The notes under the pieces are model-generated. The model was given only the letters and a program-made list of their open reading frames with translations, was not told where the DNA came from and did not search any database. Both the position numbers and the translations under genes were made by a program. Shown here piece by piece: positions 1-64,000 of a stretch of 64,000 bases of DNA. Each line of letters begins with the position of its first letter. Position 1 is the first letter of the stretch. The stretch comes from Acidimicrobiia bacterium (GTDB lineage: Bacteria > Actinomycetota > Acidimicrobiia > Acidimicrobiales > CATQHL01). Location: positions 1 through 64,000 of the forward strand of contig VXXM01000039.1 in NCBI GenBank assembly GCA_009835395.1. Direction: 5' to 3'.

Positions 1-94
1 CCGGGTACCCGCCCGTTTCCCCACCCGCTCCAGCCGATGCCGGCGGGCCCGCCGAGTGCTCGGTCCGGGCGCCGGGGCCGCCGCTTTCGAGGTC

Positions 95-1882
95 ATGGAT
101 CAGTCCCGCATACGCAACGTGGCGATCATCGCCCACATCGATCACGGGAAGTCCACGCTCGCCGACCGCTTCCTGGAGATCTGCGAGGCGGTGGAACCGC
201 GCGCCATGCGCGCCCAGTACCTGGACTCGATGGACCTGGAGCGTGAGCGCGGCATCACGATCAAGCTGCAGAGCGTGCGGCTGTCCTACGGTCCGTGGTG
301 GATCAACCTGATCGACACACCCGGGCACGTGGACTTCGGCTACGAGGTGTCGCGCTCGCTGGCGGCGTGCGAGGGAGTCATCCTGCTGGTGGACGCCGCC
401 CAGGGCATCGAGGCCCAGACCCTGGCCAACTGCTCGATGGCGCTGGAGCACGACCTGACCATCGTGGCCGCGCTCAACAAGGTCGACCTGCCGGCCGCCG
501 ATCCCGACCGGGTGGCGGGCGAGATCGAGCAGGTCATCGGGATCCCCGCGGGCGACGTGCTGCGCATCTCGGCCAAGACGGGTGAGGGTGTACGCGACCT
601 GCTCGACGCCGTGACCACCCAGGTCCCGCCGCCCGCCGGAGATCCCGAGGCGGAACTGCAGGCCCTCATCTTCGACTCGCACTTCGACCAGTACCGGGGG
701 GTGGTCAGCTCGCTGCGCGTCGTGCAGGGCATGCTGCACGGCGGTTCACAGGTGCGTTTCATGCAGGCCGAGGCGACGCATGAGACCCAGGAGATCGGGG
801 TGCGCACCCCGGCGCCGACGCCAGTGGACGCGCTCGGCCCCGGAGAGGTGGGATACCTCATCGCCGGAGTGAAGAACACCGCCGAGGCTCGCGCCGGCGA
901 GACGGTCACCGGGGCCGACCGTCCCGCGCCGGACCCGCTCGTCGGATACCGCGAGCCCAAGGCGATGGTGTTCTGCGGCCTCTATCCCATCGACGGCGAC
1001 GAGTATCTCGACCTCCGCGACGCGCTGGACAGGCTCCGGCTCAACGACTCCAGCTTCAGCTACACCCCCGAGACCTCGACCGCCCTGGGCTTCGGCTACC
1101 GCTGCGGGTTCCTGGGGCTGTTGCACATGGAGATCATCACCGAGCGGCTCGAGCGGGAGTTCGACCTGGACATCATCGCCACGACACCGTCGGTGGAGTA
1201 CCGGGTGCGGACGACGGCGGGCACCGAAGTGGCGGTGGACAGCCCCAGCCGGTTGCCGCCGGCGGGGGAGGTGGCGGCCATCGCCGAGCCCTTCCTGCTG
1301 CTCTCGATCATCGCCCCGGCGCGCCACACGGGCACTCTCATGGAGCTGTGCCAGAAGCGCCGGGGAACCCTCCGGGGCATGGACTATCTGTCGCCGGAGC
1401 GGGTCGAGTTGCGCTACCGGCTGCCGCTGGCGGAGGTGGTCACCGACTTCTACGACCTGCTCAAGAGCCGCACCCAGGGCTACGCCAGCCTGGATTACGA
1501 CGCCGACGGTTACGAGGACTCCGACCTGGTGAGGGTCGACATCCTGTTGCAGCACGAGCCGGTGGACGCCTTCAGCTCGATCGTGCATCGCGACGAGGCC
1601 TACTCCTACGGGCGCCGGATGACCGCCAAGCTGCGCGAGCTGATCCCGCGCCAGCAGTTCGACGTCCCGATCCAGGCCGCCATCGGCAGCCGGATCATCG
1701 CCCGGGAGACGGTCAAGGCCTTTCGCAAGGACGTCACGGCGGGTCTCTACGGCGGTGACGTCACCCGCAAGCGGAAGGTGCTGGAACGCCAGAAGGCCGG
1801 GAAGAGGCGGATGAAGGCGATCGGCAGGGTGGAGGTGCCGCCCGAGGCGTTCGTCTCGGCACTGCGGATGCCGACGGACTAG
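95..1882 (+). CDS. lepA: Elongation factor 4 (LepA), ribosome back-translocating GTPase
   Basis: LepA is a ribosome-associated translational GTPase that acts on stalled or mis-translocated ribosomes. The 595-residue product has the full G-domain set: P-loop AHIDHGKS at about residues 13-20, switch [14 protein letters not shown] near residue 74 and NKVD near 128. The EF-G-like domains and the LepA-specific C-terminal domain follow, and length is normal for the family. I chose the ATG at 95 because family members begin a few residues before the [16 protein letters not shown] stretch. An in-frame GTG at 56 would add 13 residues that look unconserved. It is followed closely by hrcA and dnaJ on the same strand. 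Identification is secure and only the start is open. Confidence 0.96.
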
Positions 1883-1900
1883 GGCTCTCAACCAGGGCGG

Positions 1901-1906
1901 TAGTAT
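1901..1906 (+). promoter_or_regulatory. Candidate -10 element (TAGTAT) of hrcA
   Basis: TAGTAT fits the actinobacterial -10 pattern TAnnnT and lies 9 nt before the hrcA ATG, with no Shine-Dalgarno between them. That geometry suggests a leaderless hrcA transcript. No CIRCE inverted repeat is visible here. Confidence 0.4.
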
Positions 1907-1915
1907 CGAATCGCC

Positions 1916-2932
1916 ATGGGTTCTCGCTCCGATGCGCTATCACCACGTAAGGAGGAGGTCCTGCGCGCCGTCGTGGAGTGCTATATCGCCGGCGCCTCAC
2001 CGGTCGGCTCGGGCACGGTCTACGACTCGCAGGACTTCGGTGTCTCCCCGGCGACGATCCGCAAGGAGATGCTGGCGCTGGAGCAGGCCGGGTACCTGCA
2101 GCAGCCGCACACCTCCTCGGGCCGGGTGCCCACCGAGGCCGGCTACCGCTACTTCGTCGACGCCCTCATGGCGCCCTACAGCCTCGGGCCGGTCGAGGGG
2201 CGCCAGATCAGCGAGTTCTTCGAGCATGCCCACGGCGAGTTGGGCTCTGTCCTGGCGTCACTCTCCTCGCTGCTGGCGGACGTGACGCGCTGCGCCGCCG
2301 TCGTGGTCGGCCCCCGCGCCGATGCTGCCGTGGTCCGGTCGGTGCAGCTGGTGGAACTCTCCGGTCACGTGGTGCTCCTGGTCGCCGTGCTGTCCACGGG
2401 CGCCGTGGAGCAGCGGGCCCTCGAACTGGACGCCGCCGCAGGTGCAGCCGACATCGATCACGCCGCCGAGGTGCTCGCCAGGACGCTGGTCGGCAAGCCG
2501 GTCGACACCGAGGTCCCCGTCGAGGGTCTGCCTACCGGCGTCGCCCGGCTGGTGTCGGTGGCGGCGGATGCTCTGCGCGCCGTCGACGGCGGGCTCGCCG
2601 AGCACCTCTTCGTCGGCGGCCACGCCACCGTCGTGCGCTCGTTCGGCGCGGTCGAGACGGCCCAGCGGATCCTGGCGCTCCTCGAGCGGCACTACGCGGT
2701 GGTCTCGCTGCTGCGGGACATCATGGACCGGGGCATGAAGGTGGCCATCGGGGGCGAGACGGGGCTGGTGCCCCTCAGCGAATGCTCGGTGGTGGTCTCG
2801 CCCTACCTCGTGGAGGGTCGCCGGGCGGGCTCCATCGCGGTGCTGGGTCCGACGCACCTCAACTATCCCCAGGCGATGGCGACCGTGGCGGTGATCAGCG
2901 GGCAGCTCGGCCGGATGCTGAGCGGCGACTAG
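1916..2932 (+). CDS. hrcA: Heat-inducible transcription repressor HrcA
   Basis: HrcA represses class I heat-shock genes by binding CIRCE operators, with GroEL as its usual modulator. The 338-residue protein has the N-terminal winged helix (LSPRKEEVLRAVVECYI, then SPATIRKEM and the SSGRVPTEAGYRYFVD stretch typical of the family), a GAF-like middle and a conserved C-terminal region around VAIGGETGL. The ATG start follows a TAGTAT -10-like hexamer by 9 nt. It lies 33 bp after lepA and 21 bp before dnaJ, the usual actinobacterial hrcA-dnaJ pair. I found no CIRCE repeat upstream of hrcA or dnaJ in this window, so the regulated operon (for example groEL) probably lies elsewhere. Confidence 0.95.
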   Translation: MGSRSDALSPRKEEVLRAVVECYIAGASPVGSGTVYDSQDFGVSPATIRKEMLALEQAGYLQQPHTSSGRVPTEAGYRYFVDALMAPYSLGPVEGRQISEFFEHAHGELGSVLASLSSLLADVTRCAAVVVGPRADAAVVRSVQLVELSGHVVLLVAVLSTGAVEQRALELDAAAGAADIDHAAEVLARTLVGKPVDTEVPVEGLPTGVARLVSVAADALRAVDGGLAEHLFVGGHATVVRSFGAVETAQRILALLERHYAVVSLLRDIMDRGMKVAIGGETGLVPLSECSVVVSPYLVEGRRAGSIAVLGPTHLNYPQAMATVAVISGQLGRMLSGD

Positions 2933-2953
2933 GGCCGACCCTCCTTCGATCAC

Positions 2954-4042
2954 ATGGCCGAGCGCGACTACTACGAGGTGCTCGGCGTGTCCCCGCAGGC
3001 GACCGCTGAGGAGATCAAGCAGGCCTACCGACGCCTGGCGCGGGAATCCCATCCTGATCGCAACCCCGACGATCCGGGCGCCGAGGAGCGCTTCAAGGAA
3101 CTCGCCGCCGCCTACGAGGTGCTGAGCGACCCCGAGCGGCGCGGCAACTACGACCGGTTCGGCACCGCCGAGGCTCCCTCCAACCCGTTCGACATCTTCG
3201 CCGCGTTCTTCGGCGACGCCGGCTTCGGCGGCTTCGGCGCTCCCGGCCGCAGCGCCGCAATAACCGGCGCCGACGTCGAGACCACCCTGGAGTTGGATCT
3301 GGCCGACGCCGTCTTCGGGGGTGTCCAGGAGTTGACCGTCACCCTGGCCGTGCCCTGTGCGGACTGCGAGGCCACCGGTGCCGCGGCGGGGACCGAGGCG
3401 ACCACCTGCGGCGACTGCGGTGGGAGCGGTCAGGTCCGTCAGGTGCGCTCGTCCCTGCTGGGCCAGATGGTCACGGCGGGTCCGTGCCGCCGCTGCTCGG
3501 GACTCGGCCAGTACGTCGACACCCCGTGCCGCGGCTGCCGGGGCCAGGGGCGCATCCGGGGCGAGCGCACGTACTCCCTCGACGTGCCCCCGGGGGTCGA
3601 CACGGGCACCGTGCTGCGGCTCTCGGGGCGGGGAGGCGTGGGGCTGCGCGGCGGACCCCACGGTGATCTCTACGTGCAGGTGCGGACGCGCCCGCACGCC
3701 ACCCTGCAGCGCCGAGGTGACGACCTGCTGGCGGTCGTGGAGGTCCCGATGACGCAGGCCGCCCTGGGCGGCAAGGTCTCTCTCGACACGCTCGACGGCC
3801 CGCTGGAGTTGCGGGTCGCACCGGGCACGCAATCGGGCCAGACGATGGTGTGCCGCTACAAGGGGGTGCCCCGGGGACGGGGCAGGGGACGGGGCAACCT
3901 GCTGGTGGAGTTCGTGGTGCAGACGCCCGAAGACCTCGACGGCGAGCAGGCCGAGTTGTTGCGCGAGCTGGCGCGCCTGCGGAGCGAGGACATCGACTCC
4001 GGCGGGTTGCGCAGCAAACTCCGCTCCACCTTCGGCTCCTGA
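2954..4042 (+). CDS. dnaJ: Molecular chaperone DnaJ (Hsp40)
   Basis: DnaJ is the co-chaperone that delivers substrates to DnaK and stimulates its ATPase. Residues 1-70 form the J domain (DYYEVLGV, with the essential HPD in [10 protein letters not shown]). A Gly/Phe-rich segment ([12 protein letters not shown]) follows, then the zinc-binding centre with four CxxCxGxG-type repeats ([32 protein letters not shown]) at about residues 135-200, and the C-terminal substrate-binding domains. Length (362) is normal for an actinobacterial DnaJ2. It sits 21 bp after hrcA, presumably co-transcribed. Neither dnaK nor grpE is in the window, which agrees with this being the hrcA-linked copy. Confidence 0.96.
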
Positions 4043-4059
4043 GCCCCCGAGGTGGGCAT

Positions 4060-4080
4060 CGTCCCGCAACCCGCGGGATG
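4060..4080. terminator. Hairpin between convergent dnaJ and kinase-like gene
   Basis: TCCCGC (4062-4067) pairs with GCGGGA (4073-4078) around a 5-nt loop, extended by a C-G and a G-T pair. It lies in the 46-bp gap between two convergent genes and could terminate both. There is no T-tract. Confidence 0.4.
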
Positions 4081-4088
4081 TCGTCCTG

Positions 4089-5441
4089 TCAGCCCGAGGC
4101 TGCGGGCAGGGGCAGGTACCAGGTCCCCTCGCGGTAGCGCACGGTGAGTTCGTTGCAGGCGCCGCGCGCCACGTCGGCAAGTTCCACCGGCGGCGGGAGT
4201 TCGGCCACCAGCGTGCCGACCAGCGGTCCCTGCTGCGGCCAGTCCCCGAAGAGGTAGACGCGCCCGGTGGGCTGAACGACCGCCACCGTGGCGATGCCGT
4301 CGCAATCCCAGTCACCGACCGCCACCTGGTCTTCCGGACTGCCGACGGGATAGCGAACCCCGTCGACGGACACGAAGCCCGAGGTGATGCGGATCTGCTC
4401 CGCGCAGCCGTCGCCGTCGATGTCCCGCAAGCCGCTCCCCGGCCCCGGGCAGCGGGCCGTTGCGCTCCCGGCGGGATCAGGTGAGTCGAGTGCGCGTTCG
4501 GGCCGTTGCCGCGGATCGGGCTGCGTGGTCGGAGACTCCGAGGGGGGAGTTTGCTGCGCCGCGGCCTCCGGAAGCGCCGGCGCGGCCGATCGGGATGGTG
4601 TACCGAGCGATGCCGAGGTGACCACGGCCGGAGCGGCGGTGGTGCCTTCGCCGAGGCGCAGGACCATGACCGTCCCGAGGATGCAACCGGCGCACACTGC
4701 GGCGGCGAGCCAGGTCGCCCGCCGGGAGTGCCGCCGGAGGGGGCCGGCGGTCCGGCGGCCGACCGGCGCCGGCGGACGTGGGCGGATCGCGGCGGCGCGG
4801 CCCGGTGACTCGGTCTGAGGGCGGCCGGCGCCGCGGTGGGGACTGCGGGACTCGCCGCCGGCGGCGCGCAGCCGGCTCGCCAGCGCTCTGCTGCTGGGAA
4901 CCCGCCCGTCGGCAGCGGCCTGCGCCACTGCCAGCAGGCGCCGGCGCAAGAGCTGAGCGTGGCGGCGCCGGTCCGGCCGTCGCGGCTGCGCCTCGAGGCG
5001 CTGCAGTGTCGCCTGCACTGTCTCGCCGATGGCCTTCACGTCGGCGAGTTGTGCCGCGGGGTCGTCGCCGGCGTCGCGGCGAGCGGCCGAGAAGCTGCAG
5101 AGCAGCGGGCGGCGCAGCGCGTCGATCACGACGTGGCCGGGCCGGATGTCTCGATGGACGATCCCCCGCTCGTGCAGGTAGCAGACCGTCTCGGCGACCT
5201 CCTCGACGACCCGGCGGAATTCCTCGAGCCGCGGCGGCTGCCAGGTCGCCAGAGTGTCCCTGCCCGCGTAACGCGTCAGCAGGCGCAGCCCGCGCTCGTC
5301 ATCGATCAGCGCCACGAGACCGATGACGCCGGGATGGTCGAGGTCCTCCAGGAGCGCGGCCTCGTGCCGCAACGCCTCGGCGGAGCCGCTCTCCTTGACG
5401 GCCACCAGTTCCCGCCCGTGCAACTCGGAGCGAAGTGTCAT
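4089..5441 (-). CDS. Membrane-anchored Ser/Thr kinase-like protein, probable pseudokinase, with FG-GAP-like ectodomain
   Basis: The first ~190 residues resemble the PknB family: VAVKE with the ATP-lysine at K16, a helix-C glutamate near E27, and a catalytic-loop relic VHRDIRPGHV (residues 95-104). Key parts are degraded. The glycine-rich loop is absent because the protein starts just before VAVKE. The catalytic-loop Asn of HRDxKPxN is His103, and the DFG motif is replaced by SFS (116-118). A basic, proline-rich linker leads to one membrane span (about 243-264). The outer part carries two Asp-rich loops, DIDGDG and DWDCDG, like calcium loops of FG-GAP/VCBS repeats. It is probably a signalling scaffold or sensor rather than an active kinase. 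An AT-rich divergent region lies upstream. Confidence 0.75.
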   Translation of the reverse strand: MTLRSELHGRELVAVKESGSAEALRHEAALLEDLDHPGVIGLVALIDDERGLRLLTRYAGRDTLATWQPPRLEEFRRVVEEVAETVCYLHERGIVHRDIRPGHVVIDALRRPLLCSFSAARRDAGDDPAAQLADVKAIGETVQATLQRLEAQPRRPDRRRHAQLLRRRLLAVAQAAADGRVPSSRALASRLRAAGGESRSPHRGAGRPQTESPGRAAAIRPRPPAPVGRRTAGPLRRHSRRATWLAAAVCAGCILGTVMVLRLGEGTTAAPAVVTSASLGTPSRSAAPALPEAAAQQTPPSESPTTQPDPRQRPERALDSPDPAGSATARCPGPGSGLRDIDGDGCAEQIRITSGFVSVDGVRYPVGSPEDQVAVGDWDCDGIATVAVVQPTGRVYLFGDWPQQGPLVGTLVAELPPPVELADVARGACNELTVRYREGTWYLPLPAASG

Positions 5442-5529
5442 AGATCAGAGAATAGCAATAGATAAGGAAATATAAGGAAATAATCTTCATTGCCCGGATA
5501 ACTGAACTCCGGCGGCACGCGGCCGGGGT
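5442..5529. promoter_or_regulatory. AT-rich divergent intergenic region with a 10-bp tandem repeat
   Basis: This stretch is strikingly AT-rich against its surroundings. It holds a perfect tandem repeat of ATAAGGAAAT at 5462-5471 and 5472-5481, one helical turn apart, between the divergent kinase-like gene and the dehydrogenase gene. It probably contains the promoter of the minus-strand gene. A TAGGCT -10-like hexamer for the rightward gene follows at 5546-5551. Confidence 0.4.
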
Positions 5530-5592
5530 ATGAGCGCGCGGCACCTAGGCTCGGAGTCGCGACGTGGAGTGACGAGTTTCGAGGTTTGCCGA

Positions 5593-6732
5593 GTGCGGTC
5601 ATGTGATGCGATCGTCATCGGAGGCGGCATCGCGGGCATGTCCGCCGCCTATTCGCTCTCACGTCGGGGGGTCGAGGTCGTCGTGCTCGAGCGGGAGGAC
5701 TCGTTGACGGCGCACAGCACGGGTCGGTCGGCTGCCCAGTACATCGAGACCTATGGCGGACCGGTGAACCAGGCGCTCACCATTGCGTCCCGCGACTTCC
5801 TGCTGAGCGATGCCGATGGCCTCGCCGAGGTCGAACTGCTTCAACCGCGCGCGGTCCTCTGGGTCGCCCCGGCTGAGAATCTGGGCGACTTGGAGCAGTT
5901 ACGGCAGGAGATGTCGCCGCTCACCCCACATCTGGCGATCGTCGGGGCGGGTGAGGCCAGAACCCACTGTCCCGTCCTTGACCCCGAGTGGGTGGCGGGA
6001 GGCCTATTCGAAGAGGGGAGCTACGACATCGACGTGGCCGGGCTGCACCAGGCGTTCCTGCGTGGTGCACGGCGGCAGGGCGCCACGGTCGTGCGCTCCA
6101 GCCCCGTCGAGGCGATGGACCGCGCCGGTGGCCGCTGGGAACTGCGAGCCGCAGCCGGGACGTTCGCGGCTCCCGTCGTCGTCAATGCCGCCGGGGCATG
6201 GGCGGACGAGGTAGCCGGGTGCGCCGGAGTCCCGCCCCTGGGCCTGGCGCCGCTGCGCCGCACCATCTTCACCTTCGCCGCGCCCACCGGATATGCCGCG
6301 GAGCAGGTGTGGCGCTGGCCGTTGGTGGCCGACATCGGCGACGGGTTCTACTTCAAGCCCGAGGGGCCGGCACAACTGCTGGGATCTCCGGCCGACGAGA
6401 CGCCGGACGTGCCCTGCGACGCCCGTGCCGAGGAGTTGGACGTGGCGCGGGGCATCGACGCCGTGAACTCTGCCACGACGCTGGGTGTGCGCGCCGTTCG
6501 CTCGGTGTGGGCCGGTCTGCGTACCTTCGCCGCCGACTGTCACCCCGTCGCGGGGTTCGATGAGACCACCGAGGGGTTCGTCTGGTGCGCCGGCCAGGGG
6601 GGCACCGGCATCCAGACCTCTCCGGCGATGGGCGAAGCCGTCGCCTCCGTCGTTTGCGGGACGTCACCGCCGGCAGCGCTCGCCGACATCGTCGAACGCC
6701 TCTCCCCGCGGCGGCTGCGCGCAGACCGCTGA
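5593..6732 (+). CDS. FAD-dependent D-amino-acid (D-arginine-type) dehydrogenase
   Basis: This DAO-superfamily flavoenzyme oxidatively deaminates an amine or D-amino acid, passing electrons to an acceptor. The N-terminus has the FAD-binding GGGIAGMSAAYSLSRRG motif and the acidic VVVLERE strand end. The HSTGRSAAQYIETYGG segment, the NAAGAWADEVAG stretch and the C-terminal GQGGTGIQTSPAMGEA closely recall, from memory, Pseudomonas aeruginosa D-arginine dehydrogenase DauA. The GTG at 5593 is preferred because GAGG lies 8 nt upstream and the FAD motif begins at once. Starts at 5530 or 5569 would add unconserved residues. A YheO/DauR-type regulator occurs 13 kb downstream but is not adjacent. True substrate is unknown, and glycine or other D-amino acids are possible. 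Confidence 0.8.
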   Translation: MRSCDAIVIGGGIAGMSAAYSLSRRGVEVVVLEREDSLTAHSTGRSAAQYIETYGGPVNQALTIASRDFLLSDADGLAEVELLQPRAVLWVAPAENLGDLEQLRQEMSPLTPHLAIVGAGEARTHCPVLDPEWVAGGLFEEGSYDIDVAGLHQAFLRGARRQGATVVRSSPVEAMDRAGGRWELRAAAGTFAAPVVVNAAGAWADEVAGCAGVPPLGLAPLRRTIFTFAAPTGYAAEQVWRWPLVADIGDGFYFKPEGPAQLLGSPADETPDVPCDARAEELDVARGIDAVNSATTLGVRAVRSVWAGLRTFAADCHPVAGFDETTEGFVWCAGQGGTGIQTSPAMGEAVASVVCGTSPPAALADIVERLSPRRLRADR

Positions 6733-6940
6733 GCGTCGGCGGGCCGTTCGGCGAGCGTCCGGTCCGCCTTGGAGGACGCCCGGAAGCCCTGCTCCAATGG
6801 GAGATCGGCAATGCCGACAATGCCCACCGGGTAAGTCTCATCGCCAATAGTGCGGTCTTGTCGGATGTGAATGCCCGTACGCTGTCCGGGATGCTCGCGC
6901 TGGGGTATCGAGTGGACTTTCGACGGCTTCGAGGTGAGTG

Positions 6941-9900
6941 ATGAGGCGGCTCCTGCTGGTCCTGTTGGTGGCTCTTGCACTGGTGGGGAGTGCCTGCGCC
7001 GGCGACGATGGCGCTGCGGTGGCCGGCGCAGCGCTGGCCGAGGCGGACGCGGCCGGCGGTGACGCCACCGCGGCACTTGCCGATGCCCGGGCCGCTGCTG
7101 TGCGGGCCGAAGCGGCGCTGGCGGCGGCCGAGGCTGCCCAGGCTGCCGCGGACCTGGCACAGGTCACCGCCGAGGGGAATCAGGAGGCAGTGGCTGCAGC
7201 CGAGGCGGCGCTGGAGGTTGCGCGGCGCGCGGCGGACGAGGCGCGCGACCAAGCGGCCGCGGCGCAAAGCGAAGCCGATGCAGCACGTGAAACGGCGCAG
7301 GCGGCCCAGGCCGAGGCCGACGCACAGGCGGCCGCAGCGGCGAGAGCGGCAGCCGAACCCGCCGAGGAGCCTGTCGAGGAGGAGCCGACCGAAGAGCCTG
7401 TCGAGGAGCCGATCGAGGAGGTACCGGTTGAGGAGCCGGCCGTGTTGTTGCCGGTGGATCCTGACGTGCACATCGGCACACTGGACAACGGCCTCACCTA
7501 CTACCTCCGGAACAACGAGGAGCCGGGCACCAACCTGTCACTGCGCCTGGCGGTGAATGCCGGCGCCGTGAACGAGCCCGCGCCACACATCGGCCTCGCC
7601 CACTTCCTCGAGCACATGATGTTCAACGGCACCGAGGAGTACCCCCGCAACGAGATCCTGGATGTGCTGCGGGATTTGGGTGTTGAGTTCGGCCCCGACA
7701 TCAACGCCTACACCGCCTACGACGAGACGGTGTACATGCTCGACGTGGTCACCTCCCAGGCCGGTGCTGTGGAGACCGCCTTCAACGTCCTGGCGCAGTG
7801 GGCCCATGCGGCCACGATCGCCGAGGCCGACGTCAACGAGGAACGTGGGGTTGTCCGCGACGAGTTGCGGACGAACTACGAGACCGGCTCGGGCATCATC
7901 ACCCGGATCTTCGATCAGGCCTACGTGGAGGACACCCCCTACGAGGGCTACTTCACCATCGGCACGGCCGAGGGCATCGAGTCCATCACCCCCGAGATGC
8001 TGCGGGACTTCTACGAGACCTGGTACGTGCCGTCCAACATGGCCCTCATCGCCGTCGGCGACCTCCCCGTCGAGGAACTGGAGGCGCTCACCGAGGAGTA
8101 CTTCGGGCCCATCCCGGCCGGCGAGGCGCCTCCGGAGCCCGACAAGTTCTCGCCGATCAGCGACGAGCCCGTCTACCTCGTCGCCACCTCGCCGAGCTGG
8201 AGCTACTCCTACATGTCGCTGGACCTGAAGATCCCCACCTGGGAGGGCGGGACCGTCGACGGGGAACGCGCCCGGCTGCTGGAGACCCTGCTCGCTCACA
8301 TGCTCGACGCCCGCCTGAAGGACGCCTACGAGCAGGGCTACCTCTCACAACTCGACCCGGCCAAGTGGGATCCGTTCAACTACACCGACGGCATCCGCTT
8401 CTACGGCACGAACCTGCGCGCCGATGATCTGGCCGCCGCCCTCGGCGACTACTGGTCGATGGTGCTGAGCCTGGAGGCCGACGGCTTCAGCGACGAGGAC
8501 CTCCAACTGGCCGCCGACGTTGTGCGCAGCGATCTGCAGTTCGAAATGGACAGCGTCGGGACCAGGCAGGACGACGAGTGGGCCGGGTTGTACGTGGCGC
8601 ACTTCCTGGCGGGAGCGGACATCGGTACCGTGGCCGACAGTTTGGTGCGAGTCGAGACCCTGCTCACCGAGATCCGGCCCGAGGATCTCACCGAGTACTT
8701 CCGCTCGCTGATGAGCGCGGCCGCCCCGATCGTCATCGCCGTCGGGTCCGACCCCTCCGAGGTGCCCACCGTCGAGGAGATGCAGGCCGCCGTCGAGGGC
8801 GCTGCGCCGGGATCCGTGCCCCAGCGGACCGTGCAGATCAGTTCCCTCATGGAGGCCCCCGCGCCGGTGGATCCGGTCTCCGAGGGCCCGGTGGAGGCTT
8901 TCGAGGACGGCTACGAATGGACCTTCGCCAACGGCGCCACCGTGGTGTTCGTGCCCACGGACATCTCCGAGGCGCAGGTGGACCTGCAGGCGGTCTCCCA
9001 AGGTGGCTGGTCGGCCATGGAGCCCGGCGACCGGGTTCTGGCCGGCCGGCTGGCGGTGCGTGCGGTCAGCAACAGCGGCCTCGGCGGCCTGGGCCCGTCG
9101 CAGGTGCGGCGCCTGCTCGAGGAGCAGAACGTCGGGGTGTCGTCCTTCATCGGCGAGACGACGGAGGGCTTCAGCGGCTCGGCCGCGGCCGATGGCGTCG
9201 AGACGATGTTCCAGATGCTGCACCTGCTGGTGACCGCTCCCCAGGTGGACGATCAGGCCTTCGCCGAGGCGCTCCAGGTGGGTGAGATCCTCCTCTCGTT
9301 TGCGGAGTCCAACCCCAACTGGATGACCGGGATCGCCGCCATCGAGGCCCGCCACCCCGACTCCTTCGAGTGGTTCAACCCGGTCGCGCCGCCTGAGGTG
9401 CTCGCCGCCCTCACGCCCGAGTCGCTGCTGGACCGCTACCTGGCGCGCCTCGGCGACGTGGACGACCTGCTGGTCGCCGTGGTGGGCGACATCGACCGGG
9501 AGACCGTGGCGGTCATGGCGCGCCAATACATCGGCACGCTGCCCGCCGGCGAAGCCGACACGTTCGTCAACCGCCGCTCGCCCGAGCCGGCCGGGGTGGT
9601 GCGGCGCGAGGTGGTGCTGCCGCCCGACACCCAGGGCACCGGAGTGGAGATCTACTTCGAAGCACCCCGTGCCGAATTGAGCGTGGCACTGGACGTGACC
9701 ATGGCCGCCCTCAACTCGATCCTGGACGCCCGCCTGGTGGCCCAGGTCCGCGAGGACATCGGCGCCACCTACAGCGCCGGGAGTCGCGTGTCGCCGATCC
9801 TGGCCCCCGAGCCCGGCGTCAGCGGACTCATCGTGGCCTCCGGCGATCCGCAGTACATCGAGCAGATCGAGGTCACCATCTCCGAGATCCTGGCCGACCT

Positions 9901-10153
9901 GGTGGCCAACGGGCCGACCCTCGACGAGTGGGCTGAGGCACTGGCGGTCCTGAACGCCGAGTACACCCACGAGGGCAACTCGGACTACATCAACGCCGTG
10001 CTCCGGCGGGCCTACGCCCCCGATACCGAACTGCCCACGACGAAGCGGCTCTTCGAGGAGGTCGCCAACCTGGAGATCGGCGATGTGCAGGCGCTGGCGG
10101 CGGCGCTCCTCGACCTCGACCAGCGCATCGAGATCATCACGGTTCTGGGCTGA
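6941..10153 (+). CDS. M16-family zinc metallopeptidase lipoprotein with Ala-rich stalk
   Basis: An exported, single-chain pitrilysin-family (M16) peptidase of about 1070 residues. A signal peptide ends in a lipobox-like GSAC (Cys19). Residues ~25-130 are an alanine-rich, heptad-like coiled coil and ~130-165 an acidic Glu/Pro linker. The first M16 domain has the inverted zinc motif HFLEH (His221, Glu224, His225) with the third ligand Glu about 76 residues on (NEERGVV). The second half is the usual M16 partner domain lacking HxxEH. The protein should sit on the outer face of the membrane and degrade peptides. SD GAGGTGA supports ATG 6941; a GTG at 6938 is the alternative. Its stalk is nearly repeated in two unrelated binding proteins of this window. 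Confidence 0.88.
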   Translation: MRRLLLVLLVALALVGSACAGDDGAAVAGAALAEADAAGGDATAALADARAAAVRAEAALAAAEAAQAAADLAQVTAEGNQEAVAAAEAALEVARRAADEARDQAAAAQSEADAARETAQAAQAEADAQAAAAARAAAEPAEEPVEEEPTEEPVEEPIEEVPVEEPAVLLPVDPDVHIGTLDNGLTYYLRNNEEPGTNLSLRLAVNAGAVNEPAPHIGLAHFLEHMMFNGTEEYPRNEILDVLRDLGVEFGPDINAYTAYDETVYMLDVVTSQAGAVETAFNVLAQWAHAATIAEADVNEERGVVRDELRTNYETGSGIITRIFDQAYVEDTPYEGYFTIGTAEGIESITPEMLRDFYETWYVPSNMALIAVGDLPVEELEALTEEYFGPIPAGEAPPEPDKFSPISDEPVYLVATSPSWSYSYMSLDLKIPTWEGGTVDGERARLLETLLAHMLDARLKDAYEQGYLSQLDPAKWDPFNYTDGIRFYGTNLRADDLAAALGDYWSMVLSLEADGFSDEDLQLAADVVRSDLQFEMDSVGTRQDDEWAGLYVAHFLAGADIGTVADSLVRVETLLTEIRPEDLTEYFRSLMSAAAPIVIAVGSDPSEVPTVEEMQAAVEGAAPGSVPQRTVQISSLMEAPAPVDPVSEGPVEAFEDGYEWTFANGATVVFVPTDISEAQVDLQAVSQGGWSAMEPGDRVLAGRLAVRAVSNSGLGGLGPSQVRRLLEEQNVGVSSFIGETTEGFSGSAAADGVETMFQMLHLLVTAPQVDDQAFAEALQVGEILLSFAESNPNWMTGIAAIEARHPDSFEWFNPVAPPEVLAALTPESLLDRYLARLGDVDDLLVAVVGDIDRETVAVMARQYIGTLPAGEADTFVNRRSPEPAGVVRREVVLPPDTQGTGVEIYFEAPRAELSVALDVTMAALNSILDARLVAQVREDIGATYSAGSRVSPILAPEPGVSGLIVASGDPQYIEQIEVTISEILADLVANGPTLDEWAEALAVLNAEYTHEGNSDYINAVLRRAYAPDTELPTTKRLFEEVANLEIGDVQALAAALLDLDQRIEIITVLG

Positions 10154-10164
10154 GAATCTTGACC

Positions 10165-10196
10165 GGTCCCGTCGCGGCCCGGGCCGCGGCGGGACC
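10165..10196. terminator. Strong bidirectional hairpin between convergent M16 and gltA genes
   Basis: A nearly perfect 32-nt inverted repeat: GGTCCCGTCGCGGCCC pairs base for base with the following 16 nt, with a single G-T wobble (T10172/G10189). It fills the 63-bp gap between convergent genes, so it can terminate from both sides. There is no T-tract, as is common in high-GC actinobacteria. Confidence 0.65.
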
Positions 10197-10216
10197 GAGC
10201 CGGGCCACCGATGTCC

Positions 10217-11488
10217 TCAGCCGCGCTCGGCCATCGGGACGTAGTCCCGCTCGGGGTGTCCCACGTAGAGCTGGCGGGGCCGTGAGATCCGTGAGCTCTT
10301 CTCCAGCATCTCGCTCCAGTGGGCGAGCCAGCCGGCGGTGCGCGGGATGGCGAACAGCACCGTGAACATGTTGGTGGGAAACTTCAGGGCCTCGTAGATC
10401 AACCCCGAGTAGAAGTCCACGTTGGGGTACAGGCGCCGGCTGATGAAGTACTCATCCGCGAGCGCCACCTCCTCGAGCTTGAGGGCGATGTCCAGCAGCG
10501 GGCTGCGGCCTGCCAGCTGGAACACCTCGTCGGCGGCCTCCTTGATGATGCGCGCCCGCGGGTCGTAGTTCTTGTAGACGCGGTGGCCGAAGCCCATGAG
10601 CCGGCACTTGCCGGCCTTCACGTCGGCGATGAACGGATCCACGTTCTCGTAGCTCTCGATGTCCCGCAGCATCGCCAGCACCGCCTCGTTGGCGCCCCCG
10701 TGACGCGGCCCGTAGAGGGCCGCGCAGGCGGCGGCCACCACCGAGTACGGGTCGGCATGGGCACTGCCCACGACACGGGCTGTGGTCGTCGAGCAGTTCT
10801 GGCTGTGATCGGCGTGCAGGATGAACAGGATCTCGAGAGCCCGGCGAACGGCCGGATGGCAGTGGTAGCGGGGCTCGGCCACGCGGAACATCATCGACAG
10901 GAAGTTGGATGTGAAGTCCAGGTCGTTGTCCGGGTAGACGAACGGCATGCCGATGGAGAAGCGGTGCGCGGCGGCGGCCATGGTCGGAACCTTGGCGATG
11001 AGACGCACGATCTGGCGCATCCGCGCCTCGGGATCCTCCACGTCCTTGGCCTCGGGGTAGTAGGTGGAGAGCGCGGCGAGCGAGGAGACGAGAACGCCCA
11101 TCGGATGGGCGTCGTAGCGGAACGACTCCATGAAGCGTTTGCGGAAGTTCTCGTGAATGTAGGTGTGGTGGGTTATCTCGTCCTGCCAGTTGTCGAACTG
11201 GTCCGGCGTGGGCAGTTCGCCGAAGAGGAGCAGGTAAGCCACCTCGAGGTATGTCGATCGACGCGCCAACTGCTCGATGGGGTAGCCCCGGTAGCGCAGG
11301 ATTCCCTCGGCCCCCACGATCTGCGTGATCGAACTCTCGCCGATGGCGGTGTGGCTGAACGCATCGTCGGAGAACCAGATGTTGCCGAGGAGCTTGGCCC
11401 AGCCGCCGGAGTCCACCCCGCCGTTGAGGATGGGGATCTCGACCGATTCGCCGGTGCGGTTGTCGGTGATGGTGATGGACTCTGTCAA
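10217..11488 (-). CDS. gltA: Citrate synthase
   Basis: Citrate synthase condenses oxaloacetate and acetyl-CoA, the entry step of the TCA cycle. The 423-residue type II enzyme shows the catalytic histidine region HADHSQNCSTTTAR, the second active-site block GPRHGGANEA, the GFGHRVYKNYDPRA motif and the catalytic Asp in PNVDFYSGLIYEA. I chose the TTG at 11488 as start, giving TESITITDNRTG, which matches how homologues begin. GGAAAGG lies about 10 nt upstream. A farther in-frame TTG at 11524 would add 12 residues, but it falls beside a TATCAT -10-like element and is unlikely. The gene ends convergently with the M16 gene across a strong hairpin. Confidence 0.95.
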   Translation of the reverse strand: MTESITITDNRTGESVEIPILNGGVDSGGWAKLLGNIWFSDDAFSHTAIGESSITQIVGAEGILRYRGYPIEQLARRSTYLEVAYLLLFGELPTPDQFDNWQDEITHHTYIHENFRKRFMESFRYDAHPMGVLVSSLAALSTYYPEAKDVEDPEARMRQIVRLIAKVPTMAAAAHRFSIGMPFVYPDNDLDFTSNFLSMMFRVAEPRYHCHPAVRRALEILFILHADHSQNCSTTTARVVGSAHADPYSVVAAACAALYGPRHGGANEAVLAMLRDIESYENVDPFIADVKAGKCRLMGFGHRVYKNYDPRARIIKEAADEVFQLAGRSPLLDIALKLEEVALADEYFISRRLYPNVDFYSGLIYEALKFPTNMFTVLFAIPRTAGWLAHWSEMLEKSSRISRPRQLYVGHPERDYVPMAERG

Positions 11489-11511
11489 GACTTGCCCGCC
11501 TTTCCGGCGAG

Positions 11512-11541
11512 ATGATACCGACAAACCCCCGGTTCGGTAAA
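11512..11541 (-). promoter_or_regulatory. Candidate gltA promoter
   Basis: On the minus strand, TTTACC (plus 11536-11541) and TATCAT (plus 11512-11517) are separated by 18 bp, a reasonable vegetative sigma-factor promoter. It lies just upstream of the TTG start proposed for gltA at 11488. Confidence 0.45.
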
Positions 11542-11557
11542 GCCGCTGGCAGGCGGG

Positions 11558-12907
11558 CTACAGCGGCGTGTTGCCGTGGCGGTTGCCGGGAATCTCCTCC
11601 CGCTTGGAGGACAGCAGGGCCAGTGCCTCGGCCACCTCCGTGCGGGTGTCGGCGGGATCGATCACCGCGTCGACCGAGCCTCGTTCGGCGGCGCGGTAGG
11701 GGTTCAGCAGCCGCTCGGCGTACTCGTCCTCCAGCGCGGCCCGCTCGGCGGGGTCCGCCTTGCGGTGCAGGATCTCGGTGGCCCCCTTGGCCCCCATCAC
11801 GGCGATCTCCGCGGACGGCCAGGCGAAGGCCATGTCGTTGCCCATGTAGCGGGAGTCCATCACGATGTATGCCCCCCCGTAGGACTTGCGCAGCGTCACG
11901 CAGATCCTGGGGACTGTGGCGGCGGCATAGGCGAAGGCCAGCTGCGCACCGTGGCGGATCATCCCCCGCCACTCCAGGTCCTTGCCGGGCTGGAAGCCGG
12001 GGGTGTCCACGAAGGTCACGATGGGCAGGTTGAAGGCGTCGCAGAACGACACGAACCTCGCCCCCTTCTGCGAGGCGGCGATGTCGAGTGTGCCGGCGAG
12101 GTGCTGCGGCTGGTTGGCCACCATCCCAACGGGGTAACCGTCCACGGCGGCGAGGGCGGTCACCAGGTTCGGTGCCCAGCCGGCGCGCAACTCGACCAGC
12201 GCGCCGTCGTCGGCCACCGCCTCCAGCACGGCGCGCACGTCGTAGCCCCCCGTCGCCGACGCCGGAAGGACATCGCCCAACTCCGGCGTGGCACGATCGG
12301 CGGGATCGCCCGTCGGGAGGCGCTCAGAGATCTCGTCCACGTGCGGCGGCAGGAACCGCAACAGTTCGCCGACCGCGACAGCGGCGGCGTCGCCGTCGGG
12401 CACGACGAGCGAGACCACCCCGCTGCGGGCCGCATGCACCGCCGAGCCCCCGAGATCCTCCGCAGCCACCGGGACGCCGGTGAACTGCTCCACCATGGCG
12501 GGCCCGCTCACGAAGGCGAAGCCGTCGTCGACCATGACAACGAGGTCGGCGATCCCGAGCAGCAGCGCCGGTCCCGAGAGCATGGGTCCGGTGACGCACA
12601 GCAGGATCGGCACCACCCCCGAGGCCGACACCAGCGCGCGCGCGGCGATTCCCCAGCCGTGCACCGAGGTGATGCCGCCACCGACGTCGGGACCGGTCGC
12701 CGCCACGAAGCCCACGATCGGCAGCCGCTTCTCCAGGGCCAGTTCGACCGCCGCGCGGATCGACTCGCCGGCGTCGGTGGTGATGGCGCGGTGCGATTCG
12801 TCGGCTCCGAGCCGCACGATGACGGCCTGCCGGCCGGCAACCTCGCCGACCGCAGTCGAGACGTGCGAGCGGGAGCGGGCGCGGGCGCGCAGGTCGACCG
12901 GTGGCAT
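11558..12907 (-). CDS. Acyl-CoA carboxylase beta-type carboxyltransferase subunit
   Basis: Related to the beta subunits of acetyl/propionyl-CoA carboxylase, which move CO2 from biotin to an acyl-CoA. The 449-residue protein has two crotonase-fold halves. The N half includes the oxyanion-type GPDVGGGITSVHGWGIAARAL and SGPALLLGIADLVVM regions. The C half has FVDTPGFQPGKDLEWRGMIRHGAQL, RKSYGGAYIVMDSRYMG and AFAWPSAEIAVMGAKGATEIL, all characteristic of PccB/AccB. It is shorter than the usual 510-550 residues because the N-terminal region is trimmed. The ATG at 12907 is where similarity-like sequence begins; the frame stays open upstream but into non-coding and antisense sequence. No biotin-carrying alpha subunit is nearby, so the substrate cannot be assigned. 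Confidence 0.85.
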   Translation of the reverse strand: MPPVDLRARARSRSHVSTAVGEVAGRQAVIVRLGADESHRAITTDAGESIRAAVELALEKRLPIVGFVAATGPDVGGGITSVHGWGIAARALVSASGVVPILLCVTGPMLSGPALLLGIADLVVMVDDGFAFVSGPAMVEQFTGVPVAAEDLGGSAVHAARSGVVSLVVPDGDAAAVAVGELLRFLPPHVDEISERLPTGDPADRATPELGDVLPASATGGYDVRAVLEAVADDGALVELRAGWAPNLVTALAAVDGYPVGMVANQPQHLAGTLDIAASQKGARFVSFCDAFNLPIVTFVDTPGFQPGKDLEWRGMIRHGAQLAFAYAAATVPRICVTLRKSYGGAYIVMDSRYMGNDMAFAWPSAEIAVMGAKGATEILHRKADPAERAALEDEYAERLLNPYRAAERGSVDAVIDPADTRTEVAEALALLSSKREEIPGNRHGNTPL

Positions 12908-12973
12908 AGGGCTCGGCACGAGGTTACCCGAGCCCCTCGCCGCCGATGACCGGCGGGTGATGCTCCCGCTATC

Positions 12974-12979
12974 TAGAGT
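12974..12979 (+). promoter_or_regulatory. Candidate -10 element (TAGAGT) of the BMP-type transporter operon
   Basis: TAGAGT fits TAnnnT and lies 30 nt before the first permease start, leaving room for a leader with the GAGGGGC Shine-Dalgarno. It is in the 102-bp divergent gap with the carboxyltransferase gene. No convincing -35 was found. Confidence 0.3.
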
Positions 12980-13009
12980 GGTGCGTCTGCGCTTCGACGA
13001 CGAGGGGCG

Positions 13010-14227
13010 GTGATCGGGACTGTGACGGTGGATGCACGAATCAGCGACTGGGTTGTCCAGCGCGTCGTGCGGCGCGTCATGGGCCCGCTGGTTCCGCTCA
13101 CGGCGACGGTCGCCGCGCTGCTGGTCGGGGCGGCCATGGTCTGGGGATTCGGCGGTGACCCCGTCGAGGGCTACCGCGCCATGTTCACCGGCGCCTTCGG
13201 CGGGATCAGCGAGTTCGCCGACACCACCGTCAAGGCGACGCCGCTGCTGCTCGTGGGCGTGGGCATCTGCATCGCCTTCCGGGCCTCGGTCATCAACATC
13301 GGCGGGGAGGGGCAGATCATCGCCGGCGCACTGCTGTCCACCGTCGTGGTGCTGGCGCTGCCGGATCTGCACCGAGGCGCGCTGCTGCCCCTGGCGCTGA
13401 TCGCCGGCGCGGTCGGCGGCGCCTGCATGGGGTTCATCCCGGGCGTGCTGAAGGCCTACGCCAACGTGAACGAGATCCTCTCCACGATCATGCTCAACAT
13501 CGTGGCGGGGTACATGATGCAGTACCTGCTGCTGGGTCCGATGATCGACAAGGAGGCCGTGGAGGCCGGCAATCACATCGCCCAGACGAAGCGCCTGTCG
13601 CCCAACTCCGACCTGCCGATCCTGCTCGGGGACACGCAGATGAACCTCGGCATCGTCATCGGTGCCGTGGTCGCCATCGGCGCCTTCTTCCTGCTGTGGC
13701 GCACGTCGCTCGGCTACGAGATCCGGGCGGTCGGCGGCAGCAAGGACGCCTCCCGCTACGCCGGCATGAAGGTGGAGCGCAGGATCGTGCAGGCGCTGAC
13801 GCTCAGCGGGATGATGTCGGGGCTCGGTGGCGCGGTGCTGGTGTTCTCCTCGGTGGCCCACCGGCTCAGCGTCGAGAGCGGTCCGGCCGGCTTCACGCAG
13901 TTGGCCGGATTCAACGGCATCGTGGCGGCCCTCTTCGGCGGGCTGCACCCGCTGTGGACCATCCCCGCCGCCATCCTCTTCGGAGGTCTGCTGGTGGGGG
14001 CGAACGCCCTGCAGCGGGCCGTGCAGGTGGCGACGCCGCTCGTCGTTGCGCTCAGCGGGCTGGTCGTGGTGTTCGTCGTCAGCAGTGACCGGGCGGTGCG
14101 CTGGGCGCGGCACCTGGGGGAGCGGTTCGACATCGGCGCATCACCCGAGCATGACCGCACCGGGAGCGCCGCCTCCGGTGGGGCGGATGCTCCGACGACG
14201 CCGTCCGGCGAGGGAGCGGAGCCATGA
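13010..14227 (+). CDS. BMP-type (nucleoside-class) ABC transporter permease, first subunit
   Basis: An integral membrane subunit of about 405 residues in the BPD_transp_2 family (YufP/NupP-like), which forms the channel for nucleoside-class uptake with BMP binding proteins. Multiple hydrophobic spans begin at about residue 25. The characteristic INIGGEGQIIAGAL segment and the cytoplasmic-loop motif GYEIRAVGGSKDASRYAGM are present. The C-terminal ~40 residues form a hydrophilic tail rich in Ala, Ser and Pro. GTG 13010 follows GAGGGGC with short spacing; GTG 13022 is an alternative. It overlaps the next permease by four bases (ATGA), so the two are translationally coupled. The order here is permease-permease-binding protein-ATPase, less common than binding protein first. 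Confidence 0.88.
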   Translation: MIGTVTVDARISDWVVQRVVRRVMGPLVPLTATVAALLVGAAMVWGFGGDPVEGYRAMFTGAFGGISEFADTTVKATPLLLVGVGICIAFRASVINIGGEGQIIAGALLSTVVVLALPDLHRGALLPLALIAGAVGGACMGFIPGVLKAYANVNEILSTIMLNIVAGYMMQYLLLGPMIDKEAVEAGNHIAQTKRLSPNSDLPILLGDTQMNLGIVIGAVVAIGAFFLLWRTSLGYEIRAVGGSKDASRYAGMKVERRIVQALTLSGMMSGLGGAVLVFSSVAHRLSVESGPAGFTQLAGFNGIVAALFGGLHPLWTIPAAILFGGLLVGANALQRAVQVATPLVVALSGLVVVFVVSSDRAVRWARHLGERFDIGASPEHDRTGSAASGGADAPTTPSGEGAEP

Positions 14228-15237
14228 CTCCGAGTCTCGCCGCGCTCGACATCGCGACCGTGGAGGTGTTCGCCCAGGCTCGCAGCGGCTGGAGCGGCTT
14301 CTTCACGCTTGCCACGCTCGTGGTCACCGTGGCTTCAGCCATCCGCCTGGCGGCGGCGTACCTCATCGCGGCGGTCGGCGAGAGCGTCGGCCAGCGCAGC
14401 GGGGTGCTCAACCTCGGCGTCGACGGCGTCATGCTGTTGGGGGCGTTCGGCGCCTATTACACCATGCTGCAGACCGGCCAGCCGTGGTACGGGCTGCTGG
14501 TGGGCCTCGGCGTCGGCTCGGTCATGGGGCTGGTCTACGCCTTCATCACGGTGACGCTCCACGCCGAGCAGGGCATCAGCGGCATCGGCATCTACCTCTT
14601 CGGCCTGGGGTTCAGCGACCTGCTGTTCCGCCAGCTCGTCGGCACGCCGCTCCCCATCCGGGGCTTCGACGGCCTGTTCGACTCCACAGTGCCCGAGGGC
14701 CGCCTGGACATCGAGTACCCGGATCTCTACAACCACAGCCTCGTCATCTACCTGGCGTTCCTGTTGGTCCCCGCAGTGACCCTGCTCGTCAACCGCACGA
14801 CGTTCGGGCTCAACATCCGGGCGGTCGGCGACACGCCCCAGGCCGCCGACAGCCTCGGCGTGAGCGTGGCCCGCACGCGCTACGGCGCGATCCTCATCGG
14901 CAACACCCTCGCCGGCGCCGCAGGCGCCGTCCTGGCGCTCGAGACGACGGGCATCTTCATCCAGAACATGACCAACGGCATGGGCTTCATCGCCGTGGCG
15001 CTGGTGTACTTCGGGGCGTGGCGCCCGCTGGGCGTGTTGGCCGGGTCGCTGCTGTTCAGTCTGGTGACCTCTGCGGTGCTGCAGTGGCAGACGCTCGGGA
15101 TCCTCAGCGGGGCGGCGGCCCAGCTCACCGCGATGGCGCCCGCGGCGGTGACGATCATCGCCCTGGTGGTCGTGACGCACCGCATCGGCGCACCCTCGGC
15201 GCTCACGCGACCATTCCGGCGCGGCGCCGAGCACTAG
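14224..15237 (+). CDS. BMP-type (nucleoside-class) ABC transporter permease, second subunit
   Basis: The partner permease (YufQ/NupQ-like, 337 residues) of the preceding gene, with the family-typical early block VGESVGQRSGVLNLGVDGVM, many hydrophobic spans and the coupling-loop sequence GLNIRAVGDTPQAADSLGV that docks on the ATPase. Its ATG overlaps the upstream stop (ATGA). The last codons and stop lie inside the first copy of a 34-bp tandem repeat that continues into the intergenic region. Confidence 0.88.
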   Translation: MTPSLAALDIATVEVFAQARSGWSGFFTLATLVVTVASAIRLAAAYLIAAVGESVGQRSGVLNLGVDGVMLLGAFGAYYTMLQTGQPWYGLLVGLGVGSVMGLVYAFITVTLHAEQGISGIGIYLFGLGFSDLLFRQLVGTPLPIRGFDGLFDSTVPEGRLDIEYPDLYNHSLVIYLAFLLVPAVTLLVNRTTFGLNIRAVGDTPQAADSLGVSVARTRYGAILIGNTLAGAAGAVLALETTGIFIQNMTNGMGFIAVALVYFGAWRPLGVLAGSLLFSLVTSAVLQWQTLGILSGAAAQLTAMAPAAVTIIALVVVTHRIGAPSALTRPFRRGAEH

Positions 15238-15316
15238 CCGACAACATCTCCGGCGCGGCGCCGAGCACTAGCCGACAACATCTCCGGCGCGGCGCCGAGC
15301 ACTAGCCGACAACATC
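15216..15316 (+). repeat. Three tandem copies of a 34-bp unit overlapping a permease 3' end
   Basis: Units begin at 15216, 15250 and 15284 with the same sequence (starting CCGGCGCGGCGCCGAGCACT and running to ...CAACATC). The first copy encodes the last residues and the TAG of the permease, so the repeat reproduces that 3' end twice after the gene. Each copy contains the self-complementary GGCGCC. The array lies between the permease and binding-protein genes. Confidence 0.9.
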
Positions 15317-15361
15317 GTTGCCGAGGCTGCGAACTGAACAAATTGTTAGGGAGTTTTGGCG

Positions 15362-15367
15362 TAGTCT
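15362..15367 (+). promoter_or_regulatory. Candidate -10 (TAGTCT) for the binding-protein gene
   Basis: TAGTCT fits TAnnnT, 54 nt before the binding-protein ATG in a locally AT-rich patch, and AAAGGGG serves as Shine-Dalgarno. The best -35 (TTGTTA, 15343-15348) is only 13 bp away, so support is modest. Confidence 0.3.
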
Positions 15368-15421
15368 CTGGCAACCCGGCTGTCGCTTGCCGGGCACGCA
15401 TCGGACGACAAAGGGGTCAAG

Positions 15422-17440
15422 ATGAGAATGTCCACAAGACGCGCCAAGTCCTTCGGACTGCTCGCGGCGCTGCTGGCGATCGTGCTGCTGGCCGCGGCCT
15501 GCGCCGGCGACGACGAGGAGGCGGTCACCGAGGCGCCGGCACCGGCGCCGACACCGCCGGCAGAGACAGAGGCACCGGCGACCGACGAGGCGCCGGAAAC
15601 CGACGATGCACCGCCCCCGCCGCCGCCGGCCGAGCCGTCTGGGCCGTTGCGGGTGGCGATTGTGGCGCCGTCGGCGTCGAATGATCTGGCGTTCACGCAG
15701 AGCATCGTGGATGGTGTTGCGGCGTTGGGTGAGACGCGTGAGTTGGAGGTGGAGGTCACTGACGGGACCTTCATCGTTGAGGATGCTGCGGTGGCGATTC
15801 GGGAGTACGCGGAGTCCGGGTTCGATCTGGTGATCGCGCACGGTTCGCAGTACGGCGGGTCGCTGCAGGAGATCGCCCAGGACTTCCCGGACACGTCGTT
15901 CGCGTGGGGTACCTCGAACGACACGTTCGGTTTGGCGAATGTGTTCGCTTATACGGCGGCGTCGGATCAGGGCGGTTATGTGCTCGGGTCGATGGCGGCG
16001 GCGTTGACCGAGACGGGTGTGATCGGCGTTGTGGGACCCATCGAGGTGGGTGACGCGAAGCTGTTCGTGGACGGTTTCGTGTCCGGCGCGGGTGCGCAGG
16101 ACGCCTCGGTGGACGTCAATGTGGTGTACACGGAGTCCTTCAGCGATGTGGCCAAGGCCGCGGAGACCGCCGAGGCGCACGTGTCGCAGGGCGCGGACGT
16201 GATGACCGGTACGGCGCAGATGGTCGTGGGTGCCGTGGGCGTCGCGCAGCGTGAGGGAGCGGCGTGGTTCGCGACGCAGGCCGATCAGACGGAGTTGGCG
16301 CCGGAGATCGTGGTGGCTTCCCAGGTTTATGAGTGGGAGGTCATCCTTTCGGAGATCGCCGCTGCGATCGATCGGGGTGTCAAGGGCGGCGAGTCGTTCA
16401 CGCTCACGTTGGCCAACGGCGGCCTGAACATTGCCTTCAACGACGCTTACGGCCTGTCGGCGGACATCCGTGCGATCGGCGAGGACACCGTCGCCGGCAT
16501 CATCGACGGCAGCATCAACACGATGGGCGAAGCCGCTCCGGCTCCGTCTGGGCCGTTGCGGGTGGCGATTGTGGCGCCGTCGGCGTCGAATGATCTGGCG
16601 TTCACGCAGAGCATCGTGGATGGTGTTGCGGCGTTGGGTGAGACGCGTGAGTTGGAGGTGGAGGTCACTGACGGGACCTTCATCGTTGAGGATGCTGCGG
16701 TGGCGATTCGGGAGTACGCGGAGTCCGGGTTCGATCTGGTGATCGCGCACGGTTCGCAGTACGGCGGGTCGCTGCAGGAGATCGCCCAGGACTTCCCGGA
16801 CACGTCGTTCGCGTGGGGTACCTCGAACGACACGTTCGGTTTGGCGAATGTGTTCGCTTATACGGCGGCGTCGGATCAGGGCGGTTATGTGCTCGGGTCG
16901 ATGGCGGCGGCGTTGACCGAGACGGGTGTGATCGGCGTTGTGGGACCCATCGAGGTGGGTGACGCGAAGCTGTTCGTGGACGGTTTCGTGTCCGGCGCGG
17001 GTGCGCAGGACGCCTCGGTGGACGTCAATGTGGTGTACACGGAGTCCTTCAGCGATGTGGCCAAGGCCGCGGAGACCGCCGAGGCGCACGTGTCGCAGGG
17101 CGCGGACGTGATGACCGGTACGGCGCAGATGGTCGTGGGTGCCGTGGGCGTCGCGCAGCGTGAGGGAGCGGCGTGGTTCGCGACGCAGGCCGATCAGACG
17201 GAGTTGGCGCCGGAGATCGTGGTGGCTTCCCAGGTTTATGAGTGGGAGGTCATCCTTTCGGAGATCGCCGCTGCGATCGATCGGGGTGTCAAGGGCGGCG
17301 AGTCGTTCACGCTCACGTTGGCCAACGGCGGCCTGAACATTGCCTTCAACGACGCTTACGGCCTGTCGGCGGACATCCGTGCGATCGGCGAGGACACCGT
17401 CGCCGGCATCATCGACGGCAGCATCAACACCGGTTCCTAG
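15422..17440 (+). CDS. BMP-family substrate-binding lipoprotein with two identical ligand domains
   Basis: The extracellular receptor of the BMP-type transporter. A signal peptide with lipobox LAAAC (Cys27) is followed by an acidic, Pro/Thr-rich linker and two complete BMP/PnrA-type domains at about residues 72-367 and 375-670. Each starts GPLRVAIVAPSASNDLAF and contains the family's GVIGVVGP and ADVMTGTAQMVVGAV regions. The two are identical in residues and, on reading, in nucleotides (15635-16521 and 16544-17430), joined by a short MGEAAPA linker. BMP proteins normally have one such domain. AAAGGGG before ATG 15422 is a good SD. Codon choice in the domains (many GTT, GGT, TTG, CGT) is less GC-biased than in the neighbours. 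The ligand is probably a nucleoside or related heterocycle, by family only. Confidence 0.9.
   Translation: MRMSTRRAKSFGLLAALLAIVLLAAACAGDDEEAVTEAPAPAPTPPAETEAPATDEAPETDDAPPPPPPAEPSGPLRVAIVAPSASNDLAFTQSIVDGVAALGETRELEVEVTDGTFIVEDAAVAIREYAESGFDLVIAHGSQYGGSLQEIAQDFPDTSFAWGTSNDTFGLANVFAYTAASDQGGYVLGSMAAALTETGVIGVVGPIEVGDAKLFVDGFVSGAGAQDASVDVNVVYTESFSDVAKAAETAEAHVSQGADVMTGTAQMVVGAVGVAQREGAAWFATQADQTELAPEIVVASQVYEWEVILSEIAAAIDRGVKGGESFTLTLANGGLNIAFNDAYGLSADIRAIGEDTVAGIIDGSINTMGEAAPAPSGPLRVAIVAPSASNDLAFTQSIVDGVAALGETRELEVEVTDGTFIVEDAAVAIREYAESGFDLVIAHGSQYGGSLQEIAQDFPDTSFAWGTSNDTFGLANVFAYTAASDQGGYVLGSMAAALTETGVIGVVGPIEVGDAKLFVDGFVSGAGAQDASVDVNVVYTESFSDVAKAAETAEAHVSQGADVMTGTAQMVVGAVGVAQREGAAWFATQADQTELAPEIVVASQVYEWEVILSEIAAAIDRGVKGGESFTLTLANGGLNIAFNDAYGLSADIRAIGEDTVAGIIDGSINTGS
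15635..17430 (+). repeat. 887-bp perfect direct repeat within the BMP gene
   Basis: Copies at 15635-16521 and 16544-17430, period 909 bp (303 codons), separated by 22 bp. The reading frame is kept, so each copy encodes a full BMP domain. No base difference was noticed, which implies a very recent duplication, ongoing gene conversion or an assembly effect. Confidence 0.9.
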
Positions 17441-17454
17441 GATCGAGAGACCGG

Positions 17455-17491
17455 GGCCACCTCGCGGGGCGCTTGCATCCGCGAGGTGGCT
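17455..17491 (+). terminator. Stable hairpin between binding-protein and ATPase genes
   Basis: GCCACCTCGCGG (17456-17467) pairs perfectly with 17479-17490, 12 bp plus a G-T pair, around an 11-nt loop. There is no T-tract. Inside an operon this is more likely a partial terminator or 3' stabiliser that lets the binding protein be made in excess over the ATPase. Confidence 0.6.
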
Positions 17492-17572
17492 CCGGCCGAT
17501 CCCAACCTGCAGCGCACGACCCCGCAACCCACGGCTTCGGAGGAGATCCGGCGTGACGGAGCGATCCCACAC

Positions 17573-19096
17573 ATGAGCGCCGCCCCGCCGCTGCTGGAGA
17601 TGCGCGGGATCACCAAGCGGTTCCCGGGCGTCCTCGCCAACGACGCCGTCGACTTCAACCTCGAGGCCGGCGAGGTGCACACTCTGCTGGGGGAGAACGG
17701 AGCGGGCAAGAGCACGCTCATGAAGATCCTCTACGGCATGTATCGCGCCGAGGCCGGCGAGGTCTTCCTGCGCGGGCAGCGGGTTGTGATCGACTCCCCG
17801 TCGGCCGCCATCGAGCACGGCATCGGCATGATCCACCAGCACTTCATGCTGGTGCCGCCCCTCACCGTGACAGAGAACGTGGCACTCGGACTGCAGTCGA
17901 GTCGCCGCCCGCTCACCGACCTGCCGACGGTGGCGAACCGGATCCGCGAGCTCTCAGAGACGTACGGGCTGCGCGTCAACCCCGACGCCCCCCTCTGGCA
18001 ACTCGCCGTGGGGGAGCGCCAGCGGGTGGAGATCCTCAAGGCCCTCTACCGGGAGGCGACCGTCCTGGTCATGGACGAGCCCACCGCGGTGCTCACCCCC
18101 CAGGAGGTGGACGAGCTGATCGTCGTCCTGCGCCGCATGGCCGCCGACGGTCGGGGCCTGGTCTTCATCTCGCACAAGCTGCACGAGGTGATGGCGGTCT
18201 CGGATCGCATCACTGTGCTGCGCGACGGCCGCGTGACCGGGGAGACCACGCCGGCCAACACCGACCGCGCCGAACTCGCCCGCCTCATGGTCGGCCGGCC
18301 AGTGCAGATGGTGCCGGATCGTCCCGACGTGCAACCCGGCGAGCCGTTGCTGGAGGTGACCGATCTCCACGTGCTGAGCGACCGCGGCGACGAGGCCGTG
18401 GCGGGGATGTCGTTCGGCGTGCGCGCCGGTGAGATCCTGGGACTGGCCGGGGTTTCCGGCAACGGCCAGTCCGAGTTGGCCCAGGCGATCGCCGGGCTGC
18501 GCCCCGTGCAGGAAGGCAGCGTCCTGATCGACGGGAACGACGTGACCGGGCAACACCCGCGGCGGGTGCGCGACGCCGGTCTCTCGTACGTGCCCGAGGA
18601 GCGCATGCGCGACGGCGTGATCGGGATGTTCTCGGTGGCGGAGAACCTGGTCCTGCTGAACCAGGGCACCGAGTTCAGCCGCAGGGGATTCCTGCGACTG
18701 GGGGCCATGCGGGAGCACTGCCGGGATCTGGTCGAGCGGTTCGCCGTCAAGACGCCCCACATCGACGTGCCGACGTCGAACCTCTCCGGCGGCAACATCC
18801 AGAAGCTCATCCTGGCTCGGGAGTTGTCGGCGGAGCCCAAGGTGATCCTGGCCGCCCAGCCCACGCGCGGCGTGGACGTCGGCGCCGCCGAGTACATCCA
18901 CAACCGGCTCGTGGCCCAGAAGGCGGCGGGGTGTGCCACCCTGCTGATCTCTGAGGACCTCGACGAGGTTCTGGCGCTGTCGGACCGCATTGGTGTGATG
19001 TACGAGGGCCGCATGATGGGCGTTCTGGATCGCGCGGAGGCCACCGTGGAGCGCCTTGGCCTCTGGATGGCGGGAGTGGCCGGCGGAGCGGCCTGA
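17573..19096 (+). CDS. BMP-type (nucleoside-class) ABC transporter ATP-binding protein
   Basis: A double-length ATPase (507 residues, YufO/NupO-like) energising the adjacent permeases. Two nucleotide-binding halves are visible. The first has Walker A GENGAGKSTLMKIL and Walker B VLVMDEPTAVLTP. The second has the variant P-loop region GVSGNGQSELAQAI and signature NLSGGNIQKL. The first half's signature is weakened (WQLAVGERQRVEI), as is normal for this group. ATG 17573 is chosen because the conserved LLEMRGITKRFPGV starts at once. The GTG at 17486 falls in the right arm of the intergenic hairpin and would add 29 unconserved residues. It is the last gene of the transporter set and converges with the regulator at 19124. 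Confidence 0.9.
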   Translation: MSAAPPLLEMRGITKRFPGVLANDAVDFNLEAGEVHTLLGENGAGKSTLMKILYGMYRAEAGEVFLRGQRVVIDSPSAAIEHGIGMIHQHFMLVPPLTVTENVALGLQSSRRPLTDLPTVANRIRELSETYGLRVNPDAPLWQLAVGERQRVEILKALYREATVLVMDEPTAVLTPQEVDELIVVLRRMAADGRGLVFISHKLHEVMAVSDRITVLRDGRVTGETTPANTDRAELARLMVGRPVQMVPDRPDVQPGEPLLEVTDLHVLSDRGDEAVAGMSFGVRAGEILGLAGVSGNGQSELAQAIAGLRPVQEGSVLIDGNDVTGQHPRRVRDAGLSYVPEERMRDGVIGMFSVAENLVLLNQGTEFSRRGFLRLGAMREHCRDLVERFAVKTPHIDVPTSNLSGGNIQKLILARELSAEPKVILAAQPTRGVDVGAAEYIHNRLVAQKAAGCATLLISEDLDEVLALSDRIGVMYEGRMMGVLDRAEATVERLGLWMAGVAGGAA

Positions 19097-19123
19097 GGCA
19101 GGCGGCCGCAGACGTTCCGGTCG

Positions 19124-19516
19124 CTAACCCTCGCGGTCGCGACCGCCCGAAGCCGGCTGCTCCATGGCGTTGAGGTAGTTGTAGATGGTGATGCGGCTGA
19201 CCCCCATGGCGGCCGCAACGTCCTCCACACCCTTGCGCAGCAGGAAGGCGCCCCGCTCGGTCAGCAGCCGCACCGCGATCTGCTTGTCGGTGCGCGACAG
19301 GTTCGCCAGCGAGTCGCCCAGCTCGCGTTCGATCGTCTCGATCAGGCGACCCAGCGCGCCGTCCAGCCCCTGCAGGCGCAGCACGCCCACTGTCTCGCCC
19401 TCGAACTCCAGGGGAATGTCCCCGGGCGTCTGCTCACCCGTCGGCAGCAACTCGCCGCCCACCGCAGCCGCAACGGGCCGCAGTGTTCGCCAGAGCGGGT
19501 GCTCGTCGTCGCTCAT
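19124..19516 (-). CDS. YheO/DauR-type helix-turn-helix transcriptional regulator
   Basis: A small (130-residue) DNA-binding protein. Its C-terminal half matches the HTH_22 type of YheO/DauR regulators: LSRTDKQIAVRLLTERGAFL followed by the recognition region VEDVAAAMGVSRITIYNYLN. The N-terminal ~60 residues are short compared with DauR, whose PAS-like YheO domain is longer, so the sensor is reduced. Its start overlaps the stop of the upstream thiamine-binding-family gene (ATGA), so both belong to one minus-strand unit. A perfect palindrome lies between this unit and the divergent carbamoylase gene and is the obvious candidate target. Function inferred: local control of ureide or nucleobase catabolism. 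Confidence 0.75.
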   Translation of the reverse strand: MSDDEHPLWRTLRPVAAAVGGELLPTGEQTPGDIPLEFEGETVGVLRLQGLDGALGRLIETIERELGDSLANLSRTDKQIAVRLLTERGAFLLRKGVEDVAAAMGVSRITIYNYLNAMEQPASGGRDREG

Positions 19517-19791
19517 TCGTCGCCGGCCCGTGCCGGCGCGTCGGGGGGCTCTAGCCCAGGCCGCTCGAGACGGAGGGCGATCCTCGTGGCGCCCGCCTGG
19601 GTGGCGTCGCGAATCATGACCGCCACCGCCTGCGCCAGCCGCTCGGGCTCGCCCGCGGCGGTTGTTGCGAACGGCCCCACGTCGGTGGCGATGCCGAGGT
19701 CCTCGAAGGCGGCAATCGCCGCCTCCACGTGCGGGCCCGGCGAACCCTCCGAGAAGGGCTCGACGAAAAACTCGATGTGTACGATTCCCAT
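19513..19791 (-). CDS. MTH1187/YkoF-like thiamine-binding family protein
   Basis: A 92-residue protein starting MGIVHIEFFVEPFSEG, with the ferredoxin-like alpha/beta pattern and the late RIALRLER strand of the MTH1187 (thiamine-binding, formerly DUF77) family. Members bind thiamine or related pyrimidines and often accompany uptake or salvage genes. It is short but compact, with its stop overlapping the start of the DauR-type regulator by four bases. The start at 19791 follows the divergent operator region with no clear SD, so it may be leaderless. Assignment is by overall pattern only; binding to thiamine itself is not shown by any single residue I can point to. Confidence 0.7.
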   Translation of the reverse strand: MGIVHIEFFVEPFSEGSPGPHVEAAIAAFEDLGIATDVGPFATTAAGEPERLAQAVAVMIRDATQAGATRIALRLERPGLEPPDAPARAGDE

Positions 19792-19823
19792 GGCAGTGCC
19801 GATCGCCGGTTGGCCGGTGGGGT

Positions 19824-19849
19824 CATTGACACCCCCCGGGGTGTCAATG
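19824..19849. promoter_or_regulatory. Perfect 26-bp palindromic operator in a divergent promoter region
   Basis: CATTGACACCCC and its exact reverse complement face each other around a 2-bp CC centre, in the 69-bp gap between the divergent thiamine-binding/regulator unit and the carbamoylase gene. Each arm holds TTGACA, the consensus -35 hexamer, on one strand. A repressor binding here would block both promoters. Confidence 0.75.
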
Positions 19850-19860
19850 AGCATAGGCAC

Positions 19861-21192
19861 GTGAGCAATGCAGCGAGCAGCGATCTGGGTGACCTGCGGA
19901 TAGACGTCGACCGGCTCCTGGGCCGCCTGGAGGCCCTGGCGCAGATCGGCGACACCGGCGACGGCGGGAACTGCCGGCTGGCGCTGACCGACGAGGACCG
20001 CGACGGGCGGGACCTGGTGGTGGGCTGGATGCGCGACCTGGGCCTGTCGGTCACGGTGGATGTCGTCGGCAACGTGGTCGCCGTGTACCCGGGCGCCGGT
20101 GACGGTCCCCCCGTCATGACCGGCAGCCATATCGACACCGTCCGGACCGGCGGCCGCTACGACGGCAACCTGGGCGTGCTGGCCGGGTTGGAGGTCATCG
20201 AAACCCTCAGCACCGCCGGCGTGCGGCTGCGCCGCCCTTTGGCTGTCGCCTTCTTCACCGATGAGGAGGGCTCGCGGTTCCCGCCCGACATGCTGGGGAG
20301 CCTCACGTTCGTGGGCGGCATGAGCGTCGAGGAGGCTCTCGACGTGACCGACAGCGACGGGATCACCGTGGGCGCCGAGTTGGACCGCATCGGCTACCGC
20401 GGGGCCGCCCCGTGTCCCGCCCCGGCGCCGTTCGCCTTCGTCGAGCTGCACATCGAGCAGGGCCCCGTGCTGGAGCAGGATGGCGTCACCATCGGTGCGG
20501 TCACCGGCGTGCAGGGCATCTCCTGGCAGGAGGTGACCATCGAGGGGCAGTCCAACCACGCTGGCACGACGCCGATGCACATGCGCCGCGACGCCGGCCA
20601 CGCCGCCGCCCGCGTGGCGGTGGCGGCGCGGGAGATTGCCGCCGACATCGGTGGCTACCAGGTCGCCACGGTCGGGGTCATGGACCTGCACCCCGACCTG
20701 GTGAACGTGGTCGCCGGTAGGGCGCGGCTCTGCGTGGACATGCGCAACATCCACGAGCAGGAGCTGCAGCAGGCGGAACGGCTCATGGCGACGAGCATCG
20801 AGCGGATCGCCGCCTCCGAGGGCGTCGGCATCTCCACCCGCTCCATGGCCCGCTTCGAGCCGGTCATCTTCGACATCCCGCTGGTGGACCTCGTGGAGGC
20901 CACCGCCCGGCGCCTGGGTCACAGCGTGAAGCGTCTGCCCTCGGGCGCCGGCCACGACGCCCAGATGCTGGCGAGGGTCTGTCCCACCGGGATGATCTTC
21001 GTGCAGAGCCACAAGGGGCTCAGCCACAATCCTGCCGAGTACACCGCACCCGCCGACCTGGCGGCCGGCGCCGACGTGCTGCTGCAGGTGATGATCGACC
21101 TTGCCACCCGCGAGGGCGACATCCCGGAGGTGTCGCCGACGGGCGGCGAGTTCGCCCGCGGCGAGCGGGGGGTCGGCGCGGCACACGACTGA
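19861..21192 (+). CDS. M20-family N-carbamoyl-L-amino acid hydrolase / allantoate amidohydrolase-type enzyme
   Basis: A zinc or manganese amidohydrolase (443 residues) cleaving ureido (carbamoyl) compounds to an amine, CO2 and ammonia. The M20 metal ligands are recognisable: GSHIDTV, GRYDGNLGVLAGLE, DEEGSRFPPDMLGS, ELHIEQGPVLE, then QSNHAGTTPMHMRRDAGHAAA in the dimerisation domain and the final ligand region SGAGHDAQML with SHKGLSHNPAEY. These match HyuC/AmaB and AllC. GTG 19861 is preferred: sequence upstream of it in the same frame runs through the palindrome and the antisense gene. Whether it acts on carbamoyl amino acids, allantoate or a pyrimidine ureide cannot be read from sequence. The neighbouring nucleoside-class transporter and carbonic anhydrase suit any of these. 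Confidence 0.88.
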   Translation: MSNAASSDLGDLRIDVDRLLGRLEALAQIGDTGDGGNCRLALTDEDRDGRDLVVGWMRDLGLSVTVDVVGNVVAVYPGAGDGPPVMTGSHIDTVRTGGRYDGNLGVLAGLEVIETLSTAGVRLRRPLAVAFFTDEEGSRFPPDMLGSLTFVGGMSVEEALDVTDSDGITVGAELDRIGYRGAAPCPAPAPFAFVELHIEQGPVLEQDGVTIGAVTGVQGISWQEVTIEGQSNHAGTTPMHMRRDAGHAAARVAVAAREIAADIGGYQVATVGVMDLHPDLVNVVAGRARLCVDMRNIHEQELQQAERLMATSIERIAASEGVGISTRSMARFEPVIFDIPLVDLVEATARRLGHSVKRLPSGAGHDAQMLARVCPTGMIFVQSHKGLSHNPAEYTAPADLAAGADVLLQVMIDLATREGDIPEVSPTGGEFARGERGVGAAHD

Positions 21193-21211
21193 GCGCGCCG
21201 CCCGTTCGTTG

Positions 21212-21243
21212 CCGCCGGCCTGCTCCCGGGAGGAGACCGGCGG
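21212..21243. terminator. Nested hairpin between convergent carbamoylase and carbonic anhydrase genes
   Basis: CCGCCGG (21212-21218) pairs with CCGGCGG (21237-21243). The enclosed segment contains the perfect palindrome CTCCCGGGAG. It lies in a 66-bp convergent gap, consistent with a bidirectional terminator. Confidence 0.5.
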
Positions 21244-21258
21244 TTCCGGCGTGGAGGG

Positions 21259-21753
21259 TCAGTTCACCTCGTGGAGCGCCCCGGTGTCGACGTCGTAGAT
21301 GAATCCCCGCACCGGGATCGACTGGTCGAGGTGCTCGCTGGCACGGATGGTCGCGATGTCGTCGCGGACGCTCTGCTCGAGGTCGCCGAAGGGCAGGAAG
21401 TCGATGTCGCTGGCGTCGCTGCCGCGCCGCTCGGCGAGGATGCCCCGCAGGTCGTCGTTGGAGAACGTGACCATCCCGCAGTCGGTGTGATGGACGACGA
21501 TGAACTCCCTGGTGCCCAGCAGGGTCGAGGAGATGATGAGCGAGCGGATGGCGTCGTCGGAGACGCGCCCGCCGGCGTTGCGGATCACGTGGGCGTCGCC
21601 GAGGGTCAGGCCCAGCATCTCCGACGGGTGGATGCGGGCGTCCATGCAGACCACCGCCGCCACCCCGCGAGCCGGGGGCATGGGCTTGTTGCCCTCGCTG
21701 AAGCCTGCGACGTAGGCGGCGTTGGCTTCGAGCATCGTTGCTGTCTCGGACAT
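21259..21753 (-). CDS. Beta-class carbonic anhydrase
   Basis: Interconverts CO2 and bicarbonate. The 164-residue protein has the zinc and catalytic residues of small beta-carbonic anhydrases: Cys-x-Asp-x-Arg in VVCMDARIHP (about residue 36), and His and Cys in VVHHTDCGM (about residues 88-91), with RNAGGRVSDDAIRSL between them. GGAGG 7 nt before the ATG is a good SD. It lies beside the carbamoylase and a cysteine hydrolase that would release CO2, so a role in converting that CO2 to bicarbonate is a reasonable inference, but the enzyme could also serve general metabolism such as carboxylases. Confidence 0.9.
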   Translation of the reverse strand: MSETATMLEANAAYVAGFSEGNKPMPPARGVAAVVCMDARIHPSEMLGLTLGDAHVIRNAGGRVSDDAIRSLIISSTLLGTREFIVVHHTDCGMVTFSNDDLRGILAERRGSDASDIDFLPFGDLEQSVRDDIATIRASEHLDQSIPVRGFIYDVDTGALHEVN

Positions 21754-21855
21754 GAATGATCCTCCGGTTCTCCGGTGCGATTGCAGTGCCGGCAGTCGGC
21801 CGACCGGAGCAGGCTACAGGAATCCCGACCAAAACACTCGGCAATAAGATTGATT

Positions 21856-21877
21856 CCCGCTCTCGCGGATTCGCGGG
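21856..21877 (-). terminator. Possible terminator of the isochorismatase-family gene
   Basis: CCCGC (21856-21860) can pair with GCGGG (21873-21877). On the minus strand the hairpin is followed by an AT-rich tail (AATCAATCTTATT). It lies about 20 bp past the stop at 21899. The stem is short. Confidence 0.35.
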
Positions 21878-21898
21878 TGTCCGGTCGGGTCGCGCTCG

Positions 21899-22621
21899 TT
21901 AGTGGTCCCAGGCGGTGGTGATCTCGGCGATGGAGGCGACCTGGCCGAAGAAGTGGTCGATTGTGGTGAGGGTGGCTTCGTGCTCGGTGTTGCTGTAGGC
22001 GGCGGTGCCGTCCGAGCAGAGCACCACGTAGAAGTCGCGCATGAAGGCGTCGCGTGCGGTTGTCTCGACGCAGACGTTGGTTGCCACCCCTGCAAGCACG
22101 ACCGTGCGGATGCCGGCGGTGCGCAGGACGGTCTCCAGGTCGGTGCGCAGGAATGCGCTGTAGCGGTGCTTGGTGACGACGGGGTCACCGGGAGCGGGCC
22201 GCACGTTGCCGTAGTAGTCGCCGCCGAAGGAGTCCTCCACGCACACCGGCCGCAGCGTGTAGCTGCCGGCCCGGCGCCGGGTGGCCTGCTCGAGGATCAC
22301 GTCGCTGAGGTAGCGGTTGTCCTCGCTGGATAGCACGCTGCGGACGAACACCACCAGCACGCCGGCTCGCCGGGCCGAGCCGATGAAGCCCTCCAATCGC
22401 TCGGCGGTGACGACCGCCGAGCCGACATCGAGCCCCTCGGCGCTCATCATGCCGTCCGGCGAGCAGAAGTCGTTCTGCACGTCGACCACCACGAGGGCGG
22501 TGTGGGCCGGCGCCACCTTCTCGGCCAGGCTCCACAGCGGCTGAACGCGCGACAGATGCTCGGCGGCGCGGCGAGCCGCGCTGTCGACGTCCTCGCCGGT
22601 ACTTCCTTGGCTCAGGCCCAC
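21899..22621 (-). CDS. Isochorismatase-family cysteine hydrolase (ureidoacrylate/N-carbamoylsarcosine amidase-like)
   Basis: A 240-residue amidohydrolase with the family's catalytic triad: Asp in VVVDVQNDFCSP, Lys in VTKHRYSAF and the nucleophile Cys in GVATNVCVETTARDAF, with the cis-peptide bond region GVAT. Members cleave amide or carbamoyl bonds, and the layout recalls RutB (ureidoacrylate hydrolysis in pyrimidine degradation) and N-carbamoylsarcosine amidase. The N-terminal ~40 residues before the core are longer than usual and unrecognised. The start is a GTG at 22621 with no strong SD. It sits on the same strand as carbonic anhydrase and close to the carbamoylase, supporting, but not proving, a ureide or pyrimidine role. 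Confidence 0.82.
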   Translation of the reverse strand: MGLSQGSTGEDVDSAARRAAEHLSRVQPLWSLAEKVAPAHTALVVVDVQNDFCSPDGMMSAEGLDVGSAVVTAERLEGFIGSARRAGVLVVFVRSVLSSEDNRYLSDVILEQATRRRAGSYTLRPVCVEDSFGGDYYGNVRPAPGDPVVTKHRYSAFLRTDLETVLRTAGIRTVVLAGVATNVCVETTARDAFMRDFYVVLCSDGTAAYSNTEHEATLTTIDHFFGQVASIAEITTAWDH

Positions 22622-22707
22622 TGGAACCCGCTCTGTCCGAGTCGCCGCATGCTCCTGGGTTCTTATTCGGGCCCCCGGGGCACGCAGACCCCTGGCGTCG
22701 TCGCCGT

Positions 22708-22995
22708 CTAGACGCCCTCGACCTGTATGAGTGTGCCCTCGATGGCACCGGAGGCGAGTTCCCGGAGGTTCACGAACTCGTCGGAGGCGAACATGGCCTC
22801 AATGTCGTCGGCGCTGTCGAACTCGACGAGGATGAGCCGCCGCGGCCTCCAGTCACCCCTCAGAAGTTTGACGTCGCCGCCGCTGACGAGGTATCTCCCG
22901 CCGTAGTTCTCCAGGAGTGCCATGCCCCGCTCCTGGTACTCCTCATAACTGTCCTCGTCGATCACGTCGATGCTTGAGATCAAGTACGCCGCCAT
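22708..22995 (-). CDS. DUF1330 family protein
   Basis: A 95-residue alpha/beta-barrel-like small protein with the DUF1330 pattern: MAAYLISSIDVIDEDSYEEY, the central GGRYLVSGGDVKLLRG, and RRLILVEFDSADDIEAMFAS. The fold is a dimeric ferredoxin-like barrel seen in many catabolic clusters; no biochemical role is established. It is on the minus strand downstream of the P450 operon and upstream of the isochorismatase gene, separated from both by under 100 bp, so it could belong to either unit. Confidence 0.82.
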   Translation of the reverse strand: MAAYLISSIDVIDEDSYEEYQERGMALLENYGGRYLVSGGDVKLLRGDWRPRRLILVEFDSADDIEAMFASDEFVNLRELASGAIEGTLIQVEGV

Positions 22996-23064
22996 TGCCC
23001 AACCTCCTCGGGCTCGTCGGATTGCGTTCAGTCGTCGCGGACTCCCGGCACCCTACTGGTAGGT

Positions 23065-23087
23065 CTCGCGGAGCGCCCGCCCGCGAG
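23065..23087 (-). terminator. Hairpin after the minus-strand P450 operon
   Basis: CTCGCGG (23065-23071) and CCGCGAG (23081-23087) form a 7-bp stem with a 9-nt loop just past the P450 stop. There is no T-tract, so it is a weak terminator candidate. Confidence 0.3.
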
Positions 23088-23093
23088 TGTCGG

Positions 23094-24323
23094 TCAAACC
23101 GCGGGCCGGAAGACAAGCTCCACGTGGCGGGGGCCGCGGGTGAAGATGCCGGTCTCGTCGGCCTCGAAGCCGGGGGCGAAGTCCATCGCGGGGAGCCTGT
23201 CCAGCAGGGCGTCCATGGCGACGTCCACCTCCACCCGGGTCAGATGCGCCCCCACGCAGAAGTGCCGCCCGAGGGCGAACTCCACGTGATTGGCGGCGGC
23301 GTTGAACGCCTTCGCCACGTTCAAGTCGGCGCGGTGGATGTCGAACTTGTCGGGATCGGCGAACTGGTCGGGGTCGCGATTGGCAGCGCCGAGCACGCAG
23401 GCCACCGTCCCCCCGGCGGGGACCACGCCGCCGGACAGCTCGGTGTCGCGTTCGGCTTGGCGCATGATCATCTGCACCGGTCCCGAGTGGCGCAGCGTCT
23501 CGGCCAACGCCGCAGTGATCAGTGATCGGTCGCTGCGCACGGCCTCCATCTGCTCGGGATCCTCGAGCAGGCGACACACCATCGAGGCCAGCGCGTTGTC
23601 GGTCGTCTCCCCGCCCGCACTCACCAGCAGGCTCGTGAAGGCCCGCACTTCCCAGTCCTCCATGGTGATGCCGTCGGAACTCCCCTCCAGCATCTTCGAG
23701 AGCAGGTCCTCGCCGGGATTCTCTCGCCGGTCGGCGATGATGGGCGTGAGGTAGTCGGCGAACTGCGCCTGCGCCTCGAGGCCCCGCCGCTCCACCTCCG
23801 GGTCGCCGGCGAAGTTGGACTGGAACTCGATGCCCAGGTCCACCCAGCGGCGGAAGGTCTCGTGGTCCTCCAGCGGGAGCCCGATCATGTACATGATCAC
23901 GTCGAGCGGGAACTTCTTGGTGAACTGCTCGCGCAGGTCAACGTGGCCGTCGGACTCGAATCGGTCGATCAGCTTGTGGGCGGTGTGCTCGATGATGTCC
24001 CGCACCCGCGTCTCGAGGTAGGTGCCGCGGAACTGCGGGCCGACGATGTTGCGGTGGGCGGAGTGCTCGCGGCCGTCGAGCTGCAGCATCGTGCGGCCAC
24101 CGTGGATGGGTTCGTTCTGCCACTCGTAGTTGCGGCTGGAGAACGACTCGCCGTCCTTGAATATCCGTTCCACATCCCGGTAGCGAGACACCATCCAGAA
24201 CCCCGAGACCTCGTGGTGGTACAGCGGGTATCGCTCCCGCATCTCGGCGTAGAACGGGTACGGGTCGGCGTTGAACTCCGGCGCCAGGATGTCCGGTCCG
24301 GCTGCGGCGGCAACGGCTGTCAT
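23094..24323 (-). CDS. Cytochrome P450 (AGGETTD/NYEWQ group, copy 1)
   Basis: A soluble bacterial P450 monooxygenase (409 residues), which hydroxylates a small hydrophobic substrate using electrons from ferredoxin. It shows the I-helix oxygen-activation motif SAGGETTDN, the K-helix ETLRHSG (ExxR) and the heme-binding FALGRHFCVGA with the thiolate Cys. The ATG at 24323 (MTAVAAAAGPDILAPEF) matches where its two paralogues at 29593 and 30871 begin. It shares with them NYEWQ and the PAG-TV segments, so the three are one subfamily split across both divergent operons. It is last in the minus-strand catabolic operon. No ferredoxin or reductase gene is in the window. Confidence 0.92.
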   Translation of the reverse strand: MTAVAAAAGPDILAPEFNADPYPFYAEMRERYPLYHHEVSGFWMVSRYRDVERIFKDGESFSSRNYEWQNEPIHGGRTMLQLDGREHSAHRNIVGPQFRGTYLETRVRDIIEHTAHKLIDRFESDGHVDLREQFTKKFPLDVIMYMIGLPLEDHETFRRWVDLGIEFQSNFAGDPEVERRGLEAQAQFADYLTPIIADRRENPGEDLLSKMLEGSSDGITMEDWEVRAFTSLLVSAGGETTDNALASMVCRLLEDPEQMEAVRSDRSLITAALAETLRHSGPVQMIMRQAERDTELSGGVVPAGGTVACVLGAANRDPDQFADPDKFDIHRADLNVAKAFNAAANHVEFALGRHFCVGAHLTRVEVDVAMDALLDRLPAMDFAPGFEADETGIFTRGPRHVELVFRPAV

Positions 24324-24385
24324 TGTCTCGGTTCTCCTCGGGTCGTGCGGCTGGGTCGGGCTCGCTGGCAGGCGAAGTGTGCCTG

Positions 24386-25084
24386 TCAGACGCCCCGGTG
24401 GCGGTAGTCGGCGGCCTGTCGGCCCATGAGATCCCAGGTCTGCTCCAGGTAGCCGGCCACCTCGTCGATGAGTTTGCGCATCGGAAGCCGGGTCTCGGTG
24501 GGAAGCTCCGGCGCCCCGGTGGGCTCCAGCGTGACATCCAGTCGGGCCATCTGGTCGAGCGTGACGTGGAGGGCGGCCGCGCGCGGCAGGCTGCGCCCGA
24601 CGGTGATACCCCCGTGCCACGGGATGAGCACGGTCGAGCAGTCACCGATCACCGGCCCGATCGAGGCGAAGTCGTCGTCGGGGCTCATGACCTGGTCCTC
24701 GTAGAAGAGGGTGCACAGGTTGTGGCGCATCTTCAGCGGCCGCGCCATCGAAGCCAGGGCGCAGATCCAGAACGAATGCGTGTGCACGATCGAGTTCACG
24801 TCGGAGCGCTGGCCGTAGATGCCGGCATGGAACTCCCAGCCGGGGCTGATGAAGCGGTTGCCCGCGAGCAGGTTGCCCTCGTAGTCGAGCTTCATCACGT
24901 CATCACGGCCCACCTCGCCGAGGGTGCGGTCGAAGGCGTTGATCCAGAGGGCGTCCTCGCCGGGCGCCCGGACGCTGACATGGCCGCCGATCCCGGTGTC
25001 GCAGCCGTTGGCGGCGAGGGCCTTGCAGGCGGTCACGATGTCGCCGATCACGTCGGGAGAGTTCGCGGCTGGGGTGGTGGTCAT
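24386..25084 (-). CDS. Class II aldolase/adducin-family protein
   Basis: A 232-residue member of the family that includes fuculose-phosphate aldolase, ribulose-phosphate epimerase and decarboxylating variants; these use a divalent metal to make or break a C-C bond next to a carbonyl. Visible are GIGGHVSVRAPGED, the N-terminal substrate-loop region, EFHAGIYGQRSDVNSIVHTHS with the paired metal histidines HTH, and a later His in PWHGGITVG. In catabolic clusters such proteins often cleave hydroxy-ketone or beta-hydroxy intermediates. It lies between a P450 and an NTF2-like gene in the minus-strand operon, so it probably acts late in that pathway. Confidence 0.82.
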   Translation of the reverse strand: MTTTPAANSPDVIGDIVTACKALAANGCDTGIGGHVSVRAPGEDALWINAFDRTLGEVGRDDVMKLDYEGNLLAGNRFISPGWEFHAGIYGQRSDVNSIVHTHSFWICALASMARPLKMRHNLCTLFYEDQVMSPDDDFASIGPVIGDCSTVLIPWHGGITVGRSLPRAAALHVTLDQMARLDVTLEPTGAPELPTETRLPMRKLIDEVAGYLEQTWDLMGRQAADYRHRGV

Positions 25085-25161
25085 GGTGATTCGTCCTTGC
25101 GTCGGTCGGACTCTCTCAGAGTATGCGCGGCGGTTCGATCACGACAGATTGGCGGCCGCGG

Positions 25162-25710
25162 TCAGTCGAGACCCTTGGCGGCACGCCAGGTCGCAAGCGT
25201 CTCGGGCAGGTCGGCGGGCATCGGGCCGACATCCGGGTAGCGCTTGCGGTCGGGCGCACCGAGTCCCCCGCCCACGAGCTCGCTGAGGGGCATGAAATAC
25301 AGGAAGCACACCGTGCGCGAACCGAAGAGCCAGTTCCCGTGCTCGCGCCGGTAGGTGTCGACATAGCGGAGCCCCACCTGGTAGGTCGTGCCCTCGAGGG
25401 CCAGTTCGGCGTGGGCGAGCACGGTCCCCGTGGCGTGGTCGTCGTCGTCGAAGTCGATCCGGTGGCTGTGGGGGTAGTGGTAGGTCGGCCCCATGAGGCC
25501 GGTGCGGAATCGGTAGAAGTCCACGATGGCGTCGCGGCCCTCGGTGGCGTCGCGCCCGTCGGCGTGCGCGAACGTGGCGTCGTCGCAGAAGATCTCGCCG
25601 ATGCGCTCGTAGTCCCGGTCGTCCACGGCCACCGAGTAGTCGAAGACCAGCTCGCGGATCGCCTCGCGGGCCTCGATACGGGCGATGCGGCGTTCCAGGT
25701 CGCTGCTCAC
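25162..25710 (-). CDS. SnoaL/NTF2-like protein (copy 1)
   Basis: A 182-residue cone-shaped NTF2-like fold protein: RIEAREAIRELVFDYSVAVDDRDYERIGEIFCDDATF, then the GRDAIVDFYR helix and the strand pairs HRIDFDDDD and VGLRYVDTYRR. This fold hosts isomerases, dehydratases and hydroxylase helpers (scytalone dehydratase, ketosteroid isomerase, SnoaL). It is followed by a ~45-residue C-terminal extension. Co-location with SDR, P450 and aldolase genes suggests isomerisation or dehydration of an oxidised intermediate. A second, shorter NTF2-like gene (33061) sits in the divergent operon. Confidence 0.8.
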   Translation of the reverse strand: MSSDLERRIARIEAREAIRELVFDYSVAVDDRDYERIGEIFCDDATFAHADGRDATEGRDAIVDFYRFRTGLMGPTYHYPHSHRIDFDDDDHATGTVLAHAELALEGTTYQVGLRYVDTYRREHGNWLFGSRTVCFLYFMPLSELVGGGLGAPDRKRYPDVGPMPADLPETLATWRAAKGLD

Positions 25711-25746
25711 GTTGTGTCTCCTTGTGGTCCTACGGGTTCGTTGCGG

Positions 25747-26517
25747 TCATGCGAGCATCCCGCCGTCGATGATGAGGGTGGCGCCGGTGATGTAGGAGGC
25801 GGCGTCCGAGGCCAGGAAGGCGATGGGACCGGCCACCTCGGCGGGGGTGGCCCAGCGGCCGAGCGGGATGCTGAGTTCGGAGGCAGCGGTGACCTCGTCG
25901 GGGTCGAAGGAGTCCCAGCCGGACGTGGCCACGTAGCCGGGGGCGACGGCGTTGACTCTCACGCCGTGCGGCGCCCACTCCCGTGCCAGGGCACGGGTCT
26001 GGGCGAACAGTCCTCCCTTGGCCGAGCTGTAGGCCGACATGCCGGCGAGATGGCGCAGGCCGGCCACCGAGCCCACGTTCACGATGGAGCCACCGCCCCG
26101 TTCGACCATCGGACCGCCGAAGGCCTGCGCGCAGAGGAACGGGGCGGTGAGGTTGAGCGCCACCGTCTTGGTCCAGCCGCCCTCGGCGACTTCGAGCGCG
26201 GGGGCGAGGAAGCGGGCGCCGCCGGCGTTGTTCACGAGGATGTCGATGGGCCCGAGTCGCTCGGCGGCGGCGGAGGCTGCGGTCGCGAGAGCCTCGCCAT
26301 CGGTCACGTCCACCGCCAGCGCGGCGGCCCGGCGGCCCAGTGCGCGAAGGTCGTCGGCGAGGGCCTCGAGGCGCTCGCGCCGGCGCGCCAGCAGCGCCAC
26401 GTCGGCACCGGCGCCGGCGAGGGCCAGCGCGACGGCCCGGCCGATGTCTCCGCTGGCACCGGTGACGGCCGCCCGCTTGCCGGCGAGGGAGACGAGCGGG
26501 GCGTCCGGCTCGCTCAC
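25747..26517 (-). CDS. SDR-family oxidoreductase (copy 1)
   Basis: A classical short-chain dehydrogenase/reductase (256 residues) interconverting alcohol and ketone with NAD(P). Motifs: TGASGDIGRAVA nucleotide-binding turn, NNAG, catalytic Ser in VNVGSVAG and YSSAK, then PGYVAT and the C-terminal IIDGG. The GTG at 26517 overlaps the P450 stop (GTGA), giving VSEPDAPLVSLAGKRAAV; an upstream in-frame start at 26592 would lie inside the P450 gene. Arginines shortly after the Rossmann turn (LLARRRERLEAL) favour NADP(H). It probably oxidises the alcohol made by the P450 just upstream in the operon. Confidence 0.88.
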   Translation of the reverse strand: MSEPDAPLVSLAGKRAAVTGASGDIGRAVALALAGAGADVALLARRRERLEALADDLRALGRRAAALAVDVTDGEALATAASAAAERLGPIDILVNNAGGARFLAPALEVAEGGWTKTVALNLTAPFLCAQAFGGPMVERGGGSIVNVGSVAGLRHLAGMSAYSSAKGGLFAQTRALAREWAPHGVRVNAVAPGYVATSGWDSFDPDEVTAASELSIPLGRWATPAEVAGPIAFLASDAASYITGATLIIDGGMLA

Positions 26518-27761
26518 GCCGGGATCCCCTCGCTGGGGGTGTAGGACACGCAGAACGAGGACATCCCCCGGCTGATGAGCGTCGGATGCCACTCGGGTGG
26601 CTCGGGGCCGGGGCGCAGGTCGGGCAACCGCCGGGCGAGGGCGTCGAGCGCGATCGAACCCTCCAGGCGCGCCACCGCGGCGCCGAGGCAGTAGTGCAGA
26701 CCGAACCCGAAGCCCACGTGGTCGGTGGGGTTGCGTTCGAGGTCGAAGCGGTCGGGCTCGGCGAAGACGTTGGGGTCCCGGTTGGCGGCGGCCTGCACCA
26801 GGTAGACCATGTCGTGGCGGCGGATCAGTTGGCCGCCCATGTCGATGTCGGTGGCGGCCATCCGCACCTGCATCTTCGACGGACCGTCGAAGCGCAGGAT
26901 CTCCTCCGTCGCCGCCCGCAGGTAGTCGCCGTCGTCGTTGGCGCGGAGTCGCTCAAGTTGGTCGGGGTTCTGAAGCAGGGCATGCAGCCCGTTGCCGATG
27001 AGGTTCGTGGTGGTCTCGTGACCGCCGAAGAGCAGCAGGATGCAGGTGCCCACGATCTCGTCGTCGGTCAGCGTGTCGTCGCCCTCCTGGGCGCGGATGA
27101 GGGTGTGAATCAGGTTCTCCGCCGGCTCGGCCCGGAAGTGCCGGACGAGCGTTCCCAGGTATTCCGAGAGTTCCAGGAGCCCGTTCTGGGCGCGCTCGCG
27201 GCGCCCGGCGACGCCGCGGGCGCCGAACACCAACACCATCAGGTCGTCGGACCAGTCCTTGAACAGGTCGCGGTCCTCGGGCGGCACGCCCATCATCTCG
27301 GCGATCACGACCGCGGGCAGCGGGTAGGCGAAGTCGGAAATCACGTCCATGTGGCCGCGCGGCGCCAGCTCGGCGATGAGGCTGTCGATCACCTCGATGA
27401 TGCGGGGTTGCCACAGGGAGATGGCCCGGGGGGTGAAGGCGCGGCTGACGAGCTTGCGCAGGCGCGTGTGGTCGGGCGGGTCGCGGAACACCATCCACTC
27501 GCCGAGGATCCGGTAGGTGGGGGCGCGCTCGCGGCGCTGGGCATCGGTGAGCTTGTGCTCGAAGACCGGCCGGATGCGGTCGGACGAGAACCGCGGGTCC
27601 TTCAGCGCCGCCAGCAGGTCGTCGTGGCGGTGGATGAACCAGGCGCGGTGGTGCTCGTTGTAGAAGACGGGTCGCCCGCGCCGCAGCTCGGCGAAGATCG
27701 GGTAGGGGTCGGCGACCCGCTCGGGCGTCAGAAGGTCCACGTCGCCGTCGACGCCGCTCAC
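26514..27761 (-). CDS. Cytochrome P450 (second, divergent type)
   Basis: A 415-residue bacterial P450 of a different subfamily from the other three. I-helix LFGGHETTTNLIGN, K-helix EEILRFDGP, and heme loop FGFGLHYCLGA with the Cys ligand are present; DPPDHTRLRKLVSRAFTPR is the familiar C-helix region. The GTG at 27761 overlaps the thiolase stop (GTGA) and its own stop overlaps the SDR start, so thiolase-P450-SDR are translationally coupled, strong evidence for one pathway. The long open frame upstream runs antisense to the thiolase and is not part of the gene. Substrate unknown. Confidence 0.92.
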   Translation of the reverse strand: MSGVDGDVDLLTPERVADPYPIFAELRRGRPVFYNEHHRAWFIHRHDDLLAALKDPRFSSDRIRPVFEHKLTDAQRRERAPTYRILGEWMVFRDPPDHTRLRKLVSRAFTPRAISLWQPRIIEVIDSLIAELAPRGHMDVISDFAYPLPAVVIAEMMGVPPEDRDLFKDWSDDLMVLVFGARGVAGRRERAQNGLLELSEYLGTLVRHFRAEPAENLIHTLIRAQEGDDTLTDDEIVGTCILLLFGGHETTTNLIGNGLHALLQNPDQLERLRANDDGDYLRAATEEILRFDGPSKMQVRMAATDIDMGGQLIRRHDMVYLVQAAANRDPNVFAEPDRFDLERNPTDHVGFGFGLHYCLGAAVARLEGSIALDALARRLPDLRPGPEPPEWHPTLISRGMSSFCVSYTPSEGIPA

Positions 27762-28921
27762 CGCGGCTCTCCCGGAGCCTCCAGGACGGCCACCACGCAG
27801 GCGTTGCCGTCGATACCGGCGGTGCCACCGCCCATCGTCTCCACCACTCCGATCCGGGCGCCTTCCACCTGGCGGCCCTCGGCCATGCCGCGCAACTGCC
27901 AGACGATCTCGGCGATCTGGCCCAGCCCGGTGGCGCCGAGGGGGTGCCCGCGGGCCAGCAGGCCGCCGGAGGGGTTGACGGGCTGGGCGCCGCCGAGGCT
28001 GGTGCGCCCGGAGGCCACCAGCGCCCCGCCGCCGCCCAACTCGCACAGGCCGAGTGCCTCGGTCGTGACGATCTCTCCGATCGTGAAAGCGTCGTGCACC
28101 TCGAGGACGTCGATGTCCTCCGGTCCGATTCCGGCCTGCTCGAACGCGGCCCGGCCGGTGTCGGACACGAGTTGCCAGCCCCAGACCAGGTCGCTGGTGT
28201 GGTCCCAGGCCTGCCCCGAGGCCAGCGCCGAGGCCCGCACCGGCACGTCCGAGTCGCCGCCGGTGCCGCCGGCCGGCCTCGGCGGGCCCAACACGGCGGC
28301 TGCGGCGGCATCGCTGATGTCACAGCACTGCAGCAGTGTCAGCGGGTCGGAGATCGGCCGCGAGTCCAGGATCTGCTCGACCGTGAACTCGCCGGCGTGC
28401 TGGGCGCGGGGGTTGCCCAGCGCGTGGCGCCGGTTCTTCACAGCCACGAGTGCCATCTGCTCGGGCGTGACGCCGTAGCAGTGCTGGTAACGGTGCGCTG
28501 CCATGCCGTAGAGGCTCGGCATGGCGAAGCCCTGCGCGCCTTCGGGGTCCGAGAGCAACGGCTCGATGGGCCCGTCGAAGACCGCGGTCATCGTCTCGAT
28601 TCCGAACGCCAGCACCGTCTCGTAGCGGCCCTGGCCAACGGCGACGTGCGCCTCATGAAACGCCGTCGTGCCGCTGGCGCAGGCATTCTCCACGGTCACG
28701 ACCGGCACGCCCGTGATCCCCAGATGCTGGAGGGTACGCGTCGTCACTCCCGGATCGCCGAACACGGTCCCCGCGTAGACCGCCTCGACGGCGGCGGGTG
28801 TGACGCCGGCATCGGCGAGTGCCTCGGTGACGGCCTGCCAGGCGAGATGCGTCGGCGGGGTCTCCGGCTGGCGGGCGAAGCGGCTGGTGCCGACCCCTCG
28901 GATGGAGACGGGCGCCGTCAT
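27758..28921 (-). CDS. Thiolase-family acetyl-CoA acyltransferase (lipid-transfer/SCP-x type)
   Basis: A 387-residue thiolase-like enzyme of the nondecarboxylating SCP-x/lipid-transfer group, which cleaves 3-ketoacyl-CoA or performs a retro-aldol on a branched acyl-CoA. It keeps the nucleophile Cys in VENACASGTTAF, the active-site His in VHDAFTIGE and the second His in GGLLARGHPLGATG. In actinobacteria such proteins work with DUF35 partners, and one lies directly upstream here (28992). The ATG at 28921 starts MTAPVSIRGVGTSRF, where family similarity begins. Its stop is shared with the following P450 start. With P450 and SDR in the same unit, side-chain or ring shortening of an oxidised isoprenoid or steroid-like compound is plausible. 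Confidence 0.86.
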   Translation of the reverse strand: MTAPVSIRGVGTSRFARQPETPPTHLAWQAVTEALADAGVTPAAVEAVYAGTVFGDPGVTTRTLQHLGITGVPVVTVENACASGTTAFHEAHVAVGQGRYETVLAFGIETMTAVFDGPIEPLLSDPEGAQGFAMPSLYGMAAHRYQHCYGVTPEQMALVAVKNRRHALGNPRAQHAGEFTVEQILDSRPISDPLTLLQCCDISDAAAAAVLGPPRPAGGTGGDSDVPVRASALASGQAWDHTSDLVWGWQLVSDTGRAAFEQAGIGPEDIDVLEVHDAFTIGEIVTTEALGLCELGGGGALVASGRTSLGGAQPVNPSGGLLARGHPLGATGLGQIAEIVWQLRGMAEGRQVEGARIGVVETMGGGTAGIDGNACVVAVLEAPGEPR

Positions 28922-28991
28922 GGGTGTCCGCCCGATCGGGGGTGCTCGCCGCCGTCCTGCTCGTGGCGTGCCTGCGCAACGGACCGGCAGG

Positions 28992-29420
28992 TCACAGCGG
29001 TGCCCTCTCCTCGGTGGGATCACCAGCGGCCACCGGGACAACCACCGGGTCGCCCCGATCGTCGCGACCAGCCAGGCACACCCGGGTGCCGGGCATCAGC
29101 GGCCGGTCCTCGGCACCGTGGACGTGAACGAGGGCACGAGGACCTTCGTCGAAGTCCACGTATGCGAGAACCGCCGGCGGCTTCCGGTCCGCCACCCGGA
29201 TGCGCAGGACAGTCGAACTCCAGACCGTGCCCGCCGGCCCGAACTTGGCGCGTTCCACGGACGATCCTCCGCACCGGGGGCAAAGGGGCGGTCGGTAGAG
29301 CATGGGATAGCCGCACACCGTGCAGCGTCCACCTCGCAGCCCCTCCGGCGTGGCATCGGGGCGAGGATCGCGGCCGGATGCCTCCGGATCGAGTGCGTTC
29401 GATCCGCCAGCGGCGCTCAT
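28992..29420 (-). CDS. DUF35 OB-fold / zinc-ribbon partner of the thiolase
   Basis: A 142-residue Zn-ribbon plus OB-fold protein (DUF35 group). The ribbon cysteines are CTVC and CPRC about 15 residues apart, followed by the OB domain with GTVWSSTVLRIR, AYVDFDEGPRALVHV and PGTRV. Such proteins are obligate partners of thiolase-like enzymes, as ChsH2 is for the aldolase Ltp2. I take the ATG at 29420 because a consensus -35 (TTGACA) and -10 (TACAGT) lie just upstream; an in-frame TTG at 29459 would precede that -10. It is the first gene of the minus-strand catabolic operon. Confidence 0.84.
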   Translation of the reverse strand: MSAAGGSNALDPEASGRDPRPDATPEGLRGGRCTVCGYPMLYRPPLCPRCGGSSVERAKFGPAGTVWSSTVLRIRVADRKPPAVLAYVDFDEGPRALVHVHGAEDRPLMPGTRVCLAGRDDRGDPVVVPVAAGDPTEERAPL

Positions 29421-29449
29421 GGCCTCGACGCCGGTTCCCACACCGTAGG

Positions 29450-29476
29450 ACTGTACCAACGGCAGGGGACTGTCAA
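29450..29476 (-). promoter_or_regulatory. Candidate promoter of the minus-strand catabolic operon
   Basis: On the minus strand a perfect TTGACA (plus 29471-29476) is followed after 15 bp by TACAGT (plus 29450-29455). This gives a short leader before the DUF35 ATG at 29420. The spacer is slightly short. It shares the ~170-bp gap with the divergent P450 operon. Confidence 0.45.
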
Positions 29477-29592
29477 CCGCTTGTTTGATATCGTTCGGGT
29501 ACGAGACCAGGTCGTGTCAGGTCCGCAACCTGGGACAACGGGTCGCCGCCCCGGATCCGGCGGAGTGCGCGACCACCAAGGGAAGGAGATCC

Positions 29593-30801
29593 ATGGCTGC
29601 CGAAGCACCGGACATCCTCTCACCGGCGTTCAACGAGGATCCCTACCCGATCCTGGCCGCCCTGCGGGAGGACCACCCGCTGTACTTCCACGAGCAGATG
29701 AACTCTTACCTCATCACCCGTTACGACGACGTCTCTAGCGCCTTCAAGAACCCCGTTTTCACGACCCTCAACTACGAGTGGCAGCTCGAGCCTGTGCACG
29801 GGCCCACGCTGCTGTCCATGGAGGGGCGCAACCACTCGCGCTACCGCAACCTCGTGGCACCCGAGTTCCGGGGGCGGGTGCTGCAGGAGAGCTTCCTGCC
29901 CGTCATCGAGCGCAACAGCGCAGAACTGCTCGACGCGTGGCGCCACGACGGGCACGTGGACTTCGTGCAGCAGTACACAACCTGGTTCCCCGTCAAGGTG
30001 ATCGTGGACATGCTGGGCCTGCCGGCCGACGATCACGCCCTGTTCCATCGCTGGTACACCACGATCAACGTCTATCTCGCCAACCTGGCGGGCGATCCGG
30101 AGATCAACGCCGCCGGCGAGCAGGTCCGCGAGGATCTGGAGGCCTACATGCTTCCGGTCATCGAGGATCGCCGCCACAACCCGCGCGACGACCTCCTCAC
30201 CAAGCTCGTGCACGCCGAGGTCGACGGTGAGCGTCTCGGCGACATCGAGATCAAGTCGTTCGTGAGCCTGCTGCTGACCGCCGGCGGCGAGACCACCGAC
30301 CGGTCGCTCACGAACATGTTCTGGCGGCTGATCGAGAACCCTCGCCAGATGGCGGCGGTGCGTGAGGACCGCAGCCTGATCCGCAACGCCTTCGCCGAGA
30401 CGCTGCGCCACACACCGCCGGTGCTGATGATCATGCGCCAGCCGTCGGAGGACGTGGAGGTGACCGGCGGGGTGATCCCGGCAGGTTCTACGGTGACCTG
30501 CCTACTGGCCGGGGCCAACCGTGATCCGCGGGCTTTCGAGGATCCCGACCGCTTCGACATCTTCCGCGACGACCTGGACGTCGAGCGGGCCTTCACCTCG
30601 GGGGCCAATCACCTCACGTTCGCGCTGGGCCGCCACTTCTGCGTGGGTGCCCTCTTGGCGCTCACCGAAGTGGTCACAGGCGCCGGTCAGGTGCTCGACG
30701 CCTGCGAGGATCTGGCCTTCGCCAACGGCCCGCCGACGCCGGAGGGAGTGTTCACGCGCTCCCCGCTGCACATGGACCTCACGTTCACGCCGGCGTCCTG
30801 A
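29593..30801 (+). CDS. Cytochrome P450 (AGGETTD/NYEWQ group, copy 2)
   Basis: A 402-residue P450, first gene of the rightward operon, with I-helix TAGGETTDR, K-helix ETLRHTPP and heme loop FALGRHFCVGA. GGAAGGAG just before ATG 29593 is an excellent SD. The protein is closely similar along its whole length to the next gene (identical runs such as AFAETLRHTPPV, IPAGSTVTCLLAGANRDP, HVDFVQQYTT and VIVDMLGLP), so the two arose by tandem duplication. Copy 1 at 23094 is a more distant relative. Possible substrate differences would come from the B-C and F-G regions, which differ most (YTTINVYLANLAG here versus YSSIMAFLSNLIG). Confidence 0.93.
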   Translation: MAAEAPDILSPAFNEDPYPILAALREDHPLYFHEQMNSYLITRYDDVSSAFKNPVFTTLNYEWQLEPVHGPTLLSMEGRNHSRYRNLVAPEFRGRVLQESFLPVIERNSAELLDAWRHDGHVDFVQQYTTWFPVKVIVDMLGLPADDHALFHRWYTTINVYLANLAGDPEINAAGEQVREDLEAYMLPVIEDRRHNPRDDLLTKLVHAEVDGERLGDIEIKSFVSLLLTAGGETTDRSLTNMFWRLIENPRQMAAVREDRSLIRNAFAETLRHTPPVLMIMRQPSEDVEVTGGVIPAGSTVTCLLAGANRDPRAFEDPDRFDIFRDDLDVERAFTSGANHLTFALGRHFCVGALLALTEVVTGAGQVLDACEDLAFANGPPTPEGVFTRSPLHMDLTFTPAS

Positions 30802-30870
30802 GGATCGGGACCGAGCGCAGGAATCGCCGCACGCCGCCACCATCGAGACCACGAACCGGAGGAACACGCC

Positions 30871-32070
30871 ATGACCCCCGACATCCTCTCGCCGGAGTTC
30901 TCCGAGGATCCGTTCCCGGTGCTCGAGTTGATGCGCGACGAGCACCCGGTCTACTTCCACGAGGCCATGAACTCGTACATGATCAGCCGCTACGAGGACG
31001 TGGAGCGGGCCTTCAAGGATCCGGCCTTCAACTCCAACAACTACGAGTGGCAACTCGAGCCGGTGCACGGGCCCACCATCCTGCAGATGGAGGGGCGCGA
31101 CCACTCCCGGCACCGCAACCTCGTCACGCCGGCCTTCCGGGGCGCCGACCTGCGGGAGAAGTTCATGCCGGTGATCGAGCGCTGCAGCACCGAGCTCATC
31201 GACAACTGGCGGACCGACGGGCACGTGGACTTCGTGCAGCAGTACACCACCCGCTTCCCGATCAACGTGATCGTGGACATGCTGGGCCTGCCCAAGTCCG
31301 ACCACGACCGGTTCCACGGCTGGTACAGCTCGATCATGGCGTTCCTGTCGAACCTCATCGGCGATCCCGATGTGATGGCCGCTGGCATCCGCACCCGCGA
31401 CGAGTTGCAGGCGTACATGCTGCCGATCATCGCCGACCGGCGCAGTTCCCCCGGCGATGACCTGCTGACGACGCTCTGTCAGGCCGAGATCGACGGCGAG
31501 CGGCTCAGCGACATCGAGGTGAAGGCCTTCGTGAGCCTGCTGCTGACCGCAGGCGGCGAGACCACCGACAAGTCCATGGCCAACATGTTCTGGCGCCTCA
31601 TCGAGAACCCCGATCAGATGGAGGCGGTGCGCGAGGACCGCAGCCTCATCCGCAACGCCTTCGCCGAGACGCTGCGGCACACGCCGCCGGTGCAGATGAT
31701 CATGCGTGAGACCGCCGAGGAGGTGGAGATGTCGGACGGGACGATCCCGGCCGGTTCCACGGTCACCTGCCTGCTCGCCGGCGCCAACCGCGATCCTCGA
31801 AAATATGCCGACCCCGACCGCTTCGACATCTTCCGGGAGGACCTGGACATGGAGAAGGCCTTCACGGCCGCCGCCAATCACACCTCCTTCGCCCTCGGGC
31901 GGCACTTCTGTGTCGGCGCCATCCTGGCGCTGAACGAGGTGGAGACCGGCACCAACCAACTGCTGGACGCCATGGATGAAATCGCCTTCGTCAACGGGTC
32001 GCCGACGCCGGTGGGCGTCTTCACCCGGTCACCGGTGCACATGCCGCTGACGTTCCGTCCCGCCGCCTGA
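30871..32070 (+). CDS. Cytochrome P450 (AGGETTD/NYEWQ group, copy 3)
   Basis: The tandem paralogue of the preceding P450 (399 residues), with TAGGETTDK, ETLRHTPP and FALGRHFCVGA. Its ATG has CGGAGGA upstream at proper spacing. The two genes are 69 bp apart. Conservation is highest in the heme, I-helix and C-terminal parts and lower in the substrate-facing regions, as expected for paralogues with diverging substrates or successive oxidation steps. As with the other P450s, no redox partner is encoded nearby, so electrons must come from a ferredoxin elsewhere in the genome. Confidence 0.93.
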   Translation: MTPDILSPEFSEDPFPVLELMRDEHPVYFHEAMNSYMISRYEDVERAFKDPAFNSNNYEWQLEPVHGPTILQMEGRDHSRHRNLVTPAFRGADLREKFMPVIERCSTELIDNWRTDGHVDFVQQYTTRFPINVIVDMLGLPKSDHDRFHGWYSSIMAFLSNLIGDPDVMAAGIRTRDELQAYMLPIIADRRSSPGDDLLTTLCQAEIDGERLSDIEVKAFVSLLLTAGGETTDKSMANMFWRLIENPDQMEAVREDRSLIRNAFAETLRHTPPVQMIMRETAEEVEMSDGTIPAGSTVTCLLAGANRDPRKYADPDRFDIFREDLDMEKAFTAAANHTSFALGRHFCVGAILALNEVETGTNQLLDAMDEIAFVNGSPTPVGVFTRSPVHMPLTFRPAA

Positions 32071-32172
32071 GCACAGCAGGCCCGGCCGGCCGGTCCGCCC
32101 ACCGGGAAGGTCTCGCCGATCGACTCTCCGACTACCGTCAAACGACCGACCAACCGCAGGAAGGAACCAACA

Positions 32173-32988
32173 ATGAGCATTGAGGGAACGCGCTTCGTCA
32201 TCACCGGCTCCGCCGCCGGCATTGGGGCGGCCACCGCCCGGGTCGCCGCCTCCAAGGGAGCGGCCGTCATGGTCAGCGACCTGGCTTCCTCCGCCGAGGC
32301 CGGCGAGCAGTTGGCCGCCGACATCCGCGCCGCCGGCGGCACGGCAGCCTTCCACGTCTGCGATGTCACCGACGCCGGGCAGGTCGAGGGGTTGATGGCG
32401 GCCACGGCGGAGGCGTTCGGAGGAATCGACGTGCTGCACAACAACGCCGGCGTGCACGAGACGGCCCGCGCCGGGGAGGACACCTCGGTCGAGACGATGC
32501 CCGTCGACGTCTTCCGCTGGGTCGTGGAGGTCAACGCCATCGCCCCCTGGATCTGCGCCAAGGCGGCGGTGCCCTACCTCAAGCAGAGCGACTACGCCTC
32601 CATCATCAACGCCGCCTCGACGGGTTCGCAGTCGGCGTATCCCCGTAACTCCGCCTACGGGACGTCCAAGGGCGGTATCCGGCTGCAGACCCAGAACCTG
32701 GCCGTCGACCTTGCGCCCTACGGCATCAGGGTCAACTGCTACGGCCCAACCGCAATCGCCACCGAGATGGTGACCCGCTTCGTGGAGCAGGCCGAGGACC
32801 CCGTGGCGTTCGAGAAGGCACTCGTGAACACCAGCCTCATCCCTCGGCTCGGCACGCCGGAGGAGGTCGCTGAGCTGGTCTGCTTCCTGGCCGGCCCGCA
32901 GGCGTCGTTCATCAACGGCGCCTACATTCTCATCGACGGTGGCTCCCTGGCCTGGCGGGGAACCGTCGACCAGATCGGCCTGGACTAG
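32173..32988 (+). CDS. SDR-family oxidoreductase (copy 2)
   Basis: A 271-residue classical SDR: TGSAAGIGAATA turn, VSDL after the second strand (acidic, favouring NAD), NNAG, Ser in NAASTGSQ and YGTSK catalytic pair, then NCYGPTAIATEM and the terminal LIDGG, with a short extra C-terminal tail. GGAAGGA precedes the ATG. It follows the two P450s in the rightward operon and most likely oxidises an alcohol they produce. It is not a close copy of the SDR in the minus-strand operon, so the two operons carry functionally parallel but separate enzyme sets. Confidence 0.88.
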   Translation: MSIEGTRFVITGSAAGIGAATARVAASKGAAVMVSDLASSAEAGEQLAADIRAAGGTAAFHVCDVTDAGQVEGLMAATAEAFGGIDVLHNNAGVHETARAGEDTSVETMPVDVFRWVVEVNAIAPWICAKAAVPYLKQSDYASIINAASTGSQSAYPRNSAYGTSKGGIRLQTQNLAVDLAPYGIRVNCYGPTAIATEMVTRFVEQAEDPVAFEKALVNTSLIPRLGTPEEVAELVCFLAGPQASFINGAYILIDGGSLAWRGTVDQIGLD

Positions 32989-33060
32989 CGGACCCGTCCC
33001 GACCGGGCGTCATCGACGACCGGACAGAACCGACGACAGATACAACCAAAGGAGCGAACC

Positions 33061-33465
33061 ATGGCTGACACACTTGCGATCACCGGCCTGCTGAACCGGG
33101 CCGGGACGGCGTACGACACCGGTGACCTGGAGTTCATCATGGACCTGTTCCTGGAGGACAGTGTCTTCGAGCTGGTCATCGCCGGCAACGAGCCCATGGT
33201 GTTCGCGGGCAAGGAGACAATCCGCGGCCTGTTCGAGGGCGCCCACGAATCCCAGACCGACCAGCGGCGTCACTGCATCACCAACATCTACTTCACCGAC
33301 GAGACCGACACGTCGGTGACCGCCGTCTCCAACCTCATCCTCATCTCGGTGGAGAACGGTGCGCTCACGGTGTTGTCCAGCGGCCTGTACACCGACACCG
33401 TGGTCCTGGTCGACGGGGCGTGGAAGCTCCAGCGCCGTCACCTGCATCTCGACCTGCCCTACTGA
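33061..33465 (+). CDS. SnoaL/NTF2-like protein (copy 2)
   Basis: A 134-residue NTF2-like protein (LAITGLLNRAGTAYDTGDLEF, FLEDSVFEL, GKETIRGLFEGAHES, RRHCITNIYF, and a final WKLQRRHLHLDLPY strand). Such proteins act as isomerases or dehydratases, or as accessory folds in aromatic and terpenoid catabolism. AAAGGAG lies 6 nt before the ATG. It is separated by only 3 bp from the acyl-CoA synthetase gene, so it is surely in the same transcript. Confidence 0.8.
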   Translation: MADTLAITGLLNRAGTAYDTGDLEFIMDLFLEDSVFELVIAGNEPMVFAGKETIRGLFEGAHESQTDQRRHCITNIYFTDETDTSVTAVSNLILISVENGALTVLSSGLYTDTVVLVDGAWKLQRRHLHLDLPY

Positions 33466-33468
33466 GCC

Positions 33469-35028
33469 ATGAACATCGGCCAGATCCCGGCGAAGTGGGC
33501 CCGGCAGACACCCCAGGGCACCGCCGTCATCGACGCCACCACCGGGCAGCGCGTGAACTGGGCCGACTTCGACAACCACGTCAGGCGCCTGGCCAACGGC
33601 CTGCGCGGCCTGGGTCTGGAGCAGGGCGACCGTGTGGGCGTGCTGAGCCGCAACTCGATGGAGTACGCCGCGGTGTACTTCGCCTGCGGCCGCACCGGGC
33701 TGGTGGCGCAGCCCATGAACTGGCGACTCTCGGTGCCCGAGCTGAAGAAGATCACCGACAACGGTGAGCCGCGGGCCTACATCAGCGGGCCGGACTACCA
33801 CGCTGTGGCCACCGAACTGGCCGGCACGGTGGACAGCGTGGAGCACTGGCTGCAGTACGGCCCCGACGGCGACGGCGGCTACGAGCGTCTCGTGGCGAGC
33901 GCCTCCGACGACGAGCCGGCCGGCTCCGCGGCCATCGGCGGCGACGACCCGCTGTTCATCCTCTACACCGGCGGCACCACCGGCGAGTCGAAGGGGGCGC
34001 TGCACAGCCACCGCAGTTGCTGGTTCGGGATGCTGAACCAGACGGTGGCCGAGCGCATCGTCCCCAGCGACGTCTACATGCTCACGGGGCAGATGTTCCA
34101 CATCCCCGTGGTTCTGGCCATCAACTACCTGGCTCATGGCTGCCCGCTGGTGCTGATGAACTTCGAGGCCCGCCTGGCCATGGACCTCATCGAGGCCGAG
34201 CGGGTGTCGGCCTTCCTGGGCGTCACCACGATGCTGAACTGGATGATGGCGGTGGAGGGCTTCGACCGCTACGACATCTCCAGCCTGCGCAACATCCAGT
34301 ACGGCGGCGGCCCCATGCCGTCGCGGGTCATCACCGAGGCCCTCGACCGGTTCCCCTGCACGCTCATCCAGGGTTACGGCCAGACCGAGGGCACCACCAT
34401 GTGCTTCCTGTCCCAGGAGGACCACCTGCGGGCGATCCACGAGGAGCACCGGCCCGAGCGGCTGCGCTCCTGCGGGCGGGAGGGCTTCGTGACGTCGGTG
34501 CGGGTGGTGCATCCCGACGGCAGCGACGTGCCGACCGACGGCAGGACGCCCGGCGAGATCGTGGTGCGCTCCGAGGCCAACATGCTCGGCTACTTCCGGC
34601 GCCCGGACCTCACCGACCAGACCATTCGCGACGGCTGGATGTGGACCGGCGACATCGCCTGCTGGGACGACGAACGCTACGTGTTCATCGTCGATCGGGC
34701 CAAGGACATGATCATCTCCGGCGGCGAGAACATCTACTCGGTGCAGGTGGAGGAGGCCATCGCCCGCCACGCCTCGGTGCTGGAGTGCGCCGTCATCGGC
34801 GTGCCCGACGACACCTGGGGCGAGTCGGTGAAGGCTTTCGTGGTGCTGAAGCCCGAGATGCACGCCTCCGAGGACGACATCATCGACGTGGCACGCGCCA
34901 ACCTGGCCTCGTACCAGAAGCCGCGCTCGGTGGAGTTCGTTCCCGAGTTGCCCAAGGCCCCCACCGGCAAGATCCTGAAGCGCAAGCTGCGCGAGCCCTA
35001 CTGGGAGGGCGCCGAGCGCCAGGTCTGA
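33469..35028 (+). CDS. AMP-dependent acyl-CoA synthetase/ligase (FadD-like)
   Basis: An ANL-superfamily enzyme (519 residues) activating a carboxylic acid to its CoA thioester with ATP. It has the P-loop-like LYTGGTTGESKGALHSH, the GYGQTEG adenylate motif, GEIVVRSEANMLGYF, the hinge DGWMWTGDIA...DRAKDMIISGGENI and the catalytic Lys in KAPTGKILKR. It follows the oxidising enzymes (P450, SDR) in the rightward operon, which suits activation of an acid made by oxidation, feeding the thiolase of the facing operon. The stop lies 2 bp before the next start. Confidence 0.92.
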   Translation: MNIGQIPAKWARQTPQGTAVIDATTGQRVNWADFDNHVRRLANGLRGLGLEQGDRVGVLSRNSMEYAAVYFACGRTGLVAQPMNWRLSVPELKKITDNGEPRAYISGPDYHAVATELAGTVDSVEHWLQYGPDGDGGYERLVASASDDEPAGSAAIGGDDPLFILYTGGTTGESKGALHSHRSCWFGMLNQTVAERIVPSDVYMLTGQMFHIPVVLAINYLAHGCPLVLMNFEARLAMDLIEAERVSAFLGVTTMLNWMMAVEGFDRYDISSLRNIQYGGGPMPSRVITEALDRFPCTLIQGYGQTEGTTMCFLSQEDHLRAIHEEHRPERLRSCGREGFVTSVRVVHPDGSDVPTDGRTPGEIVVRSEANMLGYFRRPDLTDQTIRDGWMWTGDIACWDDERYVFIVDRAKDMIISGGENIYSVQVEEAIARHASVLECAVIGVPDDTWGESVKAFVVLKPEMHASEDDIIDVARANLASYQKPRSVEFVPELPKAPTGKILKRKLREPYWEGAERQV

Positions 35029-35030
35029 TC

Positions 35031-36113
35031 ATGCGCATCGGCTATCTGGTGGACACCAACGCGGGCGGCTACGACCAGCCGCTGCCGGATCGGCGCGACG
35101 CCTCTGCCACGCTGGGTGCCCTGGTGGACGAGTGCGTGCTGGCCGAGCGGGCGGGGTTCCACTCGATCCAGGTGCCCGACCGCCACGGCCGTACCGAGTC
35201 GTACTTCGGCTCGCCGCTGAACCTGCTCATGATCCTGGCGCGGGAGACCCACCGGGTGGGCATCGGCGCCTATTGCCTGGTCAACACCCTGTACCACCCG
35301 ATGCACGTGGCCGAGCAGTGCGCCATCATCGACAACCTTTCCCGGGGGCGGCTGTTCATGACCTGGGGCCGGGGCTTCCACGAGGGCTATTGGGGCCAGT
35401 TCGGCGTGCCGCGTGAGCGCATGCTGGGGCGCTACCTGGAGAGCGTGCGGATCATCGAGCAGGCGCTGCTGTCGAAGGGGGAGCGCTTCAGCGTCGACGG
35501 CGACTTCTACTCGGTGCGCGACGGCCTGCTGTCGCCGCAGTGCTACCAGCAGCCGCGGTTCCCGTTCTGGGGCGGGGGACAGTTCCCGGTCTCGATCGAG
35601 CGCTGCGCAACCTATGCCGAGAGCTGGACGTGCGACGACTTCCCGATCCTCAAGGAGGTCTGGGAGTCGCAGGTCGGCGCCTACCGGGCCCGTGCCGAAT
35701 CGCTGGGCAAGGAGCCGTTCGTGGTGCTCATGCGCAACGGCTGGGTGGCCGACAGCTTCGAGCAGGCGGCGGCGGAGTTCGGCACGCACTACGTCTCGGA
35801 GATGCGGTTCTACTGCGCCCAGGGGATCCTGGCGCACCACCCGGCGTTCGACAGCCCCGAGAAGATCACCGCGGAGGGTGCCCGCGAGCACATCGTCGTC
35901 GGCACGCCCGCCCAGTGCCGGGAGCGCCTCGAGCAGTATCACGAGGAGTACGGCGTGCAGTACTTCACGATGCGCTTCCGGATGGTGACCGGCCCCGGCT
36001 TCGAGGCTGCCCGGGAGCAGATCCTGCGCTTCGGCGAGGAGGTCGTGCAGCCTCTGCACAAGAAGTACCCGGCTATCGAGCACCCGGCGATACCTGAGGC
36101 CTGCCGCTGGTAG
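35031..36113 (+). CDS. LLM-class flavin-dependent oxidoreductase
   Basis: A luciferase-like TIM-barrel flavoenzyme (360 residues) using reduced FMN or F420: MRIGYLVDTNAGGYD, DECVLAERAGFHSIQVPDRHG, the family's HPMHVAEQCAIIDNLSRGRLFMTWGRGF and a C-terminal IVVGTPAQCRERLEQY cap. The ATG at 35031 is chosen because the same open frame extends far upstream only as an antisense-like shadow of the ligase gene. It is the last gene of the rightward catabolic operon. LLM enzymes in such clusters do Baeyer-Villiger oxygenation or hydride transfer with F420, and the sequence alone does not decide which. Confidence 0.88.
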   Translation: MRIGYLVDTNAGGYDQPLPDRRDASATLGALVDECVLAERAGFHSIQVPDRHGRTESYFGSPLNLLMILARETHRVGIGAYCLVNTLYHPMHVAEQCAIIDNLSRGRLFMTWGRGFHEGYWGQFGVPRERMLGRYLESVRIIEQALLSKGERFSVDGDFYSVRDGLLSPQCYQQPRFPFWGGGQFPVSIERCATYAESWTCDDFPILKEVWESQVGAYRARAESLGKEPFVVLMRNGWVADSFEQAAAEFGTHYVSEMRFYCAQGILAHHPAFDSPEKITAEGAREHIVVGTPAQCRERLEQYHEEYGVQYFTMRFRMVTGPGFEAAREQILRFGEEVVQPLHKKYPAIEHPAIPEACRW

Positions 36114-36120
36114 CGGCGCC

Positions 36121-36183
36121 GCGACAAACCGGTGGAGCGCAGTTGAACACCGCGTTTGCGCTGCTAGTTTGTCGCGACCAAAC
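36121..36183 (+). promoter_or_regulatory. Promoter and operator-like palindromes of the sugar transporter operon
   Basis: A promoter is suggested by TTGAAC (36143-36148), 16 bp, then TAGTTT (36165-36170). Directly after lies the perfect palindrome GTCGCGAC (36171-36178) flanked by TTT and CAAA, a layout typical of LacI-family operators. GCGACAAAC (36121-36129) and GTTTGTCGC (36167-36175) are inverted copies that could also fold as a long hairpin with AGCGCA/TGCGCT inside. The LLM stop lies just before. Confidence 0.45.
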
Positions 36184-36236
36184 TCTCGTTTGATCTTTAC
36201 GGACCAGAGCGCCCAACCGGGTGAAGGAGGGGAGAG

Positions 36237-37823
36237 ATGCTCCACAGGAAGAGAACCGCTTGGCGACTGCTGTCGCTCGGCTTGGCGCTGTCGCTGCTGG
36301 CGGCTGCGTGTGCCAGCGATGACGGTGCCGCCGACACCGCTGACGCAGCCCTGTCTGAGGCGACCGCCGCCGGTGGCGAGGCGTCGTCCGCACTCGCCGA
36401 CGCGTCGGCCGCCAGCGCGGCGGCCGAGGCGGCGCTGAGGGCAGCCGAGGCCGCACAGGCGGCCGCGGAACTGGCCCAGGCCACGGCCGAGGGCAATCAG
36501 GAAGCAGTTGCCGCCGCCGAGGCGGCGCTGGCCGAGGCGCAGGACGCCGCGTCCGCCGCCCGGGACGAGGCGGCATCGGCGCAGGCCGAGGCCGATGCGG
36601 CCCGCGAGGCCGCCGCCGCGGCTCAGGCCGAGGCAGAGGCCGCCGCTGCCGCACCGGAGCCGCCACCTCCACCGCCGCCGGCCGAGGAGCCCATGGACGA
36701 CGAGGAGCCGATGGACGACATGGCGCCGCCGGCGCTGGTGGACAAGCCCGAGGGCTGGACGCCACCGGAGGCCTCGATGGGCACGGCCATCGCCTGGCCG
36801 AGCGGCCCGGCAGTGGAACTGCCGCAGCTCACGATCGGCTACCTGCAGGTGCTCGGCGCCTCCGAGGCCGCACAGCGCCTGGAGTTCACCGCCAAGGACG
36901 CCGTGGACTTCCTCGGCTGGGATTGGGAGTACTGCGACGCCGAGGGCGTGCCCGACGCCATGCAGACGTGCCTCGAGGGCTTCATCAACTCCGGTGTGGA
37001 CGCCATCGTCACCGACGGCACCACCGTCGAGGTGATCGTGGAGGGCCTCGCCCGGGCACGCGATGCGGGCATCCCGTTCGTGAACACCGGCGGAACCCAG
37101 AGCTTCTACCACCTGTACGCGGCGTCCTTCAACCCGAACGACGCCGCGCTGGGCCGCGTGCTGGCCGAGTGGATGATGGAGAACCGCGGCAAGGACGGCC
37201 CGGTCCAGATCTCCAGCGCCGGCTTCGCCAAGTGGGGATCCGACCGTGAGGATCAGCTCCGTGCCGCCGTCGAGGGCACCGGCGTGACCATCGGCGCCGT
37301 CGAGATGGTCGACTTCGCCGACGTCATCGGCACCGCCGCCGACCTGGCGGCCAACTGGCTGCTGCAGGCACCGGACTCGCTGGCCTTCTGGCTGACGTTC
37401 GACCTGGCTGCGCTGGGTGTCGGCCCGGTGATCACCGAGAGCTTCGCCGGGGTGTCACCGCCGGACCGCCCGATGGTGCTCACGTTCTACGCCAACTGCA
37501 CCACGCAGCAGCAGATGCAGGCAGGCGGCGTGGACGCCTCCTCGGAGGAGAACCTGGAGTGGGGCAGCTATGTGGCTGTGGACCAGATCGCCTCGTACTA
37601 CGCCAAGGGCGTCCAGTTCACCGACGAGTTGCGTCCCTACTACGAGGATGCCGACGGCAACGCCTGGCAGTTCTCGATCCCGTTCATCGTGACGCCGGAG
37701 GACGTGGGCGACGAGTGCACCCCGGGCCGCGGCCCGTATCCCACGCCCACCGATCCGCGCTGGGCGGACTATGTGGACTTCTTCGAGGCCCGCTGGGCAG
37801 CGGCGTACAGCAACATCGGCTAA
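36237..37823 (+). CDS. Sugar-type ABC transporter substrate-binding lipoprotein with Ala-rich stalk
   Basis: An exported lipoprotein (528 residues): signal peptide with lipobox LAAAC (Cys25), an alanine-rich heptad-like stalk at about 30-140, a Pro/Asp linker, then a type I periplasmic-binding fold from about residue 195 (LTIGYLQVLG, CLEGFINSGVDAIVTDGTTVEVIVEGLARARDAGIPFVNTG in outline, DPRWADYVDFF near the end). The binding fold matches the Peripla_BP_4 group serving ribose- and xylose-type transporters. The stalk is almost the same as in the M16 peptidase (AAEAAQAAAxLAQxTAEGNQEAV in both) although the attached domains are unrelated. AAGGAGGGGAG precedes the ATG. The permease and ATPase follow after a strong hairpin. 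Confidence 0.85.
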   Translation: MLHRKRTAWRLLSLGLALSLLAAACASDDGAADTADAALSEATAAGGEASSALADASAASAAAEAALRAAEAAQAAAELAQATAEGNQEAVAAAEAALAEAQDAASAARDEAASAQAEADAAREAAAAAQAEAEAAAAAPEPPPPPPPAEEPMDDEEPMDDMAPPALVDKPEGWTPPEASMGTAIAWPSGPAVELPQLTIGYLQVLGASEAAQRLEFTAKDAVDFLGWDWEYCDAEGVPDAMQTCLEGFINSGVDAIVTDGTTVEVIVEGLARARDAGIPFVNTGGTQSFYHLYAASFNPNDAALGRVLAEWMMENRGKDGPVQISSAGFAKWGSDREDQLRAAVEGTGVTIGAVEMVDFADVIGTAADLAANWLLQAPDSLAFWLTFDLAALGVGPVITESFAGVSPPDRPMVLTFYANCTTQQQMQAGGVDASSEENLEWGSYVAVDQIASYYAKGVQFTDELRPYYEDADGNAWQFSIPFIVTPEDVGDECTPGRGPYPTPTDPRWADYVDFFEARWAAAYSNIG

Positions 37824-37876
37824 GACCAATCGACGAGTCCCGTAGCGAGCAATCGTGACGGGACCAAGACCTAGAT

Positions 37877-37915
37877 CGGAGGGGGACGCAGCCGGCTTGG
37901 CTGCGTCCCCCTCCG
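37877..37915 (+). terminator. Perfect 17-bp hairpin between binding-protein and permease genes
   Basis: Positions 37877-37893 (CGGAGGGGGACGCAGCC) pair base for base with 37899-37915 around the loop GGCTT. This is the most stable RNA hairpin in the window. A short TTT follows. It probably ends most transcripts after the binding-protein gene or protects its 3' end, with partial read-through to the permease. Confidence 0.75.
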
Positions 37916-37981
37916 CCGTTTCGGGGACGCTCGGATCCCGCGACTAACTTGCAGAGGCCGAACGACGCAGGGGAGACGCAC

Positions 37982-39034
37982 GTGAGCGACGACACAGGCA
38001 CGGGAAGCGACGGGGCCGGCTCGAGCGCTCCTGTGAGCCAGGCGACTCGCACAACCGGCAGCCGCTCGAGGCGGATCAACGTGCGGGACTTCTTCGCCCG
38101 CTACGGGCTGCTGGTGGTCTTCGCGATGGTCGTGGTGCTCTTCAAGGCGCTGGATCCCGAGGTCTTCCTCACGCAGAACCACGTGCAGAACGTGCTGTTC
38201 CTGCCGTCGTCGTTCGTTCCTCTGCTGGTGCTCGCCACGGCGCTCACGTTCGTGCTGTCGATGGGTGACTTCGATCTCTCCTTCGGCAGCATGGTCGGTC
38301 TGTCGGGCGCCACGGCCGTGGCGCTCATGGTCAACTTCGAGCAACCCGTGTGGATCGCGATGCTGGCGGCCCTGGGCGTGGGAGCCGCCGTCGGCCTGTT
38401 CAACGGCTTCCTGATCTCGTATGTCGGGGCGTCGTCGTTCGTCATCACGCTGGCGGGACTGGTGGGCCTGAAGGGCATCGAACAGCTCTGGACGAGCAAT
38501 CGCTCGATCACCATCCCGGTGGGAGCCCAACCCTTCTACGTGGATCTGGCCCGCAACGTGGAGTTCTGGGACCTGCGACGCCCCGTGTTCATCGCGTTCG
38601 GCATCGTTGCGGCGGCGTGGATCATCATGGACCGCACCGAGGTCGGGCGTTACATGTACGCCATCGGCGGCAACACCGAGGCGGCGCGTCTGGCGGGCAT
38701 CCCCGTGGCGCGGATCCGTCTGCTCGGTTTCGTGATCGTCGCTCTACTGGCCTCGCTGATCGGGATCCTCCTCACGGCCGGCATCTCGGGCATCCGCCTG
38801 AACCTGGGTGACGCCTTCCTGCTCGATGCCTACGCGGCGGTCTTCCTCGGGGCGGCGGTGTTCAGACCGGGGCAGTTCAGCATCCCGGGCACGATCGTGG
38901 GGGCGTTGTTCCTGCGCGTCATCGAGGTGGGCCTGCTGTCGCTGCAGATATCCAACGCCTGGATCAACATCGCCAAGGGTGTGATCCTGATCTTCGGCGT
39001 GCTGGTCAGCCAGATCATGCTGCGGCGCAAGTAG
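37982..39034 (+). CDS. Sugar-type ABC transporter permease (RbsC/XylH-like)
   Basis: A BPD_transp_2-family permease (350 residues) with a hydrophilic Ser/Thr/Gly-rich start and about ten hydrophobic spans. The LSMGDFDLSFGSMVGLSG region is the equivalent of the 'GGIDLSVGS' motif in ribose and galactose permeases, and AIGGNTEAARLAGIPVARIRLLGF is the ATPase-docking loop. The GTG at 37982 follows GGGGAG with good spacing; an in-frame start at 37949 lacks an SD. It is 14 bp from the ATPase gene. Confidence 0.88.
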   Translation: MSDDTGTGSDGAGSSAPVSQATRTTGSRSRRINVRDFFARYGLLVVFAMVVVLFKALDPEVFLTQNHVQNVLFLPSSFVPLLVLATALTFVLSMGDFDLSFGSMVGLSGATAVALMVNFEQPVWIAMLAALGVGAAVGLFNGFLISYVGASSFVITLAGLVGLKGIEQLWTSNRSITIPVGAQPFYVDLARNVEFWDLRRPVFIAFGIVAAAWIIMDRTEVGRYMYAIGGNTEAARLAGIPVARIRLLGFVIVALLASLIGILLTAGISGIRLNLGDAFLLDAYAAVFLGAAVFRPGQFSIPGTIVGALFLRVIEVGLLSLQISNAWINIAKGVILIFGVLVSQIMLRRK

Positions 39035-39048
39035 CCGGAGCTGACGGC

Positions 39049-40623
39049 ATGAGTGCCACCACGGCCACGGGCACCGTCTTCCTGGAGGTCCAGGGCCTGG
39101 TCAAGGATTACCCGGGTGTGCGCGCCGCCGACCACGTCTCCCTCTCCATCGAGCCCGGTGAGGTCGTCGGACTGGTGGGCAAGAACGGCGCCGGCAAGAG
39201 CACCGTCATCAAGATCCTCGCCGGGGCCACCGCCCCGGATGAAGGCCGCATCCTCCTGGACGGCGAGGAGATCAACCTGCACAACCCGCACGACGCCACG
39301 CTGCTGGGGCTGTCATTCGTGCATCAGGAGCTCTCGGTGGTCGGCGACCTGTCGGTCGCCGAGAACGTGGAACTCGGCTTGGGCTATCCCCGCCGGGCGG
39401 GCGTGCTGGTGGACTTCGCCAAGCTGCGCCGTCAGTCCCGCGAAGTGCTGGCCCGTCTCGGCGGCGGCGTCGCGCCCGACGTGCCGATCCGCACACTGCC
39501 GGTAGCGCAGCAACGGCTCGTGATGATCGCCCGTGCCCTGGTGACGCAGGCCCGCCTGGTCGTTCTGGACGAGCCCACCGGCTCGCTGACCGATGAGGAG
39601 ACCAACCACCTGTTCGCTGTGATCCGCGATCTGTCGGCCGCAGGCGTGGCTGTGGTGTACGTATCGCACCGTCTTGAGGAGATCCTGGAGATCACCGACC
39701 GGGTGGTGGTGATGCGTGACGGGGCCGTGGTGGACGACCGGCCCACAGAGGCGTTCGATACGCGCACGCTGATCGAGGAGATCACCGGCGAGGACGCCAG
39801 CGAGACGGCCCTGCAGCGCCGCCGCACCCACGGCGTCGGTGGGCCCCCCGACGCGCCGGTGGTGCTGGAGGTCGAGGGCGTGGAGGTGCCGGGACACATT
39901 CATCACGCATCGTTCAGCATCCGTGAGGGCGAGATCCTGGGCGTGGCCGGGCTGGTGGGAGCCGGGCGGACTGAGTTGATGCGGGCCGTGTTCGGAGCCG
40001 ACCACCGCACCGCCGGGGTGATCCGCCTGCACGGGGAGGAGGTCACGATCCGCCGACCGGCCGACGCAATCGCGGCGGGGATCGTGTTGCTGCCCGAGGA
40101 CAGGCGCAATCAGGGCCTCATTCGGGACTTCAATGTGCGTCGCAACATCACGCTGGGAACCCTCCGCAGCTTCCGCATGGCACGGCACCTGGCGATGCCG
40201 TCGGGCCCCAAGGAGCGCGAGGCCTCCATGGCGGCCGTGCGCGACCTCGACATCAAGACACCGTCGGATCTGACGCCCGCCGCCTGGCTATCGGGTGGGA
40301 ACCAGCAGAAGCTGGTCCTTGCCCGCTGGCTGCGCTCGGGCGCCTCGGTGCTGATCTTCGACGAACCCACCCACGGCATCGATGTGGGCGCCAAGGAGGA
40401 GGTCTATGGCCTCATGGAGCAGCTCGCCGCCGAGGGCAAGGCGGTGATGTTCATCTCCTCGGAGTTCGGCGAGTTGGTGGGGGTCTGCCATCGGGTGATC
40501 GCCATGCGCGAGGGCGAGATCGTGGGCGAGGCCGTCGGCGACGAGATCACCGAGGCCCGGCTGCTGGAGCACTGCTACGGCCACAGTCCCGACGCCACCC
40601 TGGCCGGCAGCGACGAACTCTGA
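39049..40623 (+). CDS. Sugar-type ABC transporter ATP-binding protein (RbsA/MglA-like)
   Basis: A tandem-domain ATPase (524 residues) for ribose/xylose-class sugars. The first half has Walker A GKNGAGKSTVIKIL and Walker B LVVLDEPTGSLTDEE. The second has GLVGAGRTELMRAVFG, signature LSGGNQQKLVLARWL and DEPTHGIDVGAKEEVYGLM, the typical arrangement with a degenerate second P-loop. The first half lacks a clear LSGG (it reads IRTLPVAQQRLVMIA), usual for this family. It closes the three-gene operon; a hairpin follows at 40677. Confidence 0.9.
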   Translation: MSATTATGTVFLEVQGLVKDYPGVRAADHVSLSIEPGEVVGLVGKNGAGKSTVIKILAGATAPDEGRILLDGEEINLHNPHDATLLGLSFVHQELSVVGDLSVAENVELGLGYPRRAGVLVDFAKLRRQSREVLARLGGGVAPDVPIRTLPVAQQRLVMIARALVTQARLVVLDEPTGSLTDEETNHLFAVIRDLSAAGVAVVYVSHRLEEILEITDRVVVMRDGAVVDDRPTEAFDTRTLIEEITGEDASETALQRRRTHGVGGPPDAPVVLEVEGVEVPGHIHHASFSIREGEILGVAGLVGAGRTELMRAVFGADHRTAGVIRLHGEEVTIRRPADAIAAGIVLLPEDRRNQGLIRDFNVRRNITLGTLRSFRMARHLAMPSGPKEREASMAAVRDLDIKTPSDLTPAAWLSGGNQQKLVLARWLRSGASVLIFDEPTHGIDVGAKEEVYGLMEQLAAEGKAVMFISSEFGELVGVCHRVIAMREGEIVGEAVGDEITEARLLEHCYGHSPDATLAGSDEL

Positions 40624-40676
40624 GCGGCGCGGCGACTCCGTCCTCCGCGCGGAGCGCTGTCCGGAGGCGGTGCGCC

Positions 40677-40695
40677 GCGGCGCCCTCAGCGCCGC
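40677..40695 (+). terminator. Hairpin after the sugar transporter operon
   Basis: GCGGCGC (40677-40683) pairs with GCGCCGC (40689-40695) around CCTCA. It lies 54 bp after the ATPase stop and before the next promoter, so it is a likely operon terminator without a T-tract. Confidence 0.45.
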
Positions 40696-40725
40696 TCCGG
40701 GGTCCGGGTCGCCACGCGGTGTGGG

Positions 40726-40731
40726 TAGCGT
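40726..40731 (+). promoter_or_regulatory. Candidate -10 (TAGCGT) of a leaderless cystathionine beta-synthase transcript
   Basis: TAGCGT fits TAnnnT and stands 6 nt before the GTG start, leaving room for a leaderless or near-leaderless mRNA. The GGAGGGG directly abutting the GTG is too close to act as a normal SD. Confidence 0.4.
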
Positions 40732-40737
40732 GGAGGG

Positions 40738-42162
40738 GTGGAGGTCGCAGACTCGATACTCGACCTCGTCGGGAACACCCCGCTGGTGCGGATGCGGCGG
40801 GTGCTGGCCGGGCTCCCGTGTGAAGTGCTCGCCAAGCTGGAGATGCTCAACCCCGGCGGCAGCGTGAAGGACCGGCCCGCCGTGGCCATGATCGACGCCG
40901 CCGAGCGGGAGGGCCTGCTGGCTCCCGGCGGCACCATCATCGAGCCCACGTCGGGCAATACGGGCGTGGGGCTGGCCATGGTGGCGGCGCAGCGGGACTA
41001 CCGCTGCATCTTCGTCATGACCGACAAGGTCAGCGAGGAGAAGGTGCAACTCCTGCGGGCCTACGGCGCCGAGGTGGTGATCTGCCCGGTGGCGGTCGCC
41101 CCTGACGATCCCGACTCGTACTACTCCACCGCGGCGCGCCTGGCGGCCGAGATCCCCGGCGCCTACCGCCCCAACCAGTACTTCAACCAGGTCAACCCGC
41201 TGGCCCATGAGCGGACCACCGGGCCCGAACTGTGGCGCCAGACCGGTGGGCGCATCACCCACTTCGTTGCCGGAGCCGGCACCGGGGGCACCCTCGGCGG
41301 TGTTGGCCGCTACCTCAAGCGACAGAACCCGGCGGTGCAGGTGATCGGCGCCGACCCCGAGGGCTCGGTCTTCAGCGGCGGGTCGGGCCGGCCCTACCTG
41401 GTGGAAGGCATCGGCGAGGACTTCTGGCCCGAGACCTACGACCGGTCGGTGGTAGACCGCGTGATCCCCATCTCCGACCGGGACTCCTTCGACATGGCCC
41501 GGGCGGTGTCGCGCCGCGAGGGCCTGCTCATCGGCGGCTCCGGGGGCACCGTGGTGTGCGCCGCCCGGGAGGTGGCCCGGGCCTGTGGACCCGACGACGT
41601 CGTCGTGCTGTTGCTGCCCGACGCCGGCCGGGGCTACCTGTCGAAGGTGTTCAACGACTCCTGGATGGCGTCACACGGTTTCCTGATCGGTGAGAGCCCG
41701 TGCGTCAAGGACGTGCTCGACGCCCGGGCGGGCGCCGTGCCCCCGCTGGTATACGTCCAGCCCGGGGACCCGGTGCGCCTCGCCGTGACCCGGATGCGCG
41801 ACTACGGCGTGAGCCAACTCCCCGTGGCCAAGGGTGAGATGCCGCTGACCGTCGCCGAGGTCGTGGGATCGGTCGACGAGCTGCAACTCGTGGCGCTCGC
41901 CTTTGACGGCGACCTGCTGGGACGCCCGGTGGAGCAGGTGATGAGCAGACCCCTGGAGCAGATCGGCGTGGGAGAGTCGGTGGCGCTGGCGGTGACGAAA
42001 CTGGAGCGGTCGCCGGCGCTTCTGGTGCTCGACGGCGGCCGCCCGCGGGCGGTGGTGTCCCGCGCCGACGTGCTGGGGTTCCTGTCCGCGGGTCGCCCGG
42101 AGCCCGCCTCGCCGGGCGCCGGCGACCTGTCGCACCGCAGCGGCAACGGCACCCCGTCATGA
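40738..42162 (+). CDS. cbs: Cystathionine beta-synthase
   Basis: A PLP enzyme (474 residues) condensing homocysteine with serine (or O-acetylserine) in reverse transsulfuration. The fold type II core shows GNTPLVRMRRV, the PLP-Lys in NPGGSVKDRPA, PTSGNTGVGLAM, and the phosphate-binding GAGTGGTLGG, with GSGGT late. Two C-terminal CBS domains (about 340-460), which regulate the enzyme in other organisms, are present (VQPGDPVRLAVTRM..., VEQVMSRPLEQI...VVSRADVLGFL). The GTG start is supported by the -10 hexamer just upstream. Its stop overlaps the next gene (ATGA), pairing it with the gamma-synthase/lyase. Confidence 0.92.
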   Translation: MEVADSILDLVGNTPLVRMRRVLAGLPCEVLAKLEMLNPGGSVKDRPAVAMIDAAEREGLLAPGGTIIEPTSGNTGVGLAMVAAQRDYRCIFVMTDKVSEEKVQLLRAYGAEVVICPVAVAPDDPDSYYSTAARLAAEIPGAYRPNQYFNQVNPLAHERTTGPELWRQTGGRITHFVAGAGTGGTLGGVGRYLKRQNPAVQVIGADPEGSVFSGGSGRPYLVEGIGEDFWPETYDRSVVDRVIPISDRDSFDMARAVSRREGLLIGGSGGTVVCAAREVARACGPDDVVVLLLPDAGRGYLSKVFNDSWMASHGFLIGESPCVKDVLDARAGAVPPLVYVQPGDPVRLAVTRMRDYGVSQLPVAKGEMPLTVAEVVGSVDELQLVALAFDGDLLGRPVEQVMSRPLEQIGVGESVALAVTKLERSPALLVLDGGRPRAVVSRADVLGFLSAGRPEPASPGAGDLSHRSGNGTPS

Positions 42163-43307
42163 GGGGCGGCCCGGACGGCTGGGGTTTCGAGACCCGCTCG
42201 ATCCACGTCGGCCAGGAGCCCGACGAGGCCACTGGAGCCCTCACCGTGCCCATCCACCTGGCCACCACGTTCGTGCAGCCGGCGCCGGGCGAGCACCGGG
42301 GTTTCGAGTACTCGCGCAGCGGCAACCCCACGCGGGCCGCGCTGGAGAGTTGCGTCGCCGGGCTGGAGGGGGCGGCGCACGGTTTCGCCTTCGCCAGCGG
42401 CATGGCCGCGGAGGACGCGGTGCTCCGGCTGCTGCGCCCCGGCGACCACGTGGTGCTCGGCGCCGACGGCTACGGCGGCACCTACCGGCTCATCGCCGCG
42501 GTCTACGGCGAGCGGGGCATCGACTGGACCGCCGTCGACATGACCGACGAGCGGGCGCTGGCCGCCGCCGTCGGGCCCGAGACGCGCCAGGTGTGGCTGG
42601 AGACCCCCACCAATCCCCTGCTCACCGTGGTCGACATCGCGGCGGTGGCCGGCGTCGCACACGCCTCCGGAGCGGTCGTCGTGGCGGACAACACCTTCGC
42701 CACGCCGTACCTGCAGAATCCCCTGGCGCTGGGGGCCGACGTGGTGCTGCATTCGGCGACCAAGTACTTGGGCGGCCATTCCGACGTGGTCGGCGGGTTC
42801 GTGGCGGTGAACGACGACGATCTGGCCGAGCGGCTGGCGTTCGTGCAGAACGCGGCGGGGGCCGTGCCCGCCCCGTTCGACTGCTACATGCTGCTGCGCG
42901 GCGTCAAGACGTTGGGCGTCCGCATGGATCGCCACTGCGACAACGCCGAGGCGGTGGCGACCTTCCTCGAAGGTCATCCGGCTGTGGCGCAGGTGCTGTA
43001 CCCGGGCCTGGCGAGCCATCGGGGCCATGACGTGTCCGTCCGGCAGATGCGCCGGGGCGGCGGGATGGTGTCGGCCGTGGTTGCCGGGGGCGAGGCCGCC
43101 GCCGTGGCCGCCGTGCGTGCCACCAGGGTGTTCCGTCTGGCCGAGTCCCTCGGAGCGGTGGAGTCGCTCATCGAGCAGCCCGCCACCATGACCCACCTCT
43201 CGGTGGCCGACAGCCCTCTGGCAGTGGATCCCGGTCTGCTGCGCCTGTCGGTGGGCATCGAGACCGTCGACGACCTGCTGGCCGACTTGGACCGGGCGCT
43301 GGGATGA
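42159..43307 (+). CDS. Cystathionine gamma-synthase/gamma-lyase (Cys/Met metabolism PLP enzyme)
   Basis: A fold type I PLP enzyme of 382 residues: [21 protein letters not shown], the [13 protein letters not shown] phosphate/PLP-binding region, [29 protein letters not shown] with the cofactor Asp, and the Schiff-base Lys in [12 protein letters not shown]. The ATG overlaps the cystathionine beta-synthase stop, so the two form a transsulfuration operon that would convert homocysteine to cysteine via cystathionine. Lyase function fits the partner best, but gamma-synthase activity on O-succinylhomoserine cannot be excluded by sequence alone. Confidence 0.9.
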
Positions 43308-43341
43308 GCCACCCCGAGCGCGGCGTTGCGGGGCCACGGTC

Positions 43342-43779
43342 GTGATCCCCGTCGAGGCCGTCCGCGGGCTCGTCGGCCGGAAACTCCCCGGTGGGACGTT
43401 CGACCTCGAGCACTACCGCAACTGGCTCACCAACGACGTGATCGGCTCGCCACAGCGGTCCGACGATCTGGCCCACCCCATGTTCTGTTACTACGCGGCC
43501 ATGGGCGGCATGGGCCTGAGCATCGGCGAGCTGTTCGAGTTGGCGCACAGCAGCGGGGACGAGGGCCCCATGTTCGGCGAGTGCGACATGGAGGTGCGCG
43601 AGCCGCTGCGCACCGGCGTGAGCTACGAGGTACGCGGCGTGATCACCGACGTCAAGCGCAAGCAGGGAGGCGCCATTGGCACTTTCGACCTGCTGACGTT
43701 CCGCCTGGAGGTCGTGGCGCCCGGCGGCGAAATCGCCGGCGTGTGCACCAACTCGTTCATCTTTCCGAGGAAGGCATGA
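43342..43779 (+). CDS. MaoC-like hot-dog dehydratase, N-terminal-type subunit
   Basis: A 145-residue hot-dog protein of the FAS1/MaoC-type N-terminal dehydratase group (HPMFCYYAAMGGMGLSI, FGECDMEVREPLRTGVSYEV, VITDVKRKQGGAIGTFD, VCTNSFIFPRKA). In actinobacteria such non-catalytic subunits pair with a catalytic MaoC subunit to hydrate 2-enoyl thioesters, as HadA does with HadB. The start is a GTG at 43342. Its stop overlaps the start of the next gene (ATGA), the probable catalytic partner. It lies 34 bp after the transsulfuration genes, to which there is no metabolic link. Confidence 0.8.
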   Translation: MIPVEAVRGLVGRKLPGGTFDLEHYRNWLTNDVIGSPQRSDDLAHPMFCYYAAMGGMGLSIGELFELAHSSGDEGPMFGECDMEVREPLRTGVSYEVRGVITDVKRKQGGAIGTFDLLTFRLEVVAPGGEIAGVCTNSFIFPRKA

Positions 43780-44210
43780 GCGGCGAGCAAGCGAGCCCCG
43801 GCAAGGCGGAAGTGGGAGACGACCTGCCGGAGATGATCATCGAGTCGGTCAGCGCCGAGAAGATGAAGACCATGGCGGCCCTGCTGGGCGATCCCAACAC
43901 GATTCACTGGGACGTCGACGACGTGCGCCGGCTGGGCCTGGGAGACCGGCCGGTGAACCAGGGGCCCAACAACATGGGCTACGTGATCGACATGCTGGCG
44001 GACTGGGCCGGCGACCCCGCCAACTTCCGTCGCCTGAAGGTGCGCTTCCTGGGCAACGTCTTCGCCGAGGACCGCCTCGTGGCCGGCGGCAAGGTCACCG
44101 CCGTGCGTCCGAGCCCCGACGGCCGACTCGTGGACTGCGACGTGTGGTTGGCCCGCGACGGCACCGAACCGGTCCTCGCCGGCACCGCAACCGTCCTGCT
44201 ACCCGGGTAA
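43776..44210 (+). CDS. MaoC-like (R)-specific enoyl hydratase/dehydratase, catalytic-type subunit
   Basis: A 144-residue MaoC/hydratase-2 protein. The ALLGDPNTIHWDVDDVRRLG segment carries the Asp and His of the 'GDxNPxH' catalytic motif, in the order D-P-N-x-I-H, then the PVNQGPNNMGYVIDML helix. The ATG at 43776 overlaps the upstream hot-dog gene stop, so the two products probably form a heterodimer acting on unsaturated acyl thioesters. The same frame stays open upstream but only as an out-of-frame shadow of the partner gene. Confidence 0.82.
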   Translation: MSGEQASPGKAEVGDDLPEMIIESVSAEKMKTMAALLGDPNTIHWDVDDVRRLGLGDRPVNQGPNNMGYVIDMLADWAGDPANFRRLKVRFLGNVFAEDRLVAGGKVTAVRPSPDGRLVDCDVWLARDGTEPVLAGTATVLLPG

Positions 44211-44245
44211 CCCCGCCTGCTTCTGGGTTCCCCGGCTCCGGGCGG

Positions 44246-45361
44246 TCAGTTCAGGCAGACCGCCGGCGCGGTGTAGGGGAGGCCCAGGGACTCGGCGACG
44301 GCGGGTTCGGTGATGCGGCCCCGGTACACGTTGAGGCCGTCGCGCAGGCCGGTGTCGGCGCGCATCGCCGCCACCGGGCCCTCTTCCGCGATCCGGAGCA
44401 CGTAAGGGAGGGTGGCGTTGTTGAGCGCCAGCGTGGAGGTGCGCGGCACGGCGCCGGGCATGTTGGCGACGCAATAGTGCACGACACCTTCGGCGGTGAA
44501 CGTCGGGTCGGCGTGGGTGGTGGGTTGCGAGGTGGCCGCGCAACCGCCCTGGTCGATTGCCACGTCCACGACCACCGAGCCGGGCCGCATCTCCTTCACC
44601 ATCTGCTCGGTGATCAGCCGCGGCGCCCGGGCGCCGCGCAGCAGCACCGCCCCGACGACGAGGTCGGCGCCGGTCACGGCCCGCTCGAGGGCGGGCGGGC
44701 TGGAGTAGAGGGTCGTCAGGGCCGGCCCGAAGCGCGCGGCGAGCTTCTCCAACACCACGGGATCCCTGTCCAGCACGGTGACATCGGCGCCGAGCCCGAG
44801 CGCCATCTGGATGGCGTTGCTGCCCACCACCCCGCCGCCGAGGACCACGACCGGGGCGGCGGCGACGCCGGGCACGCCTCCCAGCAGCACACCCCTGCCG
44901 CCGGCGGCACCTTCGAGGCAATGGGCGCCGGCTTGGATGGACATCCGGCCCGCCACCTGTGACATCGGTGCCAGCAGAGGCAACCGGCCGGCGCTGTCGG
45001 TGACCGACTCGTAGGCGATGGCGGTGGCGCCGCTCGCCAGGAGCTCCGATGCCTGCTCGGGGTCCGCCGCCAGGTGCAGGTAGGTGAACAGCGTGTGGTC
45101 GGGGCGCAGGCGGGCACGTTCGACGGCCTGCGGCTCCTTGACCTTGACGATCAACTCGGCGACGTCGAAGACCCCGTCCGCGCGCGCCACGACCGTCGCC
45201 CCCCCGGCGGCGTAGTCCTCGTCGCTGAATCCGGCGCCGGCGCCGGCGTGGTGCTCGACGAAAACGTCGTGGCCCCGGGCGCTCAACTCCTGCACGCTGT
45301 CAGGCGTCAGCCCGACGCGCCGCTCCTCGTTCTTGATCTCCTTCGGGACGCCGATACGCAT
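44246..45361 (-). CDS. ald: Alanine dehydrogenase
   Basis: An NAD-dependent enzyme converting alanine to pyruvate and ammonia, or the reverse. The 371-residue product has the family start MRIGVPKEIKNEERRVGLTP (substrate Arg15), the catalytic Lys in ELIVKVKEPQ, the His in FTYLHLAADPEQ, the Rossmann VVVLGGGVVGSNAIQMALGLGADVTVLD, and the VAIDQGGCAATSQPTTH active-site block with Asp. AAGGAGG 5 nt before ATG 45361 decides the start over a GTG two codons upstream. The divergent Lrp/AsnC gene and the CTAGTG array between them indicate amino-acid-responsive control, as with AldR-ald in mycobacteria. Confidence 0.95.
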   Translation of the reverse strand: MRIGVPKEIKNEERRVGLTPDSVQELSARGHDVFVEHHAGAGAGFSDEDYAAGGATVVARADGVFDVAELIVKVKEPQAVERARLRPDHTLFTYLHLAADPEQASELLASGATAIAYESVTDSAGRLPLLAPMSQVAGRMSIQAGAHCLEGAAGGRGVLLGGVPGVAAAPVVVLGGGVVGSNAIQMALGLGADVTVLDRDPVVLEKLAARFGPALTTLYSSPPALERAVTGADLVVGAVLLRGARAPRLITEQMVKEMRPGSVVVDVAIDQGGCAATSQPTTHADPTFTAEGVVHYCVANMPGAVPRTSTLALNNATLPYVLRIAEEGPVAAMRADTGLRDGLNVYRGRITEPAVAESLGLPYTAPAVCLN

Positions 45362-45389
45362 GACCACCTCCTTCGTCCTGTTCCTAGCA

Positions 45390-45487
45390 ATGATAGTGCT
45401 CTGTGAGACCCACTAACAAGTCAGCTAGTGTGTATGAATCTCAACTAGTGCACAAGATTTGCGTTATCTAGTGAATTAGCGCATAAT
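45390..45487. promoter_or_regulatory. Divergent ald/lrp promoter region with repeated CTAGTG sites
   Basis: CTAGTG occurs at 45425, 45445 and 45468, with ATAGTG at 45393 and an inverted TTAGTG (CACTAA) at 45411; spacings are about two helical turns. Leftward ald promoter: TTGTTA (plus 45414-45419), 18 bp, TATCAT (plus 45390-45395). Rightward lrp promoter: TTGCGT (45459), 17 bp, CATAAT (45482-45487), 7 nt before the ATG. One site lies inside the lrp spacer, fitting autoregulation. Confidence 0.65.
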
Positions 45488-45494
45488 ACTCGCC

Positions 45495-45956
45495 ATGGAG
45501 TCGCTGGATGCCACGGATCGGCAGATCTTGAACGAGTTGCAGAGCGACGGTCGCGTGTCGCATGCCGAGCTGGCCGCGCGAGTCGGCCTGTCCACCTCGG
45601 CGTGCCACCGGCGGGTGCGACGCCTGGAGGCCGGCGGCTTCATCGCCGGGTACGCGATGATCGTGAACCGCAAGGCCATCGGACGCGACCTCGACGTGTT
45701 CGTGGAGGTGTCGCTGCTCAGCCAGAGCAAGGAGTCGTTACGGCTCTTCGAATCGGAAGTGGGGGACTGCCCCGAGGTGTTGTCCTGTCACCTGGTGGCC
45801 GGCGACGCCGACTACCTGCTGCACCTGGCGGTCAAGGACCACCGCGACTTCGAACGCATCTTCAACCGCTACCTGTCGCGCTTCACCGGCGTGTCGCGGC
45901 TGCGGTCCAGCTTCGCCATCCGCACCGTCCACGAGACCACCCGCCACGTGCTGTAG
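45495..45956 (+). CDS. Lrp/AsnC-family transcriptional regulator
   Basis: A 153-residue feast-famine regulator. The N-terminal winged helix (LDATDRQILNELQSDGRVSH, AELAARVGLSTSACHRRVRRLEAGGFI) is followed by the RAM ligand domain (VEVSLLSQSKESLRLFESEV, VLSCHLVAGDADYLLHLAVKDHRDFERI). The divergent alanine dehydrogenase gene is the likely target and alanine the likely ligand, as with AldR of mycobacteria and related Lrp proteins. There is no SD; a CATAAT -10 lies 7 nt before the ATG, so the transcript may be leaderless. The operator array lies directly upstream. Confidence 0.92.
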   Translation: MESLDATDRQILNELQSDGRVSHAELAARVGLSTSACHRRVRRLEAGGFIAGYAMIVNRKAIGRDLDVFVEVSLLSQSKESLRLFESEVGDCPEVLSCHLVAGDADYLLHLAVKDHRDFERIFNRYLSRFTGVSRLRSSFAIRTVHETTRHVL

Positions 45957-45966
45957 CGAGGCTCCG

Positions 45967-45989
45967 ACCGGGCGTCCAACGGCCCCGGT
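45967..45989. terminator. Hairpin between convergent lrp and amidohydrolase genes
   Basis: ACCGGG (45967-45972) pairs with CCCGGT (45984-45989) over an 11-nt loop, in the 37-bp convergent gap. The stem is short; a bidirectional terminator is plausible. Confidence 0.35.
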
Positions 45990-45993
45990 GACC

Positions 45994-47355
45994 TCAGCCG
46001 TAGGCCCGCTCGTAGGTGAGGATCTGTTCGGCCCAGTTGCGCACCTTGTCGCCGGGGATCGGCCCGTGCGCCGGCCAGGGGCCGCTGAGGTCCACTCGCC
46101 GGCCCCGGCTGATGACCTCGGCGATGCGGCGGCGGTCGTTCAGCAGCCGGATGTCGGCAAGCGGATCGCCGTCGAGCACCAGCACGTCGGCAACGCGGCC
46201 CTCGGTTATGGTGCCGATGCGGCCCTCGAGCCGCATGGCGATGGCCCCGTTGGCGGTGGCGCAGACGATGGCTTCCATGGGGCTGAGGCCCAGCTCGTTC
46301 ACGAGGATCTCGGCCTCCCGGCCGTGCCAGTGCCCGTAGGGGGTGAGGGCGAACCCGGCCTCGGAACCGCACAGCAGCGGGACACCGGCGTCGTAGGCGG
46401 CGCGCATCATCTTGGCGGTGGCGGCGATCTCGCCCCGGAAGATGTCCTCCATGCCGGCGCCGGCCCCCACCGCAGAGCCGAAGTCCGCCAGATTCGCAAG
46501 GAACGTGAAGGTCGGGCAGAGGGCGCTGCCCGACTCGATTACCGCCTCGAGCCCCTCGGCATCCATGAAGGAGGCGTGCAGCAGCATGTCCACGCCGGCC
46601 TCCGCGCAGGCGGTGACGCTCTCGGGGCTGCGGCAGTGCGCCATCACCGAGGTGCCGAGTTCGTGGGCCGTGTCGCAGACCGCCCGCAACTCGTCACGAC
46701 TCCATCCCAGCACCTCGCCGGACCGCCCGGGCAGCAGCCCCGTGGCGTGGATCTTGATCCAGTCGGCGCCGTACTTGATGTGCCGGCGGGTCCACATCAC
46801 GGCCTCGTCGAGGGAGTTGACCACTTGGGCGTAGCCCACTACGCCCTCGTCGGGGATGAGCCGCCCGGCCGTGCCGCCGACGGCCGTGACCAGCGCCTGC
46901 ACGCCGGTGCTGATGCGCGGACCTGCCACGACGCCGGCCTCGACGGCGTTGCGCAGCGACGGGCCCATGGAGAACAGGGTGTCGGGGTCGCAGTAGGCAG
47001 TGACCCCCGCCCGCAGCATCTTGGTGAGATTCTGGCCGGCCACCAGCGCGGCGGTGGCCGGATCGCGGTGGAAGAAGAGCTCGTCGTTGGACTGCACGTC
47101 GTCGAAGGTGGCGTGGCAGTGGGCGTCGATGAGCCCAGGCATGACCGTCCGGCCGCCGGCGTCGACGTGCTCGGCGCCGGCGCTCGCGGCCTCGGCGGCT
47201 CCTGGCCCGACCACCTCGATGTTGTCGCCCCGCAGCAGCACGCCGGGATTCGGCCGTGCCGGCGCGCCGGTGGCGTCGATGAGGGTGCCGCCGGAGATGA
47301 GGATCTCGCCGCCGCCGGCGCGGGACGCTTCGTCGCTTGTCGCCGGTGTGCTCAT
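45994..47355 (-). CDS. Metal-dependent amidohydrolase family protein
   Basis: An imidazolonepropionase/Xaa-Pro-dipeptidase-like amidohydrolase (453 residues) with a urease-like metal site: HxH in IDAHCHATFD, the carboxylated-Lys candidate in DWIKIHATG, His in VMAHCRS and LLHASFMD, and GSEAGFALTPYGHWHG, where Glu stands at the position usually held by a catalytic Asp. The C-terminal GRIGTITEGRVADVLVLDGDPL is the family's small beta-domain. The ATG at 47355 (MSTPATSDEASRAGG) precedes the conserved ILISGGTLIDATG strand. Substrate unknown; cyclic amides, acyl-amino acids and dipeptides are family options. Confidence 0.85.
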   Translation of the reverse strand: MSTPATSDEASRAGGGEILISGGTLIDATGAPARPNPGVLLRGDNIEVVGPGAAEAASAGAEHVDAGGRTVMPGLIDAHCHATFDDVQSNDELFFHRDPATAALVAGQNLTKMLRAGVTAYCDPDTLFSMGPSLRNAVEAGVVAGPRISTGVQALVTAVGGTAGRLIPDEGVVGYAQVVNSLDEAVMWTRRHIKYGADWIKIHATGLLPGRSGEVLGWSRDELRAVCDTAHELGTSVMAHCRSPESVTACAEAGVDMLLHASFMDAEGLEAVIESGSALCPTFTFLANLADFGSAVGAGAGMEDIFRGEIAATAKMMRAAYDAGVPLLCGSEAGFALTPYGHWHGREAEILVNELGLSPMEAIVCATANGAIAMRLEGRIGTITEGRVADVLVLDGDPLADIRLLNDRRRIAEVISRGRRVDLSGPWPAHGPIPGDKVRNWAEQILTYERAYG

Positions 47356-47437
47356 GGTGCGGTCGCTCCCGGACGGCGGTCGGGACCGGATCAGTTTATC
47401 CTCGCGGGGAATTCCGGCCCCGATCGAAGGAGCGGCC

Positions 47438-47731
47438 ATGATCCGCCACTGCGTGCTGTTCAAGTGGAACGACGAAGTCGACGACGCCCAACGGGCGGCG
47501 TTCGTGGAGGGCCTCGTGGGGTTGCTCGAGACGCACGAGGCCGTACGGGGCTATGCCCACGGCGACGACGCCGCCATCAACGCCGGCAACCACGACTACG
47601 CCGTGACGGTTGACTTCGACGACGAAGCGGGCTTCGTCTCCTACCGCGACGACGGCGGCCACCAGGCCTTCATCGCCTCCAGGGTGCGCCCCATCCTCGA
47701 GAGCCGGGCCGCAGTTCAGTTCGAGTACTGA
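47438..47731 (+). CDS. Dabb-family (stress-responsive A/B barrel) protein
   Basis: A 97-residue dimeric alpha/beta-barrel protein: MIRHCVLFKWNDEVDDAQRA, LETHEAVRGYAHGDD, YAVTVDFDDEAGFVSYRDDGGHQAF, then the ESRAAVQFEY strand. The Dabb fold occurs in plant stress proteins and in small decarboxylase/cyclase helpers; no specific reaction can be assigned. GAAGGAG 5 nt before the ATG is a strong SD. It is divergent from the amidohydrolase gene. Confidence 0.85.
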   Translation: MIRHCVLFKWNDEVDDAQRAAFVEGLVGLLETHEAVRGYAHGDDAAINAGNHDYAVTVDFDDEAGFVSYRDDGGHQAFIASRVRPILESRAAVQFEY

Positions 47732-47876
47732 GATGCCGCCCCGGCCGGTGCCGGGGAACCAGCGGACCGCGCCGGAGGCTCGACCGGCGAGCCCCTGATC
47801 ACAGAGCGCCCCTGATCGCAGAACGCGGTGTCCAACCACGCCCCGGTCGCCGCGGGGCTGGTGTGGTCGGTGGTGC

Positions 47877-47882
47877 TAGTGT
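47877..47882 (+). promoter_or_regulatory. Candidate -10 (TAGTGT) of ftsK
   Basis: TAGTGT fits TAnnnT and lies 8 nt before the ATG at 47891 with no SD between, as in hrcA and cbs. It helps decide against the in-frame GTG at 47828, which lies upstream of it. Confidence 0.4.
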
Positions 47883-47890
47883 TGGCAACG

Positions 47891-50350
47891 ATGGCAAAGT
47901 CCCCTTCGGGAGCCAATCGGTCTGACGCGCCCCCGCGCGGCTCGAAACCGCCCGCGCGCGGCGGCAATGCGGGCGCCGGAGCCCCACCCGAGGAGCCGTC
48001 GGCCCTCGCCGGCTTCTACCGGGCGTATCGAGCCGAGATCTGGGGGCTCCTGGCCTTCGTGCTGGCCCTGCTCAGCGCGCTGGGTGTCTACGGCGACTTC
48101 GGCGGGCTCGTCGGGACGGCGTTCCGGCGCGCCGCGGGTGTGACCGTCGGCTGGGGGCGGTTGCTGGTGCCTCCGGCGCTGGCCGCGGTGGGCGTCCTGC
48201 TGGTCGTGGGCCGTTCTCGTCCACCGACCGAGAGCGATGACGACCGGCGACCCTCGGTGCGCATTCTGGGGGGTTGCCTGGTCATGACGGCGCTCGCCGG
48301 CATCCTCCATCTCGCTGCGGGCCGTCCGACCTGGGGCGACGGGCTGGCAGACTTCGAGGGCGCCGGCGGTTACGTGGGTTTCGCCTCCGGCGGTGCCCTC
48401 GCACTGCTGGCCGGGGTTGCCGGCGCGGTGGTCGTGCTGGTGGCGATCGGTCTGTTGGGATGGTTGGCCCTCAGCGGCATGTCCCTCGGCACCGTGGCCC
48501 GCGGGGTCTGGTGGGGCCTGCGCCGGGTGGGACTGGGTCTGGCTGCTGTGATCCGCCTCGTGGTGTCCGACCGGCGCTCGGAGCCGGAGGAAGACCCCGC
48601 AGACGACGCCGGCACGGCTGACGGCACGGTCGGCGGACCGGCTCCGGAGGGGGAGACCACCTCCGGTGAGCGGCTGCCGGGCGCCGCGGGGCAGCCGCCG
48701 GTGGCGCTCCCCGCCGCGGCGCCCCTGTCGGGCGGTCCGCGGCCCGCCGAGCAGGCACCTCCGCCCGCCGAGCCTTCCGGAGAGGCCCGCCCGGGACGCG
48801 CACCGGCGGCAGCGGCGGCGCAGGTGGCTGCGGTCGGGGATGACAGCGGCCAGTGGCGCCGCCCCAACCTGGGGATCCTGAAGCGCACGCCCGCCCAGGA
48901 GGTGGATGGTCGCCTCATCAGCGAGCGCGGGCGAGCGCTGGAGGCCGCACTCGCCGCGCACGGCGTGGAGGCCACCCTGGCCGACGTTGTCGTGGGCCCC
49001 ACTGTCAGCCGCTATGAGCTGGTTCTAGCCGAGGGGGTGAAGGTGGCCAGGATCACCGCGCTGTCCCGCGACATCGCCTATGCGCTGGCCTCGGCCGAGG
49101 TGCGCATTCTCGCTCCGATCCCCGGCCGGCAGGCCATCGGTGTGGAGGTTCCCAACCCGGCGCGCCACGCGGTGACGCTCGGCGACATTCTGGCCTCGGA
49201 GGCGGCGGCGGCCGCCTCCCATCCTCTCGATGTGGCCCTCGGGCGCGACATCACCGGGCAGGCCGTCATGGCCAACCTGGGGCGGATGCCGCACATCCTC
49301 ATCGCCGGTGCGACCGGGTCGGGCAAGTCGTCCAGCCTCAACTCGATCATCACGACGATCCTGATGCGCTGCACGCCCGAGCAGGTGCGGCTGATCCTGG
49401 TGGATCCCAAGATGGTGGAGATGCGGCAGTACGCCAACGTGCCGCACCTGCTGACCCAGCCCGTCATCGATCCGAAGAAGGCGGCCAACGCCCTCGGCTG
49501 GGCCGTGCGGGAGATGGAGCGCCGCTACGAACTGCTGTCCCGGGTGGGCTGCCGCGACATCACCGGCTACAACGAGATGTACGAGGCGTCGCTGGCCGGT
49601 GACGGCGAGGCGGCGGGCGACGACGAGGACGAGGTGCTGAAGCGGCTGCCGTTCATCGTCATCGTCGTGGACGAGCTGTCGGATCTCATGATGGTCGCCC
49701 CGCGCGAGGTGGAGGACGCCATCTGGCGGCTGGCGCAGATGGCCCGTGCCGTGGGGGTGCATCTCGTGATCGCCACGCAGCGACCCTCCACGAACGTCAT
49801 CACCGGGGTCATCAAGGCCAACATCCCGGCCCGCATGGCGATGTCGGTGTCGAGCCTCACCGACAGCCGGGTCATCCTCGACCAGGCCGGCGCGGAGCGG
49901 CTCGTGGGCAACGGTGACATGCTGCTGCTGGACGGCACCGCGGGGACGCCCCGACGCATCCAGGGTGCCTGGGTCAGCGAGGAGGAGATCCGTCGCGTGA
50001 CCGCTGTCTGGCGCCGCCAGAACGTCCGCCGGTCCGAGCCCGAGGCGATCACCGCGGAGGATCTGGCGACGCCGAGCGTGGTGGGGAACCGCGACTCGGG
50101 CGATCCCGACGACGACGAGTTACTGGAGGCGGCCATGGAGTTGGTGGTGGACAGCCAACTCGGTTCCACCTCCATGCTGCAGCGCAAGCTGCGTGTGGGC
50201 TTCGCCCGGGCCGGGCGTCTCATGGATCTGCTGGAGCAGCGCGGGGTCGTCGGTCCCTCAGAGGGATCCAAGGCCCGCGAGGTGCTCATGACTCCACAGG
50301 AGTTCGCCACCGAGCAGGCCGCTGCCCATCGAGTTGGCGGGAGTTCGTAG
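47891..50350 (+). CDS. ftsK: DNA translocase FtsK/SpoIIIE
   Basis: A septal DNA pump (819 residues) that moves chromosome ends out of the closing septum. An N-terminal membrane region has about four hydrophobic spans (around residues 45-215), then a Pro/Ala-rich linker, and the motor from about 320: AHGVEATLADVVVGPTVSRYELVLA, Walker A GATGSGKSSSLNS, Walker B VIVVDELSDLMM, and ATQRPSTNVITGVIKANIPARMAMSVSS. The C-terminal gamma winged helix (STSMLQRKLRVGFARAGRLMDLLE) reads KOPS-like sites. Start by the -10 hexamer argument. The TAG stop is followed 9 nt later by ybaK. Confidence 0.93.
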   Translation: MAKSPSGANRSDAPPRGSKPPARGGNAGAGAPPEEPSALAGFYRAYRAEIWGLLAFVLALLSALGVYGDFGGLVGTAFRRAAGVTVGWGRLLVPPALAAVGVLLVVGRSRPPTESDDDRRPSVRILGGCLVMTALAGILHLAAGRPTWGDGLADFEGAGGYVGFASGGALALLAGVAGAVVVLVAIGLLGWLALSGMSLGTVARGVWWGLRRVGLGLAAVIRLVVSDRRSEPEEDPADDAGTADGTVGGPAPEGETTSGERLPGAAGQPPVALPAAAPLSGGPRPAEQAPPPAEPSGEARPGRAPAAAAAQVAAVGDDSGQWRRPNLGILKRTPAQEVDGRLISERGRALEAALAAHGVEATLADVVVGPTVSRYELVLAEGVKVARITALSRDIAYALASAEVRILAPIPGRQAIGVEVPNPARHAVTLGDILASEAAAAASHPLDVALGRDITGQAVMANLGRMPHILIAGATGSGKSSSLNSIITTILMRCTPEQVRLILVDPKMVEMRQYANVPHLLTQPVIDPKKAANALGWAVREMERRYELLSRVGCRDITGYNEMYEASLAGDGEAAGDDEDEVLKRLPFIVIVVDELSDLMMVAPREVEDAIWRLAQMARAVGVHLVIATQRPSTNVITGVIKANIPARMAMSVSSLTDSRVILDQAGAERLVGNGDMLLLDGTAGTPRRIQGAWVSEEEIRRVTAVWRRQNVRRSEPEAITAEDLATPSVVGNRDSGDPDDDELLEAAMELVVDSQLGSTSMLQRKLRVGFARAGRLMDLLEQRGVVGPSEGSKAREVLMTPQEFATEQAAAHRVGGSS

Positions 50351-50353
50351 GCT
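50348..50353 (+). promoter_or_regulatory. Weak candidate -10 (TAGGCT) of ybaK
   Basis: TAGGCT is 6 nt before the ybaK GTG but its TAG is the ftsK stop codon, so the match may be chance. Confidence 0.2.
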
Positions 50354-50359
50354 GAGCCG

Positions 50360-50854
50360 GTGAGCAGAGCTGTCGACCGGTTCGCGGCGGCGGCTGCCGA
50401 CCTCGGCGTGGAGTTGCGTGTCACCCGCTATCCCACCGGGACCCGGACCGCCCGGGAGGCGGCCGAGGCGGTGGGCTGCGAGCTGGCCCAGATCGTCAAG
50501 TCGTTGGTATTCGTGACCGGCGGGCGGGTCGTCGTCGCCCTGGTCTCCGGCGCCGACAGGGTTGACACCGGACGCCTGGGCGCCGCCGCTGGCGCCGGCG
50601 ATGCCAGGCAGGCCCGGGCCGAGGAGGTCGCCGAGGCAACGGGGTTCTCCATCGGCGGCGTGCCACCCTTCGGCCACGCCCGCAGGCTGGAGACCTTCCT
50701 GGACCGGCGGCTGCTGGACTTCGAGGAGGTGTGGGCGGCGGCAGGCGCGCCCGACGCCTGCTTCCCGATCGCTCCGGGCGAACTGGCGCGGCTCGCCGAG
50801 GCCTCCGTCGTCGACGTCGCCGCCGGCGCGGTGAGCGGGCCCGCTGCTTCGTAG
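50360..50854 (+). CDS. ybaK: YbaK/EbsC-family aminoacyl-tRNA deacylase
   Basis: A 164-residue editing-domain protein related to the INS domain of prolyl-tRNA synthetase; such proteins hydrolyse mischarged tRNA(Pro) (Cys- or Ala-tRNA). The key Lys is in CELAQIVKSLVFV, followed by VVVALVSGADRVDTGRL, ATGFSIGGVPPFGHA and LDRRLLDFEEVWAAAG. The GTG at 50360 is close to the ftsK stop. It lies between ftsK and secA and is probably co-transcribed. Which mischarged tRNA it clears cannot be read from the sequence. Confidence 0.86.
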   Translation: MSRAVDRFAAAAADLGVELRVTRYPTGTRTAREAAEAVGCELAQIVKSLVFVTGGRVVVALVSGADRVDTGRLGAAAGAGDARQARAEEVAEATGFSIGGVPPFGHARRLETFLDRRLLDFEEVWAAAGAPDACFPIAPGELARLAEASVVDVAAGAVSGPAAS

Positions 50855-50857
50855 ACT
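50852..50857 (+). promoter_or_regulatory. Weak candidate -10 (TAGACT) of secA
   Basis: TAGACT is 10 nt before the secA ATG, but its TAG is the ybaK stop codon, so the match may be chance. Confidence 0.2.
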
Positions 50858-50867
50858 CGACGCGGAC

Positions 50868-53594
<2,727 letters not shown>

Positions 53595-53667
53595 CGACCC
53601 CCTCACCACCCGTGCGCTGCGACGCGATCCCGTTCCCCGCCCGCCGTCCCGTCCCCCCGGCGCGCCC

Positions 53668-54789
53668 GTGAACGAGGACTTCAGCGACGATCTGGCCGAA
53701 CTGAGCCGGCGCCTGGAGCAGTCCGAGCAGTACCTGGGCATCGCCGGTCTGCGCGCCCGGCGGCCGGCTCTGGAGACCGAGGCGGCCCGCCCCGAACTCT
53801 GGGACGACCCCGAGCGGGCGCGCCGGGTTGCTCAGGAGCTGGCGGCAGTGAACGACGACATCGAGAGCTTCGAGCGGCTGCAGGCCCGTCTCGAGGACGC
53901 CGACACCCTCTGGCAGCTGGCCACCGAGCTCGACGACGACTCGGTTCTGGCGGAGATCGCCGAGTCCGTGGACTCCTTGCAGACCGATTTCGACGCCCTC
54001 GAGTTGCGTTCGCTGCTGGCCGGCAGCTACGACGAGCGCGACGCCGTGTGCAGCATCCAGTCCGGCGAGGGCGGCACCGACTCCCAGGACTGGGCCTCCA
54101 TGCTGCTGCGCATGTACGGCCGATGGGCGGAGCGGCGGGGCTTCAGCTTCGAGGTGGAGTCGGTGACCGAGGGCAAGGAGGCAGGGATCACCTCGGCGGA
54201 GTTCAGCGTCAAGGGGCGCCACGCCTACGGGCTGCTGCGCAGCGAGCACGGCATCCACCGGCTGGTGCGCATCTCGCCGTTCAACAAGGAGGGCAAGCGC
54301 CAGACGGCCTTCGCATCGGTGAAGGTGGTGCCCTTCTTCCCGGAGATGGCCAAGGAGGTGGAGATCGACGAGTCGGAGTTGCGGGTCGACACCTACCGCT
54401 CCTCGGGCGCCGGCGGCCAGCACGTCAATGTCACCGACTCGGCGGTGCGCATCACCCACCTGCCGACCGGTCTCGTCACGTCCAGCCAGGCGCAGCGCAG
54501 CCAGCACCAGAACCGGGAGCGCGCCATGCAGATGCTGGCCGCCAAGCTCCTGGACCTCGAGCGCCGCAAGCGGGAGGACGAGGTGGCCGAGATCGCCGGC
54601 GCCGCCCAGCGGATGGGTTTCGGGAGCCAGATCCGCTCCTACGTGCTCTACCCGTACCAGATGGTGAAGGACCTGCGCACCGAGCACTCCACGTCCAACC
54701 CCGAGGCGGTCCTCGACGGCGACATCGACGACTTCGTGGCCGCCTACCTGCGTTGGCGCCGAGCCCAGGAGGTCTCCGCCGGCTCCTGA
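53668..54789 (+). CDS. prfB: Peptide chain release factor 2
   Basis: RF2 terminates translation at UGA and UAA. The 373-residue protein has the RF2 tripeptide in VRISPFNKEGKRQTAFASV and the catalytic GGQ in SSGAGGQHVNVTDSAVR with the following HLPTG and RSQHQNRERAM. The GTG start at 53668 gives a complete N-terminal domain in one frame; the internal UGA and frameshift site found in many RF2 genes is absent, as in other actinobacteria. It follows secA by 73 bp. The usual next genes, ftsE-ftsX, are 6.7 kb away because a betaine transporter locus lies between. Confidence 0.96.
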   Translation: MNEDFSDDLAELSRRLEQSEQYLGIAGLRARRPALETEAARPELWDDPERARRVAQELAAVNDDIESFERLQARLEDADTLWQLATELDDDSVLAEIAESVDSLQTDFDALELRSLLAGSYDERDAVCSIQSGEGGTDSQDWASMLLRMYGRWAERRGFSFEVESVTEGKEAGITSAEFSVKGRHAYGLLRSEHGIHRLVRISPFNKEGKRQTAFASVKVVPFFPEMAKEVEIDESELRVDTYRSSGAGGQHVNVTDSAVRITHLPTGLVTSSQAQRSQHQNRERAMQMLAAKLLDLERRKREDEVAEIAGAAQRMGFGSQIRSYVLYPYQMVKDLRTEHSTSNPEAVLDGDIDDFVAAYLRWRRAQEVSAGS

Positions 54790-54820
54790 GGTGCAGCGCC
54801 GGGCCGGCCATGTGCGGAGG

Positions 54821-54838
54821 GCGGGCCATGTGGCCCGC
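54821..54838. terminator. Hairpin between convergent prfB and betaine-binding genes
   Basis: GCGGGCC (54821-54827) pairs perfectly with GGCCCGC (54832-54838) around ATGT, in the 106-bp convergent gap. A bidirectional terminator without a T-tract is likely. Confidence 0.5.
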
Positions 54839-54895
54839 GCGCCGTTCGTTGGCCTCGGTTCAGCGTGGCGGGACTGCCCGCCGATGTCGGCCGGC

Positions 54896-56116
54896 TCAGG
54901 CGGCGTCGCGGGCGGCGGTCAGCCACTCGTCCACCTGCGCCCGGTTGGCTTCGATCCACTCAGCGGCGTGGCGGTTCACGTCGGCGGTCGTGTTCTCGCC
55001 CTCGTCGAAGCGCACGTTCTGCAGGGCGACGTCGATCACGGTGAGCGTGACGAGCTCGAACAACTTCCGTGCCGCCGGGTTTGCGGCCAGGAAGTCGTTG
55101 TTGGCGACGACCCTGATGTCGGCCGCGGCGAAGCCCGTGTAGCAGGGATCGTTGGTGCAGTACTCGGGGCCGAGCGCCGCGGGCGGGAAGTCGTCGAAGT
55201 CGAAGGCACCGGTCGTCGACCCGTCCAGCACGTTCTCGTGCTCGACGGCGAGCCAGACGACATTGTCGCCCGGGATCAGGCGGGTGAGGTAACCGCTGGG
55301 TGACCAGGTGTAGACGATGACCGGATCACCGTCCGCAACTTTGGCGACGGCTTCGGCGAACATGGCGTCGTAGCCGGCTCTCACGGCTTCGAGGTTGTCC
55401 CAGCCGTTGAACTCGATCGTCTCGGCGAAGATGTCGTCACAGGTCCATCCGTCCGGGCAGACCAGAATCTGCACGACACCGTCGCCCGGGCTCGTGTCGG
55501 TTGCGTCATAGAGGGCGATGAGGTCGGGATCGTCGTTGATCTGGCCGACGGTCTTGATGCCGTACTCCTCGGCGATGTCCTTGTTGGTCAACAGACCCTC
55601 GAGGCCGGCGGCGGCAATCTCCCATCCGACGATCTCGACGTGCTCCGCCACGATGGAGCCGTCTGCCAGTTCGGCCTCGAAGAACTTGAGGTGGCCGGGG
55701 ATCCAGCCGTTGACCCAGAAGTCCACCTCGCCCCGACCGAGCGCCACGTAGAAGATGTCGTTGGCCAACTCGTGCTCGGCCGGTTCGCTGACGTCGTAGC
55801 CCAACTCCTCGAGCAGGTGGTGGTAGATGGCCGCCTGCATGTAGCCCGTCGACCAGGTCGCACGGGCCTGTGTCACCGAGACACCGGCGCCCGGGTTCAT
55901 GTAGGCCTCCGCCGCGGCCTCTTCCGCCTCCTCGACTTCCGCCGGATCCGGGGCGGCTTCCTCGTCGGCAACCGCTTCCTCCTGTGTGGCCGCTGCGTCA
56001 CTCGGTGCCGGCGCCGGGGCATCGGTGTCCTCGGTCGTGCACGCCGCAACCAGCAGCGCCAGGACCGCTACAAGCCCGATGCCGGCGGTCATGAGTGTTC
56101 TCACTCGAGTCGTCAT
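54896..56116 (-). CDS. Glycine betaine/proline-type ABC transporter substrate-binding lipoprotein (copy 1)
   Basis: An OpuAC/ProX-type receptor for betaine-like osmoprotectants (406 residues): signal peptide with lipobox LVAAC, a short acidic Ala/Glu linker (about 30-70), then the OpuAC fold with aromatic ligand-cage candidates in ARATWSTGYM, DFWVNGWIPGH, EFNGWDN and YTWSPSGY. It closely matches copy 2 in the ligand domain (PGAGVSVTQARATWSTGYM shared), so they are paralogues, but its stalk is much shorter. GGGAGG precedes the ATG. It is the last gene of the minus-strand transporter locus. Confidence 0.9.
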   Translation of the reverse strand: MTTRVRTLMTAGIGLVAVLALLVAACTTEDTDAPAPAPSDAAATQEEAVADEEAAPDPAEVEEAEEAAAEAYMNPGAGVSVTQARATWSTGYMQAAIYHHLLEELGYDVSEPAEHELANDIFYVALGRGEVDFWVNGWIPGHLKFFEAELADGSIVAEHVEIVGWEIAAAGLEGLLTNKDIAEEYGIKTVGQINDDPDLIALYDATDTSPGDGVVQILVCPDGWTCDDIFAETIEFNGWDNLEAVRAGYDAMFAEAVAKVADGDPVIVYTWSPSGYLTRLIPGDNVVWLAVEHENVLDGSTTGAFDFDDFPPAALGPEYCTNDPCYTGFAAADIRVVANNDFLAANPAARKLFELVTLTVIDVALQNVRFDEGENTTADVNRHAAEWIEANRAQVDEWLTAARDAA

Positions 56117-56222
56117 GGCGGTGGTACCTCCCGGATAGGGATGTTCGGAACCGGGTTCACGTCAGTCGACCCGTCGACCCGGTGAGCCTAGGCGGGGCCA
56201 ACGAAGGACTGCGTCGAACGCG

Positions 56223-56250
56223 GAAGGGCGGACCCGGAGGCCCGCCCTTC
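56223..56250 (-). terminator. Hairpin between the two betaine-binding-protein genes
   Basis: GAAGGGCGG (56223-56231) pairs perfectly with CCGCCCTTC (56242-56250) over a 10-nt loop, in the 185-bp gap between the paralogous genes. Partial terminator or mRNA stabiliser. Confidence 0.55.
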
Positions 56251-56301
56251 TCTCGGCTGCTTCGGTTCAGTTCAGCGGGCTGCTGCCCGCCGGGTTCCGG
56301 C

Positions 56302-57909
56302 TCAGGCGGCCTCGCGTGCGGCCTGCAGCCACTCGTCGACCTGTGCCCGGTTGTTCTCGATCCACAGGGCGGCGTGGTGGTTCACGTCGGCGGTCGTGTT
56401 CTCGCCGGCGTCGAAGCGCACGTTCTGCAGGGCCACGTCGACCACGGAAATCTTGACGCTCTCGAAGAGAGACCGGGCTGCCGGGTTGGCGGCCAGGAAC
56501 TCCGAGTTCGCCACGACCCGGATGTCGGCCGCAGGCCAACCCGTGTAGCAGGGATCGCCGGTGCAGAATTCCGGACCCAGGCTCGCGGGCGGCAGGTCGT
56601 TGAAGTCGAAGCCGTCCACGGTGGAGCCGTCGAGCACGTTGTCGGCGGTGCCCACCGAGACCCAGATGGCGTTGTCGCCGGGGATCAACTGGGTGAGGTA
56701 GCCGCTTGGTGACCACGAGTAGGCGATGAACGGCTTGCCGTCCTGGAGGTTGGCGACGGCGTTGGCGAACATGGCCTCGTAGCCGGCATGCACGGCCTCG
56801 AGGTTGTCCCAGCCGTTGAACTCGAAGGTCTGCGCGGCGATCTTGGCGCAGTTCCAGGCGTCGGGGCACGAACCGACCTGGATCACGCCATCGCCGGGCG
56901 TGATGTCCGCAGCGTCGTAGAGCGCCACGAGTTCGGGGTCGTCGTTGATCTGCCCCAGCGTCTGGATGCCGTACTCCTCGGCGAGAGCCTTGTTCGTGAG
57001 GAAGCCCTCGAGACCCGCTGCCGCCAGTGACACGCCGACCAACTCGATGTGGTCGCCGATCAGCGAGCCGTCGGAGAGTTCGTCATCCCAGAAGTTGAGG
57101 TGGTTCGGGATCCAGCCGTTGACCCAGAAGTCCACCTCTCCCTCGGCGAGCGCCACGTGGAAGATGTCGTTGGCCAACTCGTTGTCGGCGGGTTCGCTGA
57201 CGTCGTAGCCCAACTCCTCGAGCAACTGGTTGTAGATGGCTGCCTGCATGTAGCCCGTCGACCAAGTGGCACGCGCCTGCGTCACCGAGACGCCCGCACC
57301 CGGGCTCATGAACGCCGCGGCGGCGGCCGCTTCGTCCGTTGCGGCCTGCAACTCGGCGGCTTCCTGCTGAGCCGAAGCGGCTTCGGCTTGCGCGGTGGCT
57401 GCCTCTTCCTGGGCGGCGGCGGCTTCGGCTTGCGCGGTGGCTGCCTCTTCCTGGGCGGCGGCGGCTTCGGCCTGGGCCGAGGCTGCCTCTTCCTGGGCGG
57501 CGGCGGCCTGCGCGCTTGCCGCCTCGGCGGCGGCTTGCGCGTCAGCCAGCGCCGCTTCGGCTTCGGCGATGGCGTCCGCGCTGCCCGAAGCCGTGGCTTG
57601 GGCCAACTCGGCGGAGGCCTGAGCTTCCGCGGCAGCGGCTGCTGCCGCGTCTGCCGCGGCCGCCGCGGCCTCTGCGGTGGCTGAGGCTGCGGATGCCTCC
57701 GCCTCGGCTGCGCCTGCCCTGGCGTCAGCGGCGTCGGCACCGGCCTGCGCGCCCGACGCGGCGGCCATCGCGGCCGCTGCGTCGGAGGCCGCTGCTGATG
57801 CAGCGTCCTGCGCCGCGGTGTCCTCCGCGGCGCACGCAGCGGCGATCAGCGCCAGCGCGCTGAGCAGCGCCAACACGCCTGCGACGCGTGTCTTTCTGAG
57901 CGTTCTCAT
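56302..57909 (-). CDS. Glycine betaine/proline-type substrate-binding lipoprotein with long Ala-rich stalk (copy 2)
   Basis: An OpuAC-type receptor (535 residues). A signal peptide with lipobox IAAAC (Cys26) is followed by about 170 residues of alanine-rich heptad-like coiled coil, including three near-identical 14-residue repeats (AQAEAAAAQEEAAT). The ligand domain starts at about residue 200 with PGAGVSVTQARATWSTGYM and holds FWVNGWIPNH, EFNGWDN and YSWSPSGY. It is a paralogue of copy 1; the stalk resembles those of the M16 peptidase and sugar-binding lipoproteins. GGGGAGG 9 nt before ATG 57909 sets the start. A palindrome lies just upstream. Confidence 0.9.
   Translation of the reverse strand: MRTLRKTRVAGVLALLSALALIAAACAAEDTAAQDAASAAASDAAAAMAAASGAQAGADAADARAGAAEAEASAASATAEAAAAAADAAAAAAAEAQASAELAQATASGSADAIAEAEAALADAQAAAEAASAQAAAAQEEAASAQAEAAAAQEEAATAQAEAAAAQEEAATAQAEAASAQQEAAELQAATDEAAAAAAFMSPGAGVSVTQARATWSTGYMQAAIYNQLLEELGYDVSEPADNELANDIFHVALAEGEVDFWVNGWIPNHLNFWDDELSDGSLIGDHIELVGVSLAAAGLEGFLTNKALAEEYGIQTLGQINDDPELVALYDAADITPGDGVIQVGSCPDAWNCAKIAAQTFEFNGWDNLEAVHAGYEAMFANAVANLQDGKPFIAYSWSPSGYLTQLIPGDNAIWVSVGTADNVLDGSTVDGFDFNDLPPASLGPEFCTGDPCYTGWPAADIRVVANSEFLAANPAARSLFESVKISVVDVALQNVRFDAGENTTADVNHHAALWIENNRAQVDEWLQAAREAA
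57381..57506 (-). repeat. Three tandem 42-bp repeats encoding the lipoprotein stalk
   Basis: Units begin at 57381, 57423 and 57465 on the plus strand (CTTCGGCTTGCGCGGTGGCT and on). The first two are almost identical and the third slightly diverged. Each encodes 14 residues, i.e. two heptads, so copy number changes would lengthen the stalk in register. Confidence 0.85.
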
Positions 57910-57947
57910 GGGAATGAACCTCCCCGGGTGGTCCTTTGGTCGATTGA

Positions 57948-57970
57948 GCAGGTTAGGCACTCTAACCTGC
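57948..57970. promoter_or_regulatory. Perfect 9-bp inverted repeat before the betaine-binding-protein gene
   Basis: GCAGGTTAG (57948-57956) and CTAACCTGC (57962-57970) flank a 5-bp centre, in the 79-bp gap between the permease and binding-protein genes. Read on the minus strand it overlaps a possible TTGCCA/TAACCT promoter, so it may be an operator. As RNA it would be an intercistronic hairpin. Confidence 0.55.
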
Positions 57971-57988
57971 ACCCTGGCAAGACCGTAG

Positions 57989-60127
57989 TCAGCCGGTTGC
58001 CGCTTGTGTGCGCGCCCCCGACAATCCGGACTCGCGGGAAGCATCTGCGTCGGTCGAGTCTTCGTCGCCGACTTGGACGTACACCTCGGCGCGGCGGAAT
58101 TCGCCCAGGACGGAGCGCGTCGTCGCCAGGAGCATCAGCCCGGCCATGAGGCAGAGAAACGCTCCTGCCCCGCTGACCAGCTTCGCATCGGCGACGCGCG
58201 TCAGGCTGCCGATCCAGTTGAATGCGATCATCGTCACGCCGGTGGCGGCACCGGCAGTGGCCGTGCTCCAGATCCACTTGCGACGCTCGTCGTGGCCGAA
58301 CAGTCCCGATGACAGGAGAGCGCATGCAACCCCCACCGCGGCGACGATGATGGCCAGATAACCGAACCGGGGTCCGCGGGACGTGAACCCGTCGGTGACG
58401 ATCTTCTCGGTGCGCTGGGCCTCGTTGATCAGGGCGGTCATCTTGAGGGTCGCCTCGCTGGCGCTCGCCGGATCCTCCTCCGCCTGGCGCCTCAGATCTT
58501 CGATCTCCGCGGCAAGTTCGGGGGAGATGACCGACTCGGCCCGCTCGTCGAAGGTCCAGCCCGAGAAGCCGGCGATGACCACGACGACCGCGGCGGCGGC
58601 GACCCCCACGATCCTGCCGGTGGCCACCGTCCGCACCAGGGGGCGCCGGGGGGTGAACGGGGCGACCCGCAGCCAGGACGCGGCGGCGACGGTTGCCACT
58701 GCAGTGCCGATCAACGCCAGCCAGACCCCGATGCCGTCGCTGTAGGCGGCGTTGGCTCCGTGCGGTGTGGCCCAGAGATAGGCACCCGCCGAGACGAGCC
58801 CGCCGAGGCCGAACACCAGGGCGCCGTCGGCGCCGAGCCAGCGTGCGCCCCAGCCGGGCCTGCGCAACGTCACCAGCGCCGAGACGGCCACCAGCAGGCT
58901 GAAGGCCAGGACCGCGTAGCCGTAGACCGAGCCTCCCTCTGCCGCCAGGCCGTTGAAGCCGCGACCGGACAGGTCCTGGTCGACGAGGCGGCCGTACCCC
59001 GAGATCAGACCGGAACCGGAGCCCCAGGTGAGGAATACCGAGACGATGCCGAGTGCCGCACCCGCCAGCGCCACCGTCGCGCTGCGGCGCTCGGCACTGC
59101 CGGCCGGGAAGGGCCTGGCCTCCGTCGCCGCCACCGCGCCGATGGTGGCGGCCTCCGGGAGCAGGGCTTCGGGGTTGACGCGATGTCGCCAGGCCTTGCG
59201 GATGCGGGTCAGCAGGTATTCCCCGTCGCTGGCCTCGCTCTGGGAGATGCGGTCGAGCACCACCGCCACGATGAACAATGCCAGGCCCGACGAGGCGGCC
59301 TGGGCGGTGTCGAGGTTCTGAACGGCCTGGAACACCGGCCGGCCCAAGCCGCCCGAGGCCATGATGGCGGCGATGCCCAGCATCGAGATCGACAGCAGGA
59401 GCGTCTGGTTGAGTCCGGTCATGATGGCGGGACGGGCCAGCGGTAGCTGCACGTCGCGCAGCACCCGCCCCTCCGAGGCCCCGTAGGCCCGAGCGGCCTC
59501 GACCACATCGGAGGGCACCTGGCGGATGCCGAGGTTGGTGAGCCGGATGAGCGGCGGCAGGGCGAACACCATCGTCACCATGGTGGCCGGCTCCGCGCCG
59601 ATGCCGAAGAAGAAGATGATCGGCAGCATGTAGATGAACGGGTGCACCACCTGCATGGCGTCCAGAACCGGCCGCACGACGTTCCACGCCCCGTCGAATC
59701 GACCGCACAGGATGCCCAGGGGTATCCCGATGATGGCGCAGAGCGCGACGGCGACGATGATGATCCCGAGCGTGATCACCGTCTCCTTCCAGTACTCGGT
59801 GCCGAGGATGCCGCACAGGGCGAGGGCCAGGGCGACCGAGACGCCCACCCGGAGGTTGCGTGTGAACCAGCCGATGACCAGGAACACCACGCACACGGCG
59901 ATCCAGGGCATGTCGGCGATCTCCCACCAGGGATGATGCTCCGGCCCGTTCACGAAGTTGCGGAACAGGAATGTGAACGGCCACTCGAAGACGTCCAGAA
60001 CGGGGGCCAGGTTCTGGTCGATCCAACTCACCATCTGGTTGATCCACGCCCCGAACGGGACATCCCACTGGTCCAGGACGGCGTTGTCACCGATCCCCGG
60101 GGCCTCGGATTGGGCGAGGACGCTCAC
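57989..60127 (-). CDS. Glycine betaine ABC transporter permease (ProW-like) fused to an unrecognised membrane domain
   Basis: The first ~310 of 712 residues are a ProW/OpuAB permease: spans around 74-110 and 118-300, the MQVVHPFIYMLPIIFFFGIG block and the ATPase-docking EAA loop EAARAYGASEGRVLRDVQLP (210-229). ProW proteins usually end near here. From about 345 a second hydrophobic domain follows with some seven spans (including TVALAGAALGIVSVFLTWG and GRIVGVAAAAVVVVIAGFSG) and an outward-facing helical, charged loop of about 50 residues near 545-600 (SPELAAEIEDLRRQAEEDPA). I do not recognise it. It may be a sensor or regulatory module. The ATG overlaps the ATPase stop (ATGA). Confidence 0.85.
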   Translation of the reverse strand: MSVLAQSEAPGIGDNAVLDQWDVPFGAWINQMVSWIDQNLAPVLDVFEWPFTFLFRNFVNGPEHHPWWEIADMPWIAVCVVFLVIGWFTRNLRVGVSVALALALCGILGTEYWKETVITLGIIIVAVALCAIIGIPLGILCGRFDGAWNVVRPVLDAMQVVHPFIYMLPIIFFFGIGAEPATMVTMVFALPPLIRLTNLGIRQVPSDVVEAARAYGASEGRVLRDVQLPLARPAIMTGLNQTLLLSISMLGIAAIMASGGLGRPVFQAVQNLDTAQAASSGLALFIVAVVLDRISQSEASDGEYLLTRIRKAWRHRVNPEALLPEAATIGAVAATEARPFPAGSAERRSATVALAGAALGIVSVFLTWGSGSGLISGYGRLVDQDLSGRGFNGLAAEGGSVYGYAVLAFSLLVAVSALVTLRRPGWGARWLGADGALVFGLGGLVSAGAYLWATPHGANAAYSDGIGVWLALIGTAVATVAAASWLRVAPFTPRRPLVRTVATGRIVGVAAAAVVVVIAGFSGWTFDERAESVISPELAAEIEDLRRQAEEDPASASEATLKMTALINEAQRTEKIVTDGFTSRGPRFGYLAIIVAAVGVACALLSSGLFGHDERRKWIWSTATAGAATGVTMIAFNWIGSLTRVADAKLVSGAGAFLCLMAGLMLLATTRSVLGEFRRAEVYVQVGDEDSTDADASRESGLSGARTQAATG

Positions 60128-61347
60128 ATGTAAACCTCACGCTCGAATTGCTCCGAGAGGCTCTCCACGCGGCCCATCTCCTCCATGATGAGGCGGGGGT
60201 CGAGGTTGCCGACGAGGGCGCCGGAGTCGTCGCAGCACGCGATCGGCAGCCCTTTGCCTGCCAGGGCGTACACCTCGTTGAGGCTGCTCTCGGCGGAGCA
60301 GGTGGCGAAGTCGGTGCGCAGCGCGGCGGCGACGTCGGCCGCACCCTGACCGGCGGCGCGTACCCCGTCGGCGGCCGTCAGCACCGCTGTCGGCGCACCG
60401 CTCTCGTCGACCACGAAGGCGCCCGCCCGTTCGCCGATGACCGCCAAGGCCGACGCCAGCGTGGTGCCGGCCGTCACGGGCGCCGGCGGGAGCATCACCT
60501 CACGCACCAGGATCACGCGACCCTGGTCCACGTCCTGCACGAACTCGGCGACGTAGCCCGTTGCCGGTTCGGTGAGGATCTCGGTGGGCGTGCCCACCTG
60601 CACGACGGCGCCGTCCTTCATGATGCACACCCGGTCGCCGATGCGCAGCGCCTCGTTGAGGTCGTGGGTGATGAAGAGGATCGTCTTGTGGAGTTCGCTC
60701 TGGATCTCCAGCATCTCGTCCTGCATCTGGCGGCGGATGAGGGGATCGAGGGCGCTGAAGGCCTCGTCCATGAGCAGGATCTCGGGATCCGAGGCAAGGG
60801 CGCGGGCCAAGCCGACCCGCTGCTGCATGCCGCCGGAGAGTTCTGCCGGCATGTTGTAGGCGTAGGGGCCGAGCCCCACCAGTGACAGCGCCCGCATGGA
60901 TGCCTCGTTGCGCTCGTCCCGGGCGACGCCCTGCACCTTCAGGCCGTAACCCACGTTGTCGATGACGTTGCGGTGCGGGAAGAGCGCGAAGTGCTGGAAC
61001 ACCATGCCCATGTGCGTGCGCCGGAACGCCTGCAACTCGGAGCCCTCGAGTGCCTGCACGTCGGTGCCGGCGACGCTGATCGACCCTGCGGTGATGTCGA
61101 TCAGCTTGTTCACCGTGCGCATGGCGGTGGACTTCCCCGAGCCCGAGAGCCCCATCACCACGAACACCTCGCCCTTGTGAACCGTGAAGGTGACGTCGTC
61201 GAGCCCCACCACGTGGCCGGTCTCGGCCTGCACCTCGTCCTTGGACATTCCAGAGCGCAGCAGATCGAACGCCCGTCCACCGGGCTGGGGTCCGAAAATC
61301 TTGTAGACCCCGTCGAGGATGATGATCTCGTCGCCGTTCTGGGTCAT
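60124..61347 (-). CDS. Glycine betaine ABC transporter ATP-binding protein with CBS domains (ProV/OpuAA-like)
   Basis: The energising subunit (407 residues) of the osmoprotectant transporter. Walker A GLSGSGKSTAMRTVNKL, signature LSGGMQQRVGLARALASDP, Walker B ILLMDEAFSALDPLIR and the conserved switch His in FITHDLNEALRIGD. A C-terminal pair of CBS-like modules (about 270-400: VREVMLPPAPVTAGTTLASAL, AVYALAGKGLPIACCDD-like segment), which in OpuA sense ionic strength, is present. It begins the minus-strand locus with the permease translationally coupled after it. The 205-bp divergent gap to ftsE should contain its promoter. Confidence 0.93.
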   Translation of the reverse strand: MTQNGDEIIILDGVYKIFGPQPGGRAFDLLRSGMSKDEVQAETGHVVGLDDVTFTVHKGEVFVVMGLSGSGKSTAMRTVNKLIDITAGSISVAGTDVQALEGSELQAFRRTHMGMVFQHFALFPHRNVIDNVGYGLKVQGVARDERNEASMRALSLVGLGPYAYNMPAELSGGMQQRVGLARALASDPEILLMDEAFSALDPLIRRQMQDEMLEIQSELHKTILFITHDLNEALRIGDRVCIMKDGAVVQVGTPTEILTEPATGYVAEFVQDVDQGRVILVREVMLPPAPVTAGTTLASALAVIGERAGAFVVDESGAPTAVLTAADGVRAAGQGAADVAAALRTDFATCSAESSLNEVYALAGKGLPIACCDDSGALVGNLDPRLIMEEMGRVESLSEQFEREVYM

Positions 61348-61465
61348 TGGTAGGTGCTCTCAGGATCGCTCCGGTGTCTCCGGAGCTGAGACCGAGGCAT
61401 GCTAACCCAGGCCAGCGCGCCGTGTCGGCGCAGGCTGGTTCCGCTGAGCCTCCGGGGCGCGGTGA

Positions 61466-61471
61466 TAGCGT
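61466..61471 (+). promoter_or_regulatory. Candidate -10 (TAGCGT) for ftsE-ftsX
   Basis: TAGCGT fits TAnnnT in the 205-bp divergent gap, 81 nt before the ftsE ATG. It would supply the promoter needed because ftsEX here is separated from prfB. No clear -35 was found. Confidence 0.3.
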
Positions 61472-61552
61472 GAACGGGCCGGCACACCCCCGGCGAAGCA
61501 GCGGACGGAAAGAGCGGAGATTGGTGGGCGGAGTGCGGCACGCCGGCGTCTC

Positions 61553-62230
61553 ATGATCGAGTTGGATCAGGTCACCAAGATCTACAAGGGCGAGGTCCTG
61601 GCGCTGTACAGCGTCTCCTGCAAGATCAGCAAGGGCGAGTTCGTCTTCCTCGTGGGCCCGTCAGGTTCGGGCAAGTCCACGTTCCTCAAGCTCTTGAACC
61701 GCCAAGAGACGGCTGACCAGGGCGCGGTGTGGATTGCCGGCAAGGAGGTCGGCGCCTTGCCCCGCTCCAGCGTCCCGAAGCTGCGCCGGCTCGTGGGCTG
61801 CATCTTCCAGGACTTCAAGCTGCTGCCCAACAGGACCGTCTACGAGAACGTGGCGTTCGCGCTCGAGGTCACGGGGCGTTCCCGCCAGCAGGTCCGCACC
61901 CAGGTGCCGTCCCTGCTGGAGTTGGTGGGGCTCTCCAAGAAGACCCACAGCTATCCCCACGAACTCTCCGGCGGGGAGCAGCAGCGCGTCTCCATCGCCC
62001 GGGCGTTCGTGAACCGTCCGCCGATCCTTCTGGCCGACGAGCCGACCGGGAACCTCGACGGCGACACCTCCAACGGGATCATGCGCCTGCTTGCCGAGAT
62101 CAACAAGCGGGGCACCACGGTCGTGATGGCCACCCACGACCAGCACATCGTGAACGCGGCCCGCCGCCGCGTGCTGCGGTTGGACAGGGGCCGGCTCACC
62201 GCCGACGACGCCCAGGGTCGCTACGCCTAG
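61553..62230 (+). CDS. ftsE: Cell-division ATP-binding protein FtsE
   Basis: The ATPase of the FtsEX complex that couples septum formation to activation of peptidoglycan hydrolases. The 225-residue protein starts [20 protein letters not shown] and has Walker [16 protein letters not shown], signature [16 protein letters not shown], Walker [17 protein letters not shown] and the switch His in [11 protein letters not shown]. The gene is followed 8 bp later by ftsX. In most actinobacteria it directly follows prfB; here the betaine transporter locus lies between. Confidence 0.95.
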
Positions 62231-62238
62231 AGCACGCC

Positions 62239-63132
62239 ATGGCGATCTCCCTCGGCTACGTCTTCCGCGAGACGCGGGGCAACCTGCGCTGGAACGTCAC
62301 CCTCTTCGCCGCCACGATCGTGGCCGTCTGGGTGTCGCTGACCCTGTTCGGCTCGTCGCTGTTGATCCGCGAGGGCGTCGAGCAGGCCACCGGGCGCTGG
62401 CAGGGCGGCATCGAGTTCATCGTGTTCATGAACGCCGATGCCAGCGAGGCCCAGCACGCCGCCATCCGGGGAGCCCTCGACGAGAACCCTGAGATCGACG
62501 GCTACGACTACGTCGACCAGCAGGGCGCCTTCAACGAGTTCATCACCGAGTTCGCCGACCGTCCCGAACTGATCGAGAACGTCACGCCGGAGATCCTGCC
62601 GCCCTCCTACCGGGTGAAACCCAGCGTTGGGGACGCGGACGTGATCGAGGCCCTGGCGGCGCAGTTCGATGCCCGGCCCGGCGTGCGGCAGGTGACGCTG
62701 CCCGTGGAGGTGATCCGCACCCTCCAGCAGAACAGCCAGAAGGTCAGCGTGTTCGTGCTGATCATCGCCATCGTCGTGCTGCTGGCCGCGTTGATGCTGA
62801 TCGCCAACACCATCCGGACCGCCATTTTCGCCCGCCGCCAGGACATCGAGGTGATGAAGCTCGTGGGTGCCTCCAACTGGTACGTGCGGCTGCCCTTCAT
62901 GGTGGAGGGCACAATCCAGGGGCTGATCGGCGGCGCGCTGGCGATCCCGATGCTGTTCCTCATGAACAACCTCATGGCCGGGTTCGTGCAGGACGACTAC
63001 CTGGAGTTGTTGCGCTCGCTGGTGGTTGACAGCGCCGTGGTGTGGAACACCTCGCTGCTGGTCACCGGGATCGGCGCGGCGGTAGGGGTGGTGGGATCGC
63101 TCTTCGCCGTCGGGCGCTTCCTCGACGTCTAG
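62239..63132 (+). CDS. ftsX: Cell-division protein FtsX
   Basis: The membrane partner of FtsE (297 residues): a cytoplasmic start MAISLGYVFRETRGNLRWN, one span (about 20-45), a large extracytoplasmic domain (about 46-165, the region that contacts hydrolase activators), then three spans with the conserved VMKLVGASNWYVRLPFMVEG stretch in the FtsX permease core. The ATG at 62239 is chosen because the open frame upstream is a shadow of ftsE. smpB, which usually follows in actinobacteria, is not next; a mycothiol dehydrogenase gene is. Confidence 0.93.
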   Translation: MAISLGYVFRETRGNLRWNVTLFAATIVAVWVSLTLFGSSLLIREGVEQATGRWQGGIEFIVFMNADASEAQHAAIRGALDENPEIDGYDYVDQQGAFNEFITEFADRPELIENVTPEILPPSYRVKPSVGDADVIEALAAQFDARPGVRQVTLPVEVIRTLQQNSQKVSVFVLIIAIVVLLAALMLIANTIRTAIFARRQDIEVMKLVGASNWYVRLPFMVEGTIQGLIGGALAIPMLFLMNNLMAGFVQDDYLELLRSLVVDSAVVWNTSLLVTGIGAAVGVVGSLFAVGRFLDV

Positions 63133-63184
63133 CCGCGGCTCCCGGATGTTGGGGCCCGGGCGGGCCCGGTGGTGGCCTTGGGGC

Positions 63185-63190
63185 TAACCT
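63185..63190 (+). promoter_or_regulatory. Candidate -10 (TAACCT) of the mycothiol dehydrogenase gene
   Basis: TAACCT fits TAnnnT, 38 nt before the ATG, with the GGAGGGAGG Shine-Dalgarno in the leader. Confidence 0.3.
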
Positions 63191-63228
63191 GCCGGTGAGT
63201 CGGTAGGAGTCACGGAGGGAGGCCCCCG

Positions 63229-64000
63229 ATGGTGCAGAGCGTGCGAGGCGTGATCGCCCGGTCGAACGGCGCGCCGGTCGAGATGGAGACGATCCTGGTG
63301 CCCGACCCGGGGCCCGGCGAGGCTCTCGTGGCGATCCAGGCCTGCGGGGTGTGTCACACCGATCTGCACTACCGCGAGGGCGCCATCAACGACGACTTCC
63401 CGTTCCTGCTGGGCCACGAGGCCGCAGGAATCGTGGAGGCCACCGGACCGGGCGTCGATGAGGTGGCACCCGGTGACTTCGTGATCATCAACTGGCGGGC
63501 CGTGTGCGGGCAGTGCAGGTCGTGCGCCCGGGGCCGGGCACAGTATTGCTTCGCCACCCACAACGCCCACCAGCCGATGACCCTCGCCGACGGCACCGAA
63601 CTGTCGCCTGCGCTGGGCATCGGGGCGTTCGTGGAGAAGACGTTGGTCGCCGCCGGACAAGCCACGAAGGTGTCGCCGGAGGCCAGCGCGGCAGCGGCCG
63701 GACTACTGGGCTGCGGGGTCATGGCCGGACTGGGCGCCGCCATGAACACCGGCGGCGTGGGCCGCGGCGACTCCGTGGCGGTGTTCGGCTGCGGGGGCGT
63801 GGGCGACGCCGCCATCGAGGGTGCCCGCCTCGCCGGCGCCTCGCCGATCATCGCTGTGGACATCGACGACCGGAAGCTGGAGTGGGCGCGCCAGTTCGGC
63901 GCCACCCACACCGTCAACAGCCGCGAGACCGACCCCGTGGAGGCCATCAAGGAGCTCACCGGTGGCCACGGCGTGGACGTCGCCATCGAGGCCATCGGCC
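63229..64000 (+). CDS. S-(hydroxymethyl)mycothiol dehydrogenase (partial, runs off the right edge)
   Basis: The N-terminal 257 residues of a zinc alcohol dehydrogenase that oxidises the formaldehyde-mycothiol adduct, the actinobacterial route for formaldehyde detoxification. It starts [20 protein letters not shown], and carries [13 protein letters not shown] (catalytic-zinc Cys and shuttle), [30 protein letters not shown] (structural zinc cysteines), then the long [14 protein letters not shown] stretch and the Rossmann [13 protein letters not shown]. These match MscR-type enzymes closely. GGAGGGAGG 8 nt upstream fixes the ATG. The gene continues beyond the window. Confidence 0.92.

Follow-up and report, generated by a model that had tools for sequence, protein, structure and literature searches.

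The window, by which we mean the whole 64,000-nucleotide stretch of DNA analysed, carries at 15422-17440 on the forward strand a single open frame of 672 aa that encodes a BMP/PnrA lipoprotein with two ligand-binding domains. The gene sits in a canonical importer operon with two permeases upstream and the ATPase downstream. The features of the locus are the following.

13010-14227, forward strand: ABC permease 1 (BPD_transp_2; PF02653, 4.6e-36).
14224-15237, forward strand: ABC permease 2 (BPD_transp_2; PF02653, 4e-37).
15422-15634, forward strand: N-terminal leader of the receptor, a signal peptide whose lipobox reads LLAAAC (Cys27), followed by a tether of some 45 residues rich in Pro, Ala and Glu, from sequence and translation.
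15635-16522, forward strand: Bmp/PnrA ligand-binding domain, copy 1 (296 aa; Pfam PF02608, model with pLDDT 93.4, fold match to AtzT, 6pii).
16523-16543, forward strand: 7-residue inter-domain linker MGEAAPA, from sequence; the linker of each relative differs.
16544-17431, forward strand: Bmp/PnrA ligand-binding domain, copy 2, identical to copy 1 in protein, with one silent boundary base differing in 879 bp.
17486-19096, forward strand: ABC ATPase with two nucleotide-binding halves (PF00005, two stretches), given as the longest ORF, so that the true start may be downstream.
19124-19516, reverse strand: HTH_22-type regulator (PF13309), a conserved neighbour by synteny.
19729-21192, forward strand: M20-family allantoate amidohydrolase-type enzyme (NCBIfam NF006769, 462 bits against a cut-off of 452; synteny).

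The position of the ATPase gene directly downstream of the receptor is kept in relatives, and a RutB/biuret-hydrolase-like enzyme (scores below the cut-offs) is also encoded near the locus. Both the operon and the lipoprotein signal, the LLAAAC lipobox read in the receptor translation, are those of the BMP/PnrA family. The leader is fast-evolving, yet it is also found in relatives. Just upstream of the receptor, at the 3′ end of the second permease gene, a 34-bp unit occurs about three times (15215-15332) with a TAG stop codon within each unit; a contig end of G005, a genome of the same genus, shows one such unit. In G006, another genome of the genus, a separate single-domain BMP gene with 78% identity lies downstream of the ATPase on contig C90 (L059: 5801-6682, minus strand) and represents an additional receptor gene in the same operon region.

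The two domains are encoded by a direct repeat (15635-16521 and 16544-17430) that is exact over 887 bp, in frame and with a period of 909. The copies are separated by 22 bp and the linker consists of seven whole codons. An 887-bp in-frame repeat with a 7-residue linker had been described in an earlier, sequence-only reading of this DNA, and its coordinates proved to be exact. Both halves match the Pfam Bmp family (6.7e-73; 245.7 bits against a curated cut-off of 24.1; two stretches). A scan of the 64-kb window showed that this is its sole perfect long direct repeat, the next two direct-repeat families being only 75-76% alike, and an exact repeat of 887 bp cannot have arisen by chance. Tandem-like direct repeats at 55469-57177 and 29608-31176 (75-76% alike, spacings of 1409 and 1269) are probably duplicated genes. 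No further copy of the receptor gene was found in the genome, and among plasmid records no relative was found at E 1e-30.

A model of the domain built from 41 homologues was confident (pLDDT 93.4); AlphaFold of the whole 672-aa protein without an alignment was poor (pLDDT 47). The top Foldseek hits of the domain model were AtzT (6pii, TM 0.89), PnrA of S. pneumoniae, a Brucella BMP protein, guanosine-bound Lbp and BmpD. Purines are stacked between two phenylalanines in BmpD and PnrA (PMC7093131). In our domain F20 and F169 are invariant in the 41 homologues and align with phenylalanine residues of the guanosine-binding Lbp. Because of these conserved aromatics and the allantoate-amidohydrolase-like and RutB/biuret-hydrolase-like neighbours, the ligand is likely a purine or a ureide-type nitrogen compound. 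An assignment to the putative B6 ABC transporter (NF047927-NF047930) was rejected, as the receptor scored 163.7 against 400 and the permeases and ATPase also fell below the NCBIfam equivalog cut-offs.

The genome of the window (G000) is a fragmented metagenome-type assembly of 95 contigs, and nearly all genomes of its genus are assemblies of the same type. In the public genome set the relatives are Acidimicrobiia assembled from metagenomes, and several of them bear isolate names resembling sponge metagenome series (IRC4, RHO, SB06xx); to judge from these names the window's host is probably sponge-associated. Assemblies typically run into trouble at exact repeats that exceed the length of a short read, and the second domain could in principle be an artefact created from a single-domain gene. 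However, G002 and G007, which belong to other species of the genus, harbour this double gene within the same operon, and their repeats are exact over 880 and 896 bp. Their linkers (MAGPTADGIDT and MGEPAPAEPSG, respectively) both differ from that of the window, so that two copies were assembled in three species with three different linkers.

Contigs of four more species (G001, G003, G005 and G006) break at the double-receptor locus. G005 C37 starts with exactly 55 nt from the end of copy 1, followed by the linker and copy 2. G006 C103 stops exactly 55 nt into the domain at CCGTTGCGG, and G006 C90 starts 55 nt before the point where the end of the gene leaves the repeat. G001 C29 starts exactly 77 nt before ATCAACAC, the boundary that ends the repeat in the window. 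Two other contigs, G003 C111, which ends inside the domain start, and G005 C482, which ends in the leader, have ends that were not matched to a k-mer length. The SPAdes assembler uses k-mer sizes of 55 and 77, and contig names in the G002, G005 and G006 records are SPAdes-style. Contig ends that lie exactly one k-mer inside the repeat boundary, as in three of the species, are what short-read assembly leaves behind at a genuine exact repeat. Taken together, seven of the eight genomes of the genus carry either the double form or the break signature, while in G004, an assembly fragmented into 640 contigs, no orthologue was found. Since De Bruijn assembly tends to collapse rather than create exact tandem repeats, and diverged doubles elsewhere were assembled without flattening, an artefact is very unlikely; we regard the doubling as real. 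The independent genomes effectively exclude the mis-assembly that had earlier been left open as an origin of the second domain. SPAdes removes simple bubbles, which could hide a few single-base differences, and 'perfect' may therefore mean 'nearly perfect'; a repeat loop in the assembly could likewise hide more than two copies of the domain.

The contrast between identity within the gene and divergence between species survives this bubble-removal caveat. In G000, G002 and G007 the copies differ at 0-1 of 879 bp within a gene, whereas 51-76 differences per 879 bp were counted between species. The fourfold-site divergence of the domain (0.15-0.22 compared to G000) is within the range of the flanking genes in the same genomes (0.15-0.47), and therefore the domain is not simply slow-changing. 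The presence in seven of eight genomes suggests that the duplication is older than the species of the genus. If so, each lineage must have homogenised its copies on its own. A very recent event had been one of three earlier explanations for the identity of the copies; the doubling is instead common to the genus and only the homogenisation is recent.

Further double genes were found by a scan of public genomes and by class- and order-level searches. Their copies range from 878 of 879 identical positions (L113 of G103) and 97.4% identity (G262) to 86-96% in a group of five genomes (G494, G520, G544, G568 and G583), 83-84% in L084 and L114, and 77% in L138 from Chloroflexota. The copies of G494 are identical for about 750 bp, but the final 140 bp at the 3′ end contain 38 differences. 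G544 has an identical core of 680 bp with diverged ends, and G520 has two identical tracts. Runs this long occurred in 0 of 5000 random placements of the differences. When G544 was compared to G494 within the tracts, the N-to-N and C-to-C differences were equal bin by bin. To judge from the sequences, the tract pattern in these three genes is that of gene conversion, which had been among the earlier options and appears to have been the right one. In G494-G583 (L195-L199) and in G008 (L180), the conversion tracts stop about 140 bp before the domain end; in these last 140 bp the N and C copies are strongly diverged, as if the region were protected or functionally distinct.

A second double BMP protein of 715 aa is encoded on contig C61 of G000, beside its own ATPase and permease genes, and the halves of this gene are 85.6% identical in DNA. 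Most genomes of the genus have this gene, and so does G008, which belongs to another genus; on a 2.55-Mb contig of G008 the halves share 98.5% identity, including an uninterrupted match of about 800 nt. The C copy of G006 switches from N-type in the 5′ half to C-type in the 3′ half. At least three domains are present in the G003 gene, the middle one being C-type first and N-type afterwards when followed along 69 informative sites. Such a C/N hybrid would be the expected product of unequal crossing-over between copies. The number of domain copies therefore does change. Between the second double locus of G000 (L066) and that of G005 (L178) there is 97.8% identity across 4.9 kb, as against about 85-92% protein identity for other genes compared in this pair of genomes; the excess could stem from recent recombination between species or from mis-binning.

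These observations bear on the possibility that each species duplicated the domain independently and very recently, without homogenisation. Repeated duplication inside the genus would also yield identical copies, in agreement with the 0-1 differences in all three assembled species, and the linkers vary by species, with the linker and C-terminus of G005 being different in kind. However, this would require at least three recent duplications with almost identical boundaries in one genus, in which seven of eight genomes carry the double form or its break signature. Related doubles also display partial conversion tracts and a crossover hybrid directly. We consider independent duplication improbable.

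Doubled BMP receptors have arisen several times. On a tree built from 94 domains, six changes of the double state are required, at least five of them forced by starred branches. Genes with one domain lie close to, or are sister to, the doubles of the window's genus (L074), L113, L084/L114 and L138. In the five-genome group and in L084/L114 the N and C copies fall largely into separate groups of the tree, and these doubles are therefore old, whereas the copies of L113 and of the window's genus are identical. The majority of relatives are single-domain, including the single-contig genomes G059, G139, G180 and G245, and the double form occurs in about 7 of 52 class-level genomes with a match. This agrees with the earlier statement that BMP/PnrA receptors are normally single-domain. 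The search for single and double forms in related genomes, which had been proposed along with it, found both, including diverged and homogenised doubles.

We conclude that the locus probably encodes an in-frame duplicated BMP receptor, the copies of which are homogenised by recombination and which is retained for receptor capacity. A tandem in-frame duplication of the ligand-binding domain would have occurred, most likely before the species of the genus separated, and gene conversion together with unequal crossing-over between the repeats would keep the two (or more) domains identical in each species. Each domain would fold and bind the same ligand independently. One anchored receptor would then offer two binding sites to one permease pair, which would double the sites per lipid anchor near the translocator, and the double form would be retained by selection for this capacity. 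The evolutionary part of this reading finds good support in the sequence patterns, most directly in those of the related double genes. We infer the transport benefit of two heads by analogy. In GlnPQ the tandem domains bind independently and non-cooperatively, and a longer linker slows transport (PMC8025302); by the same analogy each head of our receptor should act independently.

Neutral maintenance of the double form is a serious rival. Repeat instability would make and maintain the doubling, and the protein would be no better than a single-domain receptor. Recombination alone accounts for homogeneity and copy-number change, one domain suffices for most orthologues, and the mutual independence of the GlnPQ domains (PMC8025302) fits such a reading as well. 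On the other hand, tandem repeats are readily expanded and lost via RecA recombination (PMC11721125). Because exact repeats are so easily lost, yet at least two domains have been kept throughout the genus and have reappeared in several families, selection for two or more heads is suggested. Moreover, the frame and both domains are intact. We therefore regard neutrality as unlikely and prefer retention for receptor capacity. A bolder extension is that Acidimicrobiia BMP receptors make up a recombining multi-domain system, with unequal crossing-over changing the count of identical heads per lipoprotein from strain to strain (two, three or more), and that this count acts as a reversible dial on nutrient-capture capacity; this is speculative and at present rather doubtful.

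The receptor shares the Bmp domain, the fold, the lipoprotein nature and the operon of two permeases and an ATPase with known BMP/PnrA proteins (AtzT, PnrA, BmpD and Lbp). The full-length solved members that were matched have the length of one Bmp domain (about 300-420 residues), whereas here two identical domains are present in one chain on one lipid anchor. Two tandem receptor domains behind one translocator, joined by a short linker, are also found in GlnPQ (SBD1-SBD2; PMC8025302). The domains of GlnPQ differ in specificity and are fused to the permease, in contrast to the identical domains of this separate BMP-family lipoprotein, the gene of which ends right after domain 2, with the permeases encoded by separate genes. 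As in the concerted evolution of intragenic repeats in spider silk genes (PMC3933166), copies are more alike within a gene than between species, but the unit here is a whole globular receptor domain of 300 residues in a bacterium. A search of the open-access literature turned up no publication that deals with tandem BMP receptors or with concerted evolution in them.

The genes described here are multi-headed BMP receptors evolving in concert. Such multi-domain receptors are probably under-counted, because short-read assemblies tend to break or flatten these genes. With single, double and at least triple forms in related genomes, and with diverged, partly converted and fully homogenised multi-domain forms among them, they provide a clean bacterial case of whole-domain concerted evolution. 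They also offer a natural test of whether added identical receptor domains improve an ABC importer without the change in specificity that accompanies the tandem domains of GlnPQ.
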